A stretch of 64,000 nt of DNA from Pseudoselenomonas ruminantium (lineage in GTDB: Bacteria; Bacillota; Negativicutes; Selenomonadales; Selenomonadaceae), in NCBI RefSeq assembly GCF_900113715.1, contig NZ_FOQK01000012.1:1-64000 (forward strand), in the 5' to 3' direction. Under the pieces are notes generated by a model. It made no database searches, had not been told where the DNA came from, and saw only the letters and a program-made list of their open reading frames with translations. The position numbers were made by a program, and so were the translations under genes. This document shows, in pieces, positions 1 to 64,000 of this stretch (the stretch's first letter is position 1; each line of letters opens with the position of its first letter).

Positions 1-332
1 TGTCTGGAGCGACTGTCCTAGGCACAGAATGATACGTACTAACGTATTAGCAGGTTGAAGATTCATTCGGGCTATTGCTGAAACGAAGCCGCCGGGCAGG
101 GGAGTACCATAAGCGTAACATTGATGGTTTGCGTGAAGAAAATATTTTTTGCCTACACATTCCGTTGAAAAATTCACACCGTTCAAGCGTAGCGCGTTTG
201 GGAACTTTTTCAATGCTTAGTTAAAGGCAAAAAATATTTTTAGCAAAGCATCTAAGTGAAGCGTTGGTACTCCCCTGCCCGGCGGCGCGGCTTTCCTCGA
301 ATAAAAACACGGTAATTTATAAACTGCAATTG
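1..332 (+). repeat. Partial, diverged third copy of the 670-bp dispersed element
   Basis: The first 19 bases match 6530-6548 of the full element copy A exactly, and the right end at 321-331 (AAACTGCAATT) matches the right terminal repeat of copies A and B. Between them the sequence is quite different and contains a long palindrome (88-286). The 5' half of this copy lies outside the window. No protein-coding gene is seen here. It ends just before the terminator of the alcohol dehydrogenase gene. Confidence 0.6.
88..286. repeat. About 200-bp imperfect palindrome (MITE-like hairpin)
   Basis: Bases 88-109 are the exact reverse complement of 265-286 (22 bp). Further in, 140-154 is the exact reverse complement of 225-239 (15 bp), and the segments between pair imperfectly, so almost the whole 199 bp could fold as one hairpin. 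No transposase or long reading frame lies inside. It sits inside the partial element copy at 1-332 and replaces sequence found in the other copies, which fits insertion of a small non-autonomous element or a different structural module. I see no clear target-site duplication. Confidence 0.6.
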
Positions 333-337
333 GTAGG

Positions 338-387
338 AAAAAAGCAGGAGCACCAACATGCTTTCGCATGGGCGCTCCTGCTTTTTT
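338..387 (-). terminator. Rho-independent terminator of the alcohol dehydrogenase gene
   Basis: A 14-bp arm, six A then GCAGGAGC (338-351), is the exact complement of 374-387, with a smaller hairpin (CATG/CATG) at the tip. The A-run becomes a U-run on the minus strand, directly after the gene's stop codon. It could also stop plus-strand transcripts. Confidence 0.85.
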
Positions 388-1570
388 AGTGGTTAGCCAG
401 CTGATAGATATCAATCGCCATCGCTTTGTCAAGCGGATGGAAGTTGCCGAGTTTTTTGGTGTCACCGGCAGTGGCCATGTCGGCGAGGTAGGCGATGCTG
501 TTCTTGTCCTGGACGCCGATGCCGAGTTCGGTGAAGTTTGTCGGCATGCCGAGGGAGCGGAAGTATTCGACCATGCCCTTGATGCCGGCCTGGGCCTTTT
601 CTTCGTCGCTGCCGCTGGTGATGCCGAAGATGCGCTCGGCGAACTGGGCGAAGCGTGGCACATCATCGCGCCATACGTACTGGGCCCAGGCTGGCCAGAT
701 GGTCGTCAGCGAGGCGCCGTGCGTGACATCGAATCTGCCGCTGAGTTCATGGCCAAGCTTATGGCAGGTAAAGTCCTTGGCGCGGCCGAGTTCTGTGAAG
801 TTGCAGTGCGAGACGCTGCCGCACCACATGATCTCGCTCATGGCGTCGTAGTCCTGCTGGTTTTCCACGGCGACCTTCGACTGGGCCATGACGTTCTTGA
901 GCAGCGATTCAGCGACGAGGTCGGTGAAGGCGTTGGTTTCCTTGCAGCTCGTGAAGTAGCGCTCGAGCGTGTGCATGAGGATATCCGAGATGCCGCAGAC
1001 GAGCTGCTTTTTCGGCACCGTGAAGGTGAGTTCCGGATTCATAAAGGCGATGGCCGGGCGGTTGAACGGCGTGTTGAGCCCGGCTTTCTTGCCGGTTTCC
1101 TCATTGGTGATGACGGCAGAGTCGCTGGTCTCGCTGCCAGCGGCTGCCAGTGTCAGGATGCTGGCGACCGGCATGGATCTGGTGAGTTTCTCGCGTCCAC
1201 ACCAGAAATCCCAGACATCGATGCCGGGGTTCGCCGTGCCATGAGCGATGGCCTTGGCGCTGTCGATGACGCTGCCGCCGCCGATGGCGAGGATGAAGTC
1301 CGCCTGGAAGGCGATGGCCGTGCGCACGCCCTGGCGTACGAAGCCGAGGCGCGGGTTCGGCTGGACGCCGCCGAGGCTCTGGACGGCGAAGCCGGCTGAG
1401 AGCAGGATGCGCTCGACTTTGGCGAGCAGGCCGGATCTGACGACACTGCCACCGCCGTAGACGATGAAGATATGGCTGGCGCCGTATTCGCGCAGTTTCG
1501 TGGCAACCTGTTCCTCGGCGCCGCGGCCAAAGACGACCTCTGTCGGACATTTGAAGTTGAAGCTTTGCAT
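386..1570 (-). CDS. Iron-containing alcohol dehydrogenase (YqhD/BdhA-like)
   Basis: A 394-residue protein of the group III metal-dependent alcohol dehydrogenase family, which reduces aldehydes or ketones with NAD(P)H in the cytosol. The nucleotide-binding GGGSVIDSAKA segment lies near residue 95-107. The metal site is suggested by the aspartate in SDILMHTLERY, by the CHKLGHELSG segment near residue 265 and by the later VTHGASL histidine. Butanol dehydrogenase/YqhD-type proteins have this length and layout. The ATG at 1570 follows GGAGGATT at good spacing. It is transcribed alone, away from the EamA gene, from a promoter at 1607-1635. The exact substrate cannot be told from sequence. Confidence 0.9.
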   Translation of the reverse strand: MQSFNFKCPTEVVFGRGAEEQVATKLREYGASHIFIVYGGGSVVRSGLLAKVERILLSAGFAVQSLGGVQPNPRLGFVRQGVRTAIAFQADFILAIGGGSVIDSAKAIAHGTANPGIDVWDFWCGREKLTRSMPVASILTLAAAGSETSDSAVITNEETGKKAGLNTPFNRPAIAFMNPELTFTVPKKQLVCGISDILMHTLERYFTSCKETNAFTDLVAESLLKNVMAQSKVAVENQQDYDAMSEIMWCGSVSHCNFTELGRAKDFTCHKLGHELSGRFDVTHGASLTTIWPAWAQYVWRDDVPRFAQFAERIFGITSGSDEEKAQAGIKGMVEYFRSLGMPTNFTELGIGVQDKNSIAYLADMATAGDTKKLGNFHPLDKAMAIDIYQLANH

Positions 1571-1594
1571 GGAAATCCTCCTATCTGCGTAATG

Positions 1595-1635
1595 ATGCTA
1601 ACTTCTAGCATAGCAGGGAAAAATCCTGCTTTCAA
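1595..1635 (-). promoter_or_regulatory. Promoter and overlapping palindromes for the alcohol dehydrogenase
   Basis: Read on the minus strand there is TTGAAA (1635-1630), a 17-base spacer, then TATGCT (1612-1607). A perfect 6-5-6 palindrome, ATGCTA-ACTTC-TAGCAT (1595-1611), overlaps the -10 box, and the spacer holds a second short palindrome (GCAGG/CCTGC). The placement suits a repressor site. Confidence 0.55.
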
Positions 1636-1804
1636 GTGAGCAGGTCACACTTTGTCCGCTTATGATGCGCCGGGGAGCGGGCCATAGGTGTAACAGTGTT
1701 CACCAAAATTTTGCTGAAGTATAGCCAAGGGCGGTTCTTTCTGTTAGAATCTAGTCTTGTCTGAAAAGATTTATGGGAAAAAGATTGAAGGAGGCCGGAG
1801 GTTT

Positions 1805-2695
1805 TTGAATACAAAACGCGCGGAGCTGCTGATGCTCTTTGTGACGTTCTGCTGGGGTTCGTCGTATCTGTTCATGAAGGAAGGGCTTGACTCGATCGGG
1901 CCCTTCACGCTGGTGGCTTATCGGTTTGGCATTGCTTTTGTGGCGGCGGCATTGCTTTTGGGTAAGGCGTGGCGCAAGGTGACCTGGGCGATGGTGAAAG
2001 CGGGCTTTATTGTCGGTGCCATTGTCTTTATAGCGTTCAGCGCGCTGGTCATCGGCCTGGAGTCGACGACGACCTCGAATGCCGGCTTTATCACGAGCCT
2101 TATGGTCGTGTTCATCCCTTTTGTAGAAAAGATCGTTTACCATCGCCCGGTGCGGCGTGGCATCCTGGCGACGTCGCTGCTTTCGGTAGTGGGCATTGGC
2201 TTTTTGACACTGCAGGATGGCCTGCGCCTCAATCCTGGCGATGCGCTTTGTCTGCTCGGCGCGGCGCTCAATGCCGTGCAGGTCTGCTATGCGAGCCGGC
2301 TGCTCGTCAAGATGGATGCACTGGTACTCAGCGTATTGCAGTTCGGCTTCACGGGGCTTATGGGACTTGGCGTGGCACTTGCTTGTGAGACAACAGCATT
2401 GCCGTCTGGTGGTGCTGGCTGGTTTGCCGTCTTTTATCTGGGCCTTGTCTGCTCGGCCTTTGGCTTTATTGCGCAGCTGGTCGCGCAGAAGTATACTTCG
2501 GCTGAGCGCATCGGCATCCTGTTTTGCCTGGAGCCGGTGTTTGCGGCCATGATTGGCGTCATCTATCTGCATGAGCCGTTCGGCGCGGCCAGCCTGGCTG
2601 GTGCAGCCTTGGTACTGGCTGGTGTCATTTTGTCGGGACGCCAGGGAAGAGAGGAGACGTGCAAGAAAGCAGGAACGGTTGAAGCTTGCGATTGA
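1805..2695 (+). CDS. EamA/DMT-superfamily transporter
   Basis: A roughly 296-residue inner-membrane protein with about ten hydrophobic segments arranged as two EamA repeats. The first repeat begins FVTFCWGSSYLFMK near residue 10, and the second includes the conserved AFIAQ-like and LEPV (FCLEPVFAAMIG) segments. Family members export amino acids, metabolites or drugs; the substrate here is unknown. The TTG at 1805 is preferred because GGAGG (1790-1794) lies ten bases upstream; a start at 1757 would add 16 uncharacteristic residues. It is divergent from the alcohol dehydrogenase and followed by its own terminator. Confidence 0.85.
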   Translation: MNTKRAELLMLFVTFCWGSSYLFMKEGLDSIGPFTLVAYRFGIAFVAAALLLGKAWRKVTWAMVKAGFIVGAIVFIAFSALVIGLESTTTSNAGFITSLMVVFIPFVEKIVYHRPVRRGILATSLLSVVGIGFLTLQDGLRLNPGDALCLLGAALNAVQVCYASRLLVKMDALVLSVLQFGFTGLMGLGVALACETTALPSGGAGWFAVFYLGLVCSAFGFIAQLVAQKYTSAERIGILFCLEPVFAAMIGVIYLHEPFGAASLAGAALVLAGVILSGRQGREETCKKAGTVEACD

Positions 2696-2729
2696 TCGGC
2701 TGAGATTGTCTATTTCTGATATACAAAGC

Positions 2730-2763
2730 AGGAGTTTGTCTGTAAATGGCGAACTCCTTTTTT
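2730..2763 (+). terminator. Terminator after the EamA gene
   Basis: AGGAGTT (2730-2736) pairs with AACTCCT (2752-2758), followed by a T-run to 2763. Confidence 0.75.
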
Positions 2764-2880
2764 AGTTCTTGATATGTCGTAGTATTCATATGTTTCTGAA
2801 AGTGTTTTTATGCAGAGCGGTGTTTATTGTATACATATTATAAATTTACAAAAATGCTGGATTTTTAAAATCGTATCTGC

Positions 2881-2925
2881 TATGATGTAAAAGTATATGG
2901 CAGAATATACATAGTTTCTATGTAT
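2881..2925 (+). promoter_or_regulatory. Candidate kor operon promoter with downstream operator
   Basis: TATGAT at 2881-2886 is a plausible -10 box; the matching -35 position is poor. A perfect inverted repeat, ATACATAG-TTT-CTATGTAT (2907-2925), lies about 20 bases downstream, where a repressor would block transcription. The surrounding 290-base gap is AT-rich and shows no gene. Confidence 0.4.
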
Positions 2926-2985
2926 TTATAAGCATATTAACGCGCGTTTTCGCGAATTGTGTGTGCATTACTAGGAGGGACCCCG

Positions 2986-3186
2986 ATGAAGTCAGAGATC
3001 ACCATCAAGATGGCTAGATGCAAAGGCTGTGGAATCTGCGTTGCATTCTGCCCCAAACAGGTGCTGGCGCTCGATGAGCTCGGCAAGGTACAGGTGGCAA
3101 ACGGTGACGCTTGCATCGCCTGCGGTCAGTGTGAACTGCGCTGCCCGGATTATGCGATTTTTGTAGACAGGGGGGCAGAAGCATGA
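2986..3186 (+). CDS. korD: 2-oxoacid:ferredoxin oxidoreductase, delta (ferredoxin) subunit
   Basis: A 66-residue protein with two [4Fe-4S] motifs, CKGCGICVAFCP near residues 11-22 and CIACGQCELRCP near 45-56. It passes electrons from the catalytic subunits to ferredoxin. The ATG at 2986 follows AGGAGGG at correct spacing; a start at 2959 would not be served by this site. The stop overlaps the start of the alpha gene by four bases, which shows tight translational coupling in the order delta-alpha-beta-gamma. Confidence 0.9.
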   Translation: MKSEITIKMARCKGCGICVAFCPKQVLALDELGKVQVANGDACIACGQCELRCPDYAIFVDRGAEA

Positions 3187-4325
3187 GTAAGGCAAGATTG
3201 ATGCAGGGCAACGAGGCCTGTGCAGAGGGCGCTATCGCCGCTGGAGTCCGTTTCTTCGCGGGCTATCCGATCACCCCGTCGACGGAGGTCGCTGAGACCA
3301 TGGCCAAGCTTTTGCCGCAGGTCGGCGGCAAGTTTGTCCAGATGGAAGATGAGATTGCGAGCATGGGCGCTATCCTTGGCGCATCGCTGGCAGGCCAGAA
3401 GGCCATGGATGCGACGTCGGGCCCGGGCTTCTCGCTCAAGCAGGAGCTTATCGGCTATGCGGCCTGCGCAGAGATCCCGTGCGTGCTCGTCAATGTCCAG
3501 CGCGTCGGACCCTCCACGGGCCAGCCGACGGCGCCTTCCCAGGCCGATGTCATGCAGACCCGCTGGGGTACCCATGGTGACCATCCAATCATCGCGCTCT
3601 CGCCCTGGAGCGTCCGCGAGACCTTCGATGCGACGGTCATGGCCGTCAACTACGCCGAGCGGTTCCGCACGCCGGTCATCCTGCTGATGGATGAGGTCGT
3701 CGGCCACCTGCGCGAGAAGGTCGAGCTGCCGGAGGCCAGCGAGCTTGACATCTATCCGCGCCGCGCGCCGAAGAAGACGCGGGCTGAAGGCTATGAGCCG
3801 TTTGCGCCCGATGCGGATCTCGTGCCGAATGTCGCTGACTTCGGCCAGGGCTATCATATCCATGTCACGGGCCTCCTGCATGATGATACGGGCTTCCCGG
3901 TGGGCAGCCCGCAGGTCACGGAGACCTCCATCCGCCGCCTGCATGAGAAGATTTCCCGCGTCGGCGAGGAGATCATCCATACGGAGGAATACTTCATGGA
4001 GGATGCCGAGTACGCAGTCGTCTCCTTTGGCGGCACGGCACGCACGGCCTATGAAGCCGTGCAGGATGCCCGCAAGAAGGGGCAGAAGGTCGGCCTGCTG
4101 CGCCTGATGACCATCTGGCCCTTTGCGGACAAGGCCATCGAGCGGCTGGCGGCAAAGGTCAAGGGCATCATGGTCGCCGAGCTCAACTATGGGCAGATCG
4201 TCCATGAGGTGCGCCGTGCGGCTGCCGGCCAGTGCCCGGTGGAGTTCTGCGGCAAGTACAACATGAAGGCGTTCGAGCCGGATGAGATCGCGCTCGGTAT
4301 CGACAAGCTTTGCGGGGAGGCATAA
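3183..4325 (+). CDS. korA: 2-oxoacid:ferredoxin oxidoreductase, alpha subunit
   Basis: A 380-residue pyruvate-flavodoxin-oxidoreductase-type alpha subunit. The GYPITPS motif at about residues 28-34 contacts thiamine diphosphate, and TSGPGFSLKQE near residue 80 is the family signature. It lacks the gamma domain fused at the N-terminus in some relatives, and here gamma is a separate gene. With the beta subunit it oxidatively decarboxylates a 2-oxoacid to an acyl-CoA and reduces ferredoxin. The 2-oxoglutarate (Kor) assignment rests on overall similarity; a branched-chain (Vor) enzyme is possible. Confidence 0.88.
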   Translation: MSKARLMQGNEACAEGAIAAGVRFFAGYPITPSTEVAETMAKLLPQVGGKFVQMEDEIASMGAILGASLAGQKAMDATSGPGFSLKQELIGYAACAEIPCVLVNVQRVGPSTGQPTAPSQADVMQTRWGTHGDHPIIALSPWSVRETFDATVMAVNYAERFRTPVILLMDEVVGHLREKVELPEASELDIYPRRAPKKTRAEGYEPFAPDADLVPNVADFGQGYHIHVTGLLHDDTGFPVGSPQVTETSIRRLHEKISRVGEEIIHTEEYFMEDAEYAVVSFGGTARTAYEAVQDARKKGQKVGLLRLMTIWPFADKAIERLAAKVKGIMVAELNYGQIVHEVRRAAAGQCPVEFCGKYNMKAFEPDEIALGIDKLCGEA

Positions 4326-4327
4326 CC

Positions 4328-5152
4328 ATGGAGAGAAGCTACGAGAAATATTTCCGCCAGAACCGGCTCCCGCACCTCTGGTGCCCGGGCTGCGGCAATG
4401 GCATTGCGATGAAAGCTATCGTGCAGGCCATCGAGAAGAAGGGTCTGTCCCAGGATAATACCGTCATCGTTTCGGGCATCGGCTGCTCGTCGCGGGCGTC
4501 GGGCTATATGGATTTTGACACGCTGCATACGGCACATGGCCGTGCCATTCCGTTTGCTACGGGCATCAAGCTGGCCAATCCGGATCTCAACGTCGTCGTC
4601 ATCACGGGCGACGGCGACTGCACGGCTATCGGCGGCAATCACTTCATCCACGGCTGCCGCCGCAACGTCGACCTTACGGTGGTGCTGTTCAACAACAATA
4701 TCTATGGCATGACGGGCGGCCAGGCTTCGCCGATGACGCCGCTGGGCAAGAAGGCCACGACAGCTCCGTACGGCTCGGTGGACAGGCCTTTTGATGCCTG
4801 CCATCTGGCCGAGGCTGCCGGCGCTACCTATGTGGCCCGGTCGACGGCCTTCCATGAGAAACACCTGGTCGACATGATCGCTGGCGGTTTTGACAATAAG
4901 GGCTTCTCCTTCATCGAGGCGCTGGTCCAGTGCCCGACGGCTTATGGCCGCAAGAACAAGATGGGCAGTCCTGCCAACATGCTCATGTGGATGCGCGACA
5001 ACGCCGTCATGAAGGCGGCCTGGGACAAGCTGCCCGCTGAGGCGAAGGCGGGGGAGAAGTTCCCGATCGGCTGCTTCTATCAGGCCGAAGCGATGGATTA
5101 TGATACGGCCTACGATCAGGTCATCGAGCGGGCAGGAGGTGCGTCGAAATGA
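4328..5152 (+). CDS. korB: 2-oxoacid:ferredoxin oxidoreductase, beta (TPP) subunit
   Basis: A 274-residue subunit that binds thiamine diphosphate. HLWCPGCGNG near residue 17 opens the domain, and the GDGDCTAIGGNH segment followed by LFNNNIYGMTGGQ is the TPP/Mg-binding motif. The ATG at 4328 is preceded by GGGGAGG at 4314-4320. It overlaps the gamma gene by four bases. Its length is normal for stand-alone beta subunits, without the C-terminal extension of fused pyruvate oxidoreductases. Confidence 0.9.
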   Translation: MERSYEKYFRQNRLPHLWCPGCGNGIAMKAIVQAIEKKGLSQDNTVIVSGIGCSSRASGYMDFDTLHTAHGRAIPFATGIKLANPDLNVVVITGDGDCTAIGGNHFIHGCRRNVDLTVVLFNNNIYGMTGGQASPMTPLGKKATTAPYGSVDRPFDACHLAEAAGATYVARSTAFHEKHLVDMIAGGFDNKGFSFIEALVQCPTAYGRKNKMGSPANMLMWMRDNAVMKAAWDKLPAEAKAGEKFPIGCFYQAEAMDYDTAYDQVIERAGGASK

Positions 5153-5685
5153 GAAAACAGCTGAGATTATCGGGCTCGGGCGGCCAGGGCGTCATCACGG
5201 CGGCCATCATCCTCGCCGAGGCGGCCGTCGCAGAGGGCAAGGAGGCGGTGCAGTCGCAGTCCTATGGGCCGGAGGCCCGCGGCGGTGCTTCGAAGTCCGA
5301 GGTCATCATCGACGACAAGACCATCTATCATCCGCATGTACTCGTGCCGGATCTCGTGCTGGCGATGACGCAGAAGGCGGCGGACAAGTATTATAGCGAC
5401 TTGAGCCCCGAGGGGCTGCTGGTCCTCGATGACAGCCTCGTGCCTGAGACACCGGATTTCCCCCATGTCGTCCGCATACCGATCACGAAGCTGGCCATCG
5501 AGCAGGTCGGCAAGCCCTTGTTTGCCAACATCGTCGCCCTTGGTGCGCTCGTGCGGCTGACAGGTATCGTTGCCTTCGATACCATCAAGGAATCGGTGGC
5601 ACACCGCGTGCCGCCGCATACGGTCGAGCAGAATATGAAAGCGCTGCAGGTCGGCTGGGATGCCGCTGGCAGCGTGGCCAAATAA
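5149..5685 (+). CDS. korC: 2-oxoacid:ferredoxin oxidoreductase, gamma subunit
   Basis: A 178-residue gamma-type subunit. The N-terminal SGSGGQGVITAAIILAEA loop and the later SYGPEARGGASKSEVII segment are typical of the family and bind CoA or support the active site. It is the last gene of the four-gene operon and is followed directly by a strong terminator. Confidence 0.9.
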   Translation: MRKQLRLSGSGGQGVITAAIILAEAAVAEGKEAVQSQSYGPEARGGASKSEVIIDDKTIYHPHVLVPDLVLAMTQKAADKYYSDLSPEGLLVLDDSLVPETPDFPHVVRIPITKLAIEQVGKPLFANIVALGALVRLTGIVAFDTIKESVAHRVPPHTVEQNMKALQVGWDAAGSVAK

Positions 5686-5729
5686 AAAAGGGTGGGAAAA
5701 ATGAGGAATCATTTTTCCTACCCTTTTTT
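5685..5729. terminator. Bidirectional terminator between korC and the small membrane protein
   Basis: The arm AAAAAGGGTGGGAAAAATGA (about 5685-5704) pairs with the segment ending in the T-run at 5729, with one G-T pair. It has U-runs on both strands, so it can end the kor transcript and the minus-strand gene that stops at 5728. Confidence 0.85.
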
Positions 5730-6003
5730 ACAGCCATACATGACGCAGGCAGAGTGTGATGAAACATACGACGGCAATGCCGAAGGTGAAGAATTCGATG
5801 CACCGCACGGGGTACGCGTAGTGCAGCGGGATGTCGACGACGCGCGGCACGTTGCTGGCAAGCAAAGAGGCGGCAATCGAGATATAGAGGAGTACATTGA
5901 CGGGCGGGATAGCCGTTGCTGTTGCGATAGCCCGGATCAGCAGGTAGCAGGCAAAGGCGATAAAGAAATAAGCGAGCTTGTCCGCGTGGAGACGGGGAGG
6001 CAT
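5728..6003 (-). CDS. Small hypothetical membrane protein
   Basis: A 91-residue protein with three predicted hydrophobic segments (roughly residues 11-27, 35-52 and 66-86) and a positively charged N-terminus. I do not recognise a family. An AAAGGA sequence lies about nine bases before the ATG. It converges on the kor operon and shares its terminator. The upstream 135 bases run into element copy A. It may be a real small gene, but the evidence is only the reading frame, hydrophobicity and spacing. Confidence 0.5.
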   Translation of the reverse strand: MPPRLHADKLAYFFIAFACYLLIRAIATATAIPPVNVLLYISIAASLLASNVPRVVDIPLHYAYPVRCIEFFTFGIAVVCFITLCLRHVWL

Positions 6004-6201
6004 ATGATCACATCCTTTGTCAGCATTCTGTACATCCCGTACAGATTTTTTATCACGATTTCTGAATATATTTATAATAATTCGCGGATTGGGGATAAAA
6101 TCCTGCTAAGATTGCAGAAAGGCATTAAGTTTCTGGATAAATTGCAGTTTGTCTGTTAGTGCGAGATTACAATAAGCTTGGTACAGCTCAGCTGGGGTGC
6201 T

Positions 6202-6386
6202 GGTGGGTGTACTTTTTCTCCGCTCCGCTAAATGACCCGCGCTGGCAGGGTGTACGTACCTAGATACATGCGCCGGGCAGGCCGGCGGCGCGCCAATACA
6301 TCTTGGCGTTCTAGTTTATATCTACCGCGTGCCATCCCTCACTGCGTTCGGGCAATCGCTCCGTCTGCGAAGAAAGTGTACCCACC
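6202..6386 (+). ncRNA. Candidate structured RNA core in element copy A
   Basis: 6202-6218 (GGTGGGTGTACTTTTTC) can pair with 6369-6386 as 17 base pairs with one bulged G. In copy B the partner bases T6204-A6384 become C-G, and the wobble T6210-G6378 becomes C-G. Inside the loop, GCGCCG (6270-6275) pairs with CGGCGC (6286-6291); in copy B this is GTGCCG/CGGCAC, again a compensatory change. Transcription is not shown by the sequence. Confidence 0.5.
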
Positions 6387-6729
6387 ATCGCCCTCCGATA
6401 TGTTGGAACAAGCCTGTTCCTTTCCGGCGATAGGCAACGAATTACATCGATGTGCTTGCTGCGGGAGAAACGGTTCGTACCACCTCAGATTTCCATTACC
6501 AAAGGGGCGAACGGGGTAGTGCTTCTTTCTGTCTGGAGCGACTGTCCTGCGCAGCAGGACTGGGCCGTAAGCGCATAAGCTAGACTCCGATGTGTACGCC
6601 GCGACCTGGTGACGGGAGCAGGTAACTAAGTCCGCAGAACTAGGCATACGGTCCATTTAGCGGAAACAGAAAAAGTACTACCCCGTGAACCCCGCGCTTC
6701 GTAGTAGCAGGATTCCATACGGACGCATA

Positions 6730-6780
6730 CACCTCATCCGAGCGCTTCGCGCCCACCTTCCCCTCGGTAAGGGGAAGGCT
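6730..6780 (-). repeat. Short intergenic repeat (CCTTCCCC hairpin, GATGAGGTG end) inside copy A
   Basis: On the minus strand this reads AGCCTTCCCC, a complementary GGGGAAGG arm, then GGGCGCGAAGCGCTC and GGATGAGGTG. The same unit occurs at 30152-30198 and in copy B at 56198-56248, with a variant at 15003-15050. Confidence 0.7.
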
Positions 6781-6834
6781 GGAACTAAACCGTCAAACTG
6801 CAATTTGCCTGCGGCAAAAACTATTTTGTTGCGT

Positions 6835-6840
6835 TATAAT
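6835..6840 (+). promoter_or_regulatory. Possible -10 box of apbE
   Basis: TATAAT lies 35 bases before the apbE start and just outside element copy A. No good -35 box is found at 16-18 bases upstream. Confidence 0.3.
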
Positions 6841-6874
6841 GGAAGAATGAATCGGTGAGATGGGAGAGGGCGGA

Positions 6875-7921
6875 ATGATGGCTGGTAGATGGCGGGCAGC
6901 TGGTGTGCTGGCTTTGTTTTGGGTGTGTATGGTGTTTGCTGGCTGCGGGCGGCAGGAGCCTGTGCGGCAGACGGTGCTGGTTATGGATACGGTGGCGACG
7001 CTGACGGCGACGGGGCCGGAGGCTGAGGCGGCTGTGAGCGAGGGCGTAACGCGGCTGCGTGAGCTTGAGGCCATGGCTAGTCCTGCTGGTGCAGATAGTG
7101 ATTTGGTGAAACTTGCGGCGGCTGCTGGAAATGGCCAGTGGGTGAAGCTGCATTCTGAGGTCTATCATATGCTGGCGGTTTCGCAAGCGTATAGCGAACG
7201 TTCGGGCGGAGCCTGGGATGTCACGGCAGGGCCGCTGGTGGAGCTCTGGGGCATCGGCACGGAGCGGGCGCGTGTGCCGTCGGCGGCGGAGATCGCCGCG
7301 GCGCGGGCCAAGGTCGGCTGGCAGAAATTGGAACTTCTGCCGCAGACGCAGAGTGCCCGTCTTATGGAAGCGGGCATGTGCCTTGATTTGGGCGGCATTG
7401 CCAAGGGCTATGCGCTCGATGAAGTGCGCAGGATTTATGCACAGCATGGCATCAAGGACGGGCTTATCAATCTGGGAGCCAGTTCGCTCTATGCTGTGGG
7501 CAGGAATGATAAAGGGCAGCCTTGGCGTATTGGTATCCGTGATCCGCGTGCGGAAGACAAGGATACTAGGCTGGCTGTCGTGCCGCTTGGCGATGCGGCG
7601 CTTTCGACCTCGGGCGACTATGAGCGCTATTTCGAGCAGGATGGGGTGCGGTATCATCATATCATCGATCCGCGTACCGGTGCGCCGGCGCAGAATGCGG
7701 CGATGAGTGCGACCATCGTTGTCGCGGGCAGCTGTGCAGATGCCGGCATGCTGTCCGATTTGCTGACGACGACGGTGTTCGTCCTTGGCCCCGAGCAGGG
7801 ACAGGCTTTCCTGGAAGACCTGCCGGATGAGGTGCAGGGTATGCTCTGTGACAAGCAGTACAAGCTTTGGGCAGCCCACGATTTTTTAGACGGTTTGCAG
7901 GATTTGCAAATCAATAGATAA
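6875..7921 (+). CDS. apbE: FAD:protein FMN transferase (ApbE), lipoprotein
   Basis: A 348-residue exported lipoprotein. A signal peptide ends in the lipobox VFAGC near residue 22. The ApbE fold follows, with MDTVATL near the start, CLDLGGIAKGYA in the middle and STSGDYERYF plus HHIIDPRTGAP towards the C-terminus; the last carries conserved FAD/Mg-contacting residues. It transfers FMN from FAD to a threonine in proteins such as RnfG and RnfD, both encoded about 50 kb downstream. The ATG at 6875 follows GGAGAGG; the ATG at 6860 lacks a site and would add five residues. Confidence 0.92.
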   Translation: MMAGRWRAAGVLALFWVCMVFAGCGRQEPVRQTVLVMDTVATLTATGPEAEAAVSEGVTRLRELEAMASPAGADSDLVKLAAAAGNGQWVKLHSEVYHMLAVSQAYSERSGGAWDVTAGPLVELWGIGTERARVPSAAEIAAARAKVGWQKLELLPQTQSARLMEAGMCLDLGGIAKGYALDEVRRIYAQHGIKDGLINLGASSLYAVGRNDKGQPWRIGIRDPRAEDKDTRLAVVPLGDAALSTSGDYERYFEQDGVRYHHIIDPRTGAPAQNAAMSATIVVAGSCADAGMLSDLLTTTVFVLGPEQGQAFLEDLPDEVQGMLCDKQYKLWAAHDFLDGLQDLQINR

Positions 7922-7945
7922 TAGACAGAGAGGTTGACAACAGGT

Positions 7946-8773
7946 ATGCGTGAGGATTTACAGAAGAAACTGGCGGCGCTAAAGCAGCATTTGCAGGCGC
8001 TTGGTTCAGCAGCGGTGGCGTTTTCAGGTGGTGTCGATTCGACTTTTTTGCTCAAGGTGGCCCATGATACATTGGGCGATCGCTGTGTGGCGTTCACAGC
8101 GGGCTCGGATTTCGTGCCGCAGCGTGATGTCGAGGCGGCAGCGGCTTTTTGCCAGGCGCAGGGCGTGCGCCATATCGTGCAGCATTTTGATGTGCTGGCT
8201 ATCGAGGGTATCGGCCATAATCCTGCCGATCGCTGCTATCGCTGCAAACACGCGTTGTTCAGCCAGTTCGTCGCCATGGCGGCAGACGAGCAGCTAAGCT
8301 GCGTCGTCGATGGCTCGAATCTTGATGACGATGGCGATTACCGCCCCGGGCGGCGGGCCTTGCGGGAGCTCGGTATCGTGAGCCCGCTGCATGCGGCAGG
8401 GATGACGAAGCAGGATATCCGTGATCTGTCCGCAGAAATGGGGCTGGCTACCTGGGATAAGCCTTCGTTTGCCTGCCTGGCTTCGCGCTTCGTCTATGGT
8501 GAGGAGCTTACGGCGGCGAAGCTGGCGGCCGTCAATCGCGCGGAAGAATATCTTATGGCGCAGGGGTTCCGGCAGTTCCGTGTGCGCCAGCATGGCAGCC
8601 TCGCGCGCATCGAGCTGCTGCCGGCGGATATCGAGCGTTTCCTTGCCGCAGGGCTGCGCGAGCAGGTGACGGCAGAATTCCGCCGCCTGGGTTTTTCCTA
8701 TGTGACACTGGATTTGTGCGGCTACCGCACAGGCAGCATGAATGAAGTCCTGAAGGATGGAGGGAAGGCATGA
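7946..8773 (+). CDS. larE: ATP-dependent sacrificial sulfur transferase LarE
   Basis: A roughly 275-residue PP-loop ATP pyrophosphatase. SGGVDST near residues 27-33 binds ATP, and DGSNLDD with FACLASRF are the LarE-type signatures; the cysteine in FACLASR is at the place of the sulfur donor used in making the nickel-pincer cofactor of lactate racemase. The partners larA, larB and larC are not in this window. A TTG at 7934 is an alternative start with very close spacing to GAGAGG. It overlaps the Nudix gene by four bases. Confidence 0.85.
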   Translation: MREDLQKKLAALKQHLQALGSAAVAFSGGVDSTFLLKVAHDTLGDRCVAFTAGSDFVPQRDVEAAAAFCQAQGVRHIVQHFDVLAIEGIGHNPADRCYRCKHALFSQFVAMAADEQLSCVVDGSNLDDDGDYRPGRRALRELGIVSPLHAAGMTKQDIRDLSAEMGLATWDKPSFACLASRFVYGEELTAAKLAAVNRAEEYLMAQGFRQFRVRQHGSLARIELLPADIERFLAAGLREQVTAEFRRLGFSYVTLDLCGYRTGSMNEVLKDGGKA

Positions 8774-9279
8774 CGATGGCGAAGAGCAACCAGACGACGC
8801 TTTGCTATATCGAGCGCGATGGCCAGTATCTCATGATGCATCGCGTCAAGAAGCAGCACGATATCAACAAGGATAAATGGGTCGGCATCGGCGGGCACTT
8901 CGAGCCCGATGAGAGCCCGGAGGAGTGCCTTCTGCGCGAGTGCCGGGAGGAGACGGGGCTGGTGCTTACGGATTACCGGCTGCGCGGTGTCATCACCTTC
9001 ATCTCCGACCGCTGGCAGACGGAGTACATGTTCCTCTACACGGCCACGGGATATAGGGGAAAGATCGGCGACTGCAACGAGGGCACCCTGGAGTGGATCG
9101 CCAAGGACAAGGTCTACGGGCTGCCGGTCTGGGAGGGCGACAAGATCTTTTTCCGCCTGCTGGAGACGCGCTCCACATGCTTCTCCCTCAAGCTGCGTTA
9201 TGTGGGGGAGCAGCTCTGCGAGGCTGTGCTTGACGGGCAGCCGATGGATCTGACAAAAGGGCTTGAAATTTTCAAATGA
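8770..9279 (+). CDS. Nudix hydrolase (8-oxo-dGTP diphosphatase-like)
   Basis: A 169-residue Nudix protein. The Nudix box begins GGHFEPDESPEEC near residue 40 and ends RECREETGL, matching GX5EX7REUXEEXGU. Proteins of this subgroup are often called MutT-like and may remove oxidised nucleotides, but substrate cannot be read from sequence. The start overlaps the larE stop (ATGA), so the two are translationally coupled. It is followed by the tRNA-Ala gene. Confidence 0.88.
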   Translation: MTMAKSNQTTLCYIERDGQYLMMHRVKKQHDINKDKWVGIGGHFEPDESPEECLLRECREETGLVLTDYRLRGVITFISDRWQTEYMFLYTATGYRGKIGDCNEGTLEWIAKDKVYGLPVWEGDKIFFRLLETRSTCFSLKLRYVGEQLCEAVLDGQPMDLTKGLEIFK

Positions 9280-9331
9280 AAGTACTATACTGAATAGTGT
9301 TTGCGGGGGATAGCCCGCAGGCAGTACGGAT

Positions 9332-9407
9332 GGGGACGTAGCTCAGCTGGGAGAGCATCAGGTTCGCAATCTGGGGGTCGAGGGTTCAATCCCCTTCGTC
9401 TCCACCA
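9332..9407 (+). tRNA. tRNA-Ala (anticodon CGC)
   Basis: A 76-base cloverleaf with encoded CCA. The acceptor stem is GGGGACG/CGTCTCC and includes the G3-U70 pair that marks alanine tRNAs. The D stem is GCTC/GAGC, the anticodon loop TTCGCAA gives CGC (codon GCG), and the T arm is GAGGG-TTCAATC-CCCTT. A terminator follows 12 bases downstream. Confidence 0.95.
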
Positions 9408-9418
9408 TCGACGATTCA

Positions 9419-9444
9419 GGTCAGGCAGTTGCCTGGCCTTTTTT
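9419..9444 (+). terminator. Terminator after tRNA-Ala
   Basis: GGTCAGGCA (9419-9427) pairs with TGCCTGGCC (9430-9438), followed by six T. Confidence 0.85.
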
Positions 9445-9574
9445 GTTTATTTCGTATTATTTTATCGGGGAAAATAGCAGGAAAAAAACAGGACATCGCG
9501 AAATATAGCAGTAACGAGCCAAACTATATTAAGGATATTCTTGCGCTCTTGTGATGATACCATAAACGACATTA

Positions 9575-9644
9575 ATAGTGAATACTATTCGGAATAGATA
9601 TAGCTTTTTATTATTTTTTAGCGTATAATAAGGGTATTCACTAT
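9575..9644 (+). promoter_or_regulatory. Hydrogenase operon promoter with repeated GAATA/TATTC half-sites
   Basis: TATAAT at 9624-9629 is a perfect -10 box, but the -35 position (9601-9606) is poor. GAATA-C-TATTC (9580-9590) overlaps CTATTC-G-GAATAG (9585-9597). ATAGTGAATAC (9575-9585) is the exact reverse complement of 9634-9644, so matching arms flank the promoter. The weak -35 and the dyads suggest an activator or a looping repressor. The rest of the gap 9445-9733 shows no gene. Confidence 0.5.
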
Positions 9645-9733
9645 GTAGGGACCTTCTGCCGGCTGGTATTGAGCCACCAGCCTGAGGGATTCTATCGCAA
9701 GTATCCGCAAGGATAACATGAGGAGGTAAAAAA

Positions 9734-10825
9734 GTGGACAAACGGGAGAGTATGTGGGATTTATATCTCAAAAAAGGCATGAGCCGCCGCACGTTCGTCA
9801 AGAGCTGCGTGGCGCTGACGTCTCTGATGGGACTCAGCACGGACCAGGTGTCCAAAGTCGTTGAGGCTGCGGAGAAGAAACCGCTGCCGGTCGTTGTCTG
9901 GATCCATGGCCATGAGTGCACGGGCTGCGATGAGTCGTTCATCCGCTCGGGTGCACCGCTGGCATCCGATCTGGTGCTGAGCCAGATCGCCCTCGAGTAC
10001 GACCACCTGCTGAGTGCAGCAAGTGGCGAGCCTTTCGAGGCGCATCTCGAGGAGACCATCCAGAAATACAAGGGTCAGTATATCCTCTGCGTCGAGGGTG
10101 CTGCCTGCACGAAGGACAACGGTGTTTACTGTATGTCCGGCGGCCATACGTTCACGCATACGCTGCAGCATGCGGCTCAGAATGCTGCGGCAGTCATCGC
10201 CTATGGCACGTGCGCAGTATCTGGCGGTATCCAAGCCGCGAAGCCGAATCCGACGGGATCCTCGGGCATTGCCCAGTTCGCTGGCAGCACGCCGGTCGTG
10301 AATGTACCGGGCTGTCCGCCGATTCCGGAGGTCATGACGGGTGTCGTCATGCATGTCGCCCTCTTTGGTACGGTACCGCCGCTTGATGGCGAGGGCCGTC
10401 CGAAACAGTTCTATGGCAATCGTATCCATGATACCTGCTATCGCCGTCCGTTCTTCGATGCCGGCATGTTCGCCGAGAGCTTCGATGATGCTGGGGCTAA
10501 AGCTGGCTGGTGCCTCTACAAGCTGGGCTGCCGTGGCCCGGAGACGTACAACTCCTGCGGCAACCTGCGCTGGTTCCAGGGCATGAGCTATCCGATCCAG
10601 TCCGGTGCTCCGTGCATCGGCTGCTCCAATGCGCACTTCTGGGATGACGGTGCGATGACCGAGCGCCTGCCGAAATTCGGCCAGCCAATCGGTGATGTCG
10701 ACCAGATCGGTGCCGTCATGGCTGCCGCTACGGCTGTTGGCGTAGCTGGCCATGCCGCTGCCAGCGTCGTCCAGAAGAAGAAACGTATCGCTGATGAAAA
10801 GAAGAATGAGGGAGCAGGTGAATAA
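9734..10825 (+). CDS. hyaA: [NiFe] hydrogenase small subunit (group 1, membrane-bound)
   Basis: A 363-residue iron-sulfur subunit exported by the Tat system: the signal carries SRRTFVKS at residues 17-24. HECTGCDES near residue 60 starts the proximal [4Fe-4S] site; a glycine stands where oxygen-tolerant enzymes have an extra cysteine, so a standard, oxygen-sensitive cluster is expected. Later CRGP, NSCG and CIGC segments bind the other clusters. A hydrophobic stretch near residues 326-346, followed by a charged tail, is the membrane anchor. The GTG start follows AGGAGG at good spacing. It passes electrons from the large subunit to the cytochrome b. Confidence 0.95.
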   Translation: MDKRESMWDLYLKKGMSRRTFVKSCVALTSLMGLSTDQVSKVVEAAEKKPLPVVVWIHGHECTGCDESFIRSGAPLASDLVLSQIALEYDHLLSAASGEPFEAHLEETIQKYKGQYILCVEGAACTKDNGVYCMSGGHTFTHTLQHAAQNAAAVIAYGTCAVSGGIQAAKPNPTGSSGIAQFAGSTPVVNVPGCPPIPEVMTGVVMHVALFGTVPPLDGEGRPKQFYGNRIHDTCYRRPFFDAGMFAESFDDAGAKAGWCLYKLGCRGPETYNSCGNLRWFQGMSYPIQSGAPCIGCSNAHFWDDGAMTERLPKFGQPIGDVDQIGAVMAAATAVGVAGHAAASVVQKKKRIADEKKNEGAGE

Positions 10826-12739
10826 ATGAAACACGTAGTAGTAGATCCAGTAACCCGTATCGAAGGTCATCTTCGCGTCGAGGTTCAGGTTGATGAAGCA
10901 ACGGGCAAAGTAACCGATGCCCTTTCGTCTGGTACGGCATGGCGCGGCCTTGAGCTCGTCATGAAAGACCGTGACCCGCGTGATGCCTGGGCATATATCC
11001 AGCGCATCTGCGGCGTCTGCACGACGGCCCATGCACTGGGTGCTGTCCGCGCGGTAGAGGATGCGCTGGGCATCACGATCCCGAAGAACGCCAACTATAT
11101 CCGCAACATCATGGCAGCTACGCTGACGGTGCAGGACCATATCGTCCATTTTTATCATCTGCATGCCTTGGACTGGGTCAGCCCGGTTGAGGCACTGGCT
11201 GCGGATGATATCGCTACGGCTAACCTGCAGAACACGCTGCTGAAAGACTATACGCTGCCGTTCCGTGCACCGGGCACGTCGGTGACAGAGGCCTATGAGC
11301 ATGATTTCCCGGCAGCTACGCCGCAGTATTTCAAGCAGATCAAGGAAAAGGTCAAGGCCATCGTCGAGAGCGGCCAGCTCGGTATCTTCTCGGCGAACTG
11401 GTGGGATCATCCGGACTACAAGCTGCTGCCGCCAGAGGTTCATCTGCTGGCTGTAGCTCACTATCTCGAGATGCTCGACAAGCAGCGTGAGCTCGTCACG
11501 CCGCATGTCATCTTCGGTGGCAAGAACCCGCATCCGCACTATGTTGTCGGCGGTATGCCGTGCTCCATCTCGATGGAAGATGGCAACGCACCGGTCAATA
11601 CGGCCCGTCTCGACATCGTCGACCGCGCCATCAACATGGGCCGTTCGCTGGTCAACAATTACTATCTGCCGGATCTTCTGGCTATCGGCTCGGCCTATGT
11701 CAAGGCAGGCCGCGTCGATGGCGGCGGTATGGCCAAGACCTGCGTGCTCGGCTATGGTGCTTATCCGGAAGAGCCGTTCAGCGGCACGAAGAACGGCGCT
11801 TTCTTCAAGAACCTGCTGATCCGCTGCAATGGTGTTGTCGAGGACTTCGGCAAGGGACTCGCTGGCTGCAAGGTCACCGAGGTCAATGGCGAAGACTTTG
11901 CCAACCGCAAGGTCTTCACGGAGAGCGTCGACCACTCCTGGTACGAGTATCCGGCCAAGAGCGAAGATGCACTGAACCCGTGGGATGGCGTCACCTCGCC
12001 GAAATACACGGGCCCGAAAGAGGGCTCGGCTACCGAGTGGAAAGCACTCAATGAGACGGGCAAGTACTCCTGGCTCAAGACGCCGAAATGGAATGGCAAG
12101 CTCTGCGAGGTCGGTCCGCTGGCCCGCTATATCATCATCTATGTCAAGGCCAAGAAGGGCCTGCTCGGCGAGCTGACCTGGGCAGAGAAGATGATGATGG
12201 ATCAGATCGATGCCGTATCGAAGGTACTCGGTCTGGCTCCGGAAGTCTGGCTCCCGACGATGGTCGGCCGTACGGCTGCCCGTGCGCTCGACTGCCAGCT
12301 GGCTGCCGAGATCAACAAGTACTTCTTCGACAAGCTCATCGCCAACATCAAGTCCGGCGATACGAAAGTCGCTTCCAACGAGAAATGGGATCCGTCGACC
12401 TGGCCGAAAGAGTGCGAGGGCGTCGGCATCTACGAGGCTCCGCGCGGCGCGCTGTCCCACTACATCGCCATCAAGGATGGCAAGACGGACAACTACCAGT
12501 GCATCGTTCCGACGACCTGGAGCGCTTGCCCGCGTGATGACAAGGCCGGCCACGGCGCATATGAGATGGCTATGATGGACACGCAGGTCAAGGTTCCGGA
12601 CAAGCCGCTCGAGATTGTCAAGGTCGTCCGTTCCTTCGATCCGTGCATGGCTTGTGCTACGCATATGTTCAATGCCAAGGGCGAGAAGATAAACGTCATC
12701 ACCACCGATCCGTATTCTGGCACGCACGTTGAGAAATAA
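10826..12739 (+). CDS. hyaB: [NiFe] hydrogenase large subunit
   Basis: A 637-residue catalytic subunit holding the NiFe(CN)2CO centre. The L1 motif RICGVCTTAH lies near residue 60 and the L2 motif DPCMACATH at about 605-613; these four cysteines bind the nickel. About 24 residues after the final histidine should be removed by the maturation protease encoded at 15071. The ATG directly follows the small-subunit stop. It rides out of the cell on the Tat signal of the small subunit. Likely role: H2 oxidation feeding the quinone pool, or proton reduction. Confidence 0.96.
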   Translation: MKHVVVDPVTRIEGHLRVEVQVDEATGKVTDALSSGTAWRGLELVMKDRDPRDAWAYIQRICGVCTTAHALGAVRAVEDALGITIPKNANYIRNIMAATLTVQDHIVHFYHLHALDWVSPVEALAADDIATANLQNTLLKDYTLPFRAPGTSVTEAYEHDFPAATPQYFKQIKEKVKAIVESGQLGIFSANWWDHPDYKLLPPEVHLLAVAHYLEMLDKQRELVTPHVIFGGKNPHPHYVVGGMPCSISMEDGNAPVNTARLDIVDRAINMGRSLVNNYYLPDLLAIGSAYVKAGRVDGGGMAKTCVLGYGAYPEEPFSGTKNGAFFKNLLIRCNGVVEDFGKGLAGCKVTEVNGEDFANRKVFTESVDHSWYEYPAKSEDALNPWDGVTSPKYTGPKEGSATEWKALNETGKYSWLKTPKWNGKLCEVGPLARYIIIYVKAKKGLLGELTWAEKMMMDQIDAVSKVLGLAPEVWLPTMVGRTAARALDCQLAAEINKYFFDKLIANIKSGDTKVASNEKWDPSTWPKECEGVGIYEAPRGALSHYIAIKDGKTDNYQCIVPTTWSACPRDDKAGHGAYEMAMMDTQVKVPDKPLEIVKVVRSFDPCMACATHMFNAKGEKINVITTDPYSGTHVEK

Positions 12740-12775
12740 GCCGGGCTACCGGATGGAAAGGAAGGGAACAGTAGA

Positions 12776-13477
12776 ATGAAGGAAGAAAAACGTAAAATCT
12801 ACTACCTGTTCAGTCCGTATCTGCGGATTTTCCATTGGATCATGGTGCTGGCAATCATCGTGCTCTTCGTCACAGGGTTACTGGTCACGAAACCGGTAAC
12901 CGTGCTGGGCATCGAACCAACCTACACTTCCATGTCCATGGACTGGGTAAGAAATATCCACTTTATCGCGGCATTTGCGTTCTGTGCAGCGTTCATCCTG
13001 CGCATCTACGGATTTATCGTGAACAAGGGCGACCGTCTTTTCCCGCGCGTTTGGGAAGGCCACTTCTACAGTGAGACCATCGACGTTGCGCTCCACTACA
13101 TGCTTCTGAAACCGCACCATGCACCGTTCCTGCGCAACCCGCTGGCGCGTGCATCGTATGCCGGGCTTTACGGTATGGTACTCGTCGAGATCCTCACGGG
13201 TTTCGCGATGTACTATATGACTGAGCCGTCGAATATCGGCGGCATCCTGTTCGGCTGGGTCAATGTTGTCCTGGGCGGCGAGATGATGACGCACTGGGTG
13301 CATCACATCTTTGCCTGGCTCATCATCGTCTTCGCCATCGGCCATGTCTACATGGTCCTGCGTGCCGACATCATGGAGGCAGAGGGCGAGGCATCCTCGA
13401 TGTTCTCGGGTGTGAAATTCCTCGAGCATGTCCCGAAGGATGCGAACGAAGTCGAGCCACCGAAAGTCCAGAAATAA
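12776..13477 (+). CDS. cybH: Ni/Fe-hydrogenase b-type cytochrome subunit
   Basis: A 233-residue integral membrane protein with about four transmembrane segments (near residues 17-40, 61-83, 125-148 and 173-200). Histidines in RIFHWIM, RNIHFIA and HWVHHIF are placed to bind two b-type hemes. It anchors the hydrogenase and passes electrons to the quinone pool. It follows the large subunit within the operon. The soluble tail (last ~30 residues) is charged. Confidence 0.92.
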   Translation: MKEEKRKIYYLFSPYLRIFHWIMVLAIIVLFVTGLLVTKPVTVLGIEPTYTSMSMDWVRNIHFIAAFAFCAAFILRIYGFIVNKGDRLFPRVWEGHFYSETIDVALHYMLLKPHHAPFLRNPLARASYAGLYGMVLVEILTGFAMYYMTEPSNIGGILFGWVNVVLGGEMMTHWVHHIFAWLIIVFAIGHVYMVLRADIMEAEGEASSMFSGVKFLEHVPKDANEVEPPKVQK

Positions 13478-13533
13478 GGGACGGCTGGTCAGAAGTTCCA
13501 TTTCATTCAGTATGATCAAAGGAGAATCAGATT

Positions 13534-13776
13534 ATGTGTAAAGAATGCGGCTGCGGCGAGACGAATGGCAACACGCGTCTCCAGTTCTTTGTCAAAGGCT
13601 ATACGGACGAGAATGCCAAGGAAGTAGAAAAGGCACTTCTCGGTCTTCCCGGTGTCATGTTCGTCCATATCCATGCGCACGATGGTGAGACGGTAGTAGA
13701 CTATGCGCCTGCTAAGACAAAGCTCATGGACATCGTCGGCGTGTTCAGTGCACGTGGTCTCGAGGCTGCTTTATAA
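13534..13776 (+). CDS. Small CxxCGC protein with HMA-like domain, hydrogenase-linked
   Basis: An 80-residue protein. It begins MCKECGCGE, the same CxxCGC signature that forms the high-affinity nickel site at the N-terminus of many HypB proteins. Residues ~14-78 read like a heavy-metal-associated ferredoxin-like domain (GYTDENAKEVEKAL, then LPGV and a GLEAAL end) but lack the usual internal CxxC. HypB encoded at 14244 lacks the motif. It sits between the cytochrome gene and hypA, before a terminator. I infer a nickel-handling role in hydrogenase maturation; I do not recognise a named family. Confidence 0.7.
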   Translation: MCKECGCGETNGNTRLQFFVKGYTDENAKEVEKALLGLPGVMFVHIHAHDGETVVDYAPAKTKLMDIVGVFSARGLEAAL

Positions 13777-13794
13777 GCTGGTGAGCTGATCTGA

Positions 13795-13851
13795 GGGAGC
13801 TGTCGCTGCCAGCCCTCCCCAAGAGGGATGGGGCCAGACAGCTCCCTTTTT
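13795..13851 (+). terminator. Terminator or attenuator between the hydrogenase structural and hyp genes
   Basis: GGGAGCTGTC (13795-13804) is the exact complement of GACAGCTCCC (13837-13846), followed by five T. The loop can form a further CCCTCCCC/GGGATGGGG hairpin. Some read-through to the hyp genes is likely, because no clear promoter is seen before hypA. Confidence 0.8.
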
Positions 13852-13901
13852 ATTATGTGCTGCCAGGCCGCAGGAGGCCTGCTGGCGCAGGAGGAAAACA
13901 A

Positions 13902-14243
13902 ATGCATGAGATGGCTCTGGCCGAGGGAATACTCGATATTGCCCTCGATTACGCAAAACAGAACAACGCGCAGAAAATCAATGAGGTCGGCCTGCTGATC
14001 GGCGAGATGTCCGGTGTCGAGCAGGAGTCGCTGCGATTTTCGTTTGCGATGCTGGTCAAGGGAACGATTGCCGAAGATGCGGTGCTCAAGATCAAGCTGG
14101 TGCCGCTGATGGGGCAGTGCTCCAAGTGCGGCAAGAAGTTCCATGTCGACCATTACGATTTCTGGTGTCCCGAATGCAAGGACGGTGTCCTCAAGACAAT
14201 CTCGGGACGCGAGATGCAGGTAGAGTATCTGGAGGTGGATTAA
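13902..14243 (+). CDS. hypA: Hydrogenase nickel metallochaperone HypA
   Basis: A 113-residue chaperone that hands nickel to the hydrogenase large subunit with HypB. The N-terminal MHE binds nickel; the zinc site is CSKCGKK near residue 70 and CPEC near residue 90. The ATG at 13902 is chosen because it gives the MHE start and follows CAGGAGG; nickel binding needs this exact N-terminus. The stop is directly followed by hypB. Confidence 0.95.
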   Translation: MHEMALAEGILDIALDYAKQNNAQKINEVGLLIGEMSGVEQESLRFSFAMLVKGTIAEDAVLKIKLVPLMGQCSKCGKKFHVDHYDFWCPECKDGVLKTISGREMQVEYLEVD

Positions 14244-14912
14244 ATGGCTGAGATTCAGGTCATGAAAAATATCCTGGGAGAGAACGACCGCGTGGCGGCC
14301 GAGAACCAGGCGATGTTCAGGGAGAAGGGCGTCTATGTCATCAATCTGATGGGCTCGCCGGGAGCTGGCAAGACGTCGGTGCTCGAGAAGACGATGGAAA
14401 AGCTCAAGGATAAGCTCAAGATGGCAGTCATCGAGGGCGATCTCTTCACGAGCAAGGATGCGGACCGCATCGAGCGCCACGGTGTGCCGGTCATCCAGAT
14501 CAACACGGCTGGCGGCTGCCATCTGGATGCGCCGATGGTGCAGAAGGTGGCCAAGCAGATGGATCTGGACAACCTTGACCTGCTGATTGTCGAGAATGTG
14601 GGCAATCTCGTCTGCCCGGCGGAGTTCGCGGTCGGCGAGGATGACAAGGGCGTCGTGCTCTCGATCACCGAGGGCGATGACAAGCCGATGAAGTATCCGC
14701 TGATCTTCAAGGAGTCGGCCATTGCACTGCTGAACAAGGTCGATATCCTGCCGTACTGCAACTTCGACATGGCTGCGGCTAAAGAGGACATCACGACGCT
14801 GCATCCGGGCATGCAGGTGCTTGAGGTATCGTGCACGACGGAGCAGGGGATCGAGGAATGGTGTGAGTGGCTGCGCAAACGGGTGGCTGAAAAAAAGGCT
14901 GGCAGCAGGTAA
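14244..14912 (+). CDS. hypB: Hydrogenase nickel incorporation GTPase HypB
   Basis: A 222-residue GTPase with the P-loop GSPGAGKTS near residues 34-42, a GDLFTSKDADR switch region, GGCHLDAPM with the G-domain metal-binding cysteine and histidine, and NKVD for guanine. GTP hydrolysis drives nickel delivery. The protein begins directly with MAEIQVMKN and has neither the CxxCGC motif nor a His-rich N-terminal stretch; the motif is found instead in the small protein at 13534. The start adjoins the hypA stop. Confidence 0.95.
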   Translation: MAEIQVMKNILGENDRVAAENQAMFREKGVYVINLMGSPGAGKTSVLEKTMEKLKDKLKMAVIEGDLFTSKDADRIERHGVPVIQINTAGGCHLDAPMVQKVAKQMDLDNLDLLIVENVGNLVCPAEFAVGEDDKGVVLSITEGDDKPMKYPLIFKESAIALLNKVDILPYCNFDMAAAKEDITTLHPGMQVLEVSCTTEQGIEEWCEWLRKRVAEKKAGSR

Positions 14913-15002
14913 GGGGGAGCATCGAAGGCGCGCGGACAGGCAAAGCATGCCAATGCTGCGCTTATAGCATCCCTTGCCTGCCCTCGCTTATGTAGAGCAA
15001 AA

Positions 15003-15050
15003 AGCCTTCCCCTCTGGGGAAGGTGGCAGCCGTAGGCTGACGGATGAGGT
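15003..15050 (+). repeat. Short intergenic repeat, variant with GGCAGCC...GGCTGAC module
   Basis: CCTTCCCC-TCT-GGGGAAGG hairpin, then CAGCC-GTA-GGCTG hairpin, then GGATGAGGT. It lies between hypB and the protease gene and ends just before that gene's ribosome-binding site (AGGAGAGG). Related units are at 30152-30198 and inside element copies A and B. Confidence 0.75.
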
Positions 15051-15070
15051 TTTAGGAGAGGTTTAATCAT

Positions 15071-15670
15071 ATGGCTGATGTATTTGGTAATGGCTCGGAT
15101 GCAGTGTCGAGCCTTGATAATGTCCTGCATCCGGCGGATGTGACGATCTTGGGTGTGGGCAATGTGATCCTGCGTGATGAGGGGTTCGGCGTGCGGGTGG
15201 CGGAGTACCTTGATGCGCATTATGCGTTCCCCGAGAATGTGCAGATTGTCGATGGCGGTACGCTGGGGATCGAGCTCACGCAGTATGTGACGGGGACGAA
15301 TAAGCTGCTGGTCATCGATTCAATCAATGGCGGGGCGGAGCCGGGGACCTTGTTCCGGTTCCACAACGATGATGTCATGGATCATTTCCAGGAGAAGATT
15401 TCGGCCCATGAGGTCGGCATCCAGGATGTGCTGGCGCTGCTCACAGTGACGGGGCATAAGATTCCGGATGTGGTGGTTATCGGGGCGCAGCCTTATGACC
15501 TGGAGGCAGGCGTTGAGCTGTCGCCGGGGATGCAGAAGCTTATGCCGCAGGTCGTCGAGCAGGCGCTCAAGGAGCTGGCGGCCTGGGGTATCAAGCCCCA
15601 GGTCAAGGAGAATGCTGCGGCGCTTGATTTTGGAATCGTGGCCGAAGAGGCGATCAGGAGGGATTCATAA
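15071..15670 (+). CDS. hybD: HyaD/HybD-family hydrogenase maturation endopeptidase
   Basis: A 199-residue protease that removes the C-terminal tail of the large subunit after nickel insertion. GVGNVILRDEGFG near residues 27-39 (Glu), VDGG near 60 (Asp) and SAHEVG near 115 (His) are the nickel-sensing residues of the family. It is about 35 residues longer than usual, with extra sequence at both ends. The ATG at 15071 follows AGGAGAGG; the hypC start overlaps its stop by one base. Confidence 0.92.
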   Translation: MADVFGNGSDAVSSLDNVLHPADVTILGVGNVILRDEGFGVRVAEYLDAHYAFPENVQIVDGGTLGIELTQYVTGTNKLLVIDSINGGAEPGTLFRFHNDDVMDHFQEKISAHEVGIQDVLALLTVTGHKIPDVVVIGAQPYDLEAGVELSPGMQKLMPQVVEQALKELAAWGIKPQVKENAAALDFGIVAEEAIRRDS

Positions 15671-15927
15671 TGTGTCTGGCAGTACCAGCGAAGGTGCTGG
15701 AAATCGAAAATGCTATCGGCAAGGTGGAGATCGCAGGCGTCAGCCGTGAGGTCTCGATGATGCTTTTGCCGGAGGCCAAGCCTGGTGATTTCGTGCTTGT
15801 GCATGCGGGTTTTGCGATGCAGATCGTCGATGAGAAGGATGCGGAGGAGACGAATGCGCTGCTGGCCGAGATGAAGGGCGCGCCGCGCACAGTCGGCGCG
15901 ATAGAGGAGTCGGTCAGCCATGGATAA
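15670..15927 (+). CDS. hypC: Hydrogenase assembly chaperone HypC
   Basis: An 85-residue HypC/HupF/HyaF protein starting MCLAVPAKV. The cysteine exposed at position 2 carries the Fe(CN)2CO unit with HypD. The start overlaps the protease stop by one base, and the end overlaps hypD by eight bases, showing tight coupling. Confidence 0.95.
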   Translation: MCLAVPAKVLEIENAIGKVEIAGVSREVSMMLLPEAKPGDFVLVHAGFAMQIVDEKDAEETNALLAEMKGAPRTVGAIEESVSHG

Positions 15928-17029
15928 GAAAGAAGAACGGGAGCTTGCCCAGCGTCTCGTGGCCGAGATAACGGCGCTGGCGGAAACGACAGGACGCAAG
16001 CTGCGCTTCATGGAGGTCTGTGGCACGCATACAGTGGCGATTTTCCGCGCGGGCATCCGCCAGCTGCTGCCGGCGAATGTCGAGCTCGTGTCGGGGCCGG
16101 GCTGCCCGGTCTGCGTGACCCCCGATGATTATATGGACAAGGCCATCGCCTATGCGCAGCATCCCGAGGTCATCATCACGACCTTTGGCGATATGCTCAA
16201 GGTCCCGGGGACGAAGTCGAGCCTCAGCGAGGCTAAGACGAATGGCGCGGATATCCGCATCGTCTATTCGCCGCTCGATTCCATCCAGATCGCCAAGGAC
16301 AATCCCGATAAGAAGGTCGTGTTCCTCGCCGTCGGTTTTGAGACAACGGCACCGACGGCGGCGGCTACGGTGCTGGCCGCCGAGCAGCAGGGGGTGAAGA
16401 ATCTGTTCATGCTGTCGGCGCAGAAACTCGTGCCGCCGGTCATGGAGGCACTGCTAAGCGATGAGCAGGTGCATGTCGATGGCTTCATCCTGCCGGGGCA
16501 TGTATCGGTCGTGACGGGGACGGGCATCTATGAACCCATCGTGCAGAACTATCATGTGCCAGGTGTTGTCACGGGCTTTGAGCCGCTGCAGATCCTGCGC
16601 GCCCTTTATCGCCTCGTCAAGCAGGTCGCAAAGGGCGAGGCCAAGGTCGAGAATGAGTATGAGGATGTCGTGCGTCCCGAGGGCAATCCGGTGTCACAGC
16701 GCATCACGGATACGGTCTATGAGGCTGCCGATACGGGCTGGCGCGGCATGGGCATCGTGCCGCTGTCAGGGCTCAGGATGCGGGCGGAGTACGCTGCCTT
16801 TGATATCGAGCAGGTCATGCCGCTGCCGGCAGGCGAACTGCCGCCAGCCAAGAAGACGGCCTGCCGCTGCGGCGAAGTATTGCGCGGTATCGTGACGCCG
16901 CAGGACTGCCCGCTGTTTGGCAAGGCCTGCGTGCCTACGCATGCCATTGGGCCCTGCATGGTATCGGTCGAGGGTGTCTGCGCGGCTTGGTTCAAGTATG
17001 GACAGGGGAGATTCGAATATGGTAAGTGA
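15920..17029 (+). CDS. hypD: Hydrogenase formation protein HypD
   Basis: A 369-residue scaffold for Fe(CN)2CO assembly. The conserved MEVCGTHTVAIFR near residue 32, GPGCPVCVTP near 55-64 and GFETTAPT near 140 hold the active cysteines and thiol-redox motif. The C-terminal cysteines (CRCGEVLRG, DCPLFGKAC) bind a [4Fe-4S] cluster. It overlaps hypE by 11 bases. Confidence 0.95.
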   Translation: MDKKEERELAQRLVAEITALAETTGRKLRFMEVCGTHTVAIFRAGIRQLLPANVELVSGPGCPVCVTPDDYMDKAIAYAQHPEVIITTFGDMLKVPGTKSSLSEAKTNGADIRIVYSPLDSIQIAKDNPDKKVVFLAVGFETTAPTAAATVLAAEQQGVKNLFMLSAQKLVPPVMEALLSDEQVHVDGFILPGHVSVVTGTGIYEPIVQNYHVPGVVTGFEPLQILRALYRLVKQVAKGEAKVENEYEDVVRPEGNPVSQRITDTVYEAADTGWRGMGIVPLSGLRMRAEYAAFDIEQVMPLPAGELPPAKKTACRCGEVLRGIVTPQDCPLFGKACVPTHAIGPCMVSVEGVCAAWFKYGQGRFEYGK

Positions 17030-18026
17030 TAAGGTGACACTCGCGCATGGCGCGGGCGGAAAGATGAGCCAGGAGCTCATGGAAGAAGTCATCCTGCCGG
17101 CCTATGGCAATCCGCTGCTGGAGGAGATGCACGATGGTGCGCAGGTGCAGATGAATGGACAGGTGGCATTCACGACGGACTCCTATGTGGTCCAGCCGCT
17201 GTTCTTTGCCGGGGGCAATATCGGCAAGCTGGCGGTCTGCGGCACAGTCAACGATCTGGCCATGACGGGGGCGATCCCGCGCTATATCTCAGCTGGCCTT
17301 ATCATCGAGGAAGGCTTTCCGGTAAAAGACCTCAAGGAGATCCTGGCGACGATGCGCCAGATGGCAGATGAAGCCGGTATCTACATCGTCACGGGCGATA
17401 CGAAGGTCGTCGAGAAGGGCAAGGCTGACGGCATCTTCATCAATACCGCTGGCATCGGTGATGTCATCCACGGCACGCATATCTCGCCGAAGAATGTGAA
17501 GCCGGGCATGAAGGTCATCCTGTCGGGCTATATCGGCGACCATGCGGCAGCAATCCTGGCTGGCCGTCATGGCCTTACCCTTCCCGATACGGTCAAGACC
17601 GACTGCGCGCCGCTCTGCCATATGACTAAGGCTATGCTTGAGGCAGCACCGGATATTGCTGTGCTGCGCGACCCGACCCGCGGCGGCGTGGCCGCGGTGC
17701 TCAATGAGATAGCTGTGGCTTCGGATTGCGGCCTCCTCATTGACGAGGAGGCTTTGCCCATCCATGAGGAGGTACAGGGGGTCTGCGACATCCTCGGCTT
17801 CGATCCGCTTTACTTGGCCAATGAGGGCAAATGTGTGGCCTTTGTGCCGGCTGACGAGGCACAGGGAGTGCTTTCGGTCATGCAGGCCAATAAATACGGC
17901 CGCGATGCGCGCATCATCGGCGAGGTCACGGAGACCGCCAAGGGACAGGTCGGCCTGCGCACGGCCATTGGCGGCATCCGCGTCGTCGATATGCCGCTGG
18001 GCAACCTCGTGCCGCGCATCTGCTGA
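17019..18026 (+). CDS. hypE: Carbamoyl dehydratase HypE
   Basis: A 335-residue PurM-like ATPase that dehydrates the carbamoyl group on its C-terminal cysteine to a thiocyanate, the source of CN ligands. The sequence ends PRIC, the required terminal motif. LAHGAGGKMSQEL near residue 7 is the family start. The ATG at 17019 gives the normal N-terminus. HypF, which provides the carbamoyl group, is not in the window. The gene ends the hyp cluster. Confidence 0.95.
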   Translation: MVSDKVTLAHGAGGKMSQELMEEVILPAYGNPLLEEMHDGAQVQMNGQVAFTTDSYVVQPLFFAGGNIGKLAVCGTVNDLAMTGAIPRYISAGLIIEEGFPVKDLKEILATMRQMADEAGIYIVTGDTKVVEKGKADGIFINTAGIGDVIHGTHISPKNVKPGMKVILSGYIGDHAAAILAGRHGLTLPDTVKTDCAPLCHMTKAMLEAAPDIAVLRDPTRGGVAAVLNEIAVASDCGLLIDEEALPIHEEVQGVCDILGFDPLYLANEGKCVAFVPADEAQGVLSVMQANKYGRDARIIGEVTETAKGQVGLRTAIGGIRVVDMPLGNLVPRIC

Positions 18027-18061
18027 TCTTTGCGGTAAAGCAAATCTTAATCTTGCAGCTA

Positions 18062-18091
18062 TTGACGCCTGCGCGTCTGCTCCTCTATAAT
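18062..18091 (+). promoter_or_regulatory. Sigma-70-type promoter for the secreted protein at 18136
   Basis: TTGACG (18062-18067), 18-base spacer, TATAAT (18086-18091). The start codon lies 45 bases downstream, after AGAGGGA. Confidence 0.75.
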
Positions 18092-18135
18092 GAAAGGCGT
18101 TCAAAGATTTTACGATAGAGGGAAGCGAAACATTG

Positions 18136-18603
18136 ATGATAAAAAAGCGTGTCCTGCCAGTATTGCTGGCAGCTTTGCTGCTCTTCAGCGGTACTTGCCT
18201 GGCAGAGAATATGCAGTTCGTGGATGCCAACGGTACCACGGGCTACTATGTTGACGTGGATTCGATTGAGTTTTCGACCGATAAGGTCTGGATCCAGCCA
18301 GACCCCATCCCGGCGCAGGAGCCGGGGAAGCCGGCTGTAGTGCCGCAGGGGTATATGGCCGAGGTTGAAATCGTGACGGCCCGCGTCGCCGTCATCAAGG
18401 CGCGGCAGAACCGCCGATTCATTTATCGCATGCGCTTCAATCCGACGCAGTCGACCTATCAGATCCTGTCGTCGGTTACGCAGCAGTATGATACGCGCAC
18501 AACCCTGCAAGCGAACAATACACCGCTTACGGCAACGGGGTATTCTGTCTCGTCGCCGATGCATGAGATGGTGGATTTCATCTATGAGCAGCCGCGCAAA
18601 TAA
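18136..18603 (+). CDS. Hypothetical secreted protein
   Basis: A 155-residue protein with a clear signal peptide (KKR then a leucine-rich core, cleavage expected after CLA near residue 22). The mature part begins ENMQFVDANGTTGYYVDVDSIEF, reminiscent of small periplasmic proteins that report on a surface-exposed beta fold. No catalytic motif is visible. The ATG at 18136 is preferred over the TTG just before it. It has its own promoter and terminator, so it is monocistronic. Confidence 0.7.
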   Translation: MIKKRVLPVLLAALLLFSGTCLAENMQFVDANGTTGYYVDVDSIEFSTDKVWIQPDPIPAQEPGKPAVVPQGYMAEVEIVTARVAVIKARQNRRFIYRMRFNPTQSTYQILSSVTQQYDTRTTLQANNTPLTATGYSVSSPMHEMVDFIYEQPRK

Positions 18604-18609
18604 GGAATC

Positions 18610-18640
18610 AGAGCTTCCTCTGTCTGGAGGAGGCTCTTTT
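18610..18640 (+). terminator. Terminator after the secreted protein gene
   Basis: AGAGCTTCCTC (18610-18620) pairs with GAGGAGGCTCT (18627-18637) with one G-T pair, followed by a short T-run. Confidence 0.65.
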
Positions 18641-18688
18641 GCATGGTGGCGCTAGGAAAGATTTTACAAAATAACAGGAGGGATTCTT

Positions 18689-19633
18689 ATGACGGAACAT
18701 GCTGCGCTCAAGCAGCGGACGGCCTGGCTGTCCATCTTTTCGAATACGACGCTTGTCATCTTGAAGCTGATTGTCGGTCTTTATGTTGGCGCTGTGAGCC
18801 TTGTTTCTGAGGCTTTGCATTCAGGTGTCGATCTCATTGCAGCACTCATTGCGTTCTGGGCGGTAAAAAAATCGCTGGTACCGCCGGATGAGGAGCATGA
18901 TTATGGGCATGGCAAGTTCGAGAACCTGTCGGCGGCGGTCGAAGCCCTGCTGATCGTCGGGGCAGCTGTCGGCATCGTCTACGAGTCGGCGCAGAAGTTC
19001 CAGTCGGCTGAGGTCCCGGAAGCGCTGGGCTACGGCATCGCCATCATGCTCGTATCGATAGTCGTCAATATCCTTGTCTCGCGGCGGCTGATCCATGTCG
19101 CCAAAATCACGGGATCGCAGGCGCTTGAGGCTGATGGCCTGCATTTGCAGTCCGATGTCTGGACCTCGGTCGGTGTCCTTATTGGCTTGGCACTTATGCA
19201 ACTTACGGGCTGGGCCTGGCTGGACCCTGCCATTGCTATCCTTGTTGCTGGGATTATCTTCCGGGCGGGCTGGCGCATGGTTACGGAATCGGCCATGGAA
19301 CTTACGGATGCGAGCCTGCCTGCTGAGCAGGAGCAGCGCATTACCCAGATCATCGAGAGCGTTCCCGAGGTGCGCAGCTGCCATTGCCTGCGTACGCGCA
19401 AATCGGGTTCCTACAAGCTGCTTGATGTGCATGTGCTGTTTGATGGCAATATGCATCTGTCTCATGTCCATGCGGTCTGTGATGAGCTGGAAGAGCTTAT
19501 CCGCGCGGAACTCGGCACGTTCGATATCCTGATTCATCCGGAGCCTGACGGCTCTCATGCCCCCGAGACGAAATCAAGCCATTATGAGGAATCCCAGCAA
19601 AAGATTACTGCGGATGATTTAAGCCAGCATTAA
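18689..19633 (+). CDS. Cation diffusion facilitator (CDF) family transporter
   Basis: A 314-residue inner-membrane metal exporter with about six transmembrane segments in residues 10-205 and a cytoplasmic C-terminal domain. SEALHSGVDLIAA in helix 2, DEEHDYGHGKFENLSA in the loop after it, and LEADGLHLQSDVWTS in helix 5 carry the metal-binding Asp and His residues (an HSxxD/LHxxD pattern). Likely substrates are Zn, Fe, Co or Ni; proximity to the hydrogenase hyp genes does not prove nickel transport. Its SD is AGGAGGG. Confidence 0.88.
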   Translation: MTEHAALKQRTAWLSIFSNTTLVILKLIVGLYVGAVSLVSEALHSGVDLIAALIAFWAVKKSLVPPDEEHDYGHGKFENLSAAVEALLIVGAAVGIVYESAQKFQSAEVPEALGYGIAIMLVSIVVNILVSRRLIHVAKITGSQALEADGLHLQSDVWTSVGVLIGLALMQLTGWAWLDPAIAILVAGIIFRAGWRMVTESAMELTDASLPAEQEQRITQIIESVPEVRSCHCLRTRKSGSYKLLDVHVLFDGNMHLSHVHAVCDELEELIRAELGTFDILIHPEPDGSHAPETKSSHYEESQQKITADDLSQH

Positions 19634-19719
19634 TCGGTATTTTAGCAGGATTTCAAGTTTTTTATCCGGAAGTATGGTACAATAGATACCGAGTTCATTT
19701 TGAAACGGAGGAGATAGTA

Positions 19720-20646
19720 ATGAGATTCCGCAAAGTATGCAGTATGTTTTTGAGCGCTGTGATGCTGGCATCGTCCATGAGCATGGCTGCCGCTGCAACG
19801 CCGGCCACGGTACAGGACAAACTGGCCATGATTGAGAAGGATACCTACGGGGTCGAGCAGACGGGGGCCATCACGGAGCGCATCAATAAGCTTGAGCGTG
19901 ACTACAACGGTGCGCATCGCTCGGGCAGCATGATGGCCCGTGTCGATGCCATCTACCATGACCTCTACACCAATGGATCGTCGCCATCGACCCTTGCGGA
20001 GCTCAATGCTATCGAGTGGAATATCGATCATGAGGTCAGCATGAACCCGGTCGAGAAGCGCGTGGCGGATATGGAGATGTCCATCAATGGCAAGACGTCA
20101 GAGGGCACCTATGACCAGCGCATCAAATCCCTGGCGAAGCTGTCCTTCGGTTCTGAGACGCTGCCTGTTGAGCAGGTCAATGTGCCGGCCAATACGCTCA
20201 TCAAGGTGGCACTGGTCGATCCGGTCAACGCCAAGAACCTCAAGGCAGGCGACATCGTCCGCTTCAAGGTAGCCCAGGATGTCATCGTGAGCGATCATCT
20301 GGTATTTGCCAAGGGCGCACCGGGCGAAGGCAAGGTGCAGAAGGTAGAGCAGGCCAAGAACTTCGGCCGCAATGCTGAGGTGAAGATCGACTTCTACAAG
20401 ACCAAGGCCATCGAAGGTACGGATGTGGAAACGCTGCTGGGGGCTGAGGCCGAAAAAGAGATGAAGAATCTGGCCATGGCTGCGGGCGCAAGTCTCGCTG
20501 GCATGGTGATCCTTGGCCCCATCGGCATCATCGGCGGTGCCTTCGTCAAGGGCAAGAACATCGACCTGCCTGAGGGCACGGAGTTCTATATCCAGACCAA
20601 GGCTGATACGCTGCTTTACGGCGTAGCTACGACGACGGCCGAATAA
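19720..20646 (+). CDS. Hypothetical secreted protein with glycine-rich hydrophobic tail
   Basis: A 308-residue protein with a signal peptide (cleavage expected after MAAAA near residue 25). The mature part starts with short helical repeats (TGAITERINKLERDYNGAHRSG, then MMARVDAIYHDLY and VEKRVADMEMSING), followed from about residue 150 by a beta-rich domain with LKAGDIVRFKV. A hydrophobic glycine-rich segment lies near 255-275. I infer an envelope role; I do not recognise the family. SD: GGAGGAGA. A TACAAT (19678-19683) is a possible -10 box. Confidence 0.65.
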   Translation: MRFRKVCSMFLSAVMLASSMSMAAAATPATVQDKLAMIEKDTYGVEQTGAITERINKLERDYNGAHRSGSMMARVDAIYHDLYTNGSSPSTLAELNAIEWNIDHEVSMNPVEKRVADMEMSINGKTSEGTYDQRIKSLAKLSFGSETLPVEQVNVPANTLIKVALVDPVNAKNLKAGDIVRFKVAQDVIVSDHLVFAKGAPGEGKVQKVEQAKNFGRNAEVKIDFYKTKAIEGTDVETLLGAEAEKEMKNLAMAAGASLAGMVILGPIGIIGGAFVKGKNIDLPEGTEFYIQTKADTLLYGVATTTAE

Positions 20647-20666
20647 GTGAGATGAATATGCTAGAG

Positions 20667-20702
20667 GTCCGTTGGCTCCGAATAAGGGTCAGCGGACTTT
20701 TT
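20667..20702 (+). terminator. Terminator after the secreted protein at 19720
   Basis: GTCCGTTGGC (20667-20676) pairs, with G-T wobbles, with GTCAGCGGAC (20688-20697), followed by five T. Confidence 0.7.
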
Positions 20703-20800
20703 CAATCAAGGAGAGCCCCTAAGATGGGGATCTGCAGATCTGCGAGAAACGTTGCCGCCCCCTCTGGGGAGCGAAGGAGCTGCTGGCATATCCCTTTTTA

Positions 20801-20829
20801 TTGCGTGAAATGCATTTCTGTTATATTAT
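20801..20829 (+). promoter_or_regulatory. Promoter of the LptD-like gene and the heptose cluster
   Basis: TTGCGT (20801-20806), 17-base spacer, TATTAT (20824-20829). AGAAGGAGA and the ATG at 20881 follow. Confidence 0.5.
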
Positions 20830-20880
20830 TAAAGTAGTGTGTTTAGATTCAGACGTATCGTACAGAAGGAGAACCTTTTG

Positions 20881-22419
20881 ATGAATAGCAACCAGAAAAT
20901 ACTGGCGGGCATGGTGGCTGCTGCCGCTGTGCTTCCGGGCATGCCAGGGACTGCCTATGCGGCGTATTCGGCGGATTCGGATACGGGCATCCAGGCGCTG
21001 GACTATATTGAGAACAATCGTATCGAGGAGCGTCAGCGCCGGCTGACCGATGAGCAGAAGAAATTGCTTGAAGATGCGGCGAATATGGAGAAGCATCTGC
21101 GGCAGCCGCTGGCCAAGGACAAGCCGATGCCGGTGGCCTTTGAAGGCGAAGATCTTACCTATGATCAGCGTGATGGCAGTTTCATCGCCAAGGGCAAGGT
21201 GGATATCCTGCAGATGGATGCGCACCGTTTCCAGGGCGAGGAAGTCACGGGAAATACGGAAAGGCAGGAAATCGACATTCCCGGCAAGGCGCATATCCTG
21301 CAGATGACGCCGGGGCAGATGCGAATAACGCTTGATGGCTATAAAGCGCATTACAACTATGGCACCAAGACGGGGACAATCGATAATGTCCGCGGTAAGG
21401 CCGATGCGCACTATATCACGGGTAAGCGGTTTGAGTTCTATCCGGACCATATCGTGGTTTATGATGGCACGCAGACCAAATGCGGTGCTAAATCACCGGA
21501 TTATCATCTGCAGGCGAAGAAAATCACTATGTACCCGAATGATAAGATTGTCTTGGAAGATGTCTCATTCTGGCTCAAGAAGGTAAAACTCTATTCACGT
21601 AAGCGTTATGTTGTCGACATCAGTCCGGGATCGGATAAAGCGAAATATCCCTATCCACGGGTGGGGTATAATACCGACGATAAGCTGACTTTCAGCTGGG
21701 ATCTTTCATTTCCTGTGGCCAGCAATGTTGCGGTCAATACGAATATTTATGTCACAGGGGCCGATGGCTGGCGTGGCAATTATGATGTGACCTGGAAGAA
21801 TAAGAAGATGGCGACGGGTGTCACCTATGGCTATTTTGAGGATAGCGATAATCGCTGGATTCGCAAGCAGCCAGCTGTATTCTGGCGCTATGGCGATCAT
21901 ATCGGCGACAGCCGCTTCACGTATAAGCTTTATTCCGAGTATGGCCGTTGGTATGGAAATGGCATTCATAGCAATCATAGCTATTATTCGGCAACTCTGG
22001 GCTATGATCCCATCAAATTCAGCCGTTATACGCTCTATTTGAGTTTGGGCTATAACATCACGCGGGAGTCGTACGATAATTCGCGTGTGGCCGGCATCAA
22101 GGCCGATGCTGTACTGACGAAGGATTTCGATGAGCGCTGGGCAGCCTATGCGGGCTATCATTATAGCCGGAAGGATGCAGCAAGCTCCTTATTCAATTTC
22201 GGTACGGATGATTACCGCCGCAAGCTTGAAGGTGGTTTCAGCTATCGCGTGGATGAGAAGAACCGTTTGGCAGTCGGCACGAAATACGATCTTGACCATG
22301 GCAAGTGGAAGAATATCGATTACTATTGGTATCATGATATGCATTGTGCGGAGTCGATTGTGCGCTATAAATCGCTGCATAATCAAATCAGTATACGCTT
22401 CCAGTTCACGCCATGGTAA
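20881..22419 (+). CDS. LptD/OstA-like outer-membrane protein
   Basis: A 512-residue exported protein. The signal peptide ends near AYAAY (residue ~24). Residues ~75-240 have the OstA/LptA jellyroll character (DLTYDQRDGSFIAKGKVDI and repeats of GKA/GKR strands). Residues ~250-512 are alternating aromatic beta strands as in a porin-like barrel, ending FTPW with a C-terminal aromatic residue as seen in outer-membrane proteins. It fits an LptD-type LPS transporter, although it is shorter than the enterobacterial form (~780 residues). It heads the heptose and core operon. Confidence 0.75.
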   Translation: MNSNQKILAGMVAAAAVLPGMPGTAYAAYSADSDTGIQALDYIENNRIEERQRRLTDEQKKLLEDAANMEKHLRQPLAKDKPMPVAFEGEDLTYDQRDGSFIAKGKVDILQMDAHRFQGEEVTGNTERQEIDIPGKAHILQMTPGQMRITLDGYKAHYNYGTKTGTIDNVRGKADAHYITGKRFEFYPDHIVVYDGTQTKCGAKSPDYHLQAKKITMYPNDKIVLEDVSFWLKKVKLYSRKRYVVDISPGSDKAKYPYPRVGYNTDDKLTFSWDLSFPVASNVAVNTNIYVTGADGWRGNYDVTWKNKKMATGVTYGYFEDSDNRWIRKQPAVFWRYGDHIGDSRFTYKLYSEYGRWYGNGIHSNHSYYSATLGYDPIKFSRYTLYLSLGYNITRESYDNSRVAGIKADAVLTKDFDERWAAYAGYHYSRKDAASSLFNFGTDDYRRKLEGGFSYRVDEKNRLAVGTKYDLDHGKWKNIDYYWYHDMHCAESIVRYKSLHNQISIRFQFTPW

Positions 22420-22458
22420 ACAGGAATATACGCAAGAATGATTGAGGATGTTTGACTT

Positions 22459-23448
22459 ATGAGAAAAGAACTGGCACCAATCCTGGAGGAAATCCAGGGA
22501 CAGAATATATTGGTCATCGGCGATATGGTGGCCGATATCTATCTGGATGGCCGCATTTCGCGCATTTCGCGCGAGGCTCCGGTGCTCGTGCTTGAGCAGG
22601 CGGGCGAGAAAATCATTGCGGGCGGCGCGGCCAATGTTGTCAACAACGTGGCAACGCTTGGCGGCAATGTCTTTGCCGTGGGGCTGGTCGGGCTTGACAA
22701 TGCGGCCCGCGGGCTCAAAGAAGCGCTGGAGAGAAACGGGGTGCATACGGATGGCTTGTTCTGTGACGAGAAGCGTCCGACCATCTCGAAGACGCGGGTC
22801 ATCGCGGGCGGCCGGGCTACGGTCAGCCAGCAGATCGTGCGTATCGACAAGGAGAGCCATGAGCCGATGGCACCAGCCTTTGAGTCGCAGATCATGCAGT
22901 ATGTGAAGTCCCTGCTGCCCAAAATCAAGGGAATCGTCCTCAGTGATTACGGCTCCGGGACAGTCACGCCGAAGCTTTCGCAGCAGCTTATCAGCTGGTG
23001 CCGTGCGCATGGCATCCCGAGCATGGTGGATTCGCGTTATGATATCCACCGCTTCAAGGGCATCGGCTATGTCAAGCAGAACGATGCTGAGCTTGCGGCG
23101 GCCGTCGGCAGGGAGCTGGCGACTGAGGAGGATATCTATGCGGCGGGGCAGGAGCTCCTGGAGGAGCTGCAGGCCGATGGTGTCCTCGTGACGCGGGGCG
23201 AGTATGGCATGGTGCTGCTGGAAAAAGATGGTGCGATCCATAACATCCCCGTGTCCGATAAGAGCGAGGTCTTTGATGTATCGGGCGCTGGTGATACCTG
23301 CGTAGCGACGGTCATCCTGGCCTTGGCTGCTGGTGTCGATCCCGCCCGGGCGGCCGAGCTTTCCAACGTTGCCAGCGGCATCGCTGTGCGCAAGCTGGGC
23401 ACGGCCACCGTCAGCAAGGCGGAGCTGGCCGCTGTATTAGGAAAATGA
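22459..23448 (+). CDS. rfaE1: D-glycero-beta-D-manno-heptose-7-phosphate kinase-like protein (RfaE domain I)
   Basis: A 329-residue PfkB/ribokinase-family kinase. IGDMVADIYLDGRISRISREAPV near residue 18 is the heptose-kinase start, GGAANVVNN follows, and DVSGAGDT near 270 carries the catalytic aspartate. It phosphorylates heptose 7-phosphate at C1. In many bacteria this domain is fused to the adenylyltransferase; here that is a separate gene 12 bases downstream. A second kinase of the same family is encoded at 28152. Confidence 0.85.
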   Translation: MRKELAPILEEIQGQNILVIGDMVADIYLDGRISRISREAPVLVLEQAGEKIIAGGAANVVNNVATLGGNVFAVGLVGLDNAARGLKEALERNGVHTDGLFCDEKRPTISKTRVIAGGRATVSQQIVRIDKESHEPMAPAFESQIMQYVKSLLPKIKGIVLSDYGSGTVTPKLSQQLISWCRAHGIPSMVDSRYDIHRFKGIGYVKQNDAELAAAVGRELATEEDIYAAGQELLEELQADGVLVTRGEYGMVLLEKDGAIHNIPVSDKSEVFDVSGAGDTCVATVILALAAGVDPARAAELSNVASGIAVRKLGTATVSKAELAAVLGK

Positions 23449-23460
23449 AGAGGGAACGAA

Positions 23461-23934
23461 ATGCTGATAGATCCGAATGATATTGCTGCTTTCTGTGAAG
23501 TGTTGCGCAAGGGCGGCCAGAAGGTCGTGTTCACCAACGGCTGTTTTGACATCCTGCATGCCGGACATGTGACGTATCTGGAGAAGGCACGCTCCTTTGG
23601 CGACTGCCTGGTGCTCGGGCTCAATACCGATGCATCGGTGCGCGCCAATAAGGGGCCGACGCGGCCCATCAACAGTGAACTCGACCGCGCCAAGGTTGTC
23701 GGTGCGCTCAAGGCGGTGGATTATGTGGTACTCTTTGGCGAGCAGACTGCCGAAGCCCTGATTGCCAAGGTGAAGCCGGATATCTATGTCAAAGGCGGCG
23801 ACTATACGCTGGAAACGCTGCCCGAGGCGAAGATCGTGCAGAGCTATGGCGGCCGGGTCGAGTTTGTCCAGATGGTCGCAGGCCGCTCGACAAGCAATGT
23901 GATCCGCAAGATCCAGCAGGGAGAGAACGAGTAA
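23461..23934 (+). CDS. rfaE2: D-glycero-beta-D-manno-heptose 1-phosphate adenylyltransferase (RfaE domain II)
   Basis: A 157-residue cytidylyltransferase-fold enzyme with TNGCFDILHAGHVTYL near residues 23-38, containing the HxGH nucleotide-binding motif, and GRSTSNVI near the end (ISSTxxI-type motif). It activates heptose 1-phosphate with ATP to ADP-heptose. Length and separation from the kinase match the split RfaE type. Confidence 0.92.
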   Translation: MLIDPNDIAAFCEVLRKGGQKVVFTNGCFDILHAGHVTYLEKARSFGDCLVLGLNTDASVRANKGPTRPINSELDRAKVVGALKAVDYVVLFGEQTAEALIAKVKPDIYVKGGDYTLETLPEAKIVQSYGGRVEFVQMVAGRSTSNVIRKIQQGENE

Positions 23935-23944
23935 GGACGTTGTT

Positions 23945-24967
23945 ATGAAGAATATACTTGTAGTGAAGCTCAGCGCCATTGGGGACGTCATCCATGCGCT
24001 GCCGGTTTCCTATGCCATCAAGGAAACGTATCCCGATGCGCATCTGACCTGGGTGGTCGAGCCGCCGGCTTATGACCTGTTGACGATGAATCCCTATATC
24101 GATGAGATCATCGTCTTTGAAAAGAAGAAATTCAAATCCATCGGCGGCTTCCTAGGCAACTATGGGCCGCTCAAGCGCAAGATCCAGCAGCGCCGTTATG
24201 ATGCGGTGCTGGACTTGCAGGGGCTATTCAAGTCGGCGGCTATCGCGCGTCTTGGTCAGGCACCGGTGAAGCTTGGCATGTGCAACATGCGCGAGCTCAG
24301 CGACAAGATCTCTAAGCCTGTCATCGGCCCTAATGCCAATGGGCACATTGTCGAGCGGTATCTCGACGTCGCACGGGCCATTGGCTGCCGTGTCGATCAG
24401 GTGCGGTTCCCGCTGGAGGTGCCCGAACGCGAAGCAGAGCTCACGCAGCGGATCTTCAGCCAGGCGGGGGCCAATATGGGCAATCCTTATGTGGTGTTTG
24501 CCATCGGTGCCAACTGGCCGAACAAGCGCTGGCCGGTGGAGAGCTTTGCGGAGCTTTCCGACTGGCTCTATGAGCGGCGCTTGATTCCCGTCCTCGTGGG
24601 CGGCGGTGTCGTCGATGAGCAGCGGGCTGCTGAGATCTGTGCGCAGACGGAAATCCCGCCTATCGATCTTGTAGGCCGCACGAATTTCAAGCAGCTCACC
24701 TATATCCTGCAGAATGCCCAGCTCGTCATCGGCGGCGATACGGGTCCGGTGCATCTTTCGGCCGGCGTCGGCACGAAGACCATCATGCTGATGGGGCCGA
24801 CGGATGCGAACCGCAATGGCCCGTACGGGCAGATGGAAAATGCCATTGAGGTTGACCGTACCTGCAGATACTGCTGGAAACGCGCTTGCCCGAAGAAGCT
24901 CGACTGCCTGGCAAACATCCAGGTCCAGCAGGTCTGTGAATTGATAAAGAAAGTCTTGCGGTTATGA
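23945..24967 (+). CDS. Glycosyltransferase family 9 (heptosyltransferase-like)
   Basis: A 340-residue GT-B fold enzyme. KLSAIGDVIHALPV near residue 8 is the GT9 N-terminal signature, and GDTGPVHLSAGVGT near 260 is the C-terminal nucleotide-sugar site. It likely adds a heptose to the LPS inner core in the cytoplasmic leaflet. It overlaps the next gene by four bases. Cysteines near the C-terminus (CRYCWKRACPKKLDC) could bind a structural metal. Confidence 0.88.
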   Translation: MKNILVVKLSAIGDVIHALPVSYAIKETYPDAHLTWVVEPPAYDLLTMNPYIDEIIVFEKKKFKSIGGFLGNYGPLKRKIQQRRYDAVLDLQGLFKSAAIARLGQAPVKLGMCNMRELSDKISKPVIGPNANGHIVERYLDVARAIGCRVDQVRFPLEVPEREAELTQRIFSQAGANMGNPYVVFAIGANWPNKRWPVESFAELSDWLYERRLIPVLVGGGVVDEQRAAEICAQTEIPPIDLVGRTNFKQLTYILQNAQLVIGGDTGPVHLSAGVGTKTIMLMGPTDANRNGPYGQMENAIEVDRTCRYCWKRACPKKLDCLANIQVQQVCELIKKVLRL

Positions 24968-26949
24968 TACGTTTACAGAAATTTTTTGCGAGCATCCAAC
25001 AGGATCTGAAGCTGTTTGCGGCTTTGTGGCTGTTGATCTGCTTGTACCGGATCATTTTCATATGGGATATGTCGTCATATCTTTCTGCGGCTGCTGATGC
25101 CAAGGAAATCGGTCTGGCGCTCTGGACGGGCGCCCGGCTCAGTCTGAAATCTGCTGGGGCCATCACGCTGCTGTCCTTTGTGTTCTGCTCATTGGCGGGA
25201 ATCTTTTTGCCGCGGCTGGAGCTGGGCAGATTGCGCCTCTGGGTAGGGACGGCGGCGTCCTTTTTCTTATCTGTATTCTTTCAGGCCAGATTCCCCTATT
25301 ATCGCGAATTCCATATGACCTATAATATGCAGGTCGTGCAGGGCTGGCAGGATGACCGTACAGCACTGTTCTGGACGATGGTGCAGGAATACGGCCTGCC
25401 TTGGCGGCTGGCGGTGGCGGTTTCCTTGGCTGTGCTTTTCTGGTATATCTTGAAACGCCTCTTGCAGACACCTGTGTTCCCGCTGCCAGCGCTCAAAGGC
25501 AAGCTGCCCGTGGCGATGGCATCACTGGGGCTGACGGCTGTGATTTTTGTCTTTGGCTTGTTTGTCCGCTTTGGTGCCAGCTTCAATTATGAGAAGGGCA
25601 TCAATTGGGAAAACTGCGGTGTGACGAATGATGCCTTCCTCAATGAGTGCATACTGGACGATGTGCAGGCGCTCTATCGTGCCCGTGATTTTGCCATCAA
25701 TATGGAGGCCGGACATATCGCTGGTGTGGATAGGGAGAATATCGGCAGATACCTGCGGCAGATCGCAGGGCATGAGGACTTGCAGGCAAAGGAGATAAAG
25801 CCGTACCTGGCACGTACTGCGCAGGGAGCAGAGATCCCGCAGCCCAGGCATATCTTCATCATTCTGGGCGAGTCGTGGGCGCAGTGGCCGATGCTGGATC
25901 AGTATGCGGATCTTCATGCTGCAGATGGCATCCGCAGCCTTGCTGCAGCTCCAGAGGGCTATGCGACGCAGTCGTTCCTGCCCAATGGCGAGTATACGGC
26001 AATCGCAATCACCGGTATGGTGACGGGACTGCCCGAAATCCATATTTCGCCGCAGTATCAGCTGCGGACCTTCAAGGAAGCCTATCCGACAGCCATGGCG
26101 CCGCAGTTCAAGCAGCTGGGGTATCAGGTGGACTTCTGGTATGGCGGGATTCCTTCGTGGGATAGCATCAACCGGGTAGCACTGGCGCAGGGCTTTGACC
26201 ACTTCTATGGCTATCCCGATTATAATGCACCAAAGCAAAGCGCTTGGGGGACAAAGGACGGCTATATGTTTGACGCTTTGGAAAAACATCTTGCCGATGA
26301 ACCGCCAACGGTGCATCTTATCATGACAGTGACCAATCATCCGCCGTATAACCTGGACCTGGCAGCCGAGGGTTTTGATCTCGCACGGGCAAAGGCTGCA
26401 ACGGCAAAGCTGCCGCAGGCCGAGAATCCCGATGAGCTGGCTGTGGAGCTTGGCCATTACTGGTATATGGATAAGGTGGTGACGGAATTCGTCCGCAAGA
26501 CGCAGGAAAAATATCCGGACAGCCTGTTTGTCATCACTGGGGATCATGCGGTGCGCATGGACCCTGGCACGCAGCCAACGTTGTTTGAACACCAAAGTGT
26601 GCCCTTTGTGCTCTATGGGCAGGGGGTTACGAAAGATATTCTGCCCGCGCAGGTGGTTGGCGGTCATCTGAATATCGTCCCGACGCTGCTGGAGCTTATT
26701 GCACCGAAAGGATTCCAATATTATTCGCTGCTACCGAGTATGACCAGGGGATCGCAGGCTGCATTCAATGGTTCGACTTGGCTGGCTGACGGAATGATTG
26801 GCCAGCTGGAGGGCAGCAAGGTATCGATGCTGAACGGACAGGACGCTGGCGATGCGCCGGCAGCCAGACAGAAGGTAGACAGTATCCTGCCAGCTGTGCG
26901 TACAATAGCCTGGTGGCTGCTGCAAAAGGGGAATTCAGTGGAGGAGTAA
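24964..26949 (+). CDS. LTA synthase/sulfatase-family membrane phosphotransferase
   Basis: A 661-residue protein with about five N-terminal transmembrane helices (to residue ~200) and an extracytoplasmic alkaline-phosphatase-fold domain. ILGESWAQWPM near residue 300 and FVITGDHAVRMDP near 525 carry metal ligands; the nucleophilic threonine is probably in the segment PNGEYTAIAITGM near 340. Such enzymes transfer phosphoglycerol or phosphoethanolamine; inside an LPS operon it probably decorates the core or lipid A. It is a paralogue of the protein at 46719. Confidence 0.8.
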   Translation: MIRLQKFFASIQQDLKLFAALWLLICLYRIIFIWDMSSYLSAAADAKEIGLALWTGARLSLKSAGAITLLSFVFCSLAGIFLPRLELGRLRLWVGTAASFFLSVFFQARFPYYREFHMTYNMQVVQGWQDDRTALFWTMVQEYGLPWRLAVAVSLAVLFWYILKRLLQTPVFPLPALKGKLPVAMASLGLTAVIFVFGLFVRFGASFNYEKGINWENCGVTNDAFLNECILDDVQALYRARDFAINMEAGHIAGVDRENIGRYLRQIAGHEDLQAKEIKPYLARTAQGAEIPQPRHIFIILGESWAQWPMLDQYADLHAADGIRSLAAAPEGYATQSFLPNGEYTAIAITGMVTGLPEIHISPQYQLRTFKEAYPTAMAPQFKQLGYQVDFWYGGIPSWDSINRVALAQGFDHFYGYPDYNAPKQSAWGTKDGYMFDALEKHLADEPPTVHLIMTVTNHPPYNLDLAAEGFDLARAKAATAKLPQAENPDELAVELGHYWYMDKVVTEFVRKTQEKYPDSLFVITGDHAVRMDPGTQPTLFEHQSVPFVLYGQGVTKDILPAQVVGGHLNIVPTLLELIAPKGFQYYSLLPSMTRGSQAAFNGSTWLADGMIGQLEGSKVSMLNGQDAGDAPAARQKVDSILPAVRTIAWWLLQKGNSVEE

Positions 26950-26955
26950 TCATTC

Positions 26956-28122
26956 GTGTATCATAATATCCTCGTAATCAATCTCATGCATATCGGCGAT
27001 CTGATGCTGGCGACGCCGGTCCTGCGCACTTTGCGCACGAACTATCCGGAGGCCCGCATCAGCCTGCTCGCGGACAAGAAGCTCCGCGATCTCGTCGAGC
27101 AGAATGAATATATTGACGAATGCCTGCTTATCGACAAGAAGGGCAAGGACGACCATTTCGGCTCGCTGTTCCGGTTCATCTGGGGACTGCGGCAGAAGAA
27201 ATACGATCTGGTCATCAACCTGCACCGCAACGAGCGTGCCTCGGCGATTGCGGCGTTTTCTGGTGCCAAGCGCATTGTCGGCTACAGCAAGCCAGGCTTT
27301 TCGCTGTTTTTTGACAAGGTCATGCAGAATCCATCGGTGGCCCATCATATCGGCCAGGGGCCCTTCCACCTGCTGCCGCCGTACAGATATGTGCCAGGCT
27401 GGAAGCATCAGGTGCATGCGCACCTTGAGGTGCTGAAGGAGGCAGTTGGTGTTGATACCATCGATGACGGCGGCCTCGAGATGTGGCTGCCCGAGGCGGC
27501 CGAGCAGGAGGCGGAGTCCCTTTGGCAGCAGCATTTTGCGCCTGAGGACAAGGTCATTGCCTTCAACATCGGTGCGAGCTGGCCGACCAAGCGCTGGCTG
27601 GACAGCTATTTTGCCGAGTGTGCCGATGCGCTCATTGGCCGTGGCTATCAGGTGGCTTTCTTTGGCGGCCCGATGGATCTATCCATTGTCGAGAAGTGCA
27701 TCGCGCAGATGGCGCAGAGGGACAGCGGCAAGCTGCATGTGTTTACGGGCAAGGTGAGCCTTTCCGTACTGGCAGGGCTGCTCAAGCGCTGCTGCTTGTT
27801 CCTGACGACGGATTCAGGCCCGATGCATGTCGGTGTAGCCATGAATGTCCCGATCGTCACGATGTTTGGTGCGAGCCCTGTGCCGGGCTTCTATCCCTAC
27901 GATGCCAAGGATGTGCTCGTCAAGGCACCTGTGGCCTGCCATCCCTGCGGCATCCATGAATGCCCGCATGCCGGGGAGGAGAACCTCGCCTGCATGAAGA
28001 AGATCACGCCAGCCGTCGTCATGGAACAGGTCGATGCGCTGCTCGAGAAATACCAAGGGGTTCCAGCGTATCAGCTGCCCGCACATTATGGGGACTATGA
28101 GTGCCAGGTGGTGGAAGCCTAG
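26956..28122 (+). CDS. Glycosyltransferase family 9 (heptosyltransferase-like), second
   Basis: A 388-residue GT9 protein. INLMHIGDLMLATPVLRTL near residue 6 is the family start and TTDSGPMHVGVAM near 285 the sugar-nucleotide site. A cysteine cluster (CHPCGIHECPHAG...C) near 330 resembles that of other Negativicutes GT9 proteins. The GTG start at 26956 follows GGAGGAG. Role: LPS core heptose transfer. Confidence 0.88.
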   Translation: MYHNILVINLMHIGDLMLATPVLRTLRTNYPEARISLLADKKLRDLVEQNEYIDECLLIDKKGKDDHFGSLFRFIWGLRQKKYDLVINLHRNERASAIAAFSGAKRIVGYSKPGFSLFFDKVMQNPSVAHHIGQGPFHLLPPYRYVPGWKHQVHAHLEVLKEAVGVDTIDDGGLEMWLPEAAEQEAESLWQQHFAPEDKVIAFNIGASWPTKRWLDSYFAECADALIGRGYQVAFFGGPMDLSIVEKCIAQMAQRDSGKLHVFTGKVSLSVLAGLLKRCCLFLTTDSGPMHVGVAMNVPIVTMFGASPVPGFYPYDAKDVLVKAPVACHPCGIHECPHAGEENLACMKKITPAVVMEQVDALLEKYQGVPAYQLPAHYGDYECQVVEA

Positions 28123-28151
28123 CCGGGCGGTCAAGGAAGGAGAATCCGCGA

Positions 28152-29129
28152 ATGGATAAGCAAGCGATGCATGATTTCATTGCCAACGGCACGGCAGGCT
28201 GCCGTCTTCTCGTCGTGGGCGATGTCATGCTGGATAAATATTTCTATGGTGAGGTCACGCGCATCTCGCCGGAGGCACCGGTACCGATCACGCATGTGCT
28301 GTCTTCGAAGGAGACGCTGGGTGGTGCGGCCAATGTGGCGCATAATCTGGCACTTCTGGGCTGTGCGACGGATATCGCTGGTTTTGTCGGCGAGGATTAC
28401 CATTGCCAGAGCCTGCTCGATAAATTCACCGAGCGCGGCATCAGCTACAATGGCCTCATCCGTACCGACCGGCCGACGACGACCAAGCTCAGGATCATCG
28501 GCGGCCATCAGCAGATGATGCGCCTGGACTTCGAGGAGGCCGAGCCGGTCGAGGGTCCGTATGCTGACCGGCTGCAGGGCTATGTGCAGGCGGCGCTCGC
28601 GCAGGGCGCGGATGCCATCATCATCTCGGACTACGGTAAGGGCTGCTGCACGCCGGCAACCTGCCAGGCAATCATCCAGGCGGCGCACGAGCACCAGGTT
28701 CCCGTCATCATCGACCCGAAGGGCAGTGACTGGGATAAATATGCTGGTGCGGACTATATCACGCCGAACCTCAAGGAAATCAACGAGATCCTGCCCGCGC
28801 GCATCAAGAACGAAGATGAAGCCGTCGAGAAGGCGGCGCGCTATGCGATGGAAAGATATCAGCTCAAGAACATCATCGTGACACGTTCGGAGAACGGCAT
28901 GACGCTGGTGACGCCGCAGGAAATCACCCATATCCCGACGAAGGCGCAGGAGGTCTACGATGTCTCGGGCGCCGGCGATACGGTCATCGCGGTCTTTGCC
29001 TTGGGGCTGGCCGGGGGGCTGGCACCTGTCTGCAGCGCCCGGATGGCCAATCTGGCCGCCAGCGTGGTCGTCGCCAAGCTGGGAACCTATGCGATAAGCA
29101 GGGAAGAGCTACTTGAAGTCTTGCAGTAA
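28152..29129 (+). CDS. D-glycero-beta-D-manno-heptose-7-phosphate kinase (second RfaE-type kinase)
   Basis: A 325-residue PfkB-family kinase with GDVMLDKYFYGEVTRISPEAPVP near residue 23, GGAANVAHN, and DVSGAGDTVIA near 275. It matches the classic HldE kinase domain closely and lies directly before hldD and gmhB, so this may be the main heptose kinase, while the one at 22459 is partnered with the adenylyltransferase. The ATG at 28152 follows AAGGAAGGAG. Confidence 0.88.
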   Translation: MDKQAMHDFIANGTAGCRLLVVGDVMLDKYFYGEVTRISPEAPVPITHVLSSKETLGGAANVAHNLALLGCATDIAGFVGEDYHCQSLLDKFTERGISYNGLIRTDRPTTTKLRIIGGHQQMMRLDFEEAEPVEGPYADRLQGYVQAALAQGADAIIISDYGKGCCTPATCQAIIQAAHEHQVPVIIDPKGSDWDKYAGADYITPNLKEINEILPARIKNEDEAVEKAARYAMERYQLKNIIVTRSENGMTLVTPQEITHIPTKAQEVYDVSGAGDTVIAVFALGLAGGLAPVCSARMANLAASVVVAKLGTYAISREELLEVLQ

Positions 29130-29159
29130 GACGTGTTCTGGAATAGGAGGAAACATACC

Positions 29160-30149
29160 ATGATCATTGTAACCGGAGGCGCCGGTTTTATCGGCAGCAA
29201 TATCGTTAAGGAACTCAACCGCCGTGGCCGCACGGATATCCTTATCGTCGACGATCTGAAAGATGGTGCGAACTACAAGAACCTGCGTGGTCTGCAGTTC
29301 ATCGATTACCAGCATAAGGACGATTTCCTGCAGAGCATCGAGGAGGACGACTTCGACGGCACGGACATCGATGCCGTATTCCATGAGGGCGCTTGCTCCG
29401 ATACGATGGAGTACGACGTCAACTTCATGATGCGCGTCAACTACGAATACTCGAAGTCCCTGCTGCACTTCTGCCTGCAGCATCGCATCCCGTTCCTCTA
29501 TGCGTCGTCGGCATCGACTTATGGCAGCGGCAAGAATGGGTTCCGCGAGGGCGATGAGTGTGAGGATGCACTGAATCCGTATGCTTTCTCGAAGCTGGCC
29601 TTTGACCGCTATGTGCGTCAGGTCATGCCGGAGGCCAAGAGCCAGATCGTCGGCCTCAAGTATTTCAACGTCTATGGCCCGCAGGAGCATCATAAGGGCA
29701 AGATGGCATCCATCTTCTATCAGCTCTACAACCAGATCAACGAGTCGGGCAAAGTCCGCCTGTTCAAGGGCTGGGGCGATATCAATGGCACGCCGGTCAA
29801 AGATGGCGAGCAGCGCCGTGACTTCGTCTATGTCAAAGACGTGGTGAATGTCAACCTCTGGTTCTGGGAGAACAAGGGGAAGAGCGGCATCTACAACTGC
29901 GGCACGGGCCATGCCCACAGCTACAACGAAGTGGCACAGGCTGTCATCGCCGCGATGGGCAAAGGGGAGATCACCTACCGTGAATTCCCGGAAGTGCTCA
30001 AGGGCAAATACCAGAACTACACGGAAGCTGATCCGACGAACCTGCTGACCGCTGGCTATGACGAGGGCTTCCATGAGATGAGCGATGCGGTGAAAGAATA
30101 TGTCGGATTCCTGGATGCCGGTGGCTATTTTGTCTATGGACAGGACTAA
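29160..30149 (+). CDS. hldD: ADP-L-glycero-D-manno-heptose-6-epimerase
   Basis: A 329-residue short-chain dehydrogenase-type epimerase. GGAGFIGSN at residues 6-14 binds NADP; the active site has SSASTYG near 120 and YAFSK near 145 (Tyr and Lys). HEGACSDTMEYD near 75 is typical of HldD. It gives ADP-L-glycero-D-manno-heptose, the donor for the GT9 enzymes here. The ATG at 29160 follows TAGGAGG. Confidence 0.94.
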   Translation: MIIVTGGAGFIGSNIVKELNRRGRTDILIVDDLKDGANYKNLRGLQFIDYQHKDDFLQSIEEDDFDGTDIDAVFHEGACSDTMEYDVNFMMRVNYEYSKSLLHFCLQHRIPFLYASSASTYGSGKNGFREGDECEDALNPYAFSKLAFDRYVRQVMPEAKSQIVGLKYFNVYGPQEHHKGKMASIFYQLYNQINESGKVRLFKGWGDINGTPVKDGEQRRDFVYVKDVVNVNLWFWENKGKSGIYNCGTGHAHSYNEVAQAVIAAMGKGEITYREFPEVLKGKYQNYTEADPTNLLTAGYDEGFHEMSDAVKEYVGFLDAGGYFVYGQD

Positions 30150-30151
30150 TA

Positions 30152-30198
30152 GCCTTCCCCTGGAGGGGAAGGTGGGCGCGAAGCGCTCGGATGAGGTG
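30152..30198 (+). repeat. Short intergenic repeat overlapping the gmhB start
   Basis: AGCCTTCCCCT pairs with AGGGGAAGG, then GGGCGCGAAGCGCTC and GGATGAGGTG. The sequence matches, in reverse orientation, the unit inside element copies A and B, apart from the loop of the first hairpin. It begins three bases after the hldD stop and ends in gmhB coding sequence. Confidence 0.8.
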
Positions 30199-30693
30199 AC
30201 GAAAGCTGTATTCTTCGACCGCGACGGTACGCTCAATGTCGATATCCACTACCTGCACCGTCCGGAGGATTTCGTCTGGATCGAGGGGGCCAGGGAGGCC
30301 ATCAAGTACGTCAACGACTTGGGGTACCTTGCAATCCTCGTCACGAATCAGAGCGGTGTGGCGCGCGGCTACTATCCCGAAGAAGACGTGAAGAAGGTCT
30401 ATGACTGGATGAATGAGGAATTAGCCCAGGTTGGAGCGCATCTTGATGCGCTCTATTTCTGTCCGCACCATCCGGCGGGGAAAATCCCGCAGTATACCAA
30501 GGAATGTGCCTGCCGCAAGCCGCAGACGGGCATGGTGGACAAGGCCTGCCAAGACTATGCGATCGACCGCGGCCAGTCCTTCTTTGTCGGCGACAGCGAT
30601 GGCGACATGGCGTGCGCGCAGCGGGCGGGGCTTACCGGCATACGCTATACGGCAGGCAGCTTGCTGGACTGCCTGCAGGACATTATCCATTGA
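30172..30693 (+). CDS. gmhB: D-glycero-beta-D-manno-heptose 1,7-bisphosphate 7-phosphatase
   Basis: A roughly 173-residue HAD-family phosphatase; FFDRDGTLN holds the two catalytic aspartates, TNQSGVARG the second motif and GDSDGDMACA the third. CPHHPAGKI...CACRKP binds zinc, as in GmhB. There is no normal ATG: the best initiation is GTG 30172, five bases after GGAGG, both lying in the intergenic repeat; GTG 30196 is the alternative. The repeat then contributes the first residues VGAKRSDEV. This completes the ADP-heptose pathway. Confidence 0.88.
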   Translation: MGAKRSDEVTKAVFFDRDGTLNVDIHYLHRPEDFVWIEGAREAIKYVNDLGYLAILVTNQSGVARGYYPEEDVKKVYDWMNEELAQVGAHLDALYFCPHHPAGKIPQYTKECACRKPQTGMVDKACQDYAIDRGQSFFVGDSDGDMACAQRAGLTGIRYTAGSLLDCLQDIIH

Positions 30694-30778
30694 TAAAAGT
30701 CCATGGACAGCACAGGAATTTATTTGCGGGCAGCGAATAGTATTCCGTAGAAAATAGAATGTTAGGGGAGGGATACTT

Positions 30779-32319
30779 GTGACCCTTTTTTGGCTGGCCG
30801 TGCTGCCGATACTCTGGTTGATATTGGCGCTTTCCGGCCTGAAAATGGCGGCCTGGAAGGCCTGCCCTGTGGCGCTTTTCCTGTCACTGGTGGTAAGCAT
30901 CATGAATTTCGGCATGCCTTGGGATTACATGGCCAGTGCCGTGCTTGAAGGCACGGCACTGGCGTGTTGGCCGATACTTCTTATCATCACAGCGACTATC
31001 TATACATATCATCTATCGGTACATACGGGGGGCATGGAGCGCATCAAGGCCATGCTCACCTCGGTCAGCAGCGATTACCGCGTGCTGATCCTGCTCATCG
31101 CCTTTGGCTTTGGCGGTTTCCTTGAGGGAATGGCGGGCTTCGGTACGGCCGTGGCGATCCCGGCCAGCATGCTCGCGGGCATGGGCATCAATCCCGTAAG
31201 TGCCGTGGCCGTCTGTCTGGTGGCTAACTTCGTGCCATCGGCTTATGGCTCGATTGGCATTCCGCTGGTTACCTTGTCGGGCATCATGGGGACAGATCCT
31301 GCCCAGCTGGCTACCTATGTGGCGCTGCAGATCAGCATCCTGGGCATTTTCTGCCCCTTCCTGATGGTGGCGATTGCTGGCGGTGGCTGGCGGGCTATCC
31401 GCGGCATGGTGCCTATCTGTCTGGCAGCTGGCGTCGGCTATGTCGCGGCCCAGCTCGTCGTATCGTATTTCCTGGGGCCCGAGCTGGCGGGCGTCGCGCG
31501 GGGGCTGTCTGCACCATGGGAGCCATCATGGCTGCCGTGCGGTTCTTTCCCCCGCAGGATTTTGCCTATGTGCTGCAGCGGGAGGAAGCGCCAGCCGTCA
31601 ACCGCCGGCAGGCGTTCTTTGCCTGGCTGCCCTTTGTGCTGATCTTCATCCTGCTGCTCCTGACCAGCAAGCTGGTGCCGATGATCTATGATTCGATTTC
31701 GCAGATTCGCACGTCAGTGCTTATCTACAAGGGGGATGGCGGCAGTCCCTATACCTTCCACTGGGTTGCGACGCCGGGCATGGTGATTTTCTTTGCCACG
31801 TTCCTCAGCGGCTTCATCCAGCGGACGCCCCTGGGCGACATGCTGCAGGTCCTGCGCAAGACGGTGTTTAGCCTGCGGCCGACCTTTGTGACGATCATCA
31901 GCATCATCGCCACGGCCAAGGTCATGGGCTATAGCGGCATGACAACGACCATCGCTGACCATACCGTGGCAGCTACGGGCGTCATGTATCCGGCTATCGC
32001 CGCCTTCATCGGCTCGGTGGGCGGTTTTATCACAGGATCGGCAACGTCCACCTGCATCCTTTTAGGCAAGCTCCAGATGGATGCGGCCGTGGCCATCGGG
32101 GCCTCCGAGAACACACAGGTCTGGATAGCTGCGGCCAATGCCACGGGCGCCTGTGCGGGAAAGATCATCGCCCCGCAGAGCATCGCCATCGGCGTCGCAG
32201 CCATTGGCGTCGCCGGGCGCGGCAGTGAAAGCCAATTGCTGGCCTTGGCGATGAAGATATACCTGCCGTTTATCCTGCTGCTGGGATGTTTGGTTTATAT
32301 GGGACGAATATGGTTATAA
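30779..32319 (+). pseudogene. L-lactate permease (LctP family), broken by a frameshift
   Basis: The first part (to about 31500) encodes ~240 residues of an LctP permease with FGFGGFLEGMAGFGTAVAIPASM and multiple membrane helices. The remainder continues in another frame from ~31505 to 32319 (FITGSATSTCILLG, GKIIAPQSIAIG). The shift falls at the five-G run 31500-31504; one extra G would restore a single ~513-residue protein, the normal length. It could be a real inactivating deletion, slippage, or a sequencing error. The GTG start at 30779 follows GGGGAGGG. Confidence 0.8.
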
Positions 32320-32363
32320 TGGAAATTTACAGCTTTGAAGCTTTTCAATCGTAGGAGAAACGA

Positions 32364-32392
32364 AATCCGCACAAAAGTGCGGATTTTTTTTT
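32364..32392 (+). terminator. Terminator after the lactate permease gene
   Basis: AATCCGCAC (32364-32372), AAAA loop, GTGCGGATT (32377-32385), then a T-run. It marks the left edge of the AT-rich island. Confidence 0.9.
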
Positions 32393-32445
32393 CTATGTAT
32401 AGTATAATTAAATGTTAGTAGTCTTTGGAATACAGGAGTAATGAT

Positions 32446-33678
32446 GTGGATAAATGGCTAGTCAAGTCGGGACTTATTGGAGAGACAACACAATATGATA
32501 AAAAAATACAGCCTGATTTTAGAAAGCCGAAAAGTTGGCTTAAAAGTGTCAGTGCCTTTGCAAATAGCTTGCCTTCACGATATGCGAGAGAAAATTTTGC
32601 ATTTCAGGATTTAAAACGTTTGTATAAACGACAGACACATAATATATTGACGGAAACAGATTTAGAATCGTTTGGGTTGCTGACGGACGATGGTTACTTG
32701 ACTAATGCTGGCGCATTGATGGCAGATGATTCTCCTATTCGACATTCGCGAGTTTTTTGTACGCGTTGGAGTGGACTTGACAAGACAGATGGGTTAGTTG
32801 AAGCGCAAGATGATATGGAGATTTCTGGCAGTTTAGTGGAGCTCTTTTTGCAATCAATGGACTTTGTAAGAAGAAATAATAGGTTGCGCTGGAAAAAACT
32901 GTCTGTTTTTCGGGTAAATATGCCAGACTATCCAGAACGTGTTGTACAGGAGTGTATTATCAATGCATTGATTCATCGTGACTATTTGGATGTTGGCAGT
33001 GAAGTGCATATTGACATTTTTGATGATCGTATGGAGATATATTCTCCGGGAGGAATGTTTGATGGCTCCCAGATACAAAATTTAGACATATATCATGTAG
33101 CTTCAAGGAGACGTAATCCTGTAGTAGCAGATTTATTTCATCGTATGAATCTGATGGAACGACGGGGGAGTGGGTTCCGTAAAGTATGTGATGGTTACAA
33201 ACGGGCATATTTATATCGGGAGTCTGTAAGGCCACAGTTGTTTTCTGATGAAGCGAATTTTAGAGTAACGTTATTCAATCTTAATTATAATGTACCACCA
33301 ATTGAGGCTTATGAAGAGGAAAAAGTAGTCTTTGCCGCTGGAAATGAGGTCGGTGCCGCTGGAAATGAGGTCGGTGCCGCTGGAAATGAGGTCGGTGCCG
33401 CTGAAAATGAGGTCGTTGCTCTTGATAATCAGCTAAAAAGAAGTAAGGTATCTAAAATAATGCGGACCCATATTATGATGGTCTTTAGTAAAACTACGAC
33501 AAATGCTGTCTTTTCTCGCAAAGATATTGTAGAATGGTTAGGTTTTTCAGCTGCTTCTGCAGGCGGGCGGGTATTGGCGAAAATGAAAGAATTGAAGCTT
33601 GTGGAGCCTGTAACAGGATCGGGTAATGGGAAATATCGGTTTCGAGAAGAGTTGTATGGAGAATTAGTGCGATGGTGA
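32446..33678 (+). CDS. ATP-binding protein of the AlbA_2/RecG-like regulator type, with internal repeats
   Basis: A 410-residue protein. The GHKL-type ATPase part shows QECIINALIHRDY near 170-182 (the N box), FDDRMEIYSPGGMF near 195, and RRGSGFRKV. A C-terminal winged-helix-like segment follows from ~330. The N-terminal AlbA_2/schlafen domain is almost gone: only WLKSVSAFANS remains before LPSRYARE. Four in-frame 7-residue repeats (AAGNEVG) separate the ATPase from the C-terminal domain. The GTG at 32446 follows AGGAG. Function unknown; such proteins are often mislabelled RecG helicase. AT-rich composition. Confidence 0.7.
   Translation: MDKWLVKSGLIGETTQYDKKIQPDFRKPKSWLKSVSAFANSLPSRYARENFAFQDLKRLYKRQTHNILTETDLESFGLLTDDGYLTNAGALMADDSPIRHSRVFCTRWSGLDKTDGLVEAQDDMEISGSLVELFLQSMDFVRRNNRLRWKKLSVFRVNMPDYPERVVQECIINALIHRDYLDVGSEVHIDIFDDRMEIYSPGGMFDGSQIQNLDIYHVASRRRNPVVADLFHRMNLMERRGSGFRKVCDGYKRAYLYRESVRPQLFSDEANFRVTLFNLNYNVPPIEAYEEEKVVFAAGNEVGAAGNEVGAAGNEVGAAENEVVALDNQLKRSKVSKIMRTHIMMVFSKTTTNAVFSRKDIVEWLGFSAASAGGRVLAKMKELKLVEPVTGSGNGKYRFREELYGELVRW
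33334..33417 (+). repeat. Four tandem 21-bp units in the ATP-binding protein gene
   Basis: Units at 33334, 33355, 33376 (identical) and 33397 (two differences). Each encodes seven residues, so copy-number change would keep the frame and alter linker length. Confidence 0.9.
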
Positions 33679-34433
33679 GACTTGCAGTTATCATTCTAAC
33701 CAAGAATGAAGAGAATAATATTGAGGACTGTATCCAAAGTGCGTCGTTTGCTGATGAAATTGTCATAATAGATTCTGGCAGCACCGATGCGACGCAGGCC
33801 AAGGCCGAGGCCTTGGGAGCACGCTTTGTCGTGCACCCGATGGGAGACGATGGCTTTGCTGGACAGCGTAATTTTGCCTTGACACAAACTGAGGCTGAAT
33901 GGGTGTTTTTCCTTGATGCGGATGAGCGTATTTTGTCAGAGACAAGTTTTGAAATACGCAATGTTATTAATGAAGATAGGAATGTAGTATATCGTATCAA
34001 ACGTATGAATATTCTATTTGGAAAATTGATGCGGCATGGAGCACATGCTCCGGATTGGTGTATACGATTATTTCCGCGTAAAGAAGTATGTTGGAAAGGG
34101 AAGGTACATGAACATCCTGAATTCAAATTGACTTGTTTAGATTTGAAGGGATGTATGCATCACTATACTTATAAAGATTGGGGTCGCTATTTTTATAAGC
34201 TAGGTCAGTATACGGATATGATGGCGGATAAGATGCATCAACGAGGAAAAAAAGCAGATTTAGTGGATTTGATTCTGCGTCCAAGCTACGCTTTTATTCG
34301 GGCGTATTTTTTTAAGTTAGGATTTTTGGATGGAGAATTAGGATTTATTTTTTCTGTTTTGCATGGTTATTACACGTTTATGAAATATTTAAAACTTCGG
34401 TACATTTATAGTAGTAAGGAATTAATAAAATGA
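33672..34433 (+). CDS. Glycosyltransferase family 2 (WaaE/KdtX-like)
   Basis: A 253-residue GT-A enzyme. VIILTKNEENNIEDC near residue 6, IIDSGSTDAT near 36 and FFLDADERI near 80 (the DxD site) are typical of LPS core beta-1,4-glucosyltransferases of the WaaE type. The ATG overlaps the previous gene. Bases 33781-33840 are 41/60 GC, while 33961-34020 are 15/60, so a GC-rich patch sits inside an otherwise AT-rich gene. Confidence 0.85.
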   Translation: MVRLAVIILTKNEENNIEDCIQSASFADEIVIIDSGSTDATQAKAEALGARFVVHPMGDDGFAGQRNFALTQTEAEWVFFLDADERILSETSFEIRNVINEDRNVVYRIKRMNILFGKLMRHGAHAPDWCIRLFPRKEVCWKGKVHEHPEFKLTCLDLKGCMHHYTYKDWGRYFYKLGQYTDMMADKMHQRGKKADLVDLILRPSYAFIRAYFFKLGFLDGELGFIFSVLHGYYTFMKYLKLRYIYSSKELIK

Positions 34434-35557
34434 AAGTAGCGATACTAGAGACTGTTAAGGCTAGTGCCGGATTTGAACTGGAATTTGATAGGATTATCAT
34501 TGAGGCATTGAGGGAATGTGGTCATAATCCGGTCATGATGCTTCCTGAGGGGGCCAAGCTCGATTATGATTTTGATGTTCCTAAGTATTACTTATCAGGT
34601 GGCGGAATTATCTCTTATGATGGTGTTAAGGGATTGAAAAAAATATGGTATTCATATTTACGGGAAAAGCGTCGTGTAAAGTGGTTCGATGCAGCAGTCG
34701 GTATGGCTAAAGAAAAAGGTATAGATGCAATTGTATTGACTACGGCAACTTATCGCTATATGCGTGCGCTAAAAAAAAGTAGATTGCGGAATATTGACAT
34801 ACCGGTATTTTTTATTTTTCTAGGAGTAAATCCTCAAGAAAAACCGAGATTTTTATCTAAGGCAAATGATTGCTTGCCATATAAGAACATACATCTGTGC
34901 GTGACGACGTTAAGAGATGATTTCGGAGAAAATCGTCCTCGAAATGTTAAATTAATAAAGCCGCCAGTAATGATTCCTAAAAAATGTCAATGTCAAGCTG
35001 AACATAATCCGTTACGGATTGGTTTTTTTGGACATTATCGGAAGGGCGAAAAAAATATTGATTGGCTGCTGAGACTTGCAAATGAAGCAGTTTTTAATCG
35101 ACCAGTGAAGTTCGTTATCCAACTAGTACCAACAACAGAAGAAGATCGTAGGGAAGTTGAACAGATTGTTGCTGGGTATAAAGAAAACCAAGTGGAATTT
35201 ATCACACATAAGCTGTTGAATGATGACTGGTATAATGCAATACAATCTGTTGATATAGTGTATTTGCCATATACCGCGGAACGTTATCTTTATAATTGGA
35301 GTGCTATTTATTTTACAGCTATTGGTGCCAAAAAACCAGTGCTCACAACGAATGTTCTTAATCCAGAAGTAATGAAAAAATATTCTATTGGTGCATACAT
35401 AGATGTAAATGATTTTTCTTTATTTAGGCATGAGATGGAAACGTTTGTTGATGGATATGAAAAAGAAAAAAATAAGTATGCATTAGAATTAGAAAAAGCG
35501 AACATGGAATATGGAAAGATGACATTTATCAATAATTTGTTAAAAAATGATACATAA
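34430..35557 (+). CDS. Putative glycosyltransferase (GT-B fold)
   Basis: A 375-residue soluble protein. The region NPLRIGFFGHYRKGEKNIDWLL near 200 followed by VDIVYLPYTAERYLYNWSAIYFTAIGAKKPVLTTN near 280 resembles the C-terminal half of GT4 enzymes, where a nucleotide sugar binds. The N-terminal half is not clearly matched. It overlaps the preceding transferase by four bases and precedes a GT9 gene, which supports a role in LPS assembly. AT-rich. Confidence 0.6.
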   Translation: MKVAILETVKASAGFELEFDRIIIEALRECGHNPVMMLPEGAKLDYDFDVPKYYLSGGGIISYDGVKGLKKIWYSYLREKRRVKWFDAAVGMAKEKGIDAIVLTTATYRYMRALKKSRLRNIDIPVFFIFLGVNPQEKPRFLSKANDCLPYKNIHLCVTTLRDDFGENRPRNVKLIKPPVMIPKKCQCQAEHNPLRIGFFGHYRKGEKNIDWLLRLANEAVFNRPVKFVIQLVPTTEEDRREVEQIVAGYKENQVEFITHKLLNDDWYNAIQSVDIVYLPYTAERYLYNWSAIYFTAIGAKKPVLTTNVLNPEVMKKYSIGAYIDVNDFSLFRHEMETFVDGYEKEKNKYALELEKANMEYGKMTFINNLLKNDT

Positions 35558-35693
35558 AGTTTTTTGTTGATAGATGTATTCTTATTGAATTAGGAAATAA
35601 ATAAGTTTGTATTTGAAAATGCGTCGTGAATAATGATGGCTTTTTTATATGTTGTAGATGAATGGATAAGTATCAATATGGAGAAAAATTACG

Positions 35694-36743
35694 ATGAAAC
35701 AATATAAGAATATACTCGTTAATGCCTTAATTAATTTAGGGGATGTAGTAGTTAGTACAAGCGCTATTGCTATTTTAAAAAAAGTATATCCTGATGCAAA
35801 AATAACGATGCTAGTTAAACCTGTAGTTGTAGAAGCATTGGTGAATAATCCGCTGATTGATGAGGTTATTCCGTTTCAATATAAGGCTAAAGAAAACTCA
35901 GTGAAAGCCATGTTAAAGATGGTTAGATTGCTGAAAAATAAAAAATATGATTTATCGATTTCATTTGACCGTAAATTGCGCCCTGCATTGCTTTGTTATT
36001 TAGCAGGGATTCCGGTAAGAGTAGGTCCGGATCGCGTGTTTGGTGATACGCCGAGTAAAGTTACTTGGCTTTATACAAACGTTGTTCATTTAGAGCATGA
36101 TTTAAATAATACGCTACAAGCTGAGACATATCAATCGATAGTCCGAGGTTTTACTGGGAGTGATATTCATGAAAATCCAGTATTTGCACGAATAACAAAG
36201 GAATCGCAGAACAATGCGCAAAAGCTTTTACAACAGCTGCCATACAAGAAGAAACGTATAGCATTGTGTGTAAAAGGGACATTTCCATTAAAAACTTGGC
36301 CAAAGGAATATTTTGTACGATTGGTTGACATGTTGGTGGAAAAGTATGATGCATCATTCTATATTATTGGTGCACCAAATGATCGGGAATATGCTGATGA
36401 AGTAATAGAGGCGATGCATCAGAACGTTTTGAATTTTTGTGGGAAAACATCGTTAGTAGATCTTGCTGCAATTATGGAGCAGACGGATTTATTCGTTACA
36501 GTTGACACAGGAGCGACGCATATTGCTGCAACAACTGGTGTAAAAATGGTTACGATGTATGGGTGTACGAGTCCTAAGCGTTGGCGTCCTATTAACGTCA
36601 ACGCAAGAGCTCTTTCAAGTGAAGAAAAATGTTGTCCTTGTAGTGTTCGAGTAGGTGAGTGTCCAAGCGCACCAAAGCCTGATTGTTTATGGCATATTAC
36701 TCCAGATATGGTATTGAAGGAATGTATAGCGTTGTTGGATTAG
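35694..36743 (+). CDS. Glycosyltransferase family 9 (heptosyltransferase-like), third
   Basis: A 349-residue GT9 enzyme: KNILVNALINLGDVVVSTSA near residue 5 and VTVDTGATHIAATTGV near 270. A cysteine cluster CCPCSVRVGECPSAPKPDC occurs near 310, as in the other two GT9 proteins here. Codon use is AT-rich, unlike those two, which suggests it arrived with the island. It follows a 136-base gap that shows no gene. Confidence 0.85.
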   Translation: MKQYKNILVNALINLGDVVVSTSAIAILKKVYPDAKITMLVKPVVVEALVNNPLIDEVIPFQYKAKENSVKAMLKMVRLLKNKKYDLSISFDRKLRPALLCYLAGIPVRVGPDRVFGDTPSKVTWLYTNVVHLEHDLNNTLQAETYQSIVRGFTGSDIHENPVFARITKESQNNAQKLLQQLPYKKKRIALCVKGTFPLKTWPKEYFVRLVDMLVEKYDASFYIIGAPNDREYADEVIEAMHQNVLNFCGKTSLVDLAAIMEQTDLFVTVDTGATHIAATTGVKMVTMYGCTSPKRWRPINVNARALSSEEKCCPCSVRVGECPSAPKPDCLWHITPDMVLKECIALLD

Positions 36744-36747
36744 ATTG

Positions 36748-37716
36748 ATGCTACCTGAGAAACTGTACATAAATATTAAAAGCTCATATTTTGAGCTATT
36801 AAAGAATGGAGAATCTATGTTAGGTTATATTGATATCGGAAGAAAAATATACAATATGCAGAATCCTAGGGAAGTTCATCGTTTCGTGGTGTTTGCCATC
36901 CGTTGCTTGTTACACCCTTTTCGGATGAAGCGGTTGGAAAAATTTTTTCATAGTACGCCGCTTATGGAAAAGATTGCAGCAGAATATGGCTTTGTTTATG
37001 AGCAGCCGACGCGAGCTTTCTTTTATAACAAATCTACTTTTTCTGAGCGAGCAACGCTGGTGGAAGAGCATATGGAATATTTGGCGGAACATGTAAAGGA
37101 ACAGGATTTTCTGGATTTGTATGCAAAAAAAGAAAAGTTGCTTTGGCAATCGACGGATGAAGGTGCTGGTTTAAGGCTTGTTCTTTCTTATCATCCGGGA
37201 CAACGTAAGGAAGGTCTGTTATCGTTAGTTCTATCTTGCGATGAGGGAGAATTATATCAGATGATTTTCTGGATTGCTAAAGATAGGCAAAGAGAATGGT
37301 CTTTGTGGATTGGCGCGATGCAGGGCCCGAATATGGAGAATGCACGGGAGATTATTAAAAGGGTAACAAAACGTTGTCATGCATACAGGACAAAAAACCT
37401 TATCTTGCATGTGACACAGGAACTTGCAAGGGCTTTGAGACTCAAGCATATCTATGCGGTAACTAATCATGGATATTATGCAAATAATCATATCCGCCGG
37501 GACCGTAAACTAAAGACAGACTTCAGTCAGTTTTGGCAAGAATCGGGAGGAACGCCTTGCAAAGATTTGCGTTTCTTCGAATTGCCTTTGAAAGAGTATC
37601 GTAAGACCATGGAAGAGATACCAACTCGGAAAAGAGCAAACTATCGAAAAAGATTTCAGATGCTGGATGAAATCGATGAATCGATTTTAGTGCGTATGAA
37701 GCGGCTAATGAAGTGA
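36748..37716 (+). CDS. DUF535 (VirK/YbjX) family protein
   Basis: A roughly 322-residue protein. SLWIGAMQGPN near residue 190, the ITKRCHAYRTKNL segment and the later HIYAVTNHGYYANNH match the DUF535 pattern. Family members VirK/YbjX have been linked to the outer membrane and resistance to antimicrobial peptides, but biochemistry is unclear. It lies inside the LPS cluster, four bases after the GT9 gene, and lacks membrane segments. No strong ribosome-binding site is visible. Confidence 0.75.
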   Translation: MLPEKLYINIKSSYFELLKNGESMLGYIDIGRKIYNMQNPREVHRFVVFAIRCLLHPFRMKRLEKFFHSTPLMEKIAAEYGFVYEQPTRAFFYNKSTFSERATLVEEHMEYLAEHVKEQDFLDLYAKKEKLLWQSTDEGAGLRLVLSYHPGQRKEGLLSLVLSCDEGELYQMIFWIAKDRQREWSLWIGAMQGPNMENAREIIKRVTKRCHAYRTKNLILHVTQELARALRLKHIYAVTNHGYYANNHIRRDRKLKTDFSQFWQESGGTPCKDLRFFELPLKEYRKTMEEIPTRKRANYRKRFQMLDEIDESILVRMKRLMK

Positions 37717-37788
37717 GAAGAGAAAATATGAAAAATATGCAGAGAAATGCCCAGAAAGAGATTATATGTCGAAAAGGTGGATTTTAGG

Positions 37789-38811
37789 ATGTATGAACAG
37801 GACTTAAAACGGATAATCAGCAGTGTAGAAAATATAGGAAGGAGTCCAAATGCTGAAAATTTCAATATAGCTGTAGGCGTTAACGAAAAATTTGTTGCGC
37901 CATTAGGGATAATGCTTACTTCGCTGGCAATCAATAATCCGAAAAGGGAAATAGATGTAAATATCGGAACAAGTGACATTTCTGCTGATAGTATAGACCG
38001 CTTGAAGAAGTTTGTGGAGCGATACAGTAATATATCGATTAATATATATCATATTGATGGGGAGACTTTGGCTGATTATGTGGGGAGAAATAATCCAACC
38101 GCAGCATATTATCGTGTGGTAATGGCAACTGTATTGTATCCGGCTGTTAAGAAGTTGCTTTATATGGATGTAGATACATTATTCTTAGGTAAAATAGAGG
38201 ACTTTGAAGCGATAGAATTTGGTGATAAAACATTCTTTGCGGTAGAAGATACCTTGCGGGGCATCTCGTTGAAAGAACATAAAGAAGAATTGGGATTGGG
38301 AAAAGAAGATAAATATTTCAATTCTGGTGTTATGTATATTGATTTGAAGAAATGGCATGAAAATAATATTTCAGAAAAAGTTATTGAGATGTTGCATGAA
38401 CGAGCTATGGGGATAAGAACGTTCAGCTTTATGGACCAAGGGGCAATGAATAGTGTAACTGTTGGTTTATGGGGAGAGCTGTCGGATAGACTTCACTTGA
38501 TGATTCCTGTACTGAGAGAGAAGTATAAAGGAAAACTACTGGAAGATACAGTTATATTACATTATGCTGGAGCGTATAAGCCGTGGAAATTTACAAGTGA
38601 AGGTGAGCTTGCAGAGTTGAGTGAGAATTGTGTTGATGTCGCATTGTTTGATAAATACAGAAAAGAATCGTTATGGACAGATTTTTATGGATATCAAAAG
38701 AGGTACACAACGTTAAGGCTTATTTCGCGATGGATGATGATAAAGGGTGAGTATGGATTATTTATAAAATGGTATATAAAGTATTTATTGTGTAAATATA
38801 AAATGGATTGA
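37789..38811 (+). CDS. Glycosyltransferase family 8 (LPS galactosyl/glucosyltransferase-like)
   Basis: A roughly 340-residue GT-A enzyme. FNIAVGVNEKFVAPLGIMLTSL near residue 24, LLYMDVDTLFLG near 120 (the DxD metal site) and YFNSGVMYIDL near 170, then ILHYAGAYKPW near 255, are the family motifs. AAAGGTGG lies eight bases before the ATG at 37789; an ATG at 37747 would add 14 residues. Likely adds a hexose to the LPS outer core. Confidence 0.85.
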   Translation: MYEQDLKRIISSVENIGRSPNAENFNIAVGVNEKFVAPLGIMLTSLAINNPKREIDVNIGTSDISADSIDRLKKFVERYSNISINIYHIDGETLADYVGRNNPTAAYYRVVMATVLYPAVKKLLYMDVDTLFLGKIEDFEAIEFGDKTFFAVEDTLRGISLKEHKEELGLGKEDKYFNSGVMYIDLKKWHENNISEKVIEMLHERAMGIRTFSFMDQGAMNSVTVGLWGELSDRLHLMIPVLREKYKGKLLEDTVILHYAGAYKPWKFTSEGELAELSENCVDVALFDKYRKESLWTDFYGYQKRYTTLRLISRWMMIKGEYGLFIKWYIKYLLCKYKMD

Positions 38812-38907
38812 TTGGTGAATGACTGTCAGGAAATAGGCATTCCCTCGTGAAAAAATGTTGCTTATGATTTATATGTTGTGATGATTGGAAAGGAACCGTA
38901 AACTATT

Positions 38908-40773
38908 ATGTGTGGGATTTGTGGTTTCGTGTCAACAAGGAATACTGACATAAATAATTTAAAGTATATGAATGACAGCATCGAGCATCGTGGCCCGGAT
39001 GATTGCGGCGAATATATTGCTAGAATGGGAAGGATGACTGTTGGCTTAGGTCATAGAAGACTATCTGTTTTGGATTTGTCTCAGGCTGGTCATCAACCAA
39101 TGTTTTATGGGGATGATGTGGGGATTGTTTACAACGGAGAAATTTATAATTTTAGAGAAATACGCGATAGACTAATAGCAAAAGGCTACGTTTTTCATAG
39201 TGACTGTGATACAGAGGTGATTCTTGCCGCTTATTTAGATAAGGGGATTGAATCTGTTGATGATTTTAATGGAATGTTTGCGTTTGCGTTACTGGATTTT
39301 CGAACACAGGAGATTTTCCTCGTACGTGATAGAATGGGAAAGAAGCCTCTTTATCTTTATGATGATGGCAAGGATATTGTATTTTCCTCAGAATTAAAAC
39401 CAATATATCGGTATCCTCATTTTCGAAAAGAGTTAAGAACAGATTTGATGGCACGATATATGTATCGTGGATATTTTGGTGGTAGAGATACAGTTTTTCA
39501 TAATGTTGAACGTGTCCTCCCTGGTCATATTATTCGGTACAAGATTCAAGATATAGGACATTCTAAGCAAGATATTTGTTATTGGAATGTTCCTGAAGTG
39601 TATGATAAGTATAAGAATTGTGGTCCTGATGATTTTGCAACTGCAAAAGAAGAGTTGCGGGAATTGCTGTGTAAAGCTGTAAAACGCCGACTTATTGCAG
39701 ATGTTCCAGTTGGAACTTTTTTGTCAGGAGGTATAGATTCGTCGTTGATTACAGCCATTGCGCAGGCAGTCAGTGATCAGAAGATAAAAACCTATAGTAT
39801 TGGTTTTTATAATGACAAGGATAATGAGGCAAATTATGCTTCGAAAGTTGCAGATGCTTTAGGCACAGATCATCATGAACTCTATGTGGATGAACATAAC
39901 TATCGTGAAATGCTGGATGATATGTGCTACTATTTTGATGAACCACATGCAGATAATTCAGCGATACCTACGATGTTGGTCTCTAAATTTGCCCGTCAAG
40001 ATGTAACGGTAGCACTTTCTGGTGATGCGGGGGATGAACTTTTTTGTGGATATGATTCATACGATAAAATGGCTTATATGGATAAGATGTATCCGTATGC
40101 GAAGGTAACACAATTCCTGGCAAGGGGAATCTATAGAATAACTGGCAAACATATAAAGTCCAAAAGGTCGGATAAAATAAATATGTTTTTTGGACAGCCA
40201 TTATCTGTCACGCAGTTGTTAACAAAATATGATATTGATGAAGCAGAACAATATGTATTGGGAGAACAGGCGGGGATCGCTTTTGACGAAGCTGATTTAA
40301 GAGAAGAATCCTATCAGATTCGGAAGATGTTATTAGATCAGATTACGTTTATGACTGATGATATACTGGCAAAAGTGGATAGAGCGAGTATGCGTTTTTC
40401 ATTGGAATGCAGAAGCCCTTTGCTTGATCCTGATATTATAAAATTTTCCTATAGCATTCCACAAAAATTTAAATATAAGGACAAGAAACATAAAAAATAT
40501 ATTTTGCAAGAATTATTGGCAGATTATGTTCCTAGAAAATTATTCGAACGTCCTAAACATGGGTTTTGCATGTCGGTTCGATCTTATTTAGATGACAACG
40601 ATGACTTGAGAAAGTATATAGAACCAAGTTATTTGAAAAAACAAGGGTTATTTGATGCAGAGGCAATAAAAAATTTATATAGTTCCTTTTTAACTCATAG
40701 TTATAGAGAGGCACATAATGTGTTGTGGAAATTCTATGTATTTCAAATGTGGTATGAACGCTTCATGACCTAA
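38908..40773 (+). CDS. asnB: Asparagine synthase-like (glutamine-hydrolysing) amidotransferase
   Basis: A 621-residue enzyme. Residues ~1-220 are a class II glutamine amidotransferase starting MCGICGF with the catalytic Cys2. The second half is the synthase domain with SGGIDSSL near 275 binding ATP and LSGDAGDELFCGYD near 370. Located within an LPS cluster, it may amidate a sugar acid of the polysaccharide rather than supply asparagine; the sequence does not decide this. AT-rich codon use. Confidence 0.85.
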   Translation: MCGICGFVSTRNTDINNLKYMNDSIEHRGPDDCGEYIARMGRMTVGLGHRRLSVLDLSQAGHQPMFYGDDVGIVYNGEIYNFREIRDRLIAKGYVFHSDCDTEVILAAYLDKGIESVDDFNGMFAFALLDFRTQEIFLVRDRMGKKPLYLYDDGKDIVFSSELKPIYRYPHFRKELRTDLMARYMYRGYFGGRDTVFHNVERVLPGHIIRYKIQDIGHSKQDICYWNVPEVYDKYKNCGPDDFATAKEELRELLCKAVKRRLIADVPVGTFLSGGIDSSLITAIAQAVSDQKIKTYSIGFYNDKDNEANYASKVADALGTDHHELYVDEHNYREMLDDMCYYFDEPHADNSAIPTMLVSKFARQDVTVALSGDAGDELFCGYDSYDKMAYMDKMYPYAKVTQFLARGIYRITGKHIKSKRSDKINMFFGQPLSVTQLLTKYDIDEAEQYVLGEQAGIAFDEADLREESYQIRKMLLDQITFMTDDILAKVDRASMRFSLECRSPLLDPDIIKFSYSIPQKFKYKDKKHKKYILQELLADYVPRKLFERPKHGFCMSVRSYLDDNDDLRKYIEPSYLKKQGLFDAEAIKNLYSSFLTHSYREAHNVLWKFYVFQMWYERFMT

Positions 40774-40850
40774 AATTAAAGAGATGAAGTATTATCAAAT
40801 TTGTAGATGATTCAATGAGATGAATATGTCAGAGAAACGAGGATGTATTA

Positions 40851-42605
40851 GTGAAGAAATACTGTGATATAAAGTTATTGGTTTTCATGTATATAAGTTC
40901 AACAATTATCACGTCGTTGGCAATGAAGAACTTCAGCTTGAAGCATACTACTTTTTTGCTTGTGGCATCGTTGTTGATTGTGTTGCAACGAAAAATATAT
41001 GTTTATAAGAATTCGTATTATCGGATGCTTATTGCCTTGCTTGGGGCATCTTTTTCCGTTTTCATCGTCAGGTTCTTGGCGCCAGGACAAATAAAAGTAT
41101 GGGATGTTGATACTTTTATTGCTTTTGCGGTGGCAGCTGTCAATATAAGCTTATTGATTGTATCGCTTATCAATTCTAAGTGTGTCCGCAATATAGCAGC
41201 TGTGTTGCTGGGGGGAGTTTTTGTTCTTCCTTTGTTGTTGATATGGGGAAATTACTTTTCGGAACATACTTGGATAAATGCTGATGCAATTTCGGCTATC
41301 TTGCAAACGAATCCTTCAGAGGCAATGGATTACCTTCGTGATCGTATGGAACTTAAAGTGGCCTTTGTTTTTGCGGGAATAGCGGCATTGGCAGCGTTCT
41401 TGTATAAAAGTCTTCATCAGTTAGAGATTAAGAAGGCAAAGAAGAATTACATTCTTATAGTGTTACTGATTGTTTTAAATATTGTATTGATGGTAAGGAC
41501 GAATGACAATTTTGTAACTTGGGCTGCGCATGAAGCTCGTGACTATCAGGAAAGCTATGCAGAATATGTTCGCGCTAAGCAGGAACGCAATGAGAATGTC
41601 TTAAAAAATATGTCATTTATAGAAAGTGGCAATAAGGGTATATATGTTTTGGTAATTGGCGAGTCTGAAGCACGGAATCATATGTCAGCATATGGATATG
41701 GAAGAGAAACAACACCTTGGCTGGATTCGGTAAAAAATCAAGAAAATGTGATTCTTTTTTCTAATGCATATGCTTGTTATTGTGATACGGGGCATGCCTT
41801 GCCGTATGTATTGACCGCCAAAAACCAGTATAATGATATGGAAATAAAAGAAGCTGTATCTATCGTTGATATGGCCAAAGCTGCTGGCTTCAAGACAGTA
41901 TGGCTTAGCAATCAGGTTCGTTTCAGTGGTTGGGATAACCCCATCACGATTATTTCTGATGAATCGGATCAGCAGATTCGTATCAATACGCATATCGGCA
42001 ATACACTGGATACGGATTATTACGATGGAGAATTGGTTAATCGCCTAGATGATATCGATTATTCAGATAAGATGCTGATTGTTATTCATTTGATGGGCAG
42101 TCACCTATCCTATCATAGCCGTTATCCTGTAGAATTTGAAAAGTTTACAGGTGAGGGATATCTTAGTGAGTATGATAATAGTGTTTACTATACGGATTAT
42201 GTCGTCAACAATATCGTTGACAAATTGTCACAGAAAAAAGATTTCAAGGGCTTAATCTATTTTTCTGATCATGGAGAAGGGATAGACAAAGATTTATCGC
42301 ATAACTCGGCAAACTTTGTATATGATATGGTATATATTCCGTTCTATATGTATTTGTCGCCACGCTACATGGAAGAAAACAAAGAAGCTGTTCGGATGTT
42401 GAAGAGCAGAGCAAATGACTATTTCACGAATGATTTGATATTCAATACGGTTATGGGCGTAATGGGAATCAAGGCGGAAAGTGTTTATGAACCAGAAAAT
42501 GATTTAACCAGCCAGGATTATGATGGCAATCTCGGACGCTTCCTGACTATGTATGGTACAAAGAAAATCAGCGATGATCCGGGGTTGGAGAAAGGAACTG
42601 ATTAG
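40851..42605 (+). CDS. Phosphoethanolamine transferase-like (EptA/sulfatase family)
   Basis: A 584-residue protein with about five N-terminal transmembrane segments and a periplasmic alkaline-phosphatase-type domain. VLVIGESEARNHMSAYGYGRETTPWL near 270 and FSDHGEGI near 475 are metal-binding motifs; the nucleophilic threonine is likely in CDTGHALPYVLT near 310. It probably modifies LPS core or lipid A with phosphoethanolamine. The start is a GTG with a weak ribosome-binding site (CGAGGA). Confidence 0.85.
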   Translation: MKKYCDIKLLVFMYISSTIITSLAMKNFSLKHTTFLLVASLLIVLQRKIYVYKNSYYRMLIALLGASFSVFIVRFLAPGQIKVWDVDTFIAFAVAAVNISLLIVSLINSKCVRNIAAVLLGGVFVLPLLLIWGNYFSEHTWINADAISAILQTNPSEAMDYLRDRMELKVAFVFAGIAALAAFLYKSLHQLEIKKAKKNYILIVLLIVLNIVLMVRTNDNFVTWAAHEARDYQESYAEYVRAKQERNENVLKNMSFIESGNKGIYVLVIGESEARNHMSAYGYGRETTPWLDSVKNQENVILFSNAYACYCDTGHALPYVLTAKNQYNDMEIKEAVSIVDMAKAAGFKTVWLSNQVRFSGWDNPITIISDESDQQIRINTHIGNTLDTDYYDGELVNRLDDIDYSDKMLIVIHLMGSHLSYHSRYPVEFEKFTGEGYLSEYDNSVYYTDYVVNNIVDKLSQKKDFKGLIYFSDHGEGIDKDLSHNSANFVYDMVYIPFYMYLSPRYMEENKEAVRMLKSRANDYFTNDLIFNTVMGVMGIKAESVYEPENDLTSQDYDGNLGRFLTMYGTKKISDDPGLEKGTD

Positions 42606-42657
42606 TGTAATATTTTGTATGGAAGGATAGCTTTATTCTATATAAACGTATTTTTGC

Positions 42658-43572
42658 GTGAGTTGGTTGAGTATGTTATTATTTATATATTTTATATATG
42701 CATTTATGTTTATGCTGTGTCAAATAATAAGTGGGGTATGTGATAATGAAACGAGAATGTTGAAATTTCGCGACAAAGTCTTTACGCGATTTATTTATAA
42801 TATATTGATTATTCCTAAAATACAAAGGTTACAAAGAAAAATATTATTATCATATTATAGATTCTATGAAAAAAGATTATTGATACATCTGACAATTATA
42901 GAGGCATACGCCTTGATTGTACCTTGGTTTAGTGGGCGATTGATGGGGGTTATATATGAGGTGTTGCTATTAGCATATATATATTGGTGGCGGAACATAA
43001 AGGTAAATAGATGTGTAATAAATGATTTTATTGTGCATAGTATACCGATTTTGTTAATGATATATATGTGGGCTGTGAAATTGTTGAAAATAATTAATGA
43101 GCTAGCAATGGATGGGGAGAATAAATATATATCAACGCTTTTCTTTTTTATGATAGATTTGGTGGTTGTTATTGCTATTGGAATGATGTGGTGCTGGGAA
43201 ATTAATATGTATTATGGTCCTTTTTCTAGGATGAAAAGGAAAGTGATTTGGATGAGTATGCTATCATTACATATAGCGATGATGATTTATTCTTTCGGTA
43301 TTGTTAATATTATTCAATCTGAAAATAGTACGATGATTATGGAACAATTAAAGGAAGATAGTGGGAGTGAATATGTGATTCGTATAGCAAAATATTCTGT
43401 AGCTCCTGTGTTAGGATGCAATGAGAATGTGGGGGGGTTATTTAAGTATAATTATGGTGTAAAAAATATGATAAGTGGGGATTCTTTAAGAGAAAATGAT
43501 GCCCTTTTATTTGAATCTTTGTTTGCTATGGGAGTTGTATACTTTTATTCAAAAATATTACCAGATGTATAA
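42658..43572 (+). CDS. Hypothetical polytopic membrane protein
   Basis: A 304-residue protein with about six hydrophobic segments and very AT-rich sequence (17/60 GC in 43021-43080). A soluble C-terminal part from ~210 contains EQLKEDSGSEYVIRIAKYSVAPV. The last residues (ALLFESLFAMGVVYFYSKILPDV) look faintly like the pore-to-TM end of ion channels, but no selectivity-filter motif is present. Start uncertain: GTG 42658 or the ATG at 42673; no clear ribosome-binding site. I do not recognise it. Confidence 0.5.
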   Translation: MSWLSMLLFIYFIYAFMFMLCQIISGVCDNETRMLKFRDKVFTRFIYNILIIPKIQRLQRKILLSYYRFYEKRLLIHLTIIEAYALIVPWFSGRLMGVIYEVLLLAYIYWWRNIKVNRCVINDFIVHSIPILLMIYMWAVKLLKIINELAMDGENKYISTLFFFMIDLVVVIAIGMMWCWEINMYYGPFSRMKRKVIWMSMLSLHIAMMIYSFGIVNIIQSENSTMIMEQLKEDSGSEYVIRIAKYSVAPVLGCNENVGGLFKYNYGVKNMISGDSLRENDALLFESLFAMGVVYFYSKILPDV

Positions 43573-43650
43573 TTGGTTATCATTAGATATTAGTGGATGA
43601 TTTGTCGAATCTTTTAGTGAGATAAAGAAGGTAAAACATTAGTTGAAGGG

Positions 43651-45075
43651 ATGGTGTATAAATTGAATCTTGGAGAAGAGAACGAACAAGTTGAGTTTAA
43701 AAAGAGCACTAGCGAATTGAAGGAGGCCGTATATTCAATTGTTGCCATCCTTAATAAACATGGTGTTGGTGATGTGTACTTTGGTATTCGTAACGATGGG
43801 ACCGTGGTGGGACAAAATATTACCGATCATACGTTGCGTGAGGTAAGTCAGGCTATCCGTACACATATTAAGCCGGTAATTTATCCGGAAATTACTAAAG
43901 AGATGATTGATAATCGTCAGGTTGTGCACGTCAAGTTCAAGGGATACGCGCAACCCTATTTGGCGTATAATATTCCGCGGATTCGTGTAGCAGACGAAGA
44001 TTTGGTTATGGATCAGGACGCTTATGCAGATATGCTTAGAATTCGTGAGGACAAGGGGCGTAATTGGGAACAACGTGAGTCAGAGTATCAGATTTCGGAT
44101 GTAAATACAGGGGTGTTAAAAGATTATTTGCAACGTGCGAAACAGGTGGGACGAATCACGTTTTTGGAAGAAAATCCCATTGTAGTGTTGAATCGGTTGA
44201 ATCTTGTTCGTGGCTCGAGATTGCTCAATGCAGGCGCAGCATTGTTTGTGGAAAGCAATATAAACGAAATTCAAATGGCGAAATATGCCTCGGATGAGCG
44301 GTTGACCTTTACGGATATTCGTAGAGAGACAGGATCAATTTTCAAATTGGTTCGTATGGCGGAGCAATACTTAGTAGATGCTATGGATTGGCGTGTAGAA
44401 TTCAATGGCAGTATGAAGCGGGTAGAGGTTCCTGAGATTCCAGTTGGTGCATTACGTGAAGCGCTAATCAACGCTTTTGCGCATCGTTCCATTGAATCCG
44501 GGGAAAGTATTGATGTAGCTGTTTATCGCAATCGGATAGAGATATATAGCCCTGGGGAGTTTCCAAATCGCTTGACGCCACAGATGTATATTGAAGGAAA
44601 TGAACGTCCCATCAGGCGAAATCCGTTGATTACGCGTGTGTTATACTATTCGCAGGATATGGAGAGTTTTGCGACAGGGTTGAAGCGTATTCAGCATTTA
44701 TGTGATGTGGCAGGATGTAAGGTGGATTATCGTAAGGATGCGTATGGATTTACTGTAATTTTTTCGCGTAGAAAAGAGCATCACTCCCAAGTCACCCCCC
44801 AAGTCACCCCCCAAGTCACCCCCCAAGTCACCCCCCAAGTCACCCCCCAAGTAGTATTCGATGACCCTAAAATAGTTCGCTTGTTGGCATTTTGTGAAAC
44901 GCCTAGGTCATTGCAAGAGATGATGCAATGCTTAGAGTTGACAGATCGTAAGCATTTTCGCCGTCGGTATCTGAATCCATTATTAGAATCGGGTCAGTTG
45001 CGTATGACAATGCCGAATAAGCCACGGAGTAGTTTGCAGAAATATATTGCTGTACCTGCTGAACAGAGGGAGTGA
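43651..45075 (+). CDS. AlbA_2-domain ATP-binding transcriptional-regulator-like protein
   Basis: A 474-residue protein. The N-terminal AlbA_2/schlafen domain is intact: EENEQVEFKKSTSELKEAV near residue 9 and VYFGIRNDGTVVGQ near 43. A GHKL-type ATPase region follows (ALREALINAFAHRS near 270, VYRNRIEIYSPGEFPN near 290). A run of TPQV repeats at 380-400 links to a winged-helix-like C-terminus (SLQEMMQCLELTDRKHFRRRYL). Role unknown, probably DNA or RNA binding regulation. Compare the truncated relative at 32446. Confidence 0.8.
   Translation: MVYKLNLGEENEQVEFKKSTSELKEAVYSIVAILNKHGVGDVYFGIRNDGTVVGQNITDHTLREVSQAIRTHIKPVIYPEITKEMIDNRQVVHVKFKGYAQPYLAYNIPRIRVADEDLVMDQDAYADMLRIREDKGRNWEQRESEYQISDVNTGVLKDYLQRAKQVGRITFLEENPIVVLNRLNLVRGSRLLNAGAALFVESNINEIQMAKYASDERLTFTDIRRETGSIFKLVRMAEQYLVDAMDWRVEFNGSMKRVEVPEIPVGALREALINAFAHRSIESGESIDVAVYRNRIEIYSPGEFPNRLTPQMYIEGNERPIRRNPLITRVLYYSQDMESFATGLKRIQHLCDVAGCKVDYRKDAYGFTVIFSRRKEHHSQVTPQVTPQVTPQVTPQVTPQVVFDDPKIVRLLAFCETPRSLQEMMQCLELTDRKHFRRRYLNPLLESGQLRMTMPNKPRSSLQKYIAVPAEQRE
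44788..44847 (+). repeat. Five tandem 12-bp units (CAAGTCACCCCC)
   Basis: Five perfect copies encode the TPQV repeat in the AlbA_2 protein. Units are multiples of three, so expansion keeps the frame. Each holds a six-C run where units join, which is prone to slippage. Confidence 0.92.
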
Positions 45076-45081
45076 AAAAGG

Positions 45082-45204
45082 ATGGATTTACCAGAAAAAA
45101 TTATTGCGGGGATAAAAGAGCTGGCTAAGGAGTATAATGTCCAAAAGGTAGTTCTGTTTGGCTCGCGGGCGCGTGATGGCGTGACGATTTATGAAAAAGT
45201 ATGA
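45082..45204 (+). pseudogene. Remnant of an MNT-type nucleotidyltransferase (antitoxin)
   Basis: A 40-codon frame, MDLPEKIIAG...VVLFGSRARDG, matches the start of minimal nucleotidyltransferases up to the GSRAR motif and then stops. The DxD catalytic residues that should follow are gone. It overlaps the HEPN remnant and lies seven bases after the AlbA_2 gene. Confidence 0.7.
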
Positions 45205-45241
45205 AACCCATATCAGCAATTTGCGAGTAAAGGTAAAATGA
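45191..45241 (+). pseudogene. Remnant of a HEPN partner gene start
   Basis: A 16-residue frame beginning MKKYETHISNL resembles the first residues of HEPN proteins that pair with MNT nucleotidyltransferases (HI0074 type, often MKKYENF...). The rest is missing. A single deletion seems to have joined the two gene starts. Confidence 0.45.
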
Positions 45242-45252
45242 GGTGAGTTTTT

Positions 45253-46224
45253 TTGCGTGGCAGTTACGATGTGGTGATAAATAGCCGAAGATTGCAGTAT
45301 AAATTTACAATCCGGCGGAATGTGACGATTATCCGAGGTCAGAGTGCCACGGGAAAGACTACGCTCGTGGAAATGATTCGGGATTGCAATGAAAATGGTA
45401 TCGATAGTGGCATTACGATAAGTTGCGACAGGGAATGTGTGGTTTTGTCAGGCCGTAAGTGGGAGCGGGATATAGCGGAGCTGAAAAACTGTATCATATT
45501 TATCGATGAAGGCCATAATTTTGTATTATCGCAGGACTTTGCTACAGCTATCCGTCACTCGTCTAACTACTATGTCATCGTTACACGTGAGCGTTTGGAA
45601 AATATTCCGTATAGCGTAGATGAGATTTACGGCATAAGGACTTCGGGAAGATATGGGGAACTGAAATCTTCCTATCATGAGTTCTATCGCTTGTATGAAA
45701 ATATTCCCTTCAAAGGAAATGGCAAGATAGAGAATATCCTGACGGAAGATTCCAATTCGGGCTATCAGTTCTTCCGGGAGATTATCCAAGAGCATGGAGG
45801 CGATTGCATAGCGGCTGCGGGAAAGTCGAATATGGCTAAGGCGGTTATGGATAGCAAGGGTCCTGTGCTGGTTATTGCTGATGGAGCCGCGTTTGGCCCC
45901 GAGATGGAACGGATTACTGAGCTTATGAAAATTCGTGATAATATTTATTTGTACCTTCCGGAGTCTTTTGAGTGGCTGATTTTGCAATCGGGACTTATTC
46001 TAAGAGAAAACTTGCTGGATATGCTGGCGAAGCCTTATGCTTATATTGATAGCGAGAAATATTTCAGTTGGGAACAGTTCTTTACAGAAGTTTTGCAGGA
46101 TAGTACGAAAGGCACGATTTATCAGTATGCGAAAAGCAAGCTGAATCCTGTGTATCTGCATGAGAATAACAAGATGAAGATATTGACGGCGATAAGACCG
46201 CTGGCAGATCGGTTGGGATGGTGA
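45253..46224 (+). CDS. P-loop ATPase of unknown function, paired with a DUF4869 gene
   Basis: A 323-residue protein. Walker A GQSATGKTT near residue 29 and Walker B CIIFIDEGH near 80 are clear; VIVTRERLENIPYS near 105 may be a sensor region. The second half (from ~170, FFREIIQEHGGD... VLVIADGAAFGPEMERI) looks like a Toprim-like or signalling domain, but this is a guess. Start is a TTG six bases after GAGGTGA. Its stop overlaps the next gene, so both act together. Moderately AT-rich. Confidence 0.65.
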   Translation: MRGSYDVVINSRRLQYKFTIRRNVTIIRGQSATGKTTLVEMIRDCNENGIDSGITISCDRECVVLSGRKWERDIAELKNCIIFIDEGHNFVLSQDFATAIRHSSNYYVIVTRERLENIPYSVDEIYGIRTSGRYGELKSSYHEFYRLYENIPFKGNGKIENILTEDSNSGYQFFREIIQEHGGDCIAAAGKSNMAKAVMDSKGPVLVIADGAAFGPEMERITELMKIRDNIYLYLPESFEWLILQSGLILRENLLDMLAKPYAYIDSEKYFSWEQFFTEVLQDSTKGTIYQYAKSKLNPVYLHENNKMKILTAIRPLADRLGW

Positions 46225-46667
46225 TTCAGGTGTTGCATGTCTTTTATGGCGATATGCCAGGGGTTATTTTTAATACAGCAGTGTTTTTTAAAAACAGCTA
46301 TGATGATGATTGGATTGTGGATGATTTTTCCAAGCGGATGATTGCTGATGTAGATAAATCTGAAGTTTTGGGAACAGGGGTTATTGACAGTCCTGTACTG
46401 GGGAAGATTGCGCCAGAGCGGTTGTCGGGAGGCGTGAAGACTTTGATGCTGGTGAAGTTCATGCCAGAGATGGTTTTCAATGCTTCGGCTTGTGGAAATA
46501 ATTGCGCCAAGTGGCTGCTGAAAATTGCGGAGAATGAGGATCGGACGGTGAATTTGCGCAATATCATGAACTTTGGTGAGGAGCCGTTTGCTATCCATGT
46601 AATCAATACGGACCAAGTGGTACATAGCATGCAGGAACTGGTGCCTATTGCGGTCAGATATGTATAG
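46218..46667 (+). CDS. DUF4869 family protein
   Basis: A 149-residue protein. FYGDMPGVIFNTAVFFKNSYDDDWI near residue 9, DVDKSEVLGTGVIDSPVLGKI near 45 and LSGGVKTL with NASACGNNCAKWLLKIAE near 90 fit DUF4869 as I remember it. No catalytic function is known to me. It overlaps the ATPase gene by seven bases; this coupled arrangement is the main clue to its role. Confidence 0.65.
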   Translation: MVIQVLHVFYGDMPGVIFNTAVFFKNSYDDDWIVDDFSKRMIADVDKSEVLGTGVIDSPVLGKIAPERLSGGVKTLMLVKFMPEMVFNASACGNNCAKWLLKIAENEDRTVNLRNIMNFGEEPFAIHVINTDQVVHSMQELVPIAVRYV

Positions 46668-46718
46668 CAATATTAGAGGCGGGGCGCTTTTGTCCTATGA
46701 AATGTTGGGGGTTAGGTA

Positions 46719-48752
46719 ATGTTTTTAGCGTTTTGGGCAGGGTTGCAGCAGGATATCAAGCTGGTACTTTTGGCTCCAGCGGTTTGTGCGATTTTTCGGC
46801 TGGCGTTTATATTGGTTTATGGGCCGAAGAAAAGTCCCGTGGGGGAGTGGCGTAAGTGGTTTACGTGTTTTCGCTATGGTTTCTGGTGGGGCATGGATTT
46901 CAATGCGTATGTATATCTGTATCTATTGGTGCTTGTCTCACTGCCGGCGGCGTTTATCCCTGCGTATTATGCTGTAGGTGACACGGTACGGCTGATTGGT
47001 GTTACGGTATATCTGGTGGTGCTGTATACGGCCTTTATGGGAAAGATGATTTTCTATTATCATTTCCATGATACCTTCAATCCGACAATGAAGCTGGGCG
47101 TCAATGCAGATAAGATGAACTTTGTCGATATTTTTTTCAATCAGAACTATGGGGCATGGATTCTTCTTGGCTATATTCCCTATACCTGGCTGAGCTGGCA
47201 GGTGGGCAGCTGTTTGCTGCGCCTGCCAAGTCTGCCATACCTGTCGCTTTCATCGCCTTGGTTGCAGTATGGGCTCAATACGGTAGTGTTTTCGGCGTCC
47301 GTGGTGCTTTTTTATTGGCTGCGCTATGGTGGTACGTTGCGGCATCGCCAGAAACCTGAGTGGGATGAAGTGCCACCAATTGTAAAGAATGATATGTTCC
47401 TGGGTAAGGCAACCGTGGATGATTTGATTGCGTTTGAGCTGGCGTGCAAGAGTACTGTCAGTGAGGCTCTTTTGCATACGGATGCAGAGTCGCTTGAGGT
47501 GCTGCGGCCGGTTCTTTCTTCGCCGCAGATGTTTTCCGAGAACTTGTGGGCACCCTTTCAGCATCAGACAAAGGGGGCACGCATCCGTAAGCCTAAGCAT
47601 ATCTTTTTCCTTTTGGGTGAGAGTCATGGGCAGGCGCCGTTCGATGCTCCGTATGAATATCTGAATCTGATGGAAGCCAGCCGCCGTTACCGCAGCCAGG
47701 CACATACGGTAGCCATAGATAATTTCCTGCCAGCAGGCATGATTTCACAGCCAGCATTGACTAGTTTGTTGGCTGGTGTTTATGATGCCGGCATGGAGCT
47801 TAATGAGAATAAGGCATTCTGGTATGGCAATATACCTATATCGCTGCCGTTGCAGCTGAAAAAGCTTGGTTATCGCACGGAGTTCTGGTACGGAGGCGGT
47901 CTGAACTGGGGTAGTCTCGAGCACTTTGTTCCCGCAATCGGATTTGATGCCTGGCATGGCGGCCCGGATTTCTGTCCGAAAGGTTCGCCGAAGACTTGGC
48001 TGGGGGTTTATGACCATATTTTCCTGGAGCAGGCCGCTAAACTCATTCAGCAGGATGATACGGAGCAGCCGGTGTTCCACTTCCTGTATACGACATCGAA
48101 TCATGGCCCATATAATATGCCGTATGCGGAGTATGGATTCTCAGCGGAGAAGGTTATGCCTGCGGCGCCGGAGGCTTTGCTGAAACATGGCAAGATGATG
48201 AAACAGATGGCTGGTATCTGGTATGCGGATCAGGCACTGATCAAGTTTGTTGAAAAGATGCAGACAGTTTATCCAGACAGTCTGTTTGTTGTCACAGGGG
48301 ACCATACCACAGGGCTTATTCCGTTCCAGTGTGGTGTGGTGGGCCGTACGGAGCCGAATCTGCGTGAGCGGGTATTGACTTCCTTTGCGATATCACATCC
48401 GGAGCTTACTGCGGATATGCTGGCCGAAAATACGATTGGCGGGCATATGAATATTATGCCGACGCTATTTGAGCTCATTGCACCGGCAGGCTTTACGTAT
48501 TATTCTATTGCGGAGCCGCTGACAGAGCCAATCCATCGTGTGGTTACGCCTTACTGCTGGCTGACCCATGACAGGATTGGCGATTATCGGGATGGCTTGT
48601 CGCAGCAATTGGCAGTTTCGGAAGATTTGCTGCCGTTTGAGCGTGACCGTGAGAAGTTCCGCGAGGAGCGCGATGCATGGTGTGAGCTGACCGGTTGGCT
48701 GGTGCGTCATCCGGAACTCCTTGATGATGCCGGACGAGGGAAAATGGTGTAA
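46719..48752 (+). CDS. LTA synthase/sulfatase-family membrane phosphotransferase, second
   Basis: A 677-residue protein with five or more N-terminal transmembrane segments and an extracytoplasmic alkaline-phosphatase-fold domain: FFLLGESHGQAPF near 295, SQPALTSLLAGV near 345 (probable nucleophile Thr) and FVVTGDHTTGLIP near 525. It resembles the protein at 24964 in layout and in the stretch FWYGGGLNWGSLEH/FWYGGIPSWDSIN. It probably modifies a surface glycan. GC content returns toward the chromosomal level. Confidence 0.8.
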   Translation: MFLAFWAGLQQDIKLVLLAPAVCAIFRLAFILVYGPKKSPVGEWRKWFTCFRYGFWWGMDFNAYVYLYLLVLVSLPAAFIPAYYAVGDTVRLIGVTVYLVVLYTAFMGKMIFYYHFHDTFNPTMKLGVNADKMNFVDIFFNQNYGAWILLGYIPYTWLSWQVGSCLLRLPSLPYLSLSSPWLQYGLNTVVFSASVVLFYWLRYGGTLRHRQKPEWDEVPPIVKNDMFLGKATVDDLIAFELACKSTVSEALLHTDAESLEVLRPVLSSPQMFSENLWAPFQHQTKGARIRKPKHIFFLLGESHGQAPFDAPYEYLNLMEASRRYRSQAHTVAIDNFLPAGMISQPALTSLLAGVYDAGMELNENKAFWYGNIPISLPLQLKKLGYRTEFWYGGGLNWGSLEHFVPAIGFDAWHGGPDFCPKGSPKTWLGVYDHIFLEQAAKLIQQDDTEQPVFHFLYTTSNHGPYNMPYAEYGFSAEKVMPAAPEALLKHGKMMKQMAGIWYADQALIKFVEKMQTVYPDSLFVVTGDHTTGLIPFQCGVVGRTEPNLRERVLTSFAISHPELTADMLAENTIGGHMNIMPTLFELIAPAGFTYYSIAEPLTEPIHRVVTPYCWLTHDRIGDYRDGLSQQLAVSEDLLPFERDREKFREERDAWCELTGWLVRHPELLDDAGRGKMV

Positions 48753-48785
48753 GCGTGAATATTTATGCGGAAGTGGTTCCATCGC

Positions 48786-48814
48786 ATGACAGACTGAGTA
48801 TAAGCGTGTATAAT
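48786..48814 (+). promoter_or_regulatory. Sigma-70-like promoter before walJ
   Basis: ATGACA (48786-48791), 17-base spacer, TATAAT (48809-48814). A terminator-like hairpin lies only nine bases downstream of the -10 box. Confidence 0.5.
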
Positions 48815-48822
48815 AGGTTTTG

Positions 48823-48849
48823 GCCCGGTGCTTTTGGCGCCGGGCTTTT
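48823..48849 (+). terminator. Terminator or leader attenuator before walJ
   Basis: GCCCGGTGC (48823-48831) pairs with GCGCCGGGC (48837-48845) with one G-T pair, followed by TTTT. It can end the upstream transferase transcript or attenuate the walJ leader. Confidence 0.65.
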
Positions 48850-48895
48850 GCAGGTAGTTTACAGAATCAAGGATTAGGATAGGAGAAAGCAAGTT

Positions 48896-49657
48896 ATGCA
48901 GGTTTCGGTGCTGGCCAGTGGCAGCAAGGGCAATGCGGTCTATGTAGAGATGGATGGCTGCCGGCTGCTTATTGATGCAGGTATCAGTGCGACGCGGATC
49001 AAGAAGGCGCTTATGGCGCTGGATGTGGATGCAGCAACGCTCGATGGTGTGCTGATTACGCATGAGCACCGCGATCATATTGCAGGACTCACGACGTTGT
49101 CGAAGTGGTATCATTTACCGATTTTCACGCGGCGGGCGACGTTTGCGCATATGAGCTGTCAAGCGCAGCTGCCAGCGGACTGCCTGCATCCGATTGAGGA
49201 TGGTTTCCGGCTGGGCGGTGTGCAGATCATGCCGTTTTCGACTTCGCATGATGCGGCAGATCCTGTCGGTTACCGCGTGCAGGGCTCGAAGTGCATGGCG
49301 CTGGCAACGGATCTTGGGTTTGTGACGGCGAGCGTACAGGCGGCCATTGATGGCGCGGATGTGCTGGTGCTGGAGGCGAATCACGATCCTGAGGTGCTGA
49401 AGAATGGCTCGTACCCATGGCCGCTTAAGCGGCGCATCCTGTCGAACCGCGGTCATCTGGCCAATTCGGATGCGGCCTGGGCGCTTGCACGGCTGCGCAA
49501 GCAGCCCGAGAAGGTTTTCCTTGCGCACCTGTCGGAGGAGAACAACCGGCCGGAGCTGGCGCAGGATACGGTACAGGGCATCCTATCCCGGCAGGGGATT
49601 GCGCTTGATTTTGCGGTGGCTAGCCAGACGGAAACCGTATCAATGGTAAGAAATTAA
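48896..49657 (+). CDS. walJ: MBL-fold metal-dependent hydrolase WalJ/YycJ
   Basis: A 253-residue metallo-beta-lactamase-fold protein. The metal motif THEHRDH lies near residues 50-56, after DGVLI. VLASGSKGNAVYVE near residue 4 is the YycJ start. In Firmicutes the family sits in the walRK cluster and is linked to cell-wall and DNA-replication coordination. Here walR and walK are absent, but the order walJ-htrA-rlmH is kept. Confidence 0.88.
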   Translation: MQVSVLASGSKGNAVYVEMDGCRLLIDAGISATRIKKALMALDVDAATLDGVLITHEHRDHIAGLTTLSKWYHLPIFTRRATFAHMSCQAQLPADCLHPIEDGFRLGGVQIMPFSTSHDAADPVGYRVQGSKCMALATDLGFVTASVQAAIDGADVLVLEANHDPEVLKNGSYPWPLKRRILSNRGHLANSDAAWALARLRKQPEKVFLAHLSEENNRPELAQDTVQGILSRQGIALDFAVASQTETVSMVRN

Positions 49658-49674
49658 TTCGGGAGGGATTTTGC

Positions 49675-50814
49675 ATGAAATCGTTCTTTCAGGTAAATAG
49701 CAGTAAAAAACAGAAAAACATTATCGGCGCTTTGCTGATAGCAATGTCGGTGGTGTCGTTCTCGGGGTGCTCGGCTGGCACGGCGGGGAATAGCGATAGC
49801 TCGTCATCGGGAGCGGCCGCAGTGGCCCAGCAGACGGCCGCTAATGAGGCAAACCTTTCGGATGCGCGCAATACGCCGGTCGTGCGTGCGGCCAAGGCGG
49901 TTGGCCCGGCGGTAGTCGGCATCACGAACAAGGCCATTGCGCGTGACTGGTTCAACAATCCGGTCGAGACGGAGGGGGTAGGCTCGGGCGTCATCTTCAA
50001 GAACGATGATGGCAAGAGCTATATCGTGACGAATAACCATGTCATCAGCGGTGCTAAGGAAATCATTGTTTCGCTGGCTGATGGCCGCAGCCTCAAGGGC
50101 AAGCTGGTCGGTGCGGACGAGATGACGGATCTGGCGGTTGTACGTGTGGACGACGGCAAGCTGCCAGCAGCTGAGTTTGCGGATTCGGATAAAATCGTGG
50201 TCGGCGAGCCGGCCATCGCCATCGGTAATCCGATGGGCCTGGAGTTCCAGGGCAGTGTGACGAGCGGTGTCATCAGTGCTTTGAACCGCACGCTGGACAT
50301 CAGCGATAAGCGCGTCAAGCTGCTGCAGACGGATGCGGCTATCAACCCGGGCAACTCGGGCGGTGCGCTCGTCAATGCCGACGGCAAGGTCATCGGCATC
50401 AACAGTGCCAAGGTGGCTGCCAGCGGCGTCGAGGGCATGGGCTTTGCGATTCCGACGAATACGGTGCAGAACGTCATCGATGAAATCCTCAGCAAGGGCT
50501 ATGTGGCCCGGCCGTATCTCGGTGTGACGGTCTTCGATCCGCAGACGGCTGGCCGTTATGGCTACCAGCTCAACATTGACAAGGGCGTTTATGTATTCCA
50601 GCTCACGCTCAATGGCCCGAGCGGCAAGGCAGGCCTGCAGCGCGGCGATATCATCCTGAAGCTCAATGGCGAGGAGACGAACAGCGTCTCGGATCTGCGC
50701 GCCAAGATTGCCGAGCATAAGGTCGGCGATACGGTCAAGGTGACGTATGATCGCAATGGGGCAGAGCGCACGGTGGATGTGGTGCTCGAGGAAATGCCGC
50801 AGGATAATAAATAA
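49675..50814 (+). CDS. HtrA/DegP-like trypsin-type serine protease
   Basis: A 379-residue envelope protease. A signal/lipobox region ends FSGCS near residue 27, so it may be lipid-anchored. The protease domain has TNNHVISG (His), DLAVVRVD (Asp) and GNSGGALVN (catalytic Ser) near 115, 145 and 225. A single PDZ domain covers ~275-370 (YLGVTV... GLQRGDIILKLNGE). It handles misfolded exported proteins. SD: GGGAGGGA. It overlaps rlmH by one base. Confidence 0.93.
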   Translation: MKSFFQVNSSKKQKNIIGALLIAMSVVSFSGCSAGTAGNSDSSSSGAAAVAQQTAANEANLSDARNTPVVRAAKAVGPAVVGITNKAIARDWFNNPVETEGVGSGVIFKNDDGKSYIVTNNHVISGAKEIIVSLADGRSLKGKLVGADEMTDLAVVRVDDGKLPAAEFADSDKIVVGEPAIAIGNPMGLEFQGSVTSGVISALNRTLDISDKRVKLLQTDAAINPGNSGGALVNADGKVIGINSAKVAASGVEGMGFAIPTNTVQNVIDEILSKGYVARPYLGVTVFDPQTAGRYGYQLNIDKGVYVFQLTLNGPSGKAGLQRGDIILKLNGEETNSVSDLRAKIAEHKVGDTVKVTYDRNGAERTVDVVLEEMPQDNK

Positions 50815-51293
50815 TGAAGATTACGATTGTCTGTGCGGGCAAGATCAAGGAAAAATATCTGAGTGCGGGAATCGCGGAGTTCATGAAGCGCCTGCGTCCG
50901 TTTGCTCAGGTGGAAATCAAGGAAATCCACGAGGAAAAGATGCCTGATGAGCCATCGGCAGCGGAGAAGGAGCAGGTGCTTGGCAAAGAGGGCGAAAAAT
51001 TGCTGCGGCTCGTGCCGGCGGGCAGTTATCTGTTTGTACTCGATGTGTATGGCAAGGAAATGCCGTCGGAGAAGCTGGCGGAGAAAATCGACCAGCTCGG
51101 CATTCAGGGACGCAGCAATATCACCTTCCTGATTGGCGGTGCGTTTGGCCTGTCGAAGGAGGTGCGGGCGGCGGCGGATGAGAAGCTCAGCTTCTCGCAG
51201 CTGACGTTCACGCATCAGATGGTGCGCCTGCTGCTCGTTGAGCAGATATACCGCTGCTTCAAAATCAATCGTGGTGAGAAATATCATTGGTGA
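50814..51293 (+). CDS. rlmH: 23S rRNA (pseudouridine1915-N3)-methyltransferase RlmH
   Basis: A 159-residue SPOUT-class methyltransferase that acts on the ribosome. MKITIVCAGKIKEKY at the N-terminus and ITFLIGGAFGLS near 105 followed by the LTFTHQMVRLLLVEQIYR C-terminus are the family signatures (trefoil-knot AdoMet site). It completes the conserved walJ-htrA-rlmH block. Confidence 0.96.
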   Translation: MKITIVCAGKIKEKYLSAGIAEFMKRLRPFAQVEIKEIHEEKMPDEPSAAEKEQVLGKEGEKLLRLVPAGSYLFVLDVYGKEMPSEKLAEKIDQLGIQGRSNITFLIGGAFGLSKEVRAAADEKLSFSQLTFTHQMVRLLLVEQIYRCFKINRGEKYHW

Positions 51294-51298
51294 AGAAA

Positions 51299-51324
51299 GC
51301 CTTCCCCTGCGGGGGAGGGCTTTT
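51299..51324 (+). terminator. Terminator after rlmH
   Basis: GCCTTCCCC (51299-51307) pairs with GGGGGAGGGC, then four T. It resembles the first hairpin of the short intergenic repeat. Confidence 0.75.
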
Positions 51325-51416
51325 GTCTTGGTGTTGTTTCGCGATGTTTTGTGGTATGATATAAATGTCAGATTTTACTAGTTTTTTTCGTGAGACGGCA
51401 GGGAGGAATTGTCGCT

Positions 51417-52388
51417 ATGCGGAATCTATATATAGGACTAGGTGTGTTGTTCTTGGGCGCAGGCATATTCTGGGTCAGTGGCGATTATCCACGGCTCGGG
51501 ATGGCGGCGCTGTTTGCCGGCGGCTGGTCGCTGGTGCAGGGCTGGCGTGCCTGGCGTGAGAGCGGGGGCCGCAAGCTGCGTACGGATGCGCTGCAGGCGG
51601 ACCTCGCGCGGGCGGCTGAGGCGAGCTGGCAGAAGGCACTGGCCGATTATGACCGCATCGAGACTGTGCGGCGGCAGATTCATGATGTGGAGCTTAGCCG
51701 GCAGCTAACGGCCATCCAGCAGGAGTCCGCGTGCATGCTGAATTATCTGGAGAAACATCCCGACCGTGTGCCTGTGGCGCGCCGATTCATCGATTACTAT
51801 CAGGACCGGGCGGCAAGCCTCAGCGAGGAGTTCCATGAGCTTGAGCAGACGCGGCTGGAGACGGAGCAGGTACGGCAGGTGCGTACGCGGCTCAAGGAGA
51901 CACTGGCGGCTTTTGATGAGGCCTATGCCGCTGAGTTCGAGAAGGTCATGGGGCCTCAGCTCATGGACATGGAGGCCGAGATGACGGTGATGCAGCAGCA
52001 TCTGGAGTCGGAGGGGATTGCCGATGATCCCAGCCGGCCGCAGCCGAAAAAGCAGCCGGCGGCGCAGGCTAAGCGTCCTCCGCGGCAGGATATCCCTTTT
52101 ACCTTTGGCAAAGGGCGTTCTGGCCGCAATAAGAGCGGCCAGGGCAGTTACAGCATCGTACCGCCGGCTGTGCGTGGTGAGGTCGTCAAGGAGAAGATCA
52201 TCCTGAGCCTGCTGGCCATATTCCTTGGCTGCATCGGTGCGCATAAGTTTTACCGGGGCAAGACCTTTGCGGGCATCATGTATCTGGTCCTGTTCTGGAC
52301 GTTTCTGCCGGGCTTCATCGGCTTTATCGAGGGCGTCCGCTATCTGTTCATGCCCGTGGACGATTTTTATGAGAAGTACTACCGCTGA
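51417..52388 (+). CDS. XpaC-like/TM2-domain membrane protein
   Basis: A roughly 323-residue protein. Two N-terminal membrane segments (residues ~3-40), a long charged coiled-coil-like middle (to ~190), a low-complexity linker with PKKQPAAQAKRPPRQ, and a C-terminal TM2 domain (LLAIFLGCIGAHKFYRGKT). The N-terminal part resembles XpaC, the family named after 5-bromo-4-chloroindolyl phosphate hydrolysis, whose members occur beside telA. The ATG at 51417 follows GGGAGGAA. Confidence 0.7.
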   Translation: MRNLYIGLGVLFLGAGIFWVSGDYPRLGMAALFAGGWSLVQGWRAWRESGGRKLRTDALQADLARAAEASWQKALADYDRIETVRRQIHDVELSRQLTAIQQESACMLNYLEKHPDRVPVARRFIDYYQDRAASLSEEFHELEQTRLETEQVRQVRTRLKETLAAFDEAYAAEFEKVMGPQLMDMEAEMTVMQQHLESEGIADDPSRPQPKKQPAAQAKRPPRQDIPFTFGKGRSGRNKSGQGSYSIVPPAVRGEVVKEKIILSLLAIFLGCIGAHKFYRGKTFAGIMYLVLFWTFLPGFIGFIEGVRYLFMPVDDFYEKYYR

Positions 52389-52405
52389 GTTTTGAGGTGA
52401 CGACG

Positions 52406-53551
52406 ATGGACATCAATCTGGAAGATCTCATGAAAGCAAAGCAAGAAGCTGCAGGGGCAAAGGCACCTGTGGCAGCAGACGAGGCGCTGGCGGCGCAGGT
52501 CGAGCAGCAGACGCTGCAGCTGACGCCGGAGGAGCGGGCGCAGGCCGATAAGATAAAGGCGGGCATCGACCTCACGGATTCGACGGCGGTGCTGAGTTTC
52601 GGCGCGCCAGCCCAGCAGAAGATCACTGAGTTTGCCGATGGCGTGCTCGCCCAGGTGCGCACGAAGGACAGTGGCCCGGTGGGGGAGCTTTTGGGCAGCC
52701 TGGTGACTGAGGTGCGCGGCTTTGAGGGGCATAAGCCCGGCGGCTTTTTGGGCAAGCTGCCATTCATCGGTGGCCTGGCCAGCAAGGCTGAGGACATCAA
52801 GAATGGCTATGACAAGCTCTCGGTGCAGGTGGAGCGCATCCAGAGCAGTCTTGAGCAGGCCAAGATCAAGATGATGAAGGACGTCGTCCTGTTCGATAAG
52901 CTTTACGATGAGAATCTGGCGTATTTCAAGCAGCTGCAGGTATATATCCAGGCTGGTGAGGAGAAGCTCACGGAGATGCGTGAGGTGACGCTGCCGAAGC
53001 TGCGTGCGCAGGCGGCTGCCGCAAATGATCCGATGGCCGTGCAGGTCGTGGCAGACTTTGAGGGCAGCGTCGAGCGGTTTGAAAAGAAGGTCCATGATCT
53101 CAAGATCAGCAAGACCATCGCCATCCAGACGGCACCGCAGATCCGCTTGATCCAGAACAACGACAAGGCGCTTATCGACCGTGTGCAGACGGCTATTTAC
53201 AGCACGATACCGCTCTGGAAAAATCAGATGGTCATCGCCTTGGGGCTGTCGGCACAGCAGCAGACGCTGCAGATGCAGCGGGCTGTGACGGATGCGACCA
53301 ATGAGCTTTTGCGCCGCAATGCCGAGCTCTTGCAGCAGAATACGGTGGAGACGGCTCGTGAGAATGAGCGCGGCGTGGTCGATATCGAGACGGTGCGCGA
53401 GGTCAATGAACGGCTGGTGGCCACCATTGAAGAGACAATCAAAATCCAGCAGGAGGGCCGGGCGAAACGCCAAGCGGCCGAGGCCGAGCTGGTACAGATC
53501 GAGGGGCGCCTGCGGGATACGCTGCTGAAAAGCAGTGGGCGCCGGGAGTGA
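52406..53551 (+). CDS. telA: Toxic anion resistance protein TelA
   Basis: A 381-residue soluble, mostly helical protein of the TelA/YaaN family. LPFIGGLASKAEDIKNGYDK near 118, MKDVVLFDKLYDENLAYF near 155 and VTDATNELLRRNAELLQQNTVETARE near 300 are typical. Originally linked to tellurite resistance; the true role is uncertain and may concern the envelope. Often next to XpaC-like genes, as here. Confidence 0.88.
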   Translation: MDINLEDLMKAKQEAAGAKAPVAADEALAAQVEQQTLQLTPEERAQADKIKAGIDLTDSTAVLSFGAPAQQKITEFADGVLAQVRTKDSGPVGELLGSLVTEVRGFEGHKPGGFLGKLPFIGGLASKAEDIKNGYDKLSVQVERIQSSLEQAKIKMMKDVVLFDKLYDENLAYFKQLQVYIQAGEEKLTEMREVTLPKLRAQAAAANDPMAVQVVADFEGSVERFEKKVHDLKISKTIAIQTAPQIRLIQNNDKALIDRVQTAIYSTIPLWKNQMVIALGLSAQQQTLQMQRAVTDATNELLRRNAELLQQNTVETARENERGVVDIETVREVNERLVATIEETIKIQQEGRAKRQAAEAELVQIEGRLRDTLLKSSGRRE

Positions 53552-53560
53552 TAAAAGGGA

Positions 53561-55540
53561 ATGAATAAGAGACGGTACACGACACAAAAGCATATTACCT
53601 GGCTGGCGATGCTGATGCTGCTCGTGTTGGGCGTTGTCGTCCTGCGCTATGGCTGGCTGCAGCTCATACAGGGCAATGAGCTTTCCGAGCGCATGAAGAA
53701 TCAAGTCGGGCATGACTATGCCATCCAGTCGCCACGCGGTGCAATCCTTGACCGCAACGGCCGGGAACTGGCGGTCAGCACGATGACCAAGTCGCTCTAT
53801 GTCGACCCGAACCATGTCGAGGATGCGGCTGTGCTGGCAGCCGATTTGGCGACGGCCATTGATAAGCCGGAGCAGGAAATCCTTGACGATATAAATGTGG
53901 GCGGCGGCTTTGTCTGGGTGAAGCGGCGCATGGAGCAGACTGAATATGAGGCTGTGCGCAAGCTGATCCGCGAGAAGTCGTATCAGTCCTGCCTGGGATT
54001 CCGTGATGAGGCGAAACGCTACTATCCGAACGATGCACTTGCGGCTAATGTGCTGGGCTTTGTCGGTACAGATGACAAGGGACTCGATGGTGTTGAGCAG
54101 GCGCTCGATGGCCTGCTCAAGGGCGAGATAAAGGAAAAGTATCTGACGACTGACCGTCAGGACCGCCCTATCCTAGACTCAATTTTCACAAGCAGCCGCC
54201 GTTACCGCGGCGATTATTGCAAGACGGTAGAGCTTACGCTGGATAGCGGCATCCAATTCATCGTGGAGCAGGAGCTTGACCGCGCCGTGGCTGAGAATAA
54301 TCCCAAGTCCATTACCTGTGTTGTCATGGACCCGAAGACTGGAGAGATACTGGCGATGGCTTCGCGGCCTTCGTACAATCCGAACAAGTTCTGGGATTAT
54401 CAGCCGGAAGTATGGAAAAACCGTGCGGTGTCGTTTATCTATGAGCCAGGGTCGACGTTCAAGTCGGTCGTAGCCGGTGCGGCCCTGCAGGAGAAGGTTG
54501 TCACGCCGAATCAGGTCTTTGTCGACCCTGGCTATGTCATGGTGTCGGGACGCCGCATCCAGAACTGGAGCGGTACGAGCTTTGGTACCGTCACGTTCAC
54601 CGATGTCGTCAAGCAGTCGCTCAATACGGGCTTTGCGCAGGTCGGCTTGCGGCTGGGGGCGGAGAAAATCACGGCCTATGCCAAGAAGTTTGGCTTTGGC
54701 GAGGCGACGGGCATCGATTTGCCGGGCGAGGAGAGCGGTATCCTGTTCGAGCCGGAGAATATGCGCGACTCGGATATTGCGACGATGTCCATCGGCCAGA
54801 GTATCGCGGTGACGCCGCTGCAGCTGGTGACGGCGATGTCGGCGATTGCCAACGATGGCGTCCTGCTGCATCCGTATATCGTGAAGTCCATCCGCAATGC
54901 CGATGATTCGGTCTATGAGGAGCGGCAGACCAAAGAGGTGCGCCGCACGATCGAGTCGGCCACCGACAAGACGCTCGTGGGGCTCTTGGAGCAGGTCGTT
55001 GCCAGCGGCGGTGGCCAGAAAGCCAGTGTGCGCGGCTATCGCATTGCCGGCAAGACTGGTACGGCGCAGAAGATCCGTGAGGATGGTGCCGGCTACATGG
55101 AGGGACGCTATATTGCTTCGTTCTGCGGCTTTGCGCCGGTCGAGGATCCGCGGATCACCGTGCTGGTCATGATTGATGACCCGAGTACGGGCAACTACTA
55201 CGGCGGTCAGATTGCGGCTCCGGTGGCGGGACGCATCTTTTCCCAGCTGTTCCGCTATCTGCACATCGCGCCGTCAAGCGATCCATTTGCCAATATGGAG
55301 CCGCCCAAGAATACTCCCCAGCCGAAGCCAGTCAAACCGTATGACGGCGAGGTGCCCGAGGGCAAGATCGTGATGCCGGACTTTACGGGCAAGAGCCTGC
55401 GCGAGGCAGCCAAGCTTGCCAGCGACAAGGGGCTGAGCTTTACGGGCGAAGGATCGGGCTACGCGACGGGACAGAGCATCCCGGTGAATACGCTCGTCGA
55501 CCAAGGGGCAGGCATCGTGGTTTACTTCAAGCCGGATTAG
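53561..55540 (+). CDS. Penicillin-binding protein 2 family transpeptidase (FtsI/SpoVD-like) with PASTA domain
   Basis: A 659-residue peptidoglycan transpeptidase. An N-terminal membrane anchor (residues ~14-33) precedes a PBP dimer domain (SPRGAILDRNGRELA near 53). The catalytic domain has PGSTFKS (active Ser, near 300), and KTGTAQK near 500. One C-terminal PASTA domain (~605-658) binds peptidoglycan or beta-lactams. Its position next to telA, not in a division cluster, leaves open whether it serves septation or elongation. Confidence 0.9.
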   Translation: MNKRRYTTQKHITWLAMLMLLVLGVVVLRYGWLQLIQGNELSERMKNQVGHDYAIQSPRGAILDRNGRELAVSTMTKSLYVDPNHVEDAAVLAADLATAIDKPEQEILDDINVGGGFVWVKRRMEQTEYEAVRKLIREKSYQSCLGFRDEAKRYYPNDALAANVLGFVGTDDKGLDGVEQALDGLLKGEIKEKYLTTDRQDRPILDSIFTSSRRYRGDYCKTVELTLDSGIQFIVEQELDRAVAENNPKSITCVVMDPKTGEILAMASRPSYNPNKFWDYQPEVWKNRAVSFIYEPGSTFKSVVAGAALQEKVVTPNQVFVDPGYVMVSGRRIQNWSGTSFGTVTFTDVVKQSLNTGFAQVGLRLGAEKITAYAKKFGFGEATGIDLPGEESGILFEPENMRDSDIATMSIGQSIAVTPLQLVTAMSAIANDGVLLHPYIVKSIRNADDSVYEERQTKEVRRTIESATDKTLVGLLEQVVASGGGQKASVRGYRIAGKTGTAQKIREDGAGYMEGRYIASFCGFAPVEDPRITVLVMIDDPSTGNYYGGQIAAPVAGRIFSQLFRYLHIAPSSDPFANMEPPKNTPQPKPVKPYDGEVPEGKIVMPDFTGKSLREAAKLASDKGLSFTGEGSGYATGQSIPVNTLVDQGAGIVVYFKPD

Positions 55541-55564
55541 AGAGATACATATATGATACGTATG

Positions 55565-55601
55565 AGTCCGCTGACGCAGGAAAGTGTCAGCGGACTTTTT
55601 T
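55565..55601 (+). terminator. Terminator after the penicillin-binding protein
   Basis: AGTCCGCTGAC (55565-55575) is the exact complement of GTCAGCGGACT (55586-55596), followed by T to 55601. Element copy B begins immediately after. Confidence 0.9.
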
Positions 55602-55666
55602 GCAAATTGCAGTTTATCTGTCCGTACGTGGTTAAAACAAACTCGGTACAGCTCAGCTTGGGTGGG

Positions 55667-55854
55667 GGCGGGTGCACTTTTTCTCCGCTCTCGCTAAATG
55701 ACCCGCGCGGCTGCTTTAGTACGTACTTAGATACATGTGCCGGGCAGGCCAGCGGCACGCCAATACATCGAAACGTTCTAGGAAGTACCTACCGCGGGCC
55801 ATCCCTCACTGCGTTCGGGCAAATCGCTCCCGCTGCGAAGAAAGTGTACCCGCC
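55667..55854 (+). ncRNA. Candidate structured RNA core in element copy B
   Basis: 55667-55683 pairs with 55837-55854; C55669-G55852 replaces the T-A pair of copy A, and C55675-G55846 replaces a T-G wobble. The internal hairpin GTGCCG/CGGCAC (55737-55742, 55753-55758) replaces GCGCCG/CGGCGC. Expression is unproven. Confidence 0.5.
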
Positions 55855-56197
55855 TCCGCCCTCTGCTACGTTTGGATAAGCCTGCTTTGTTCCGGCATTA
55901 GGCTACGAATTACAGCGATGTGCTTGTTACGAGAGAAACGGTTCGTACCATCTCAGATTTCCATTACCAAAGGGGCGAACGGGGTAGTGCTTCTTTCTGT
56001 CTGGAGCGACTGTCCTGCGCAGCAGGACTGGGCCGTAAGCGCATAAGCTAGACTCCGATGTGTACGCCGCGACCTGGTGACGGGAGCAGGTAACTAAGTC
56101 CGCAGAACTAGGCATACGGTCCATTTAGCGGAAACAGAAAAAGTACTACCCCGTGAACCCCGCGCTTCGTAGTAGCAGGATTCCATACGGACGCATA

Positions 56198-56248
56198 CAC
56201 CTCATCCGAGCGCTTCGCGCCCACCTTCCCCTCGGTAAGGGGAAGGCT
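56198..56248 (-). repeat. Short intergenic repeat inside element copy B
   Basis: Same unit as 6730-6780, in the same place within the element. Confidence 0.7.
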
Positions 56249-56304
56249 GGAACTAAACCGTCAAACTGCAATTTGCTGTATTACGGGGCATCTATTCCTT
56301 AAAA

Positions 56305-56357
56305 TATAATTTTCACAATTGATAGGAAACAGGATATTTTGAATAGAAGTCGAATAG
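56305..56357 (+). promoter_or_regulatory. Possible rnf operon promoter region with direct repeats
   Basis: TATAAT at 56305-56310 lies about 80 bases before rseC. GAATAG at 56341-56346 is repeated at 56352-56357, one helical turn apart; the same hexamer occurs in the hydrogenase promoter region (9592-9597). Confidence 0.3.
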
Positions 56358-56391
56358 AGTAAGTGTATATCGATAGGCGGGAGGAGAGCAG

Positions 56392-56808
56392 ATGAAACAG
56401 GAACAAGGTCTCGTCGTCGAGGTCTATGACGGGCTGGCGAAGATAAAAGTCGGGCGTCATGCGGAGTGCACGAGCTGCGGGGCGTGTCCGTCGAGCCGTC
56501 AGGTGATGGTCGAGGCGGTCAACAAGATCGGCGCCCATCCCGGTCAGCGCGTGCGTTTTGCCATGCAGGAGCAGAATGTGCTCGTCGGGGCATTTGTCGT
56601 ATTCGTACTGCCCCTGCTGGCCGCGGGGCTTGGCGCTGCGGCCGGCTGGCTGCTGGCGCCGTCCCTGTCCGTTTCGGCGGCACAGGGCAGCGCAGGTCTT
56701 GCGCTGGTGGCCTTGGTATTGGCCTTGGGCTTTGTGCGGTCCTTTGACCGCCGTGTGGCCAGACGGCAGGAGATGAAACCCGTCATCGTCGAAATCCTGG
56801 CGGATTGA
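56392..56808 (+). CDS. rseC: RseC/MucC-family (SoxR-reducing system) protein
   Basis: A 138-residue membrane protein. An N-terminal soluble part has a cysteine motif, CTSCGACPSS near residue 26, that may bind a metal or cluster. Two hydrophobic segments (~63-85 and ~95-113) follow. RseC occurs with Rnf in several bacteria and helps reduce SoxR; here it leads the rnf operon. SD: GGGAGGAGA. Confidence 0.85.
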   Translation: MKQEQGLVVEVYDGLAKIKVGRHAECTSCGACPSSRQVMVEAVNKIGAHPGQRVRFAMQEQNVLVGAFVVFVLPLLAAGLGAAAGWLLAPSLSVSAAQGSAGLALVALVLALGFVRSFDRRVARRQEMKPVIVEILAD

Positions 56809-56841
56809 GATGTGAATCGCGAAAGCTATGAGGTGATGTTG

Positions 56842-58197
56842 ATGTTCAAGAGTTTTTTGGGGGGGATCCACCCGCAGGACGGCAAGGCGCTGACCAAGGA
56901 TAAACCCATCGAGGTGATGGCACCGCCAGCGGAACTCGTTGTGCCGCTGAGCCAGCATATCGGTGCACCTTGTGCGCCCTGTGTCAAGGTGGGTGATGTG
57001 GTAAAGCGCGGCCAGCTTATCGGGACGAGTCCGGCGTTCATGCATGCGGATATCCATGCGCCGGCGGCTGGGAAGGTCGTGCGCATCGAGGAGCGGCCGC
57101 ATTCCGGGCGCATCAGCTGTCCTGCGGTGGTCATCGAATGCGATGGGGCCGATGAATGGGTGGAAGGACTGCCGCTGAGCCGCGACTGGCAGGCGATGAC
57201 GGCTGAGGAAATCCTCGGTGCGATCCAGTCGGCCGGCATCGTTGGTATGGGGGGCGCTACTTTTCCTGCGCATATCAAGCTGAACCCTTCTAAGCCTGTG
57301 GACATCCTGATCCTCAACGGTGCGGAGTGTGAGCCGTATCTGACAGCGGATTACCGGCTGATGCTGGAGGAACCCGCACATATTGTGGAGGGCGTGCAGA
57401 TCCTTGCCAAGGTGCTTGGCGTCAAGCGCAGTGTCATCGGCATTGAGGACAATAAGCCTGAGGCCATTGCGGCATTGGAGAAGGCTTGTGCCGGTACGGG
57501 CATCGAAGTCGTGGCCCTCAAGACAAAGTATCCGCAGGGCGCGGAGAAGATGCTGATCAAGGTCATCGCGGATCGTGAGGTGCCGATGGGCGGGCTGCCG
57601 ATGGATGTCGGGGCTGTCGTGCAGAACGTGGGGACTGTGGCGGCCATCGACGATGCAGTCGTGCGTGGCCTGCCGCTGACGGAACGCGTCACGACGGTGT
57701 CGGGGGATGCGGTGGCCGAGCCAAAGAACCTGCGCGTGCGCATCGGCACGAAGTTCAGCGATGCCATCGCGTTCTGCGGTGGCTTGCGCGAGACGCCGGA
57801 TAAACTCATCGCTGGCGGCCCGATGATGGGCATGGCGCAGACAACAGCGGAAGTGCCGATCATGAAAGGCTCATCGGGTATTCTGGCGCTGACGCGCAAA
57901 GTCACAGAGCATGGTCCGGAGATGAACTGTATCCGCTGCGGGCGCTGCGTCAAGGCCTGCCCGATGGGGCTCGTGCCGAGCATGCTGTCGATTCTCTCGG
58001 AGCGGCAGGATTTTGCAGGCTGCCGGGATGAATACGGGCTTATGAACTGCGTGGAGTGCGGCTGCTGCACCTATGTGTGTTCGGCCAAGCGCAATATCGT
58101 GCAATACATCAAGAACGCGAAGGGCTTTGTACGGGCGGAGATGGCAAAAGCCAAGGCCAAAGCTGAGGCGCAGAAGAAGGAGGGCGGTGCGAAATGA
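56842..58197 (+). CDS. rnfC: Rnf electron transport complex subunit C
   Basis: A 451-residue peripheral subunit with NADH/FMN and iron-sulfur sites. GIVGMGGATFPAH near 135 is the nucleotide-binding loop, and CIRCGRCVKACP near 365 with CVECGCCTYVC near 403 bind two [4Fe-4S] clusters. The ATG at 56842 follows GAGGTGA at five bases; starts at 56812 would add ten residues. Rnf couples ferredoxin:NAD oxidoreduction to ion movement. Confidence 0.95.
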   Translation: MFKSFLGGIHPQDGKALTKDKPIEVMAPPAELVVPLSQHIGAPCAPCVKVGDVVKRGQLIGTSPAFMHADIHAPAAGKVVRIEERPHSGRISCPAVVIECDGADEWVEGLPLSRDWQAMTAEEILGAIQSAGIVGMGGATFPAHIKLNPSKPVDILILNGAECEPYLTADYRLMLEEPAHIVEGVQILAKVLGVKRSVIGIEDNKPEAIAALEKACAGTGIEVVALKTKYPQGAEKMLIKVIADREVPMGGLPMDVGAVVQNVGTVAAIDDAVVRGLPLTERVTTVSGDAVAEPKNLRVRIGTKFSDAIAFCGGLRETPDKLIAGGPMMGMAQTTAEVPIMKGSSGILALTRKVTEHGPEMNCIRCGRCVKACPMGLVPSMLSILSERQDFAGCRDEYGLMNCVECGCCTYVCSAKRNIVQYIKNAKGFVRAEMAKAKAKAEAQKKEGGAK

Positions 58198-59192
58198 GCG
58201 AGATGAGTGAAAGACAGTACACGATTTCTGCCTCTCCGCATATCCGCGACGATGAGACGATATCCCACATCATGTGGCAGGTCAATGCAGCCTTGCTGCC
58301 AGCGGCTTTGTTTGCCATCTGGTGGTTTGGCTTCCCCGCACTTATCAATATGCTAACCGGTATCGTGTTTGCTGTAGGCGCAGAGTACGTCTGGCAACGG
58401 GCGCTCAAGCGGCCCGTTACCGCCTTTGATGGCAGCGCCTGCATTACGGGGCTTTTGCTGGCGATGTCCATGTCGCCGCTGTTGCCGCCGTATATGGTCG
58501 CCATCGGCTCAGTGCTGGCTATCGTGGTCGCCAAGCAGTCGATGGGCGGGCTGGGGTTCAATATCTTCAACCCTGCGCATATTGGCCGCGCTGCCCTTAT
58601 GGTGTCATGGCCGGTGGCGATGACGACCTGGACGAAGATGCAGGATATGGGCGCAGGCGTCGATGCGATGACGAGTGCGACGCCGCTCAACATCCTGAAA
58701 CTGCAGGGCTATGATGCGCTGGTGAGCACCTTCGGCGGGCAGGCCGCCATGTACTGGCATATGTTCATCGGCACGCGCAACGGCTCGCTGGGGGAGACGA
58801 GTACGGTGCTGCTGCTGGCCGGCGGTATCTATCTGATCGCGAAGGGCTATGTGAACTGGATCGTGCCAGCGGTCATGATCGCGACGGTCGGCGTGCTGAC
58901 TTTTGTATTTGGTCCGGCAGGACTGTTCACGGGGGATCCGCTGTTCCATATGATGGCCGGCGGACTGATGCTCGGTGCATTCTTCATGGCCACCGACATG
59001 GTCACGATACCGATGACGGTCAAGGGGCAGGTGATCTTTGCCGTGGGCGCGGGCGCTATCACGGTGCTGATCCGCCTGATTGGCGGCTATCCAGAGGGGG
59101 TCTGCTACTCGATCCTGCTGATGAATGCGGTGACGCCGCTTATCGACCGGTTCACGAAACCGCGGATTTTTGGCGCAGGGGGTGACAAATGA
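58194..59192 (+). CDS. rnfD: Rnf electron transport complex subunit D
   Basis: A 332-residue integral membrane subunit with many helices. ITGLLLAMSM near 83 and the TSATPLN segment near 160, a degenerate copy of the flavin-attachment motif (S/TGAT), are typical. The threonine there is expected to carry covalent FMN added by ApbE. It overlaps rnfC and rnfG by four bases. Confidence 0.94.
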   Translation: MSEMSERQYTISASPHIRDDETISHIMWQVNAALLPAALFAIWWFGFPALINMLTGIVFAVGAEYVWQRALKRPVTAFDGSACITGLLLAMSMSPLLPPYMVAIGSVLAIVVAKQSMGGLGFNIFNPAHIGRAALMVSWPVAMTTWTKMQDMGAGVDAMTSATPLNILKLQGYDALVSTFGGQAAMYWHMFIGTRNGSLGETSTVLLLAGGIYLIAKGYVNWIVPAVMIATVGVLTFVFGPAGLFTGDPLFHMMAGGLMLGAFFMATDMVTIPMTVKGQVIFAVGAGAITVLIRLIGGYPEGVCYSILLMNAVTPLIDRFTKPRIFGAGGDK

Positions 59193-59740
59193 TGGCTGAG
59201 GAACATTCGATTGTGAAGATTGCCGCCAATCTGGCCATGGCGTGCTTTATCTCAGGCGTCGTCATCGGTTCGGTCTACTATGTGACTGCACCGGTGGCTG
59301 CCCAGAAGGCTGAGCTCATGCGGCAGGAGTCGATGAAGTCCTTGGTGCCTGCGGCCGAGGCTTTCCAGCCGGTTGACGGCCATGAGGGCTGGTTTGCGGC
59401 GCAGAAGGCGGGAAAGACGGTGGCCTATATCGTGCCGGGGGAGAGCAAAGGCTATGGCGGTACCATCAAGCTGCTGGTGGCGGTCTCTGCCGATGCGAAG
59501 GTCATCGACTACAACATCCTCGAGCACAATGAGACGCCCGGCCTTGGCGACAATGCCCAGAAACCGGCTTTCCGCGGGCAGTTCGCCGGCAAGGGCGCTG
59601 CGCAGCTTATGGTTACGAAAAATCCTGCCGATAAGGATGCTATCCAGGCGATGACTGGTGCGACGATTTCCTCGCGGGCTGTGACCAAGGGCGTCAAACA
59701 GGCTGTTGAGGAAGTTGCCCAGCTGACGGGAGGGAAATGA
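59189..59740 (+). CDS. rnfG: Rnf electron transport complex subunit G
   Basis: A 183-residue subunit with one N-terminal membrane helix and an outer FMN-binding domain. The MTGATISSRAV motif puts the FMN-carrying threonine at about residue 159, the target of ApbE. ETPGLGDN near 115 is also conserved. Confidence 0.94.
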   Translation: MMAEEHSIVKIAANLAMACFISGVVIGSVYYVTAPVAAQKAELMRQESMKSLVPAAEAFQPVDGHEGWFAAQKAGKTVAYIVPGESKGYGGTIKLLVAVSADAKVIDYNILEHNETPGLGDNAQKPAFRGQFAGKGAAQLMVTKNPADKDAIQAMTGATISSRAVTKGVKQAVEEVAQLTGGK

Positions 59741-59741
59741 T

Positions 59742-60392
59742 ATGAAGGAACTTTGGCAAATTTTCAGCAAGGGACTTGTCGCTGAGAATCCAATTTTCAT
59801 TCTCGCCTTGTCCCTGTGCCCAGCCCTGGCTGTCACGACGACAGTCATCAATGGCTTGACGATGGGGCTTACCGTCACGTTTGTCATCACGACGAACAAT
59901 GTGGTCGTCTCGATCGTGCGCAACTGGGTCAATCCGAAGGTGCGCGTGCCGGTCTACATCACGTCGATTGCCACGATCGTCACGGTGGCGCAGCTCGTGC
60001 TGCAGGCATATTTCCCCGAGCTTTACAAGGCTATGGGCATCTATCTGGCGCTGGTCGTCGTCTTTGCGATCATCCTGGCGCGGGCTGAGGTCTATGCCTC
60101 GAAGCACGGCGTGATCAAGTCCTTTGCTGACGGTTTTGGCATGGGCTGCGGTTTTACGCTGGCCATGCTGATCATCTCAGTGATCCGTGAGCTCATCGGC
60201 GCAGGTACTATCCTTGGCATGCCGGTCTTCGGCGAGGGCTATGAGCCCATGCTCATGATGGTATTGCCGCCAGGCGCCTTTATCCTGATCGGCTATCTGG
60301 TCGCGGCGACCAAGACCTGGAACAAGCATGTGGAAGAGCGGCGGGCGCAGGAGGCGCGGCGCCTGGCGGCGATGAAAGGGGCTGAGTCGTGA
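59742..60392 (+). CDS. rnfE: Rnf electron transport complex subunit E
   Basis: A 216-residue polytopic subunit (about six helices). NPIFILALSLCPALAVTTTV near 17 and GFGMGCGFTLAM near 130 hold the conserved cysteines thought to bind an iron-sulfur centre in the membrane with RnfA. It overlaps rnfA by one base. Confidence 0.94.
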   Translation: MKELWQIFSKGLVAENPIFILALSLCPALAVTTTVINGLTMGLTVTFVITTNNVVVSIVRNWVNPKVRVPVYITSIATIVTVAQLVLQAYFPELYKAMGIYLALVVVFAIILARAEVYASKHGVIKSFADGFGMGCGFTLAMLIISVIRELIGAGTILGMPVFGEGYEPMLMMVLPPGAFILIGYLVAATKTWNKHVEERRAQEARRLAAMKGAES

Positions 60393-60967
60393 TGGCAGAA
60401 TATCTTACGTTATTTATCGGCGCAGTCATCGTCAACAATTTCGTGCTGACGAAGTTCCTCGGCTTGTGCATCTTCTTTGGCATCTCGAAGAATCTCAGTG
60501 CCTCGGTGGGCATGGGCATGGCCGTGACCTCGGTCATGACCATGAGTTCCATCCTCGCGTGGATCGTTTACTTCTTTGTGCTGCAGCCGCTGGGGCTGAC
60601 GTTCTTGACGACTATCGTCTTCGTCGTGCTGACGGCAAGTTTCGTGCAGCTCCTGGAGCTCATCATCAAGAAACAGGCCCCGGCACTCTACAACATGTGG
60701 GGCATCTACCTGTTGCTGATCGCGACGAACTGCATCGTGCTGGCGGTGCCGCTCTTGAACGTCGAGAACAGCTACAGCCTTATGAAGAGCATTGTCTTTG
60801 CCATCGGTTCCGGGCTGGGCTTTGCCGTGGCCATCATCCTGATGGCGAGCCTGCGTGAAAAGCTTGCCTATGCAGATGTGCCCAAGCCGCTGGAGGGCAT
60901 TGGCATTGCCTTCATTCTGGCGGGCATGCTGTCGCTGGCTTTCCTGGGCTTTTCGGGGATGTTATAA
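60392..60967 (+). CDS. rnfA: Rnf electron transport complex subunit A
   Basis: A 191-residue polytopic subunit, paralogous to RnfE with inverted topology. NNFVLTKFLGLCIFFG near 15 and LLIATNCIVLAVPLLN near 105 contain the conserved cysteines. The ATG at 60392 is preferred over the GTG at 60389 because it gives the usual MAEYLTLFIGA start. Confidence 0.94.
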   Translation: MAEYLTLFIGAVIVNNFVLTKFLGLCIFFGISKNLSASVGMGMAVTSVMTMSSILAWIVYFFVLQPLGLTFLTTIVFVVLTASFVQLLELIIKKQAPALYNMWGIYLLLIATNCIVLAVPLLNVENSYSLMKSIVFAIGSGLGFAVAIILMASLREKLAYADVPKPLEGIGIAFILAGMLSLAFLGFSGML

Positions 60968-61006
60968 GGGCCTTCCATCAAGGGAAGTGCCGCTAGGAGG
61001 TACTCT

Positions 61007-61849
61007 ATGAACACAGCAATCATGATAATCGTCGTGCTCGTTGGCGTCGGCGCGTTTTTCGGGATTGTGCTGGCGCTGGCGGATAAGAGATTCGCCATGG
61101 AGGTCAATCCGCTGATCCATGAAGTCGAAGACATCCTGCCCAAGGGGCAGTGTGGTGCCTGCGGCTTTGCAGGCTGTGCCAAGTATGCGGAGGCCGTCGT
61201 CGAAGATGAGTCGGTGCCGCCGGATCTCTGCGTGCCGGGCAAAGCAGCGGTAGCCGCAAAGGTAGCGGAGCTCACGGGCAAGAAGGCCGGGGCCTCTGAG
61301 CCCAAGTATGCACAGCTGAAGTGCCGCGGGACGAAGACGGCTGCGGCTATGGCCGCGCACTATGAGGGGGTGCCTGACTGTGCGGCGGCTAAGCTCATAC
61401 AGGGCGGCCCGAAGGGCTGCAAGTATGGCTGCATCGGTTTTGGCAACTGCGTCAGGGCTTGCCCGTTCGGGGCGCTGTCCATGGGGGAAGACGGCCTGCC
61501 CGTAGTCGATAAGGCCATCTGCACGGGCTGCGGCAAGTGTGTGGCAACCTGTCCCCAGGCTTTGCTTACCTTGCAGACCTTCACGGCGCCCGTACAGGTC
61601 GTCTGCAGATCGCATGACAAGGGCCCCGTGGCCAAGAAGCTTTGTCAGCACGCCTGCATCGGCTGTGGCCTCTGCATGCGTAGCTGTACGCAGGGGGCTA
61701 TCACCATCGACCGCTTCGTGGCCGTGGTTGACCCGTCAAAATGCCGGGACTGCCCGGAGCCGGTATGCCTGGCCAAGTGCCCGACCAAGGCGATACAGGC
61801 CTTGGTGCGGCCTGAGGAGGGTGACTGTGCTATAATGAAAGTATCATAA
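61007..61849 (+). CDS. rnfB: Rnf electron transport complex subunit B
   Basis: A 280-residue ferredoxin-type subunit. After one N-terminal helix, GQCGACGFAGC near 45 is the Fe-S domain start; later cysteine sets (CKYGCIGFGNCVRACP, CTGCGKCVATCP, CIGCGLCMRSC, CRDCPEPVCLAKCP) could bind several [4Fe-4S] clusters. It takes electrons from ferredoxin. Operon order here is C-D-G-E-A-B. Confidence 0.95.
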   Translation: MNTAIMIIVVLVGVGAFFGIVLALADKRFAMEVNPLIHEVEDILPKGQCGACGFAGCAKYAEAVVEDESVPPDLCVPGKAAVAAKVAELTGKKAGASEPKYAQLKCRGTKTAAAMAAHYEGVPDCAAAKLIQGGPKGCKYGCIGFGNCVRACPFGALSMGEDGLPVVDKAICTGCGKCVATCPQALLTLQTFTAPVQVVCRSHDKGPVAKKLCQHACIGCGLCMRSCTQGAITIDRFVAVVDPSKCRDCPEPVCLAKCPTKAIQALVRPEEGDCAIMKVS

Positions 61850-61866
61850 GAATAAGGACTGATTGG

Positions 61867-63180
61867 ATGAATGTAGAAACGGAAGAATTGCTTGATTTCA
61901 TCGCCGAGTGCCCGACGCCTTTCCATACGGTGCAAGCAAGCGCGACACGGCTGCGGCTGGCTGGCTTTGCCGAGCTGCCGCTGGCCGGGCCCTGGGAGCT
62001 CAAGCGGGGCGGCAGGTACTTTGTGACGGTTTACGACTCGACATTACTGGCTTTTGTCGTGGGCGAGACGGACGGGCCCTTGAGGATAGCGGCAGCCCAT
62101 ACGGACTTTCCGTGTTTCCGCATAAAGCCGCAGGCCGGCATCGTCAAGGAGAAGTGTGGCCTTTTGAATGTCGAGAAATACGGTGGGCTCATCCTGCGCT
62201 CGTGGCTTGACCGGCCTCTTTCGCTGGCGGGCAAGATCGTCCTGCGCGGCGAGGATGCCTTCAATCCGGAAATCCGGCTTGTGGATTTCGAGCGTCCGCT
62301 GGTGACGATCCCCAGTCTGGCCATCCATATGGACCGTGAGGTCAACGATGAGGGCAAGCTCAACGCGCAGACGGATATGCTGCCACTGGCAGCGGCCTTT
62401 GCGGGGCGGGAGACAGCTGATGCGGCAGATGAGGCAGCAGATAAGGAGAAGTCCTTCTTTGTGGATTGGCTGGCTGGCGAGCTTGAAGTGCCAGCGGCAG
62501 ATATCCTTTCGTATGAACTGTCGGCCTATCCCGTGGAGCAGGGCTGCACGCTGGGGCTGGGCGATGAGTTCGTCTCTTCGCCGCGCCTTGACAATCTGAC
62601 CTCGGTACAGGCCTGCCTTGATGGCATCTGTGCGGCCGAAGCTATGGGCCGGGGACTGCGTCTGGCCGCATTGTTCGATAACGAGGAAGTCGGCAGCAAT
62701 ACGAAGCAGGGGGCAGGCTCGGCAGTGCTGATGCAGGTCTTGGAGCGCATCTATGCTGCCTTGGGGCTCACCAAGGAGCAGCTTTTCATCGACATTGCGG
62801 CGGGCTTCATGCTGTCGGTGGATGTGGCGCATGCTGTGCACCCGAATCATGTGGATAAGGCCGACCCTGTCGTGCATCCGGTGCTGGGCGGCGGCCTTGC
62901 CATCAAGCAGGCCGCGAGCCAGTCGTACGCCGGTGATGCCGAGGCCGTCGCCATCGTGCGCAGTCTCTGTGAGGAGGAGGGGATTGCCTGGCAGCAGTTC
63001 GTCAACCGCAGCGACAGCCGTGGCGGCTCGACGCTGGGATCGATTGCTTCTGCACTGGTGCCGCTGCGCACGATGGATGTTGGTGTGCCGATCCTTTCCA
63101 TGCATTCTGCGCGAGAGACAATGGCCGGAAGTGACCAGCAGGCATTGGTGCGCTTGCTGCAGCGCTTCTATCAGGAATGA
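61867..63180 (+). CDS. M18-family aminopeptidase
   Basis: A 437-residue zinc metallopeptidase. AAHTDFPCFRIKP near 78 (His), RLDNLTSVQACLDG near 240 (Asp), FDNEEVGSNTKQGA near 278 (Glu-Glu) and VAHAVHPNH near 320 carry the metal and catalytic residues. It removes N-terminal, often acidic, residues from peptides in the cytosol. It is 17 bases from rnfB but may be co-transcribed only by chance. A strong terminator follows. Confidence 0.92.
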   Translation: MNVETEELLDFIAECPTPFHTVQASATRLRLAGFAELPLAGPWELKRGGRYFVTVYDSTLLAFVVGETDGPLRIAAAHTDFPCFRIKPQAGIVKEKCGLLNVEKYGGLILRSWLDRPLSLAGKIVLRGEDAFNPEIRLVDFERPLVTIPSLAIHMDREVNDEGKLNAQTDMLPLAAAFAGRETADAADEAADKEKSFFVDWLAGELEVPAADILSYELSAYPVEQGCTLGLGDEFVSSPRLDNLTSVQACLDGICAAEAMGRGLRLAALFDNEEVGSNTKQGAGSAVLMQVLERIYAALGLTKEQLFIDIAAGFMLSVDVAHAVHPNHVDKADPVVHPVLGGGLAIKQAASQSYAGDAEAVAIVRSLCEEEGIAWQQFVNRSDSRGGSTLGSIASALVPLRTMDVGVPILSMHSARETMAGSDQQALVRLLQRFYQE

Positions 63181-63189
63181 CATATGGAA

Positions 63190-63239
63190 ACGATGTGTGT
63201 ATTGTATACAGATATACTTTACATACATCGTTTTTTTTT
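63190..63239 (+). terminator. Terminator after the aminopeptidase
   Basis: ACGATGTGTGTA (63190-63201) pairs with TACATACATCGT (63220-63231) with one G-T pair, then nine T. Confidence 0.85.
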
Positions 63240-63251
63240 ATAATCAAGCGG

Positions 63252-63280
63252 TTGCTTGTGTATATGCACTATGCTATAAT
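63252..63280 (+). promoter_or_regulatory. Sigma-70-type promoter of the TAXI gene
   Basis: TTGCTT (63252-63257), 17-base spacer, TATAAT (63275-63280). Confidence 0.7.
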
Positions 63281-63335
63281 TACATATGAGATATGAATAA
63301 TACTGTATGCAAAAAAAGACATGGGAGGCGTTTGT

Positions 63336-64000
63336 ATGAACTTTGGTAGATTCAAGAAACTGGCAGCTATTGGTATGGCCATGGTCGTTTCGGCGGCACT
63401 GCTCACAGGCTGCGGCGGCGATGACGGCGGCAAGAAGTTCCTGAACATTGCAACGGGCGGTACGGCTGGTACGTACTATCCGATCGGCGGTGCGATGGCT
63501 GAGATCCTCAACAAGGATATCAAGGGTATGAACGCCAGCGCGCAGAGCACCGGCGCTACGGTAGCGAATATCAACATGCTGAAGGATGGCTCGGTGGATC
63601 TGGCTATCGTTCAGAATGATATCACCTATTATGCCGTTAACGGCACGGAGATGTTTACGGACAAGAAGGTCGACAACATCCGCGGCATTGCCACGCTGTA
63701 TCCGGAGACCTGCCAGTTCGTAACGCTCGATAAATCCGGCATCAAGTCGATTGCTGACCTCAAGGGCAAGAAGGTCGCTGTCGGTGCAGCTGGCTCGGGC
63801 GCTGAGGCCAATGCGCGTCAGATCCTTGAAGCCTATGGCATCACCTATAACGATATCGAGGTCCAGTACCTGTCCTTCGGTGAAGGTGCCAGTGCCCTCA
63901 AGGATGGCAATGTCGATGCAGCTTTCCTGACGGCAGGCTATCCGACGGCATCGGTACAGGATATCAGCTCGCAGAACAAGATCCGCCTGCTGCCGGTGGA
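63336..64000 (+). CDS. TAXI-family TRAP transporter solute-binding lipoprotein (partial)
   Basis: The first ~221 residues of a periplasmic binding protein; the gene runs past the window end. A signal ends in the lipobox LLTGC near residue 26. NIATGGTAGTYYPIGGAMA near 37 is the TAXI signature. It would bind a carboxylate such as glutamate or a C4/C5 acid for a TRAP transporter, whose membrane genes should lie downstream. The ATG follows GGGAGG. Own promoter upstream. Confidence 0.92.
   Translation, partial: MNFGRFKKLAAIGMAMVVSAALLTGCGGDDGGKKFLNIATGGTAGTYYPIGGAMAEILNKDIKGMNASAQSTGATVANINMLKDGSVDLAIVQNDITYYAVNGTEMFTDKKVDNIRGIATLYPETCQFVTLDKSGIKSIADLKGKKVAVGAAGSGAEANARQILEAYGITYNDIEVQYLSFGEGASALKDGNVDAAFLTAGYPTASVQDISSQNKIRLLPV

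Follow-up and report, generated by a model that had tools for sequence, protein, structure and literature searches.

The window, a 64-kb stretch of DNA, contains two complete copies and one truncated copy of a dispersed element. Copy A is 668 bp long and occupies positions 6139–6806 of the forward strand, with genes for a POR-type oxidoreductase upstream and an apbE gene downstream. Copy B occupies positions 55604–56274, also on the forward strand, between a gene for a PASTA penicillin-binding protein on one side and rseC/rnfC-type genes on the other. Both are of the form we call type I, both are intergenic, and the genes around them are ordinary chromosomal genes. A first-pass annotation had listed both full copies, with the correct start for copy A but with copy B beginning at 55602 instead of 55604, and its list lacked the third copy. 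This copy spans positions 1–335 (no strand assigned), where it is cut by the start of the contig, and represents the right half of a second form, type II, which is 724 bp long, has a different right half and is also present in the genome of the window. It is 97–99% identical to copies L271 and L263, carries the terminal repeat at 321–332 with one mismatch, and contains a weak match to the repeat unit described below at 88–286 on the minus strand (20.7 bits, E 4e-4).

The ends of the full copies are exact 12-bp inverted repeats, AAATTGCAGTTT and AAACTGCAATTT, as had been claimed. A search for the end motif places them at 6139–6150 (plus strand) and 6795–6806 (minus strand) in copy A, and at 55604–55615 and 56263–56274 in copy B; AAATTGCAGTTT is itself nearly palindromic. 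Unit D1 of copy A, at 6193–6395 on the plus strand (model R1, 186.4 bits), consists of a long quasi-palindromic stem with side hairpins, one of which, GCGCCGGGCAGGCCGGCGGCGC, lies at 6270–6291 on the plus strand. The central palindrome ACATCGATGT (6444–6453, unstranded), located in the conserved core of the copy alignment, separates D1 from D2, an inverted homologue of D1 at 6503–6694 on the minus strand (D1 model, 65.9 bits, E 1.2e-15). In copy B the same model places D1 at 55658–55863 on the plus strand (179.7 bits) and D2 at 55971–56162 on the minus strand (65.9 bits). A short dispersed repeat that is distinct from the element and begins with CACCTCATCCGAGCGC sits in the right tail of copy A (6729–6779, plus strand) and recurs at 30151–30198 and in other genera. 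Short GC-rich dispersed repeat sequence is seen in the window at 6730–6765, 30163–30198 and 56198–56233 and occurs in other genera too, and the interval 44774–44864 holds about seven tandem units of the 12-bp repeat CACCCCCCAAGT. None of three open reading frames located within the copies (95, 105 and 103 aa) matches a Pfam family; a protein-coding element was rejected on these grounds, in line with the earlier statement that no protein explains the sequence.

Copies A and B are 91.1% identical overall. All 60 alignment columns at which they differ fall within 6139–6483, and there are none in the final 323 bp. Since differences spread evenly would cluster in this way with an estimated chance of about 1 in 10^17, the right halves of the two copies have recently been exchanged or copied.

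Two homologous quasi-palindromic units of approximately 195 bp, inverted relative to each other and enclosed by the 12-bp inverted ends, make up the element. This follows from the match of the left-unit model to the right unit on the opposite strand, which scores 66–128 bits in the two window copies and in L172, L181, L217 and L247, whereas the same model scores 19–46 bits against its own reverse (full type I copies from five sources were given to the D1 model). The hairpin units thus alternate in orientation; their position is extragenic in both window copies and, judging from adjoining terminators, presumably in the others as well. We assembled a set of 85 copies from 12 genomes, excluding six sequences that lack two ends (L188, L214, L215, L220, L221 and L244) and setting the ends by hand for eight (L173, L175, L176, L179, L224, L229, L231 and L236). 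In this set 77 of the 85 copies are 599–617 bases long, including 2-base margins. Other arrangements of the unit were seen: in L363, from another genus, three units follow one another in direct tandem at intervals of about 224 bp (positions 1054–1690), and by eye one copy in genome G014 has a unit flanked by different terminal repeats.

The window's own genome contains 31 matches to the element by DNA search and 33 by covariance model, together with 62 end motifs at up to one mismatch, compared to 10 for a reversed-pattern control. By hand count, 33 of its 104 contig ends, about a third, lie within 600 bp of an end motif, which indicates that the repeat breaks the assembly. Across 60 genomes, the window's own included, the left-unit model R1 matches 17 of 22 genomes of the genus, 2 of 15 from other genera of the family (G031 with 22 matches and G035 with 1) and 0 of 23 from other families of the class; the E-values of this model are rough, its filters lose weak matches, and each match represents a unit rather than a whole copy, be it the left unit, the right unit or the reverse strand of one. 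With at most the best 41 candidates scored per genome, 15 of the 17 matching genus genomes give 20–41 matches; G014 gives 27 and G015 gives 2. A plain DNA search finds matches in 22 of the 60 genomes, several of them solely because of a separate short repeat located at 591–641 of the element. The phage records searched contain no match to the element, and no title among the openly accessible papers found on repeats in Selenomonas or Negativicutes concerns such an element. Two copies in G011, L175 and L176 (at 2821428 and 6361), are apparently identical and lie one close to each end of a genome assembled as a single contig; this duplicate is probably an untrimmed assembly overlap. In NC_002139.1 (L419), a record described as the S. 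ruminantium plasmid pSR1, a truncated element spans the origin (4406–4692 and 6–159). The genes of this record resemble chromosomal ones and include two for radical SAM proteins and one of the HAMP/Cache type, the last overlapping the element. Pfam matches were obtained for its four annotated genes and include no replication gene, and positions 146–2107 match the G017 chromosome beside an element at 82.6%. Rather than a plasmid, NC_002139.1 may represent a fragment of chromosome joined at the element.

The copies are strongly associated with intrinsic terminators. With a relaxed detector, 51 of 84 copies have the end of a terminator T tract no more than 10 nt away, compared to 11 of 824 control anchors, which were placed at random 100–600 bp away in the same flanks and were not restricted to intergenic DNA. 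A stricter detector gives 26 of 84 copies compared to 6 of 1641 controls. L176, which has the same sequence as L175, was left out of these counts. Where a terminator side was found within 100-nt flanks it is within 9 nt of the element in 54 of 59 cases, on the 5′ side in 33 and on the 3′ side in 21. In the window, inspection by eye identifies an intrinsic terminator at 55566–55601 (plus strand), its T tract stopping 2 nt short of copy B, and, adjoining the third copy, a hairpin at 338–387 (unstranded) that has A and T tracts and resembles a terminator; copy A has no adjoining terminator. This placement, together with long retention at the same loci, would agree with the element being a chromosomal structure that is useful to the host where genes end, such as a supercoil sink or a barrier to transcription, by analogy with gyrase-binding BIMEs, which are thought to act in these ways. 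We regard such a role as rather unlikely, given that the element is shortened or nearly lost at some loci and that five of the 22 genus genomes have no model match, bearing in mind that the filters lose weak matches.

The first-pass annotation had proposed a large structured RNA on the basis of compensatory changes, with cruciform DNA as the alternative. The changes themselves are readable as claimed: the stem 6202–6218/6369–6386 is kept in copy B by a T-A to C-G and a T-G to C-G change, and the hairpin at 6270–6291 by a C-G to T-A double change. With many homologues from related genomes, a comparison that had been suggested, the covariation is supported. After 14 of the 85 copies were dropped at 96% identity or above, the 71 non-redundant copies show 51 same-branch double changes from one Watson–Crick pair to another over 144 predicted pairs, compared to 0–5 when the partners are slid, so that the covariation is above chance. 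Of 182,710 column pairs, the four that rank highest belong to the predicted structure, as do 9 of the top 50, against an expectation of 0.04. The 144-pair structure was derived partly from covariation, and an independent repeat used structures folded from one sequence and scored on other genomes only. In this repeat, standard pairs make up 71–83% compared to 34–55% with slid partners, and there are 91–223 double-change cells compared to 17–91; one of the eight cases, the right unit of G005 with 91 cells, falls within the slid range. A significance threshold similar to that of R-scape, implemented in our own script, finds only one pair at E<0.05 among the 71 copies without weighting and none with sequence weighting. 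Compensated changes are a minority, with 43 events compared to 328 that break a pair (65 and 37, respectively, in RNase P RNA), which suggests that the constraint on structure is weak or arises from templated exchange.

To distinguish a structured RNA from a DNA-level structure, we compared G-U with A-C deviations in the 116 pairs common to the folds of both strands and found near symmetry, with 193 compared to 174 cells and 107 compared to 92 events. RNase P RNA from 30 related genomes, used as a control, is asymmetric, with 33 compared to 6 cells and 24 compared to 3 events (Fisher p 3e-4 for events); this control is the more conserved, at a mean identity of 0.84–0.93 compared to 0.73 for the element. 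Pairs unique to the fold of one strand necessarily favour the G-U of that strand (269 to 44 on the plus strand). Consensus folding energies are almost the same for the plus and minus strands, at −268.9 and −267.2, whereas the two strands of RNase P differ by 27–35 kcal. The symmetry of the deviations and the equal energies, set against the asymmetry of RNase P, favor structure at the level of DNA, with the caveat that an RNA produced from either strand would look symmetric too.

A structured non-coding RNA gene, or a cis-acting RNA in read-through transcripts, would account for the large stable fold (single-strand z = −4.9 relative to 20 shuffles), for covariation that is real and for the many copies directly downstream of terminators. 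We consider it improbable. It sits poorly with the lack of a G-U excess, the equal folding of both strands, the occurrence of opposite orientations at one site, and the high copy number and similarity of copies within a genome. The element also has no match among Rfam covariance models, in line with the earlier remark that it was not a recognized RNA, and a known RNA family was rejected on this basis. The original proposal therefore stands as to covariation and a large conserved secondary structure, while strand symmetry and inversion in place speak against its RNA component; the cruciform alternative fits the symmetric deviations, the equal folds and the presence of both orientations per site better.

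The sites are old and shared between genomes. All nine G011 junctions tested are also filled in G012, as judged by a flank spacing of 590–644 bp. Inspection of five candidate empty sites by eye found no clean one: L304 and L306 are short forms with both ends, L307 is a partial copy, L305 has about 70 extra bases, and L303 is nearly empty relative to L208, its roughly 9 additional bases resembling an end. Reading of the flanks places two of three short forms in G017 at loci that hold full copies in G004 and G013. Despite the age of the sites, copies tend to resemble others of their own genome, a pattern of concerted evolution that is not instantaneous. In a tree of the copies, those of G001, G002, G005, G013 and G017 each form one clade, those of G003, G009, G011, G012 and G020 are mixed, and G004 is not a single clade. 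The orthologous pairs L002/L201, L174/L219, L239/L217 and L242/L218 lie apart, and the orthologues L173/L229 of the close genomes G011 and G012 pair together. In 24 of 335 within-genome pairs, the two halves of the element differ from each other by more than 10 points.

Elements are also inverted in place. Both flanks are matched at 17 orthologous loci, a count that accepts contigs broken inside the element, and at 7 of these the element is inverted in at least one genome. This is the case for the A and B loci of the window, at which G000 and G001 read one way and G002 the opposite, and for L271/L204, L203/L095, L174/L219, L237/L179 and L239/L217. Orientation is the same at L173/L229, L175/L231, L178/L227, the L234 group, L242/L218 and L070/L209, and at L206, L212, L210 and L085, where the G000 side lies on two contigs. 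Full-length pairs with at least one matched flank comprise 16 in the same orientation and 8 inverted (n = 24). Rows that match only unmasked parts of the element (about 200 bp, mostly to L085 and L076) were set aside, as were single-flank rows, which go both ways (for example, inverted for L015/L077 and L016/L214, and the same for L018/L140). The input to this comparison was 36 of 47 Selenomonas loci (29 FPAX and 7 SVBZ) among the matches listed for an 18-base pattern, which also include many chance matches. Both orientations of one locus with matching junctions are found between species only; none of three G011/G012 loci is inverted, nor is the G003/G009/G020 locus. This and the grouping of L173 with L229 imply that neither flipping nor homogenization is fast. 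By eye, the rare end AATTGCAATTT stays with its flank at L271/L204 while the inside of the element has turned, and the end AAGTAAGT does so at L237/L179. Such flank-bound end variants suggest that a crossover took place internal to the ends, not that the element was reinserted.

The near-palindromic inverted ends and the between-species inversions in place could also suit a family of promoter or terminator invertons acting as switches on the expression of neighboring genes, and inversion of Correia elements is cited in PMC10969869. This explanation seems very doubtful for the present family because the element is nearly symmetric, such that flipping it may change little, and because inversion is not seen between the closest genomes.

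We give somewhat more weight to the element being a large MITE, although on balance we doubt it. It would then derive from an insertion sequence, be non-autonomous and be mobilized in trans by a transposase recognizing the AAATTGCAGTTT ends. Its discrete ends, terminal inverted repeats, dispersal and non-coding character agree with this origin, as do the internal-deletion forms, the one nearly empty site and the absence of a target duplication visible by eye. Movement might conceivably proceed through replacement of an inverted repeat, by analogy with IS1272, which, according to PMC5678879, targets inverted repeats and stem-loops and replaces them in place without a target-site duplication. 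Against a MITE, no insertion sequence with these ends is present in G011 or G017 among the exact end motifs listed, no clean empty site occurs among the five candidates, all tested G011 sites are occupied in G012, and terminal variants remain with the flank in two inverted pairs, unlike the outcome of transposition. An autonomous parent at the 2.3-kb loci of G017 was considered and rejected: these loci hold a DUF772/DDE insertion sequence that is a passenger. It is present in six copies (L343, L346, L348, L350, L351 and L352) of 100% reported identity, five in the GC-rich feet of element stems and one elsewhere, with a 9-bp duplication at all six.

Overall, the element is probably a mosaic dispersed DNA repeat of the BIME/MITE kind whose hairpins are recombination substrates; the likelihoods that we attach to the alternatives overlap with one another and with this reading. 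Hairpins of REP/BIME-type repeats serve as recombination substrates. By the proposed mechanism, the conserved hairpins would act as DNA, either as an extruded cruciform or as a single-strand hairpin, and recombination on them, by an enzyme or RecA, would flip elements and copy halves between loci. Lodged mostly at the ends of intrinsic terminators of Selenomonas and its relatives, the element could persist as a non-coding and non-autonomous sequence for which an RNA product would be unnecessary. A more specific proposal, which we consider unlikely, is a new system in which a host recombinase inverts elements at their 12-bp ends and swaps half-elements among dozens of loci. Such a recombinase would recognize branched DNA hairpins of about 195 bp adjoining terminators, and would keep the copies of a genome alike and their hairpins paired without an RNA or an encoded transposase; no recombinase or transposase is linked to the element so far. 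More generally, the family illustrates how covariation, commonly taken to prove that an RNA is structured, can emerge in dispersed repeats of DNA, and a test of strand symmetry (G-U compared to A-C, with RNase P as control) separates RNA from DNA structure. With its inversion in place, exchange of half-elements and preference for terminators, the family provides a natural setting in which the maintenance and copying of large DNA hairpins can be tested.

Several known systems share features with the element. Group IIC introns insert beside intrinsic terminators, whereas the element has no Rfam match and no protein family in the inner reading frames tested, occurs in both orientations and has terminal inverted repeats. 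IS1272, a member of the IS1182 family, encodes its own transposase, and the element does not. The MITEs known as Correia elements, RUP and BOX have in common with it terminal inverted repeats, a non-coding sequence and dispersal; the element differs in being longer, in its two internal homologous units and old shared sites, in having no target-site duplication by eye, and in that no parent insertion sequence was found in the two genomes inspected. A Y1 (RAYT) transposase was rejected as a required partner, there being no PF01797 match in seven element-bearing genomes (G001, G002, G006, G011, G012, G014 and G017). With BIMEs and REP/REPIN sequences, the element shares alternating hairpin units, an extragenic location and many copies. 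REPs measure 20–40 bp compared to approximately 195 bp for the unit of the element and, unlike BIMEs, the element is a fixed inverted dimer inside 12-bp terminal repeats.
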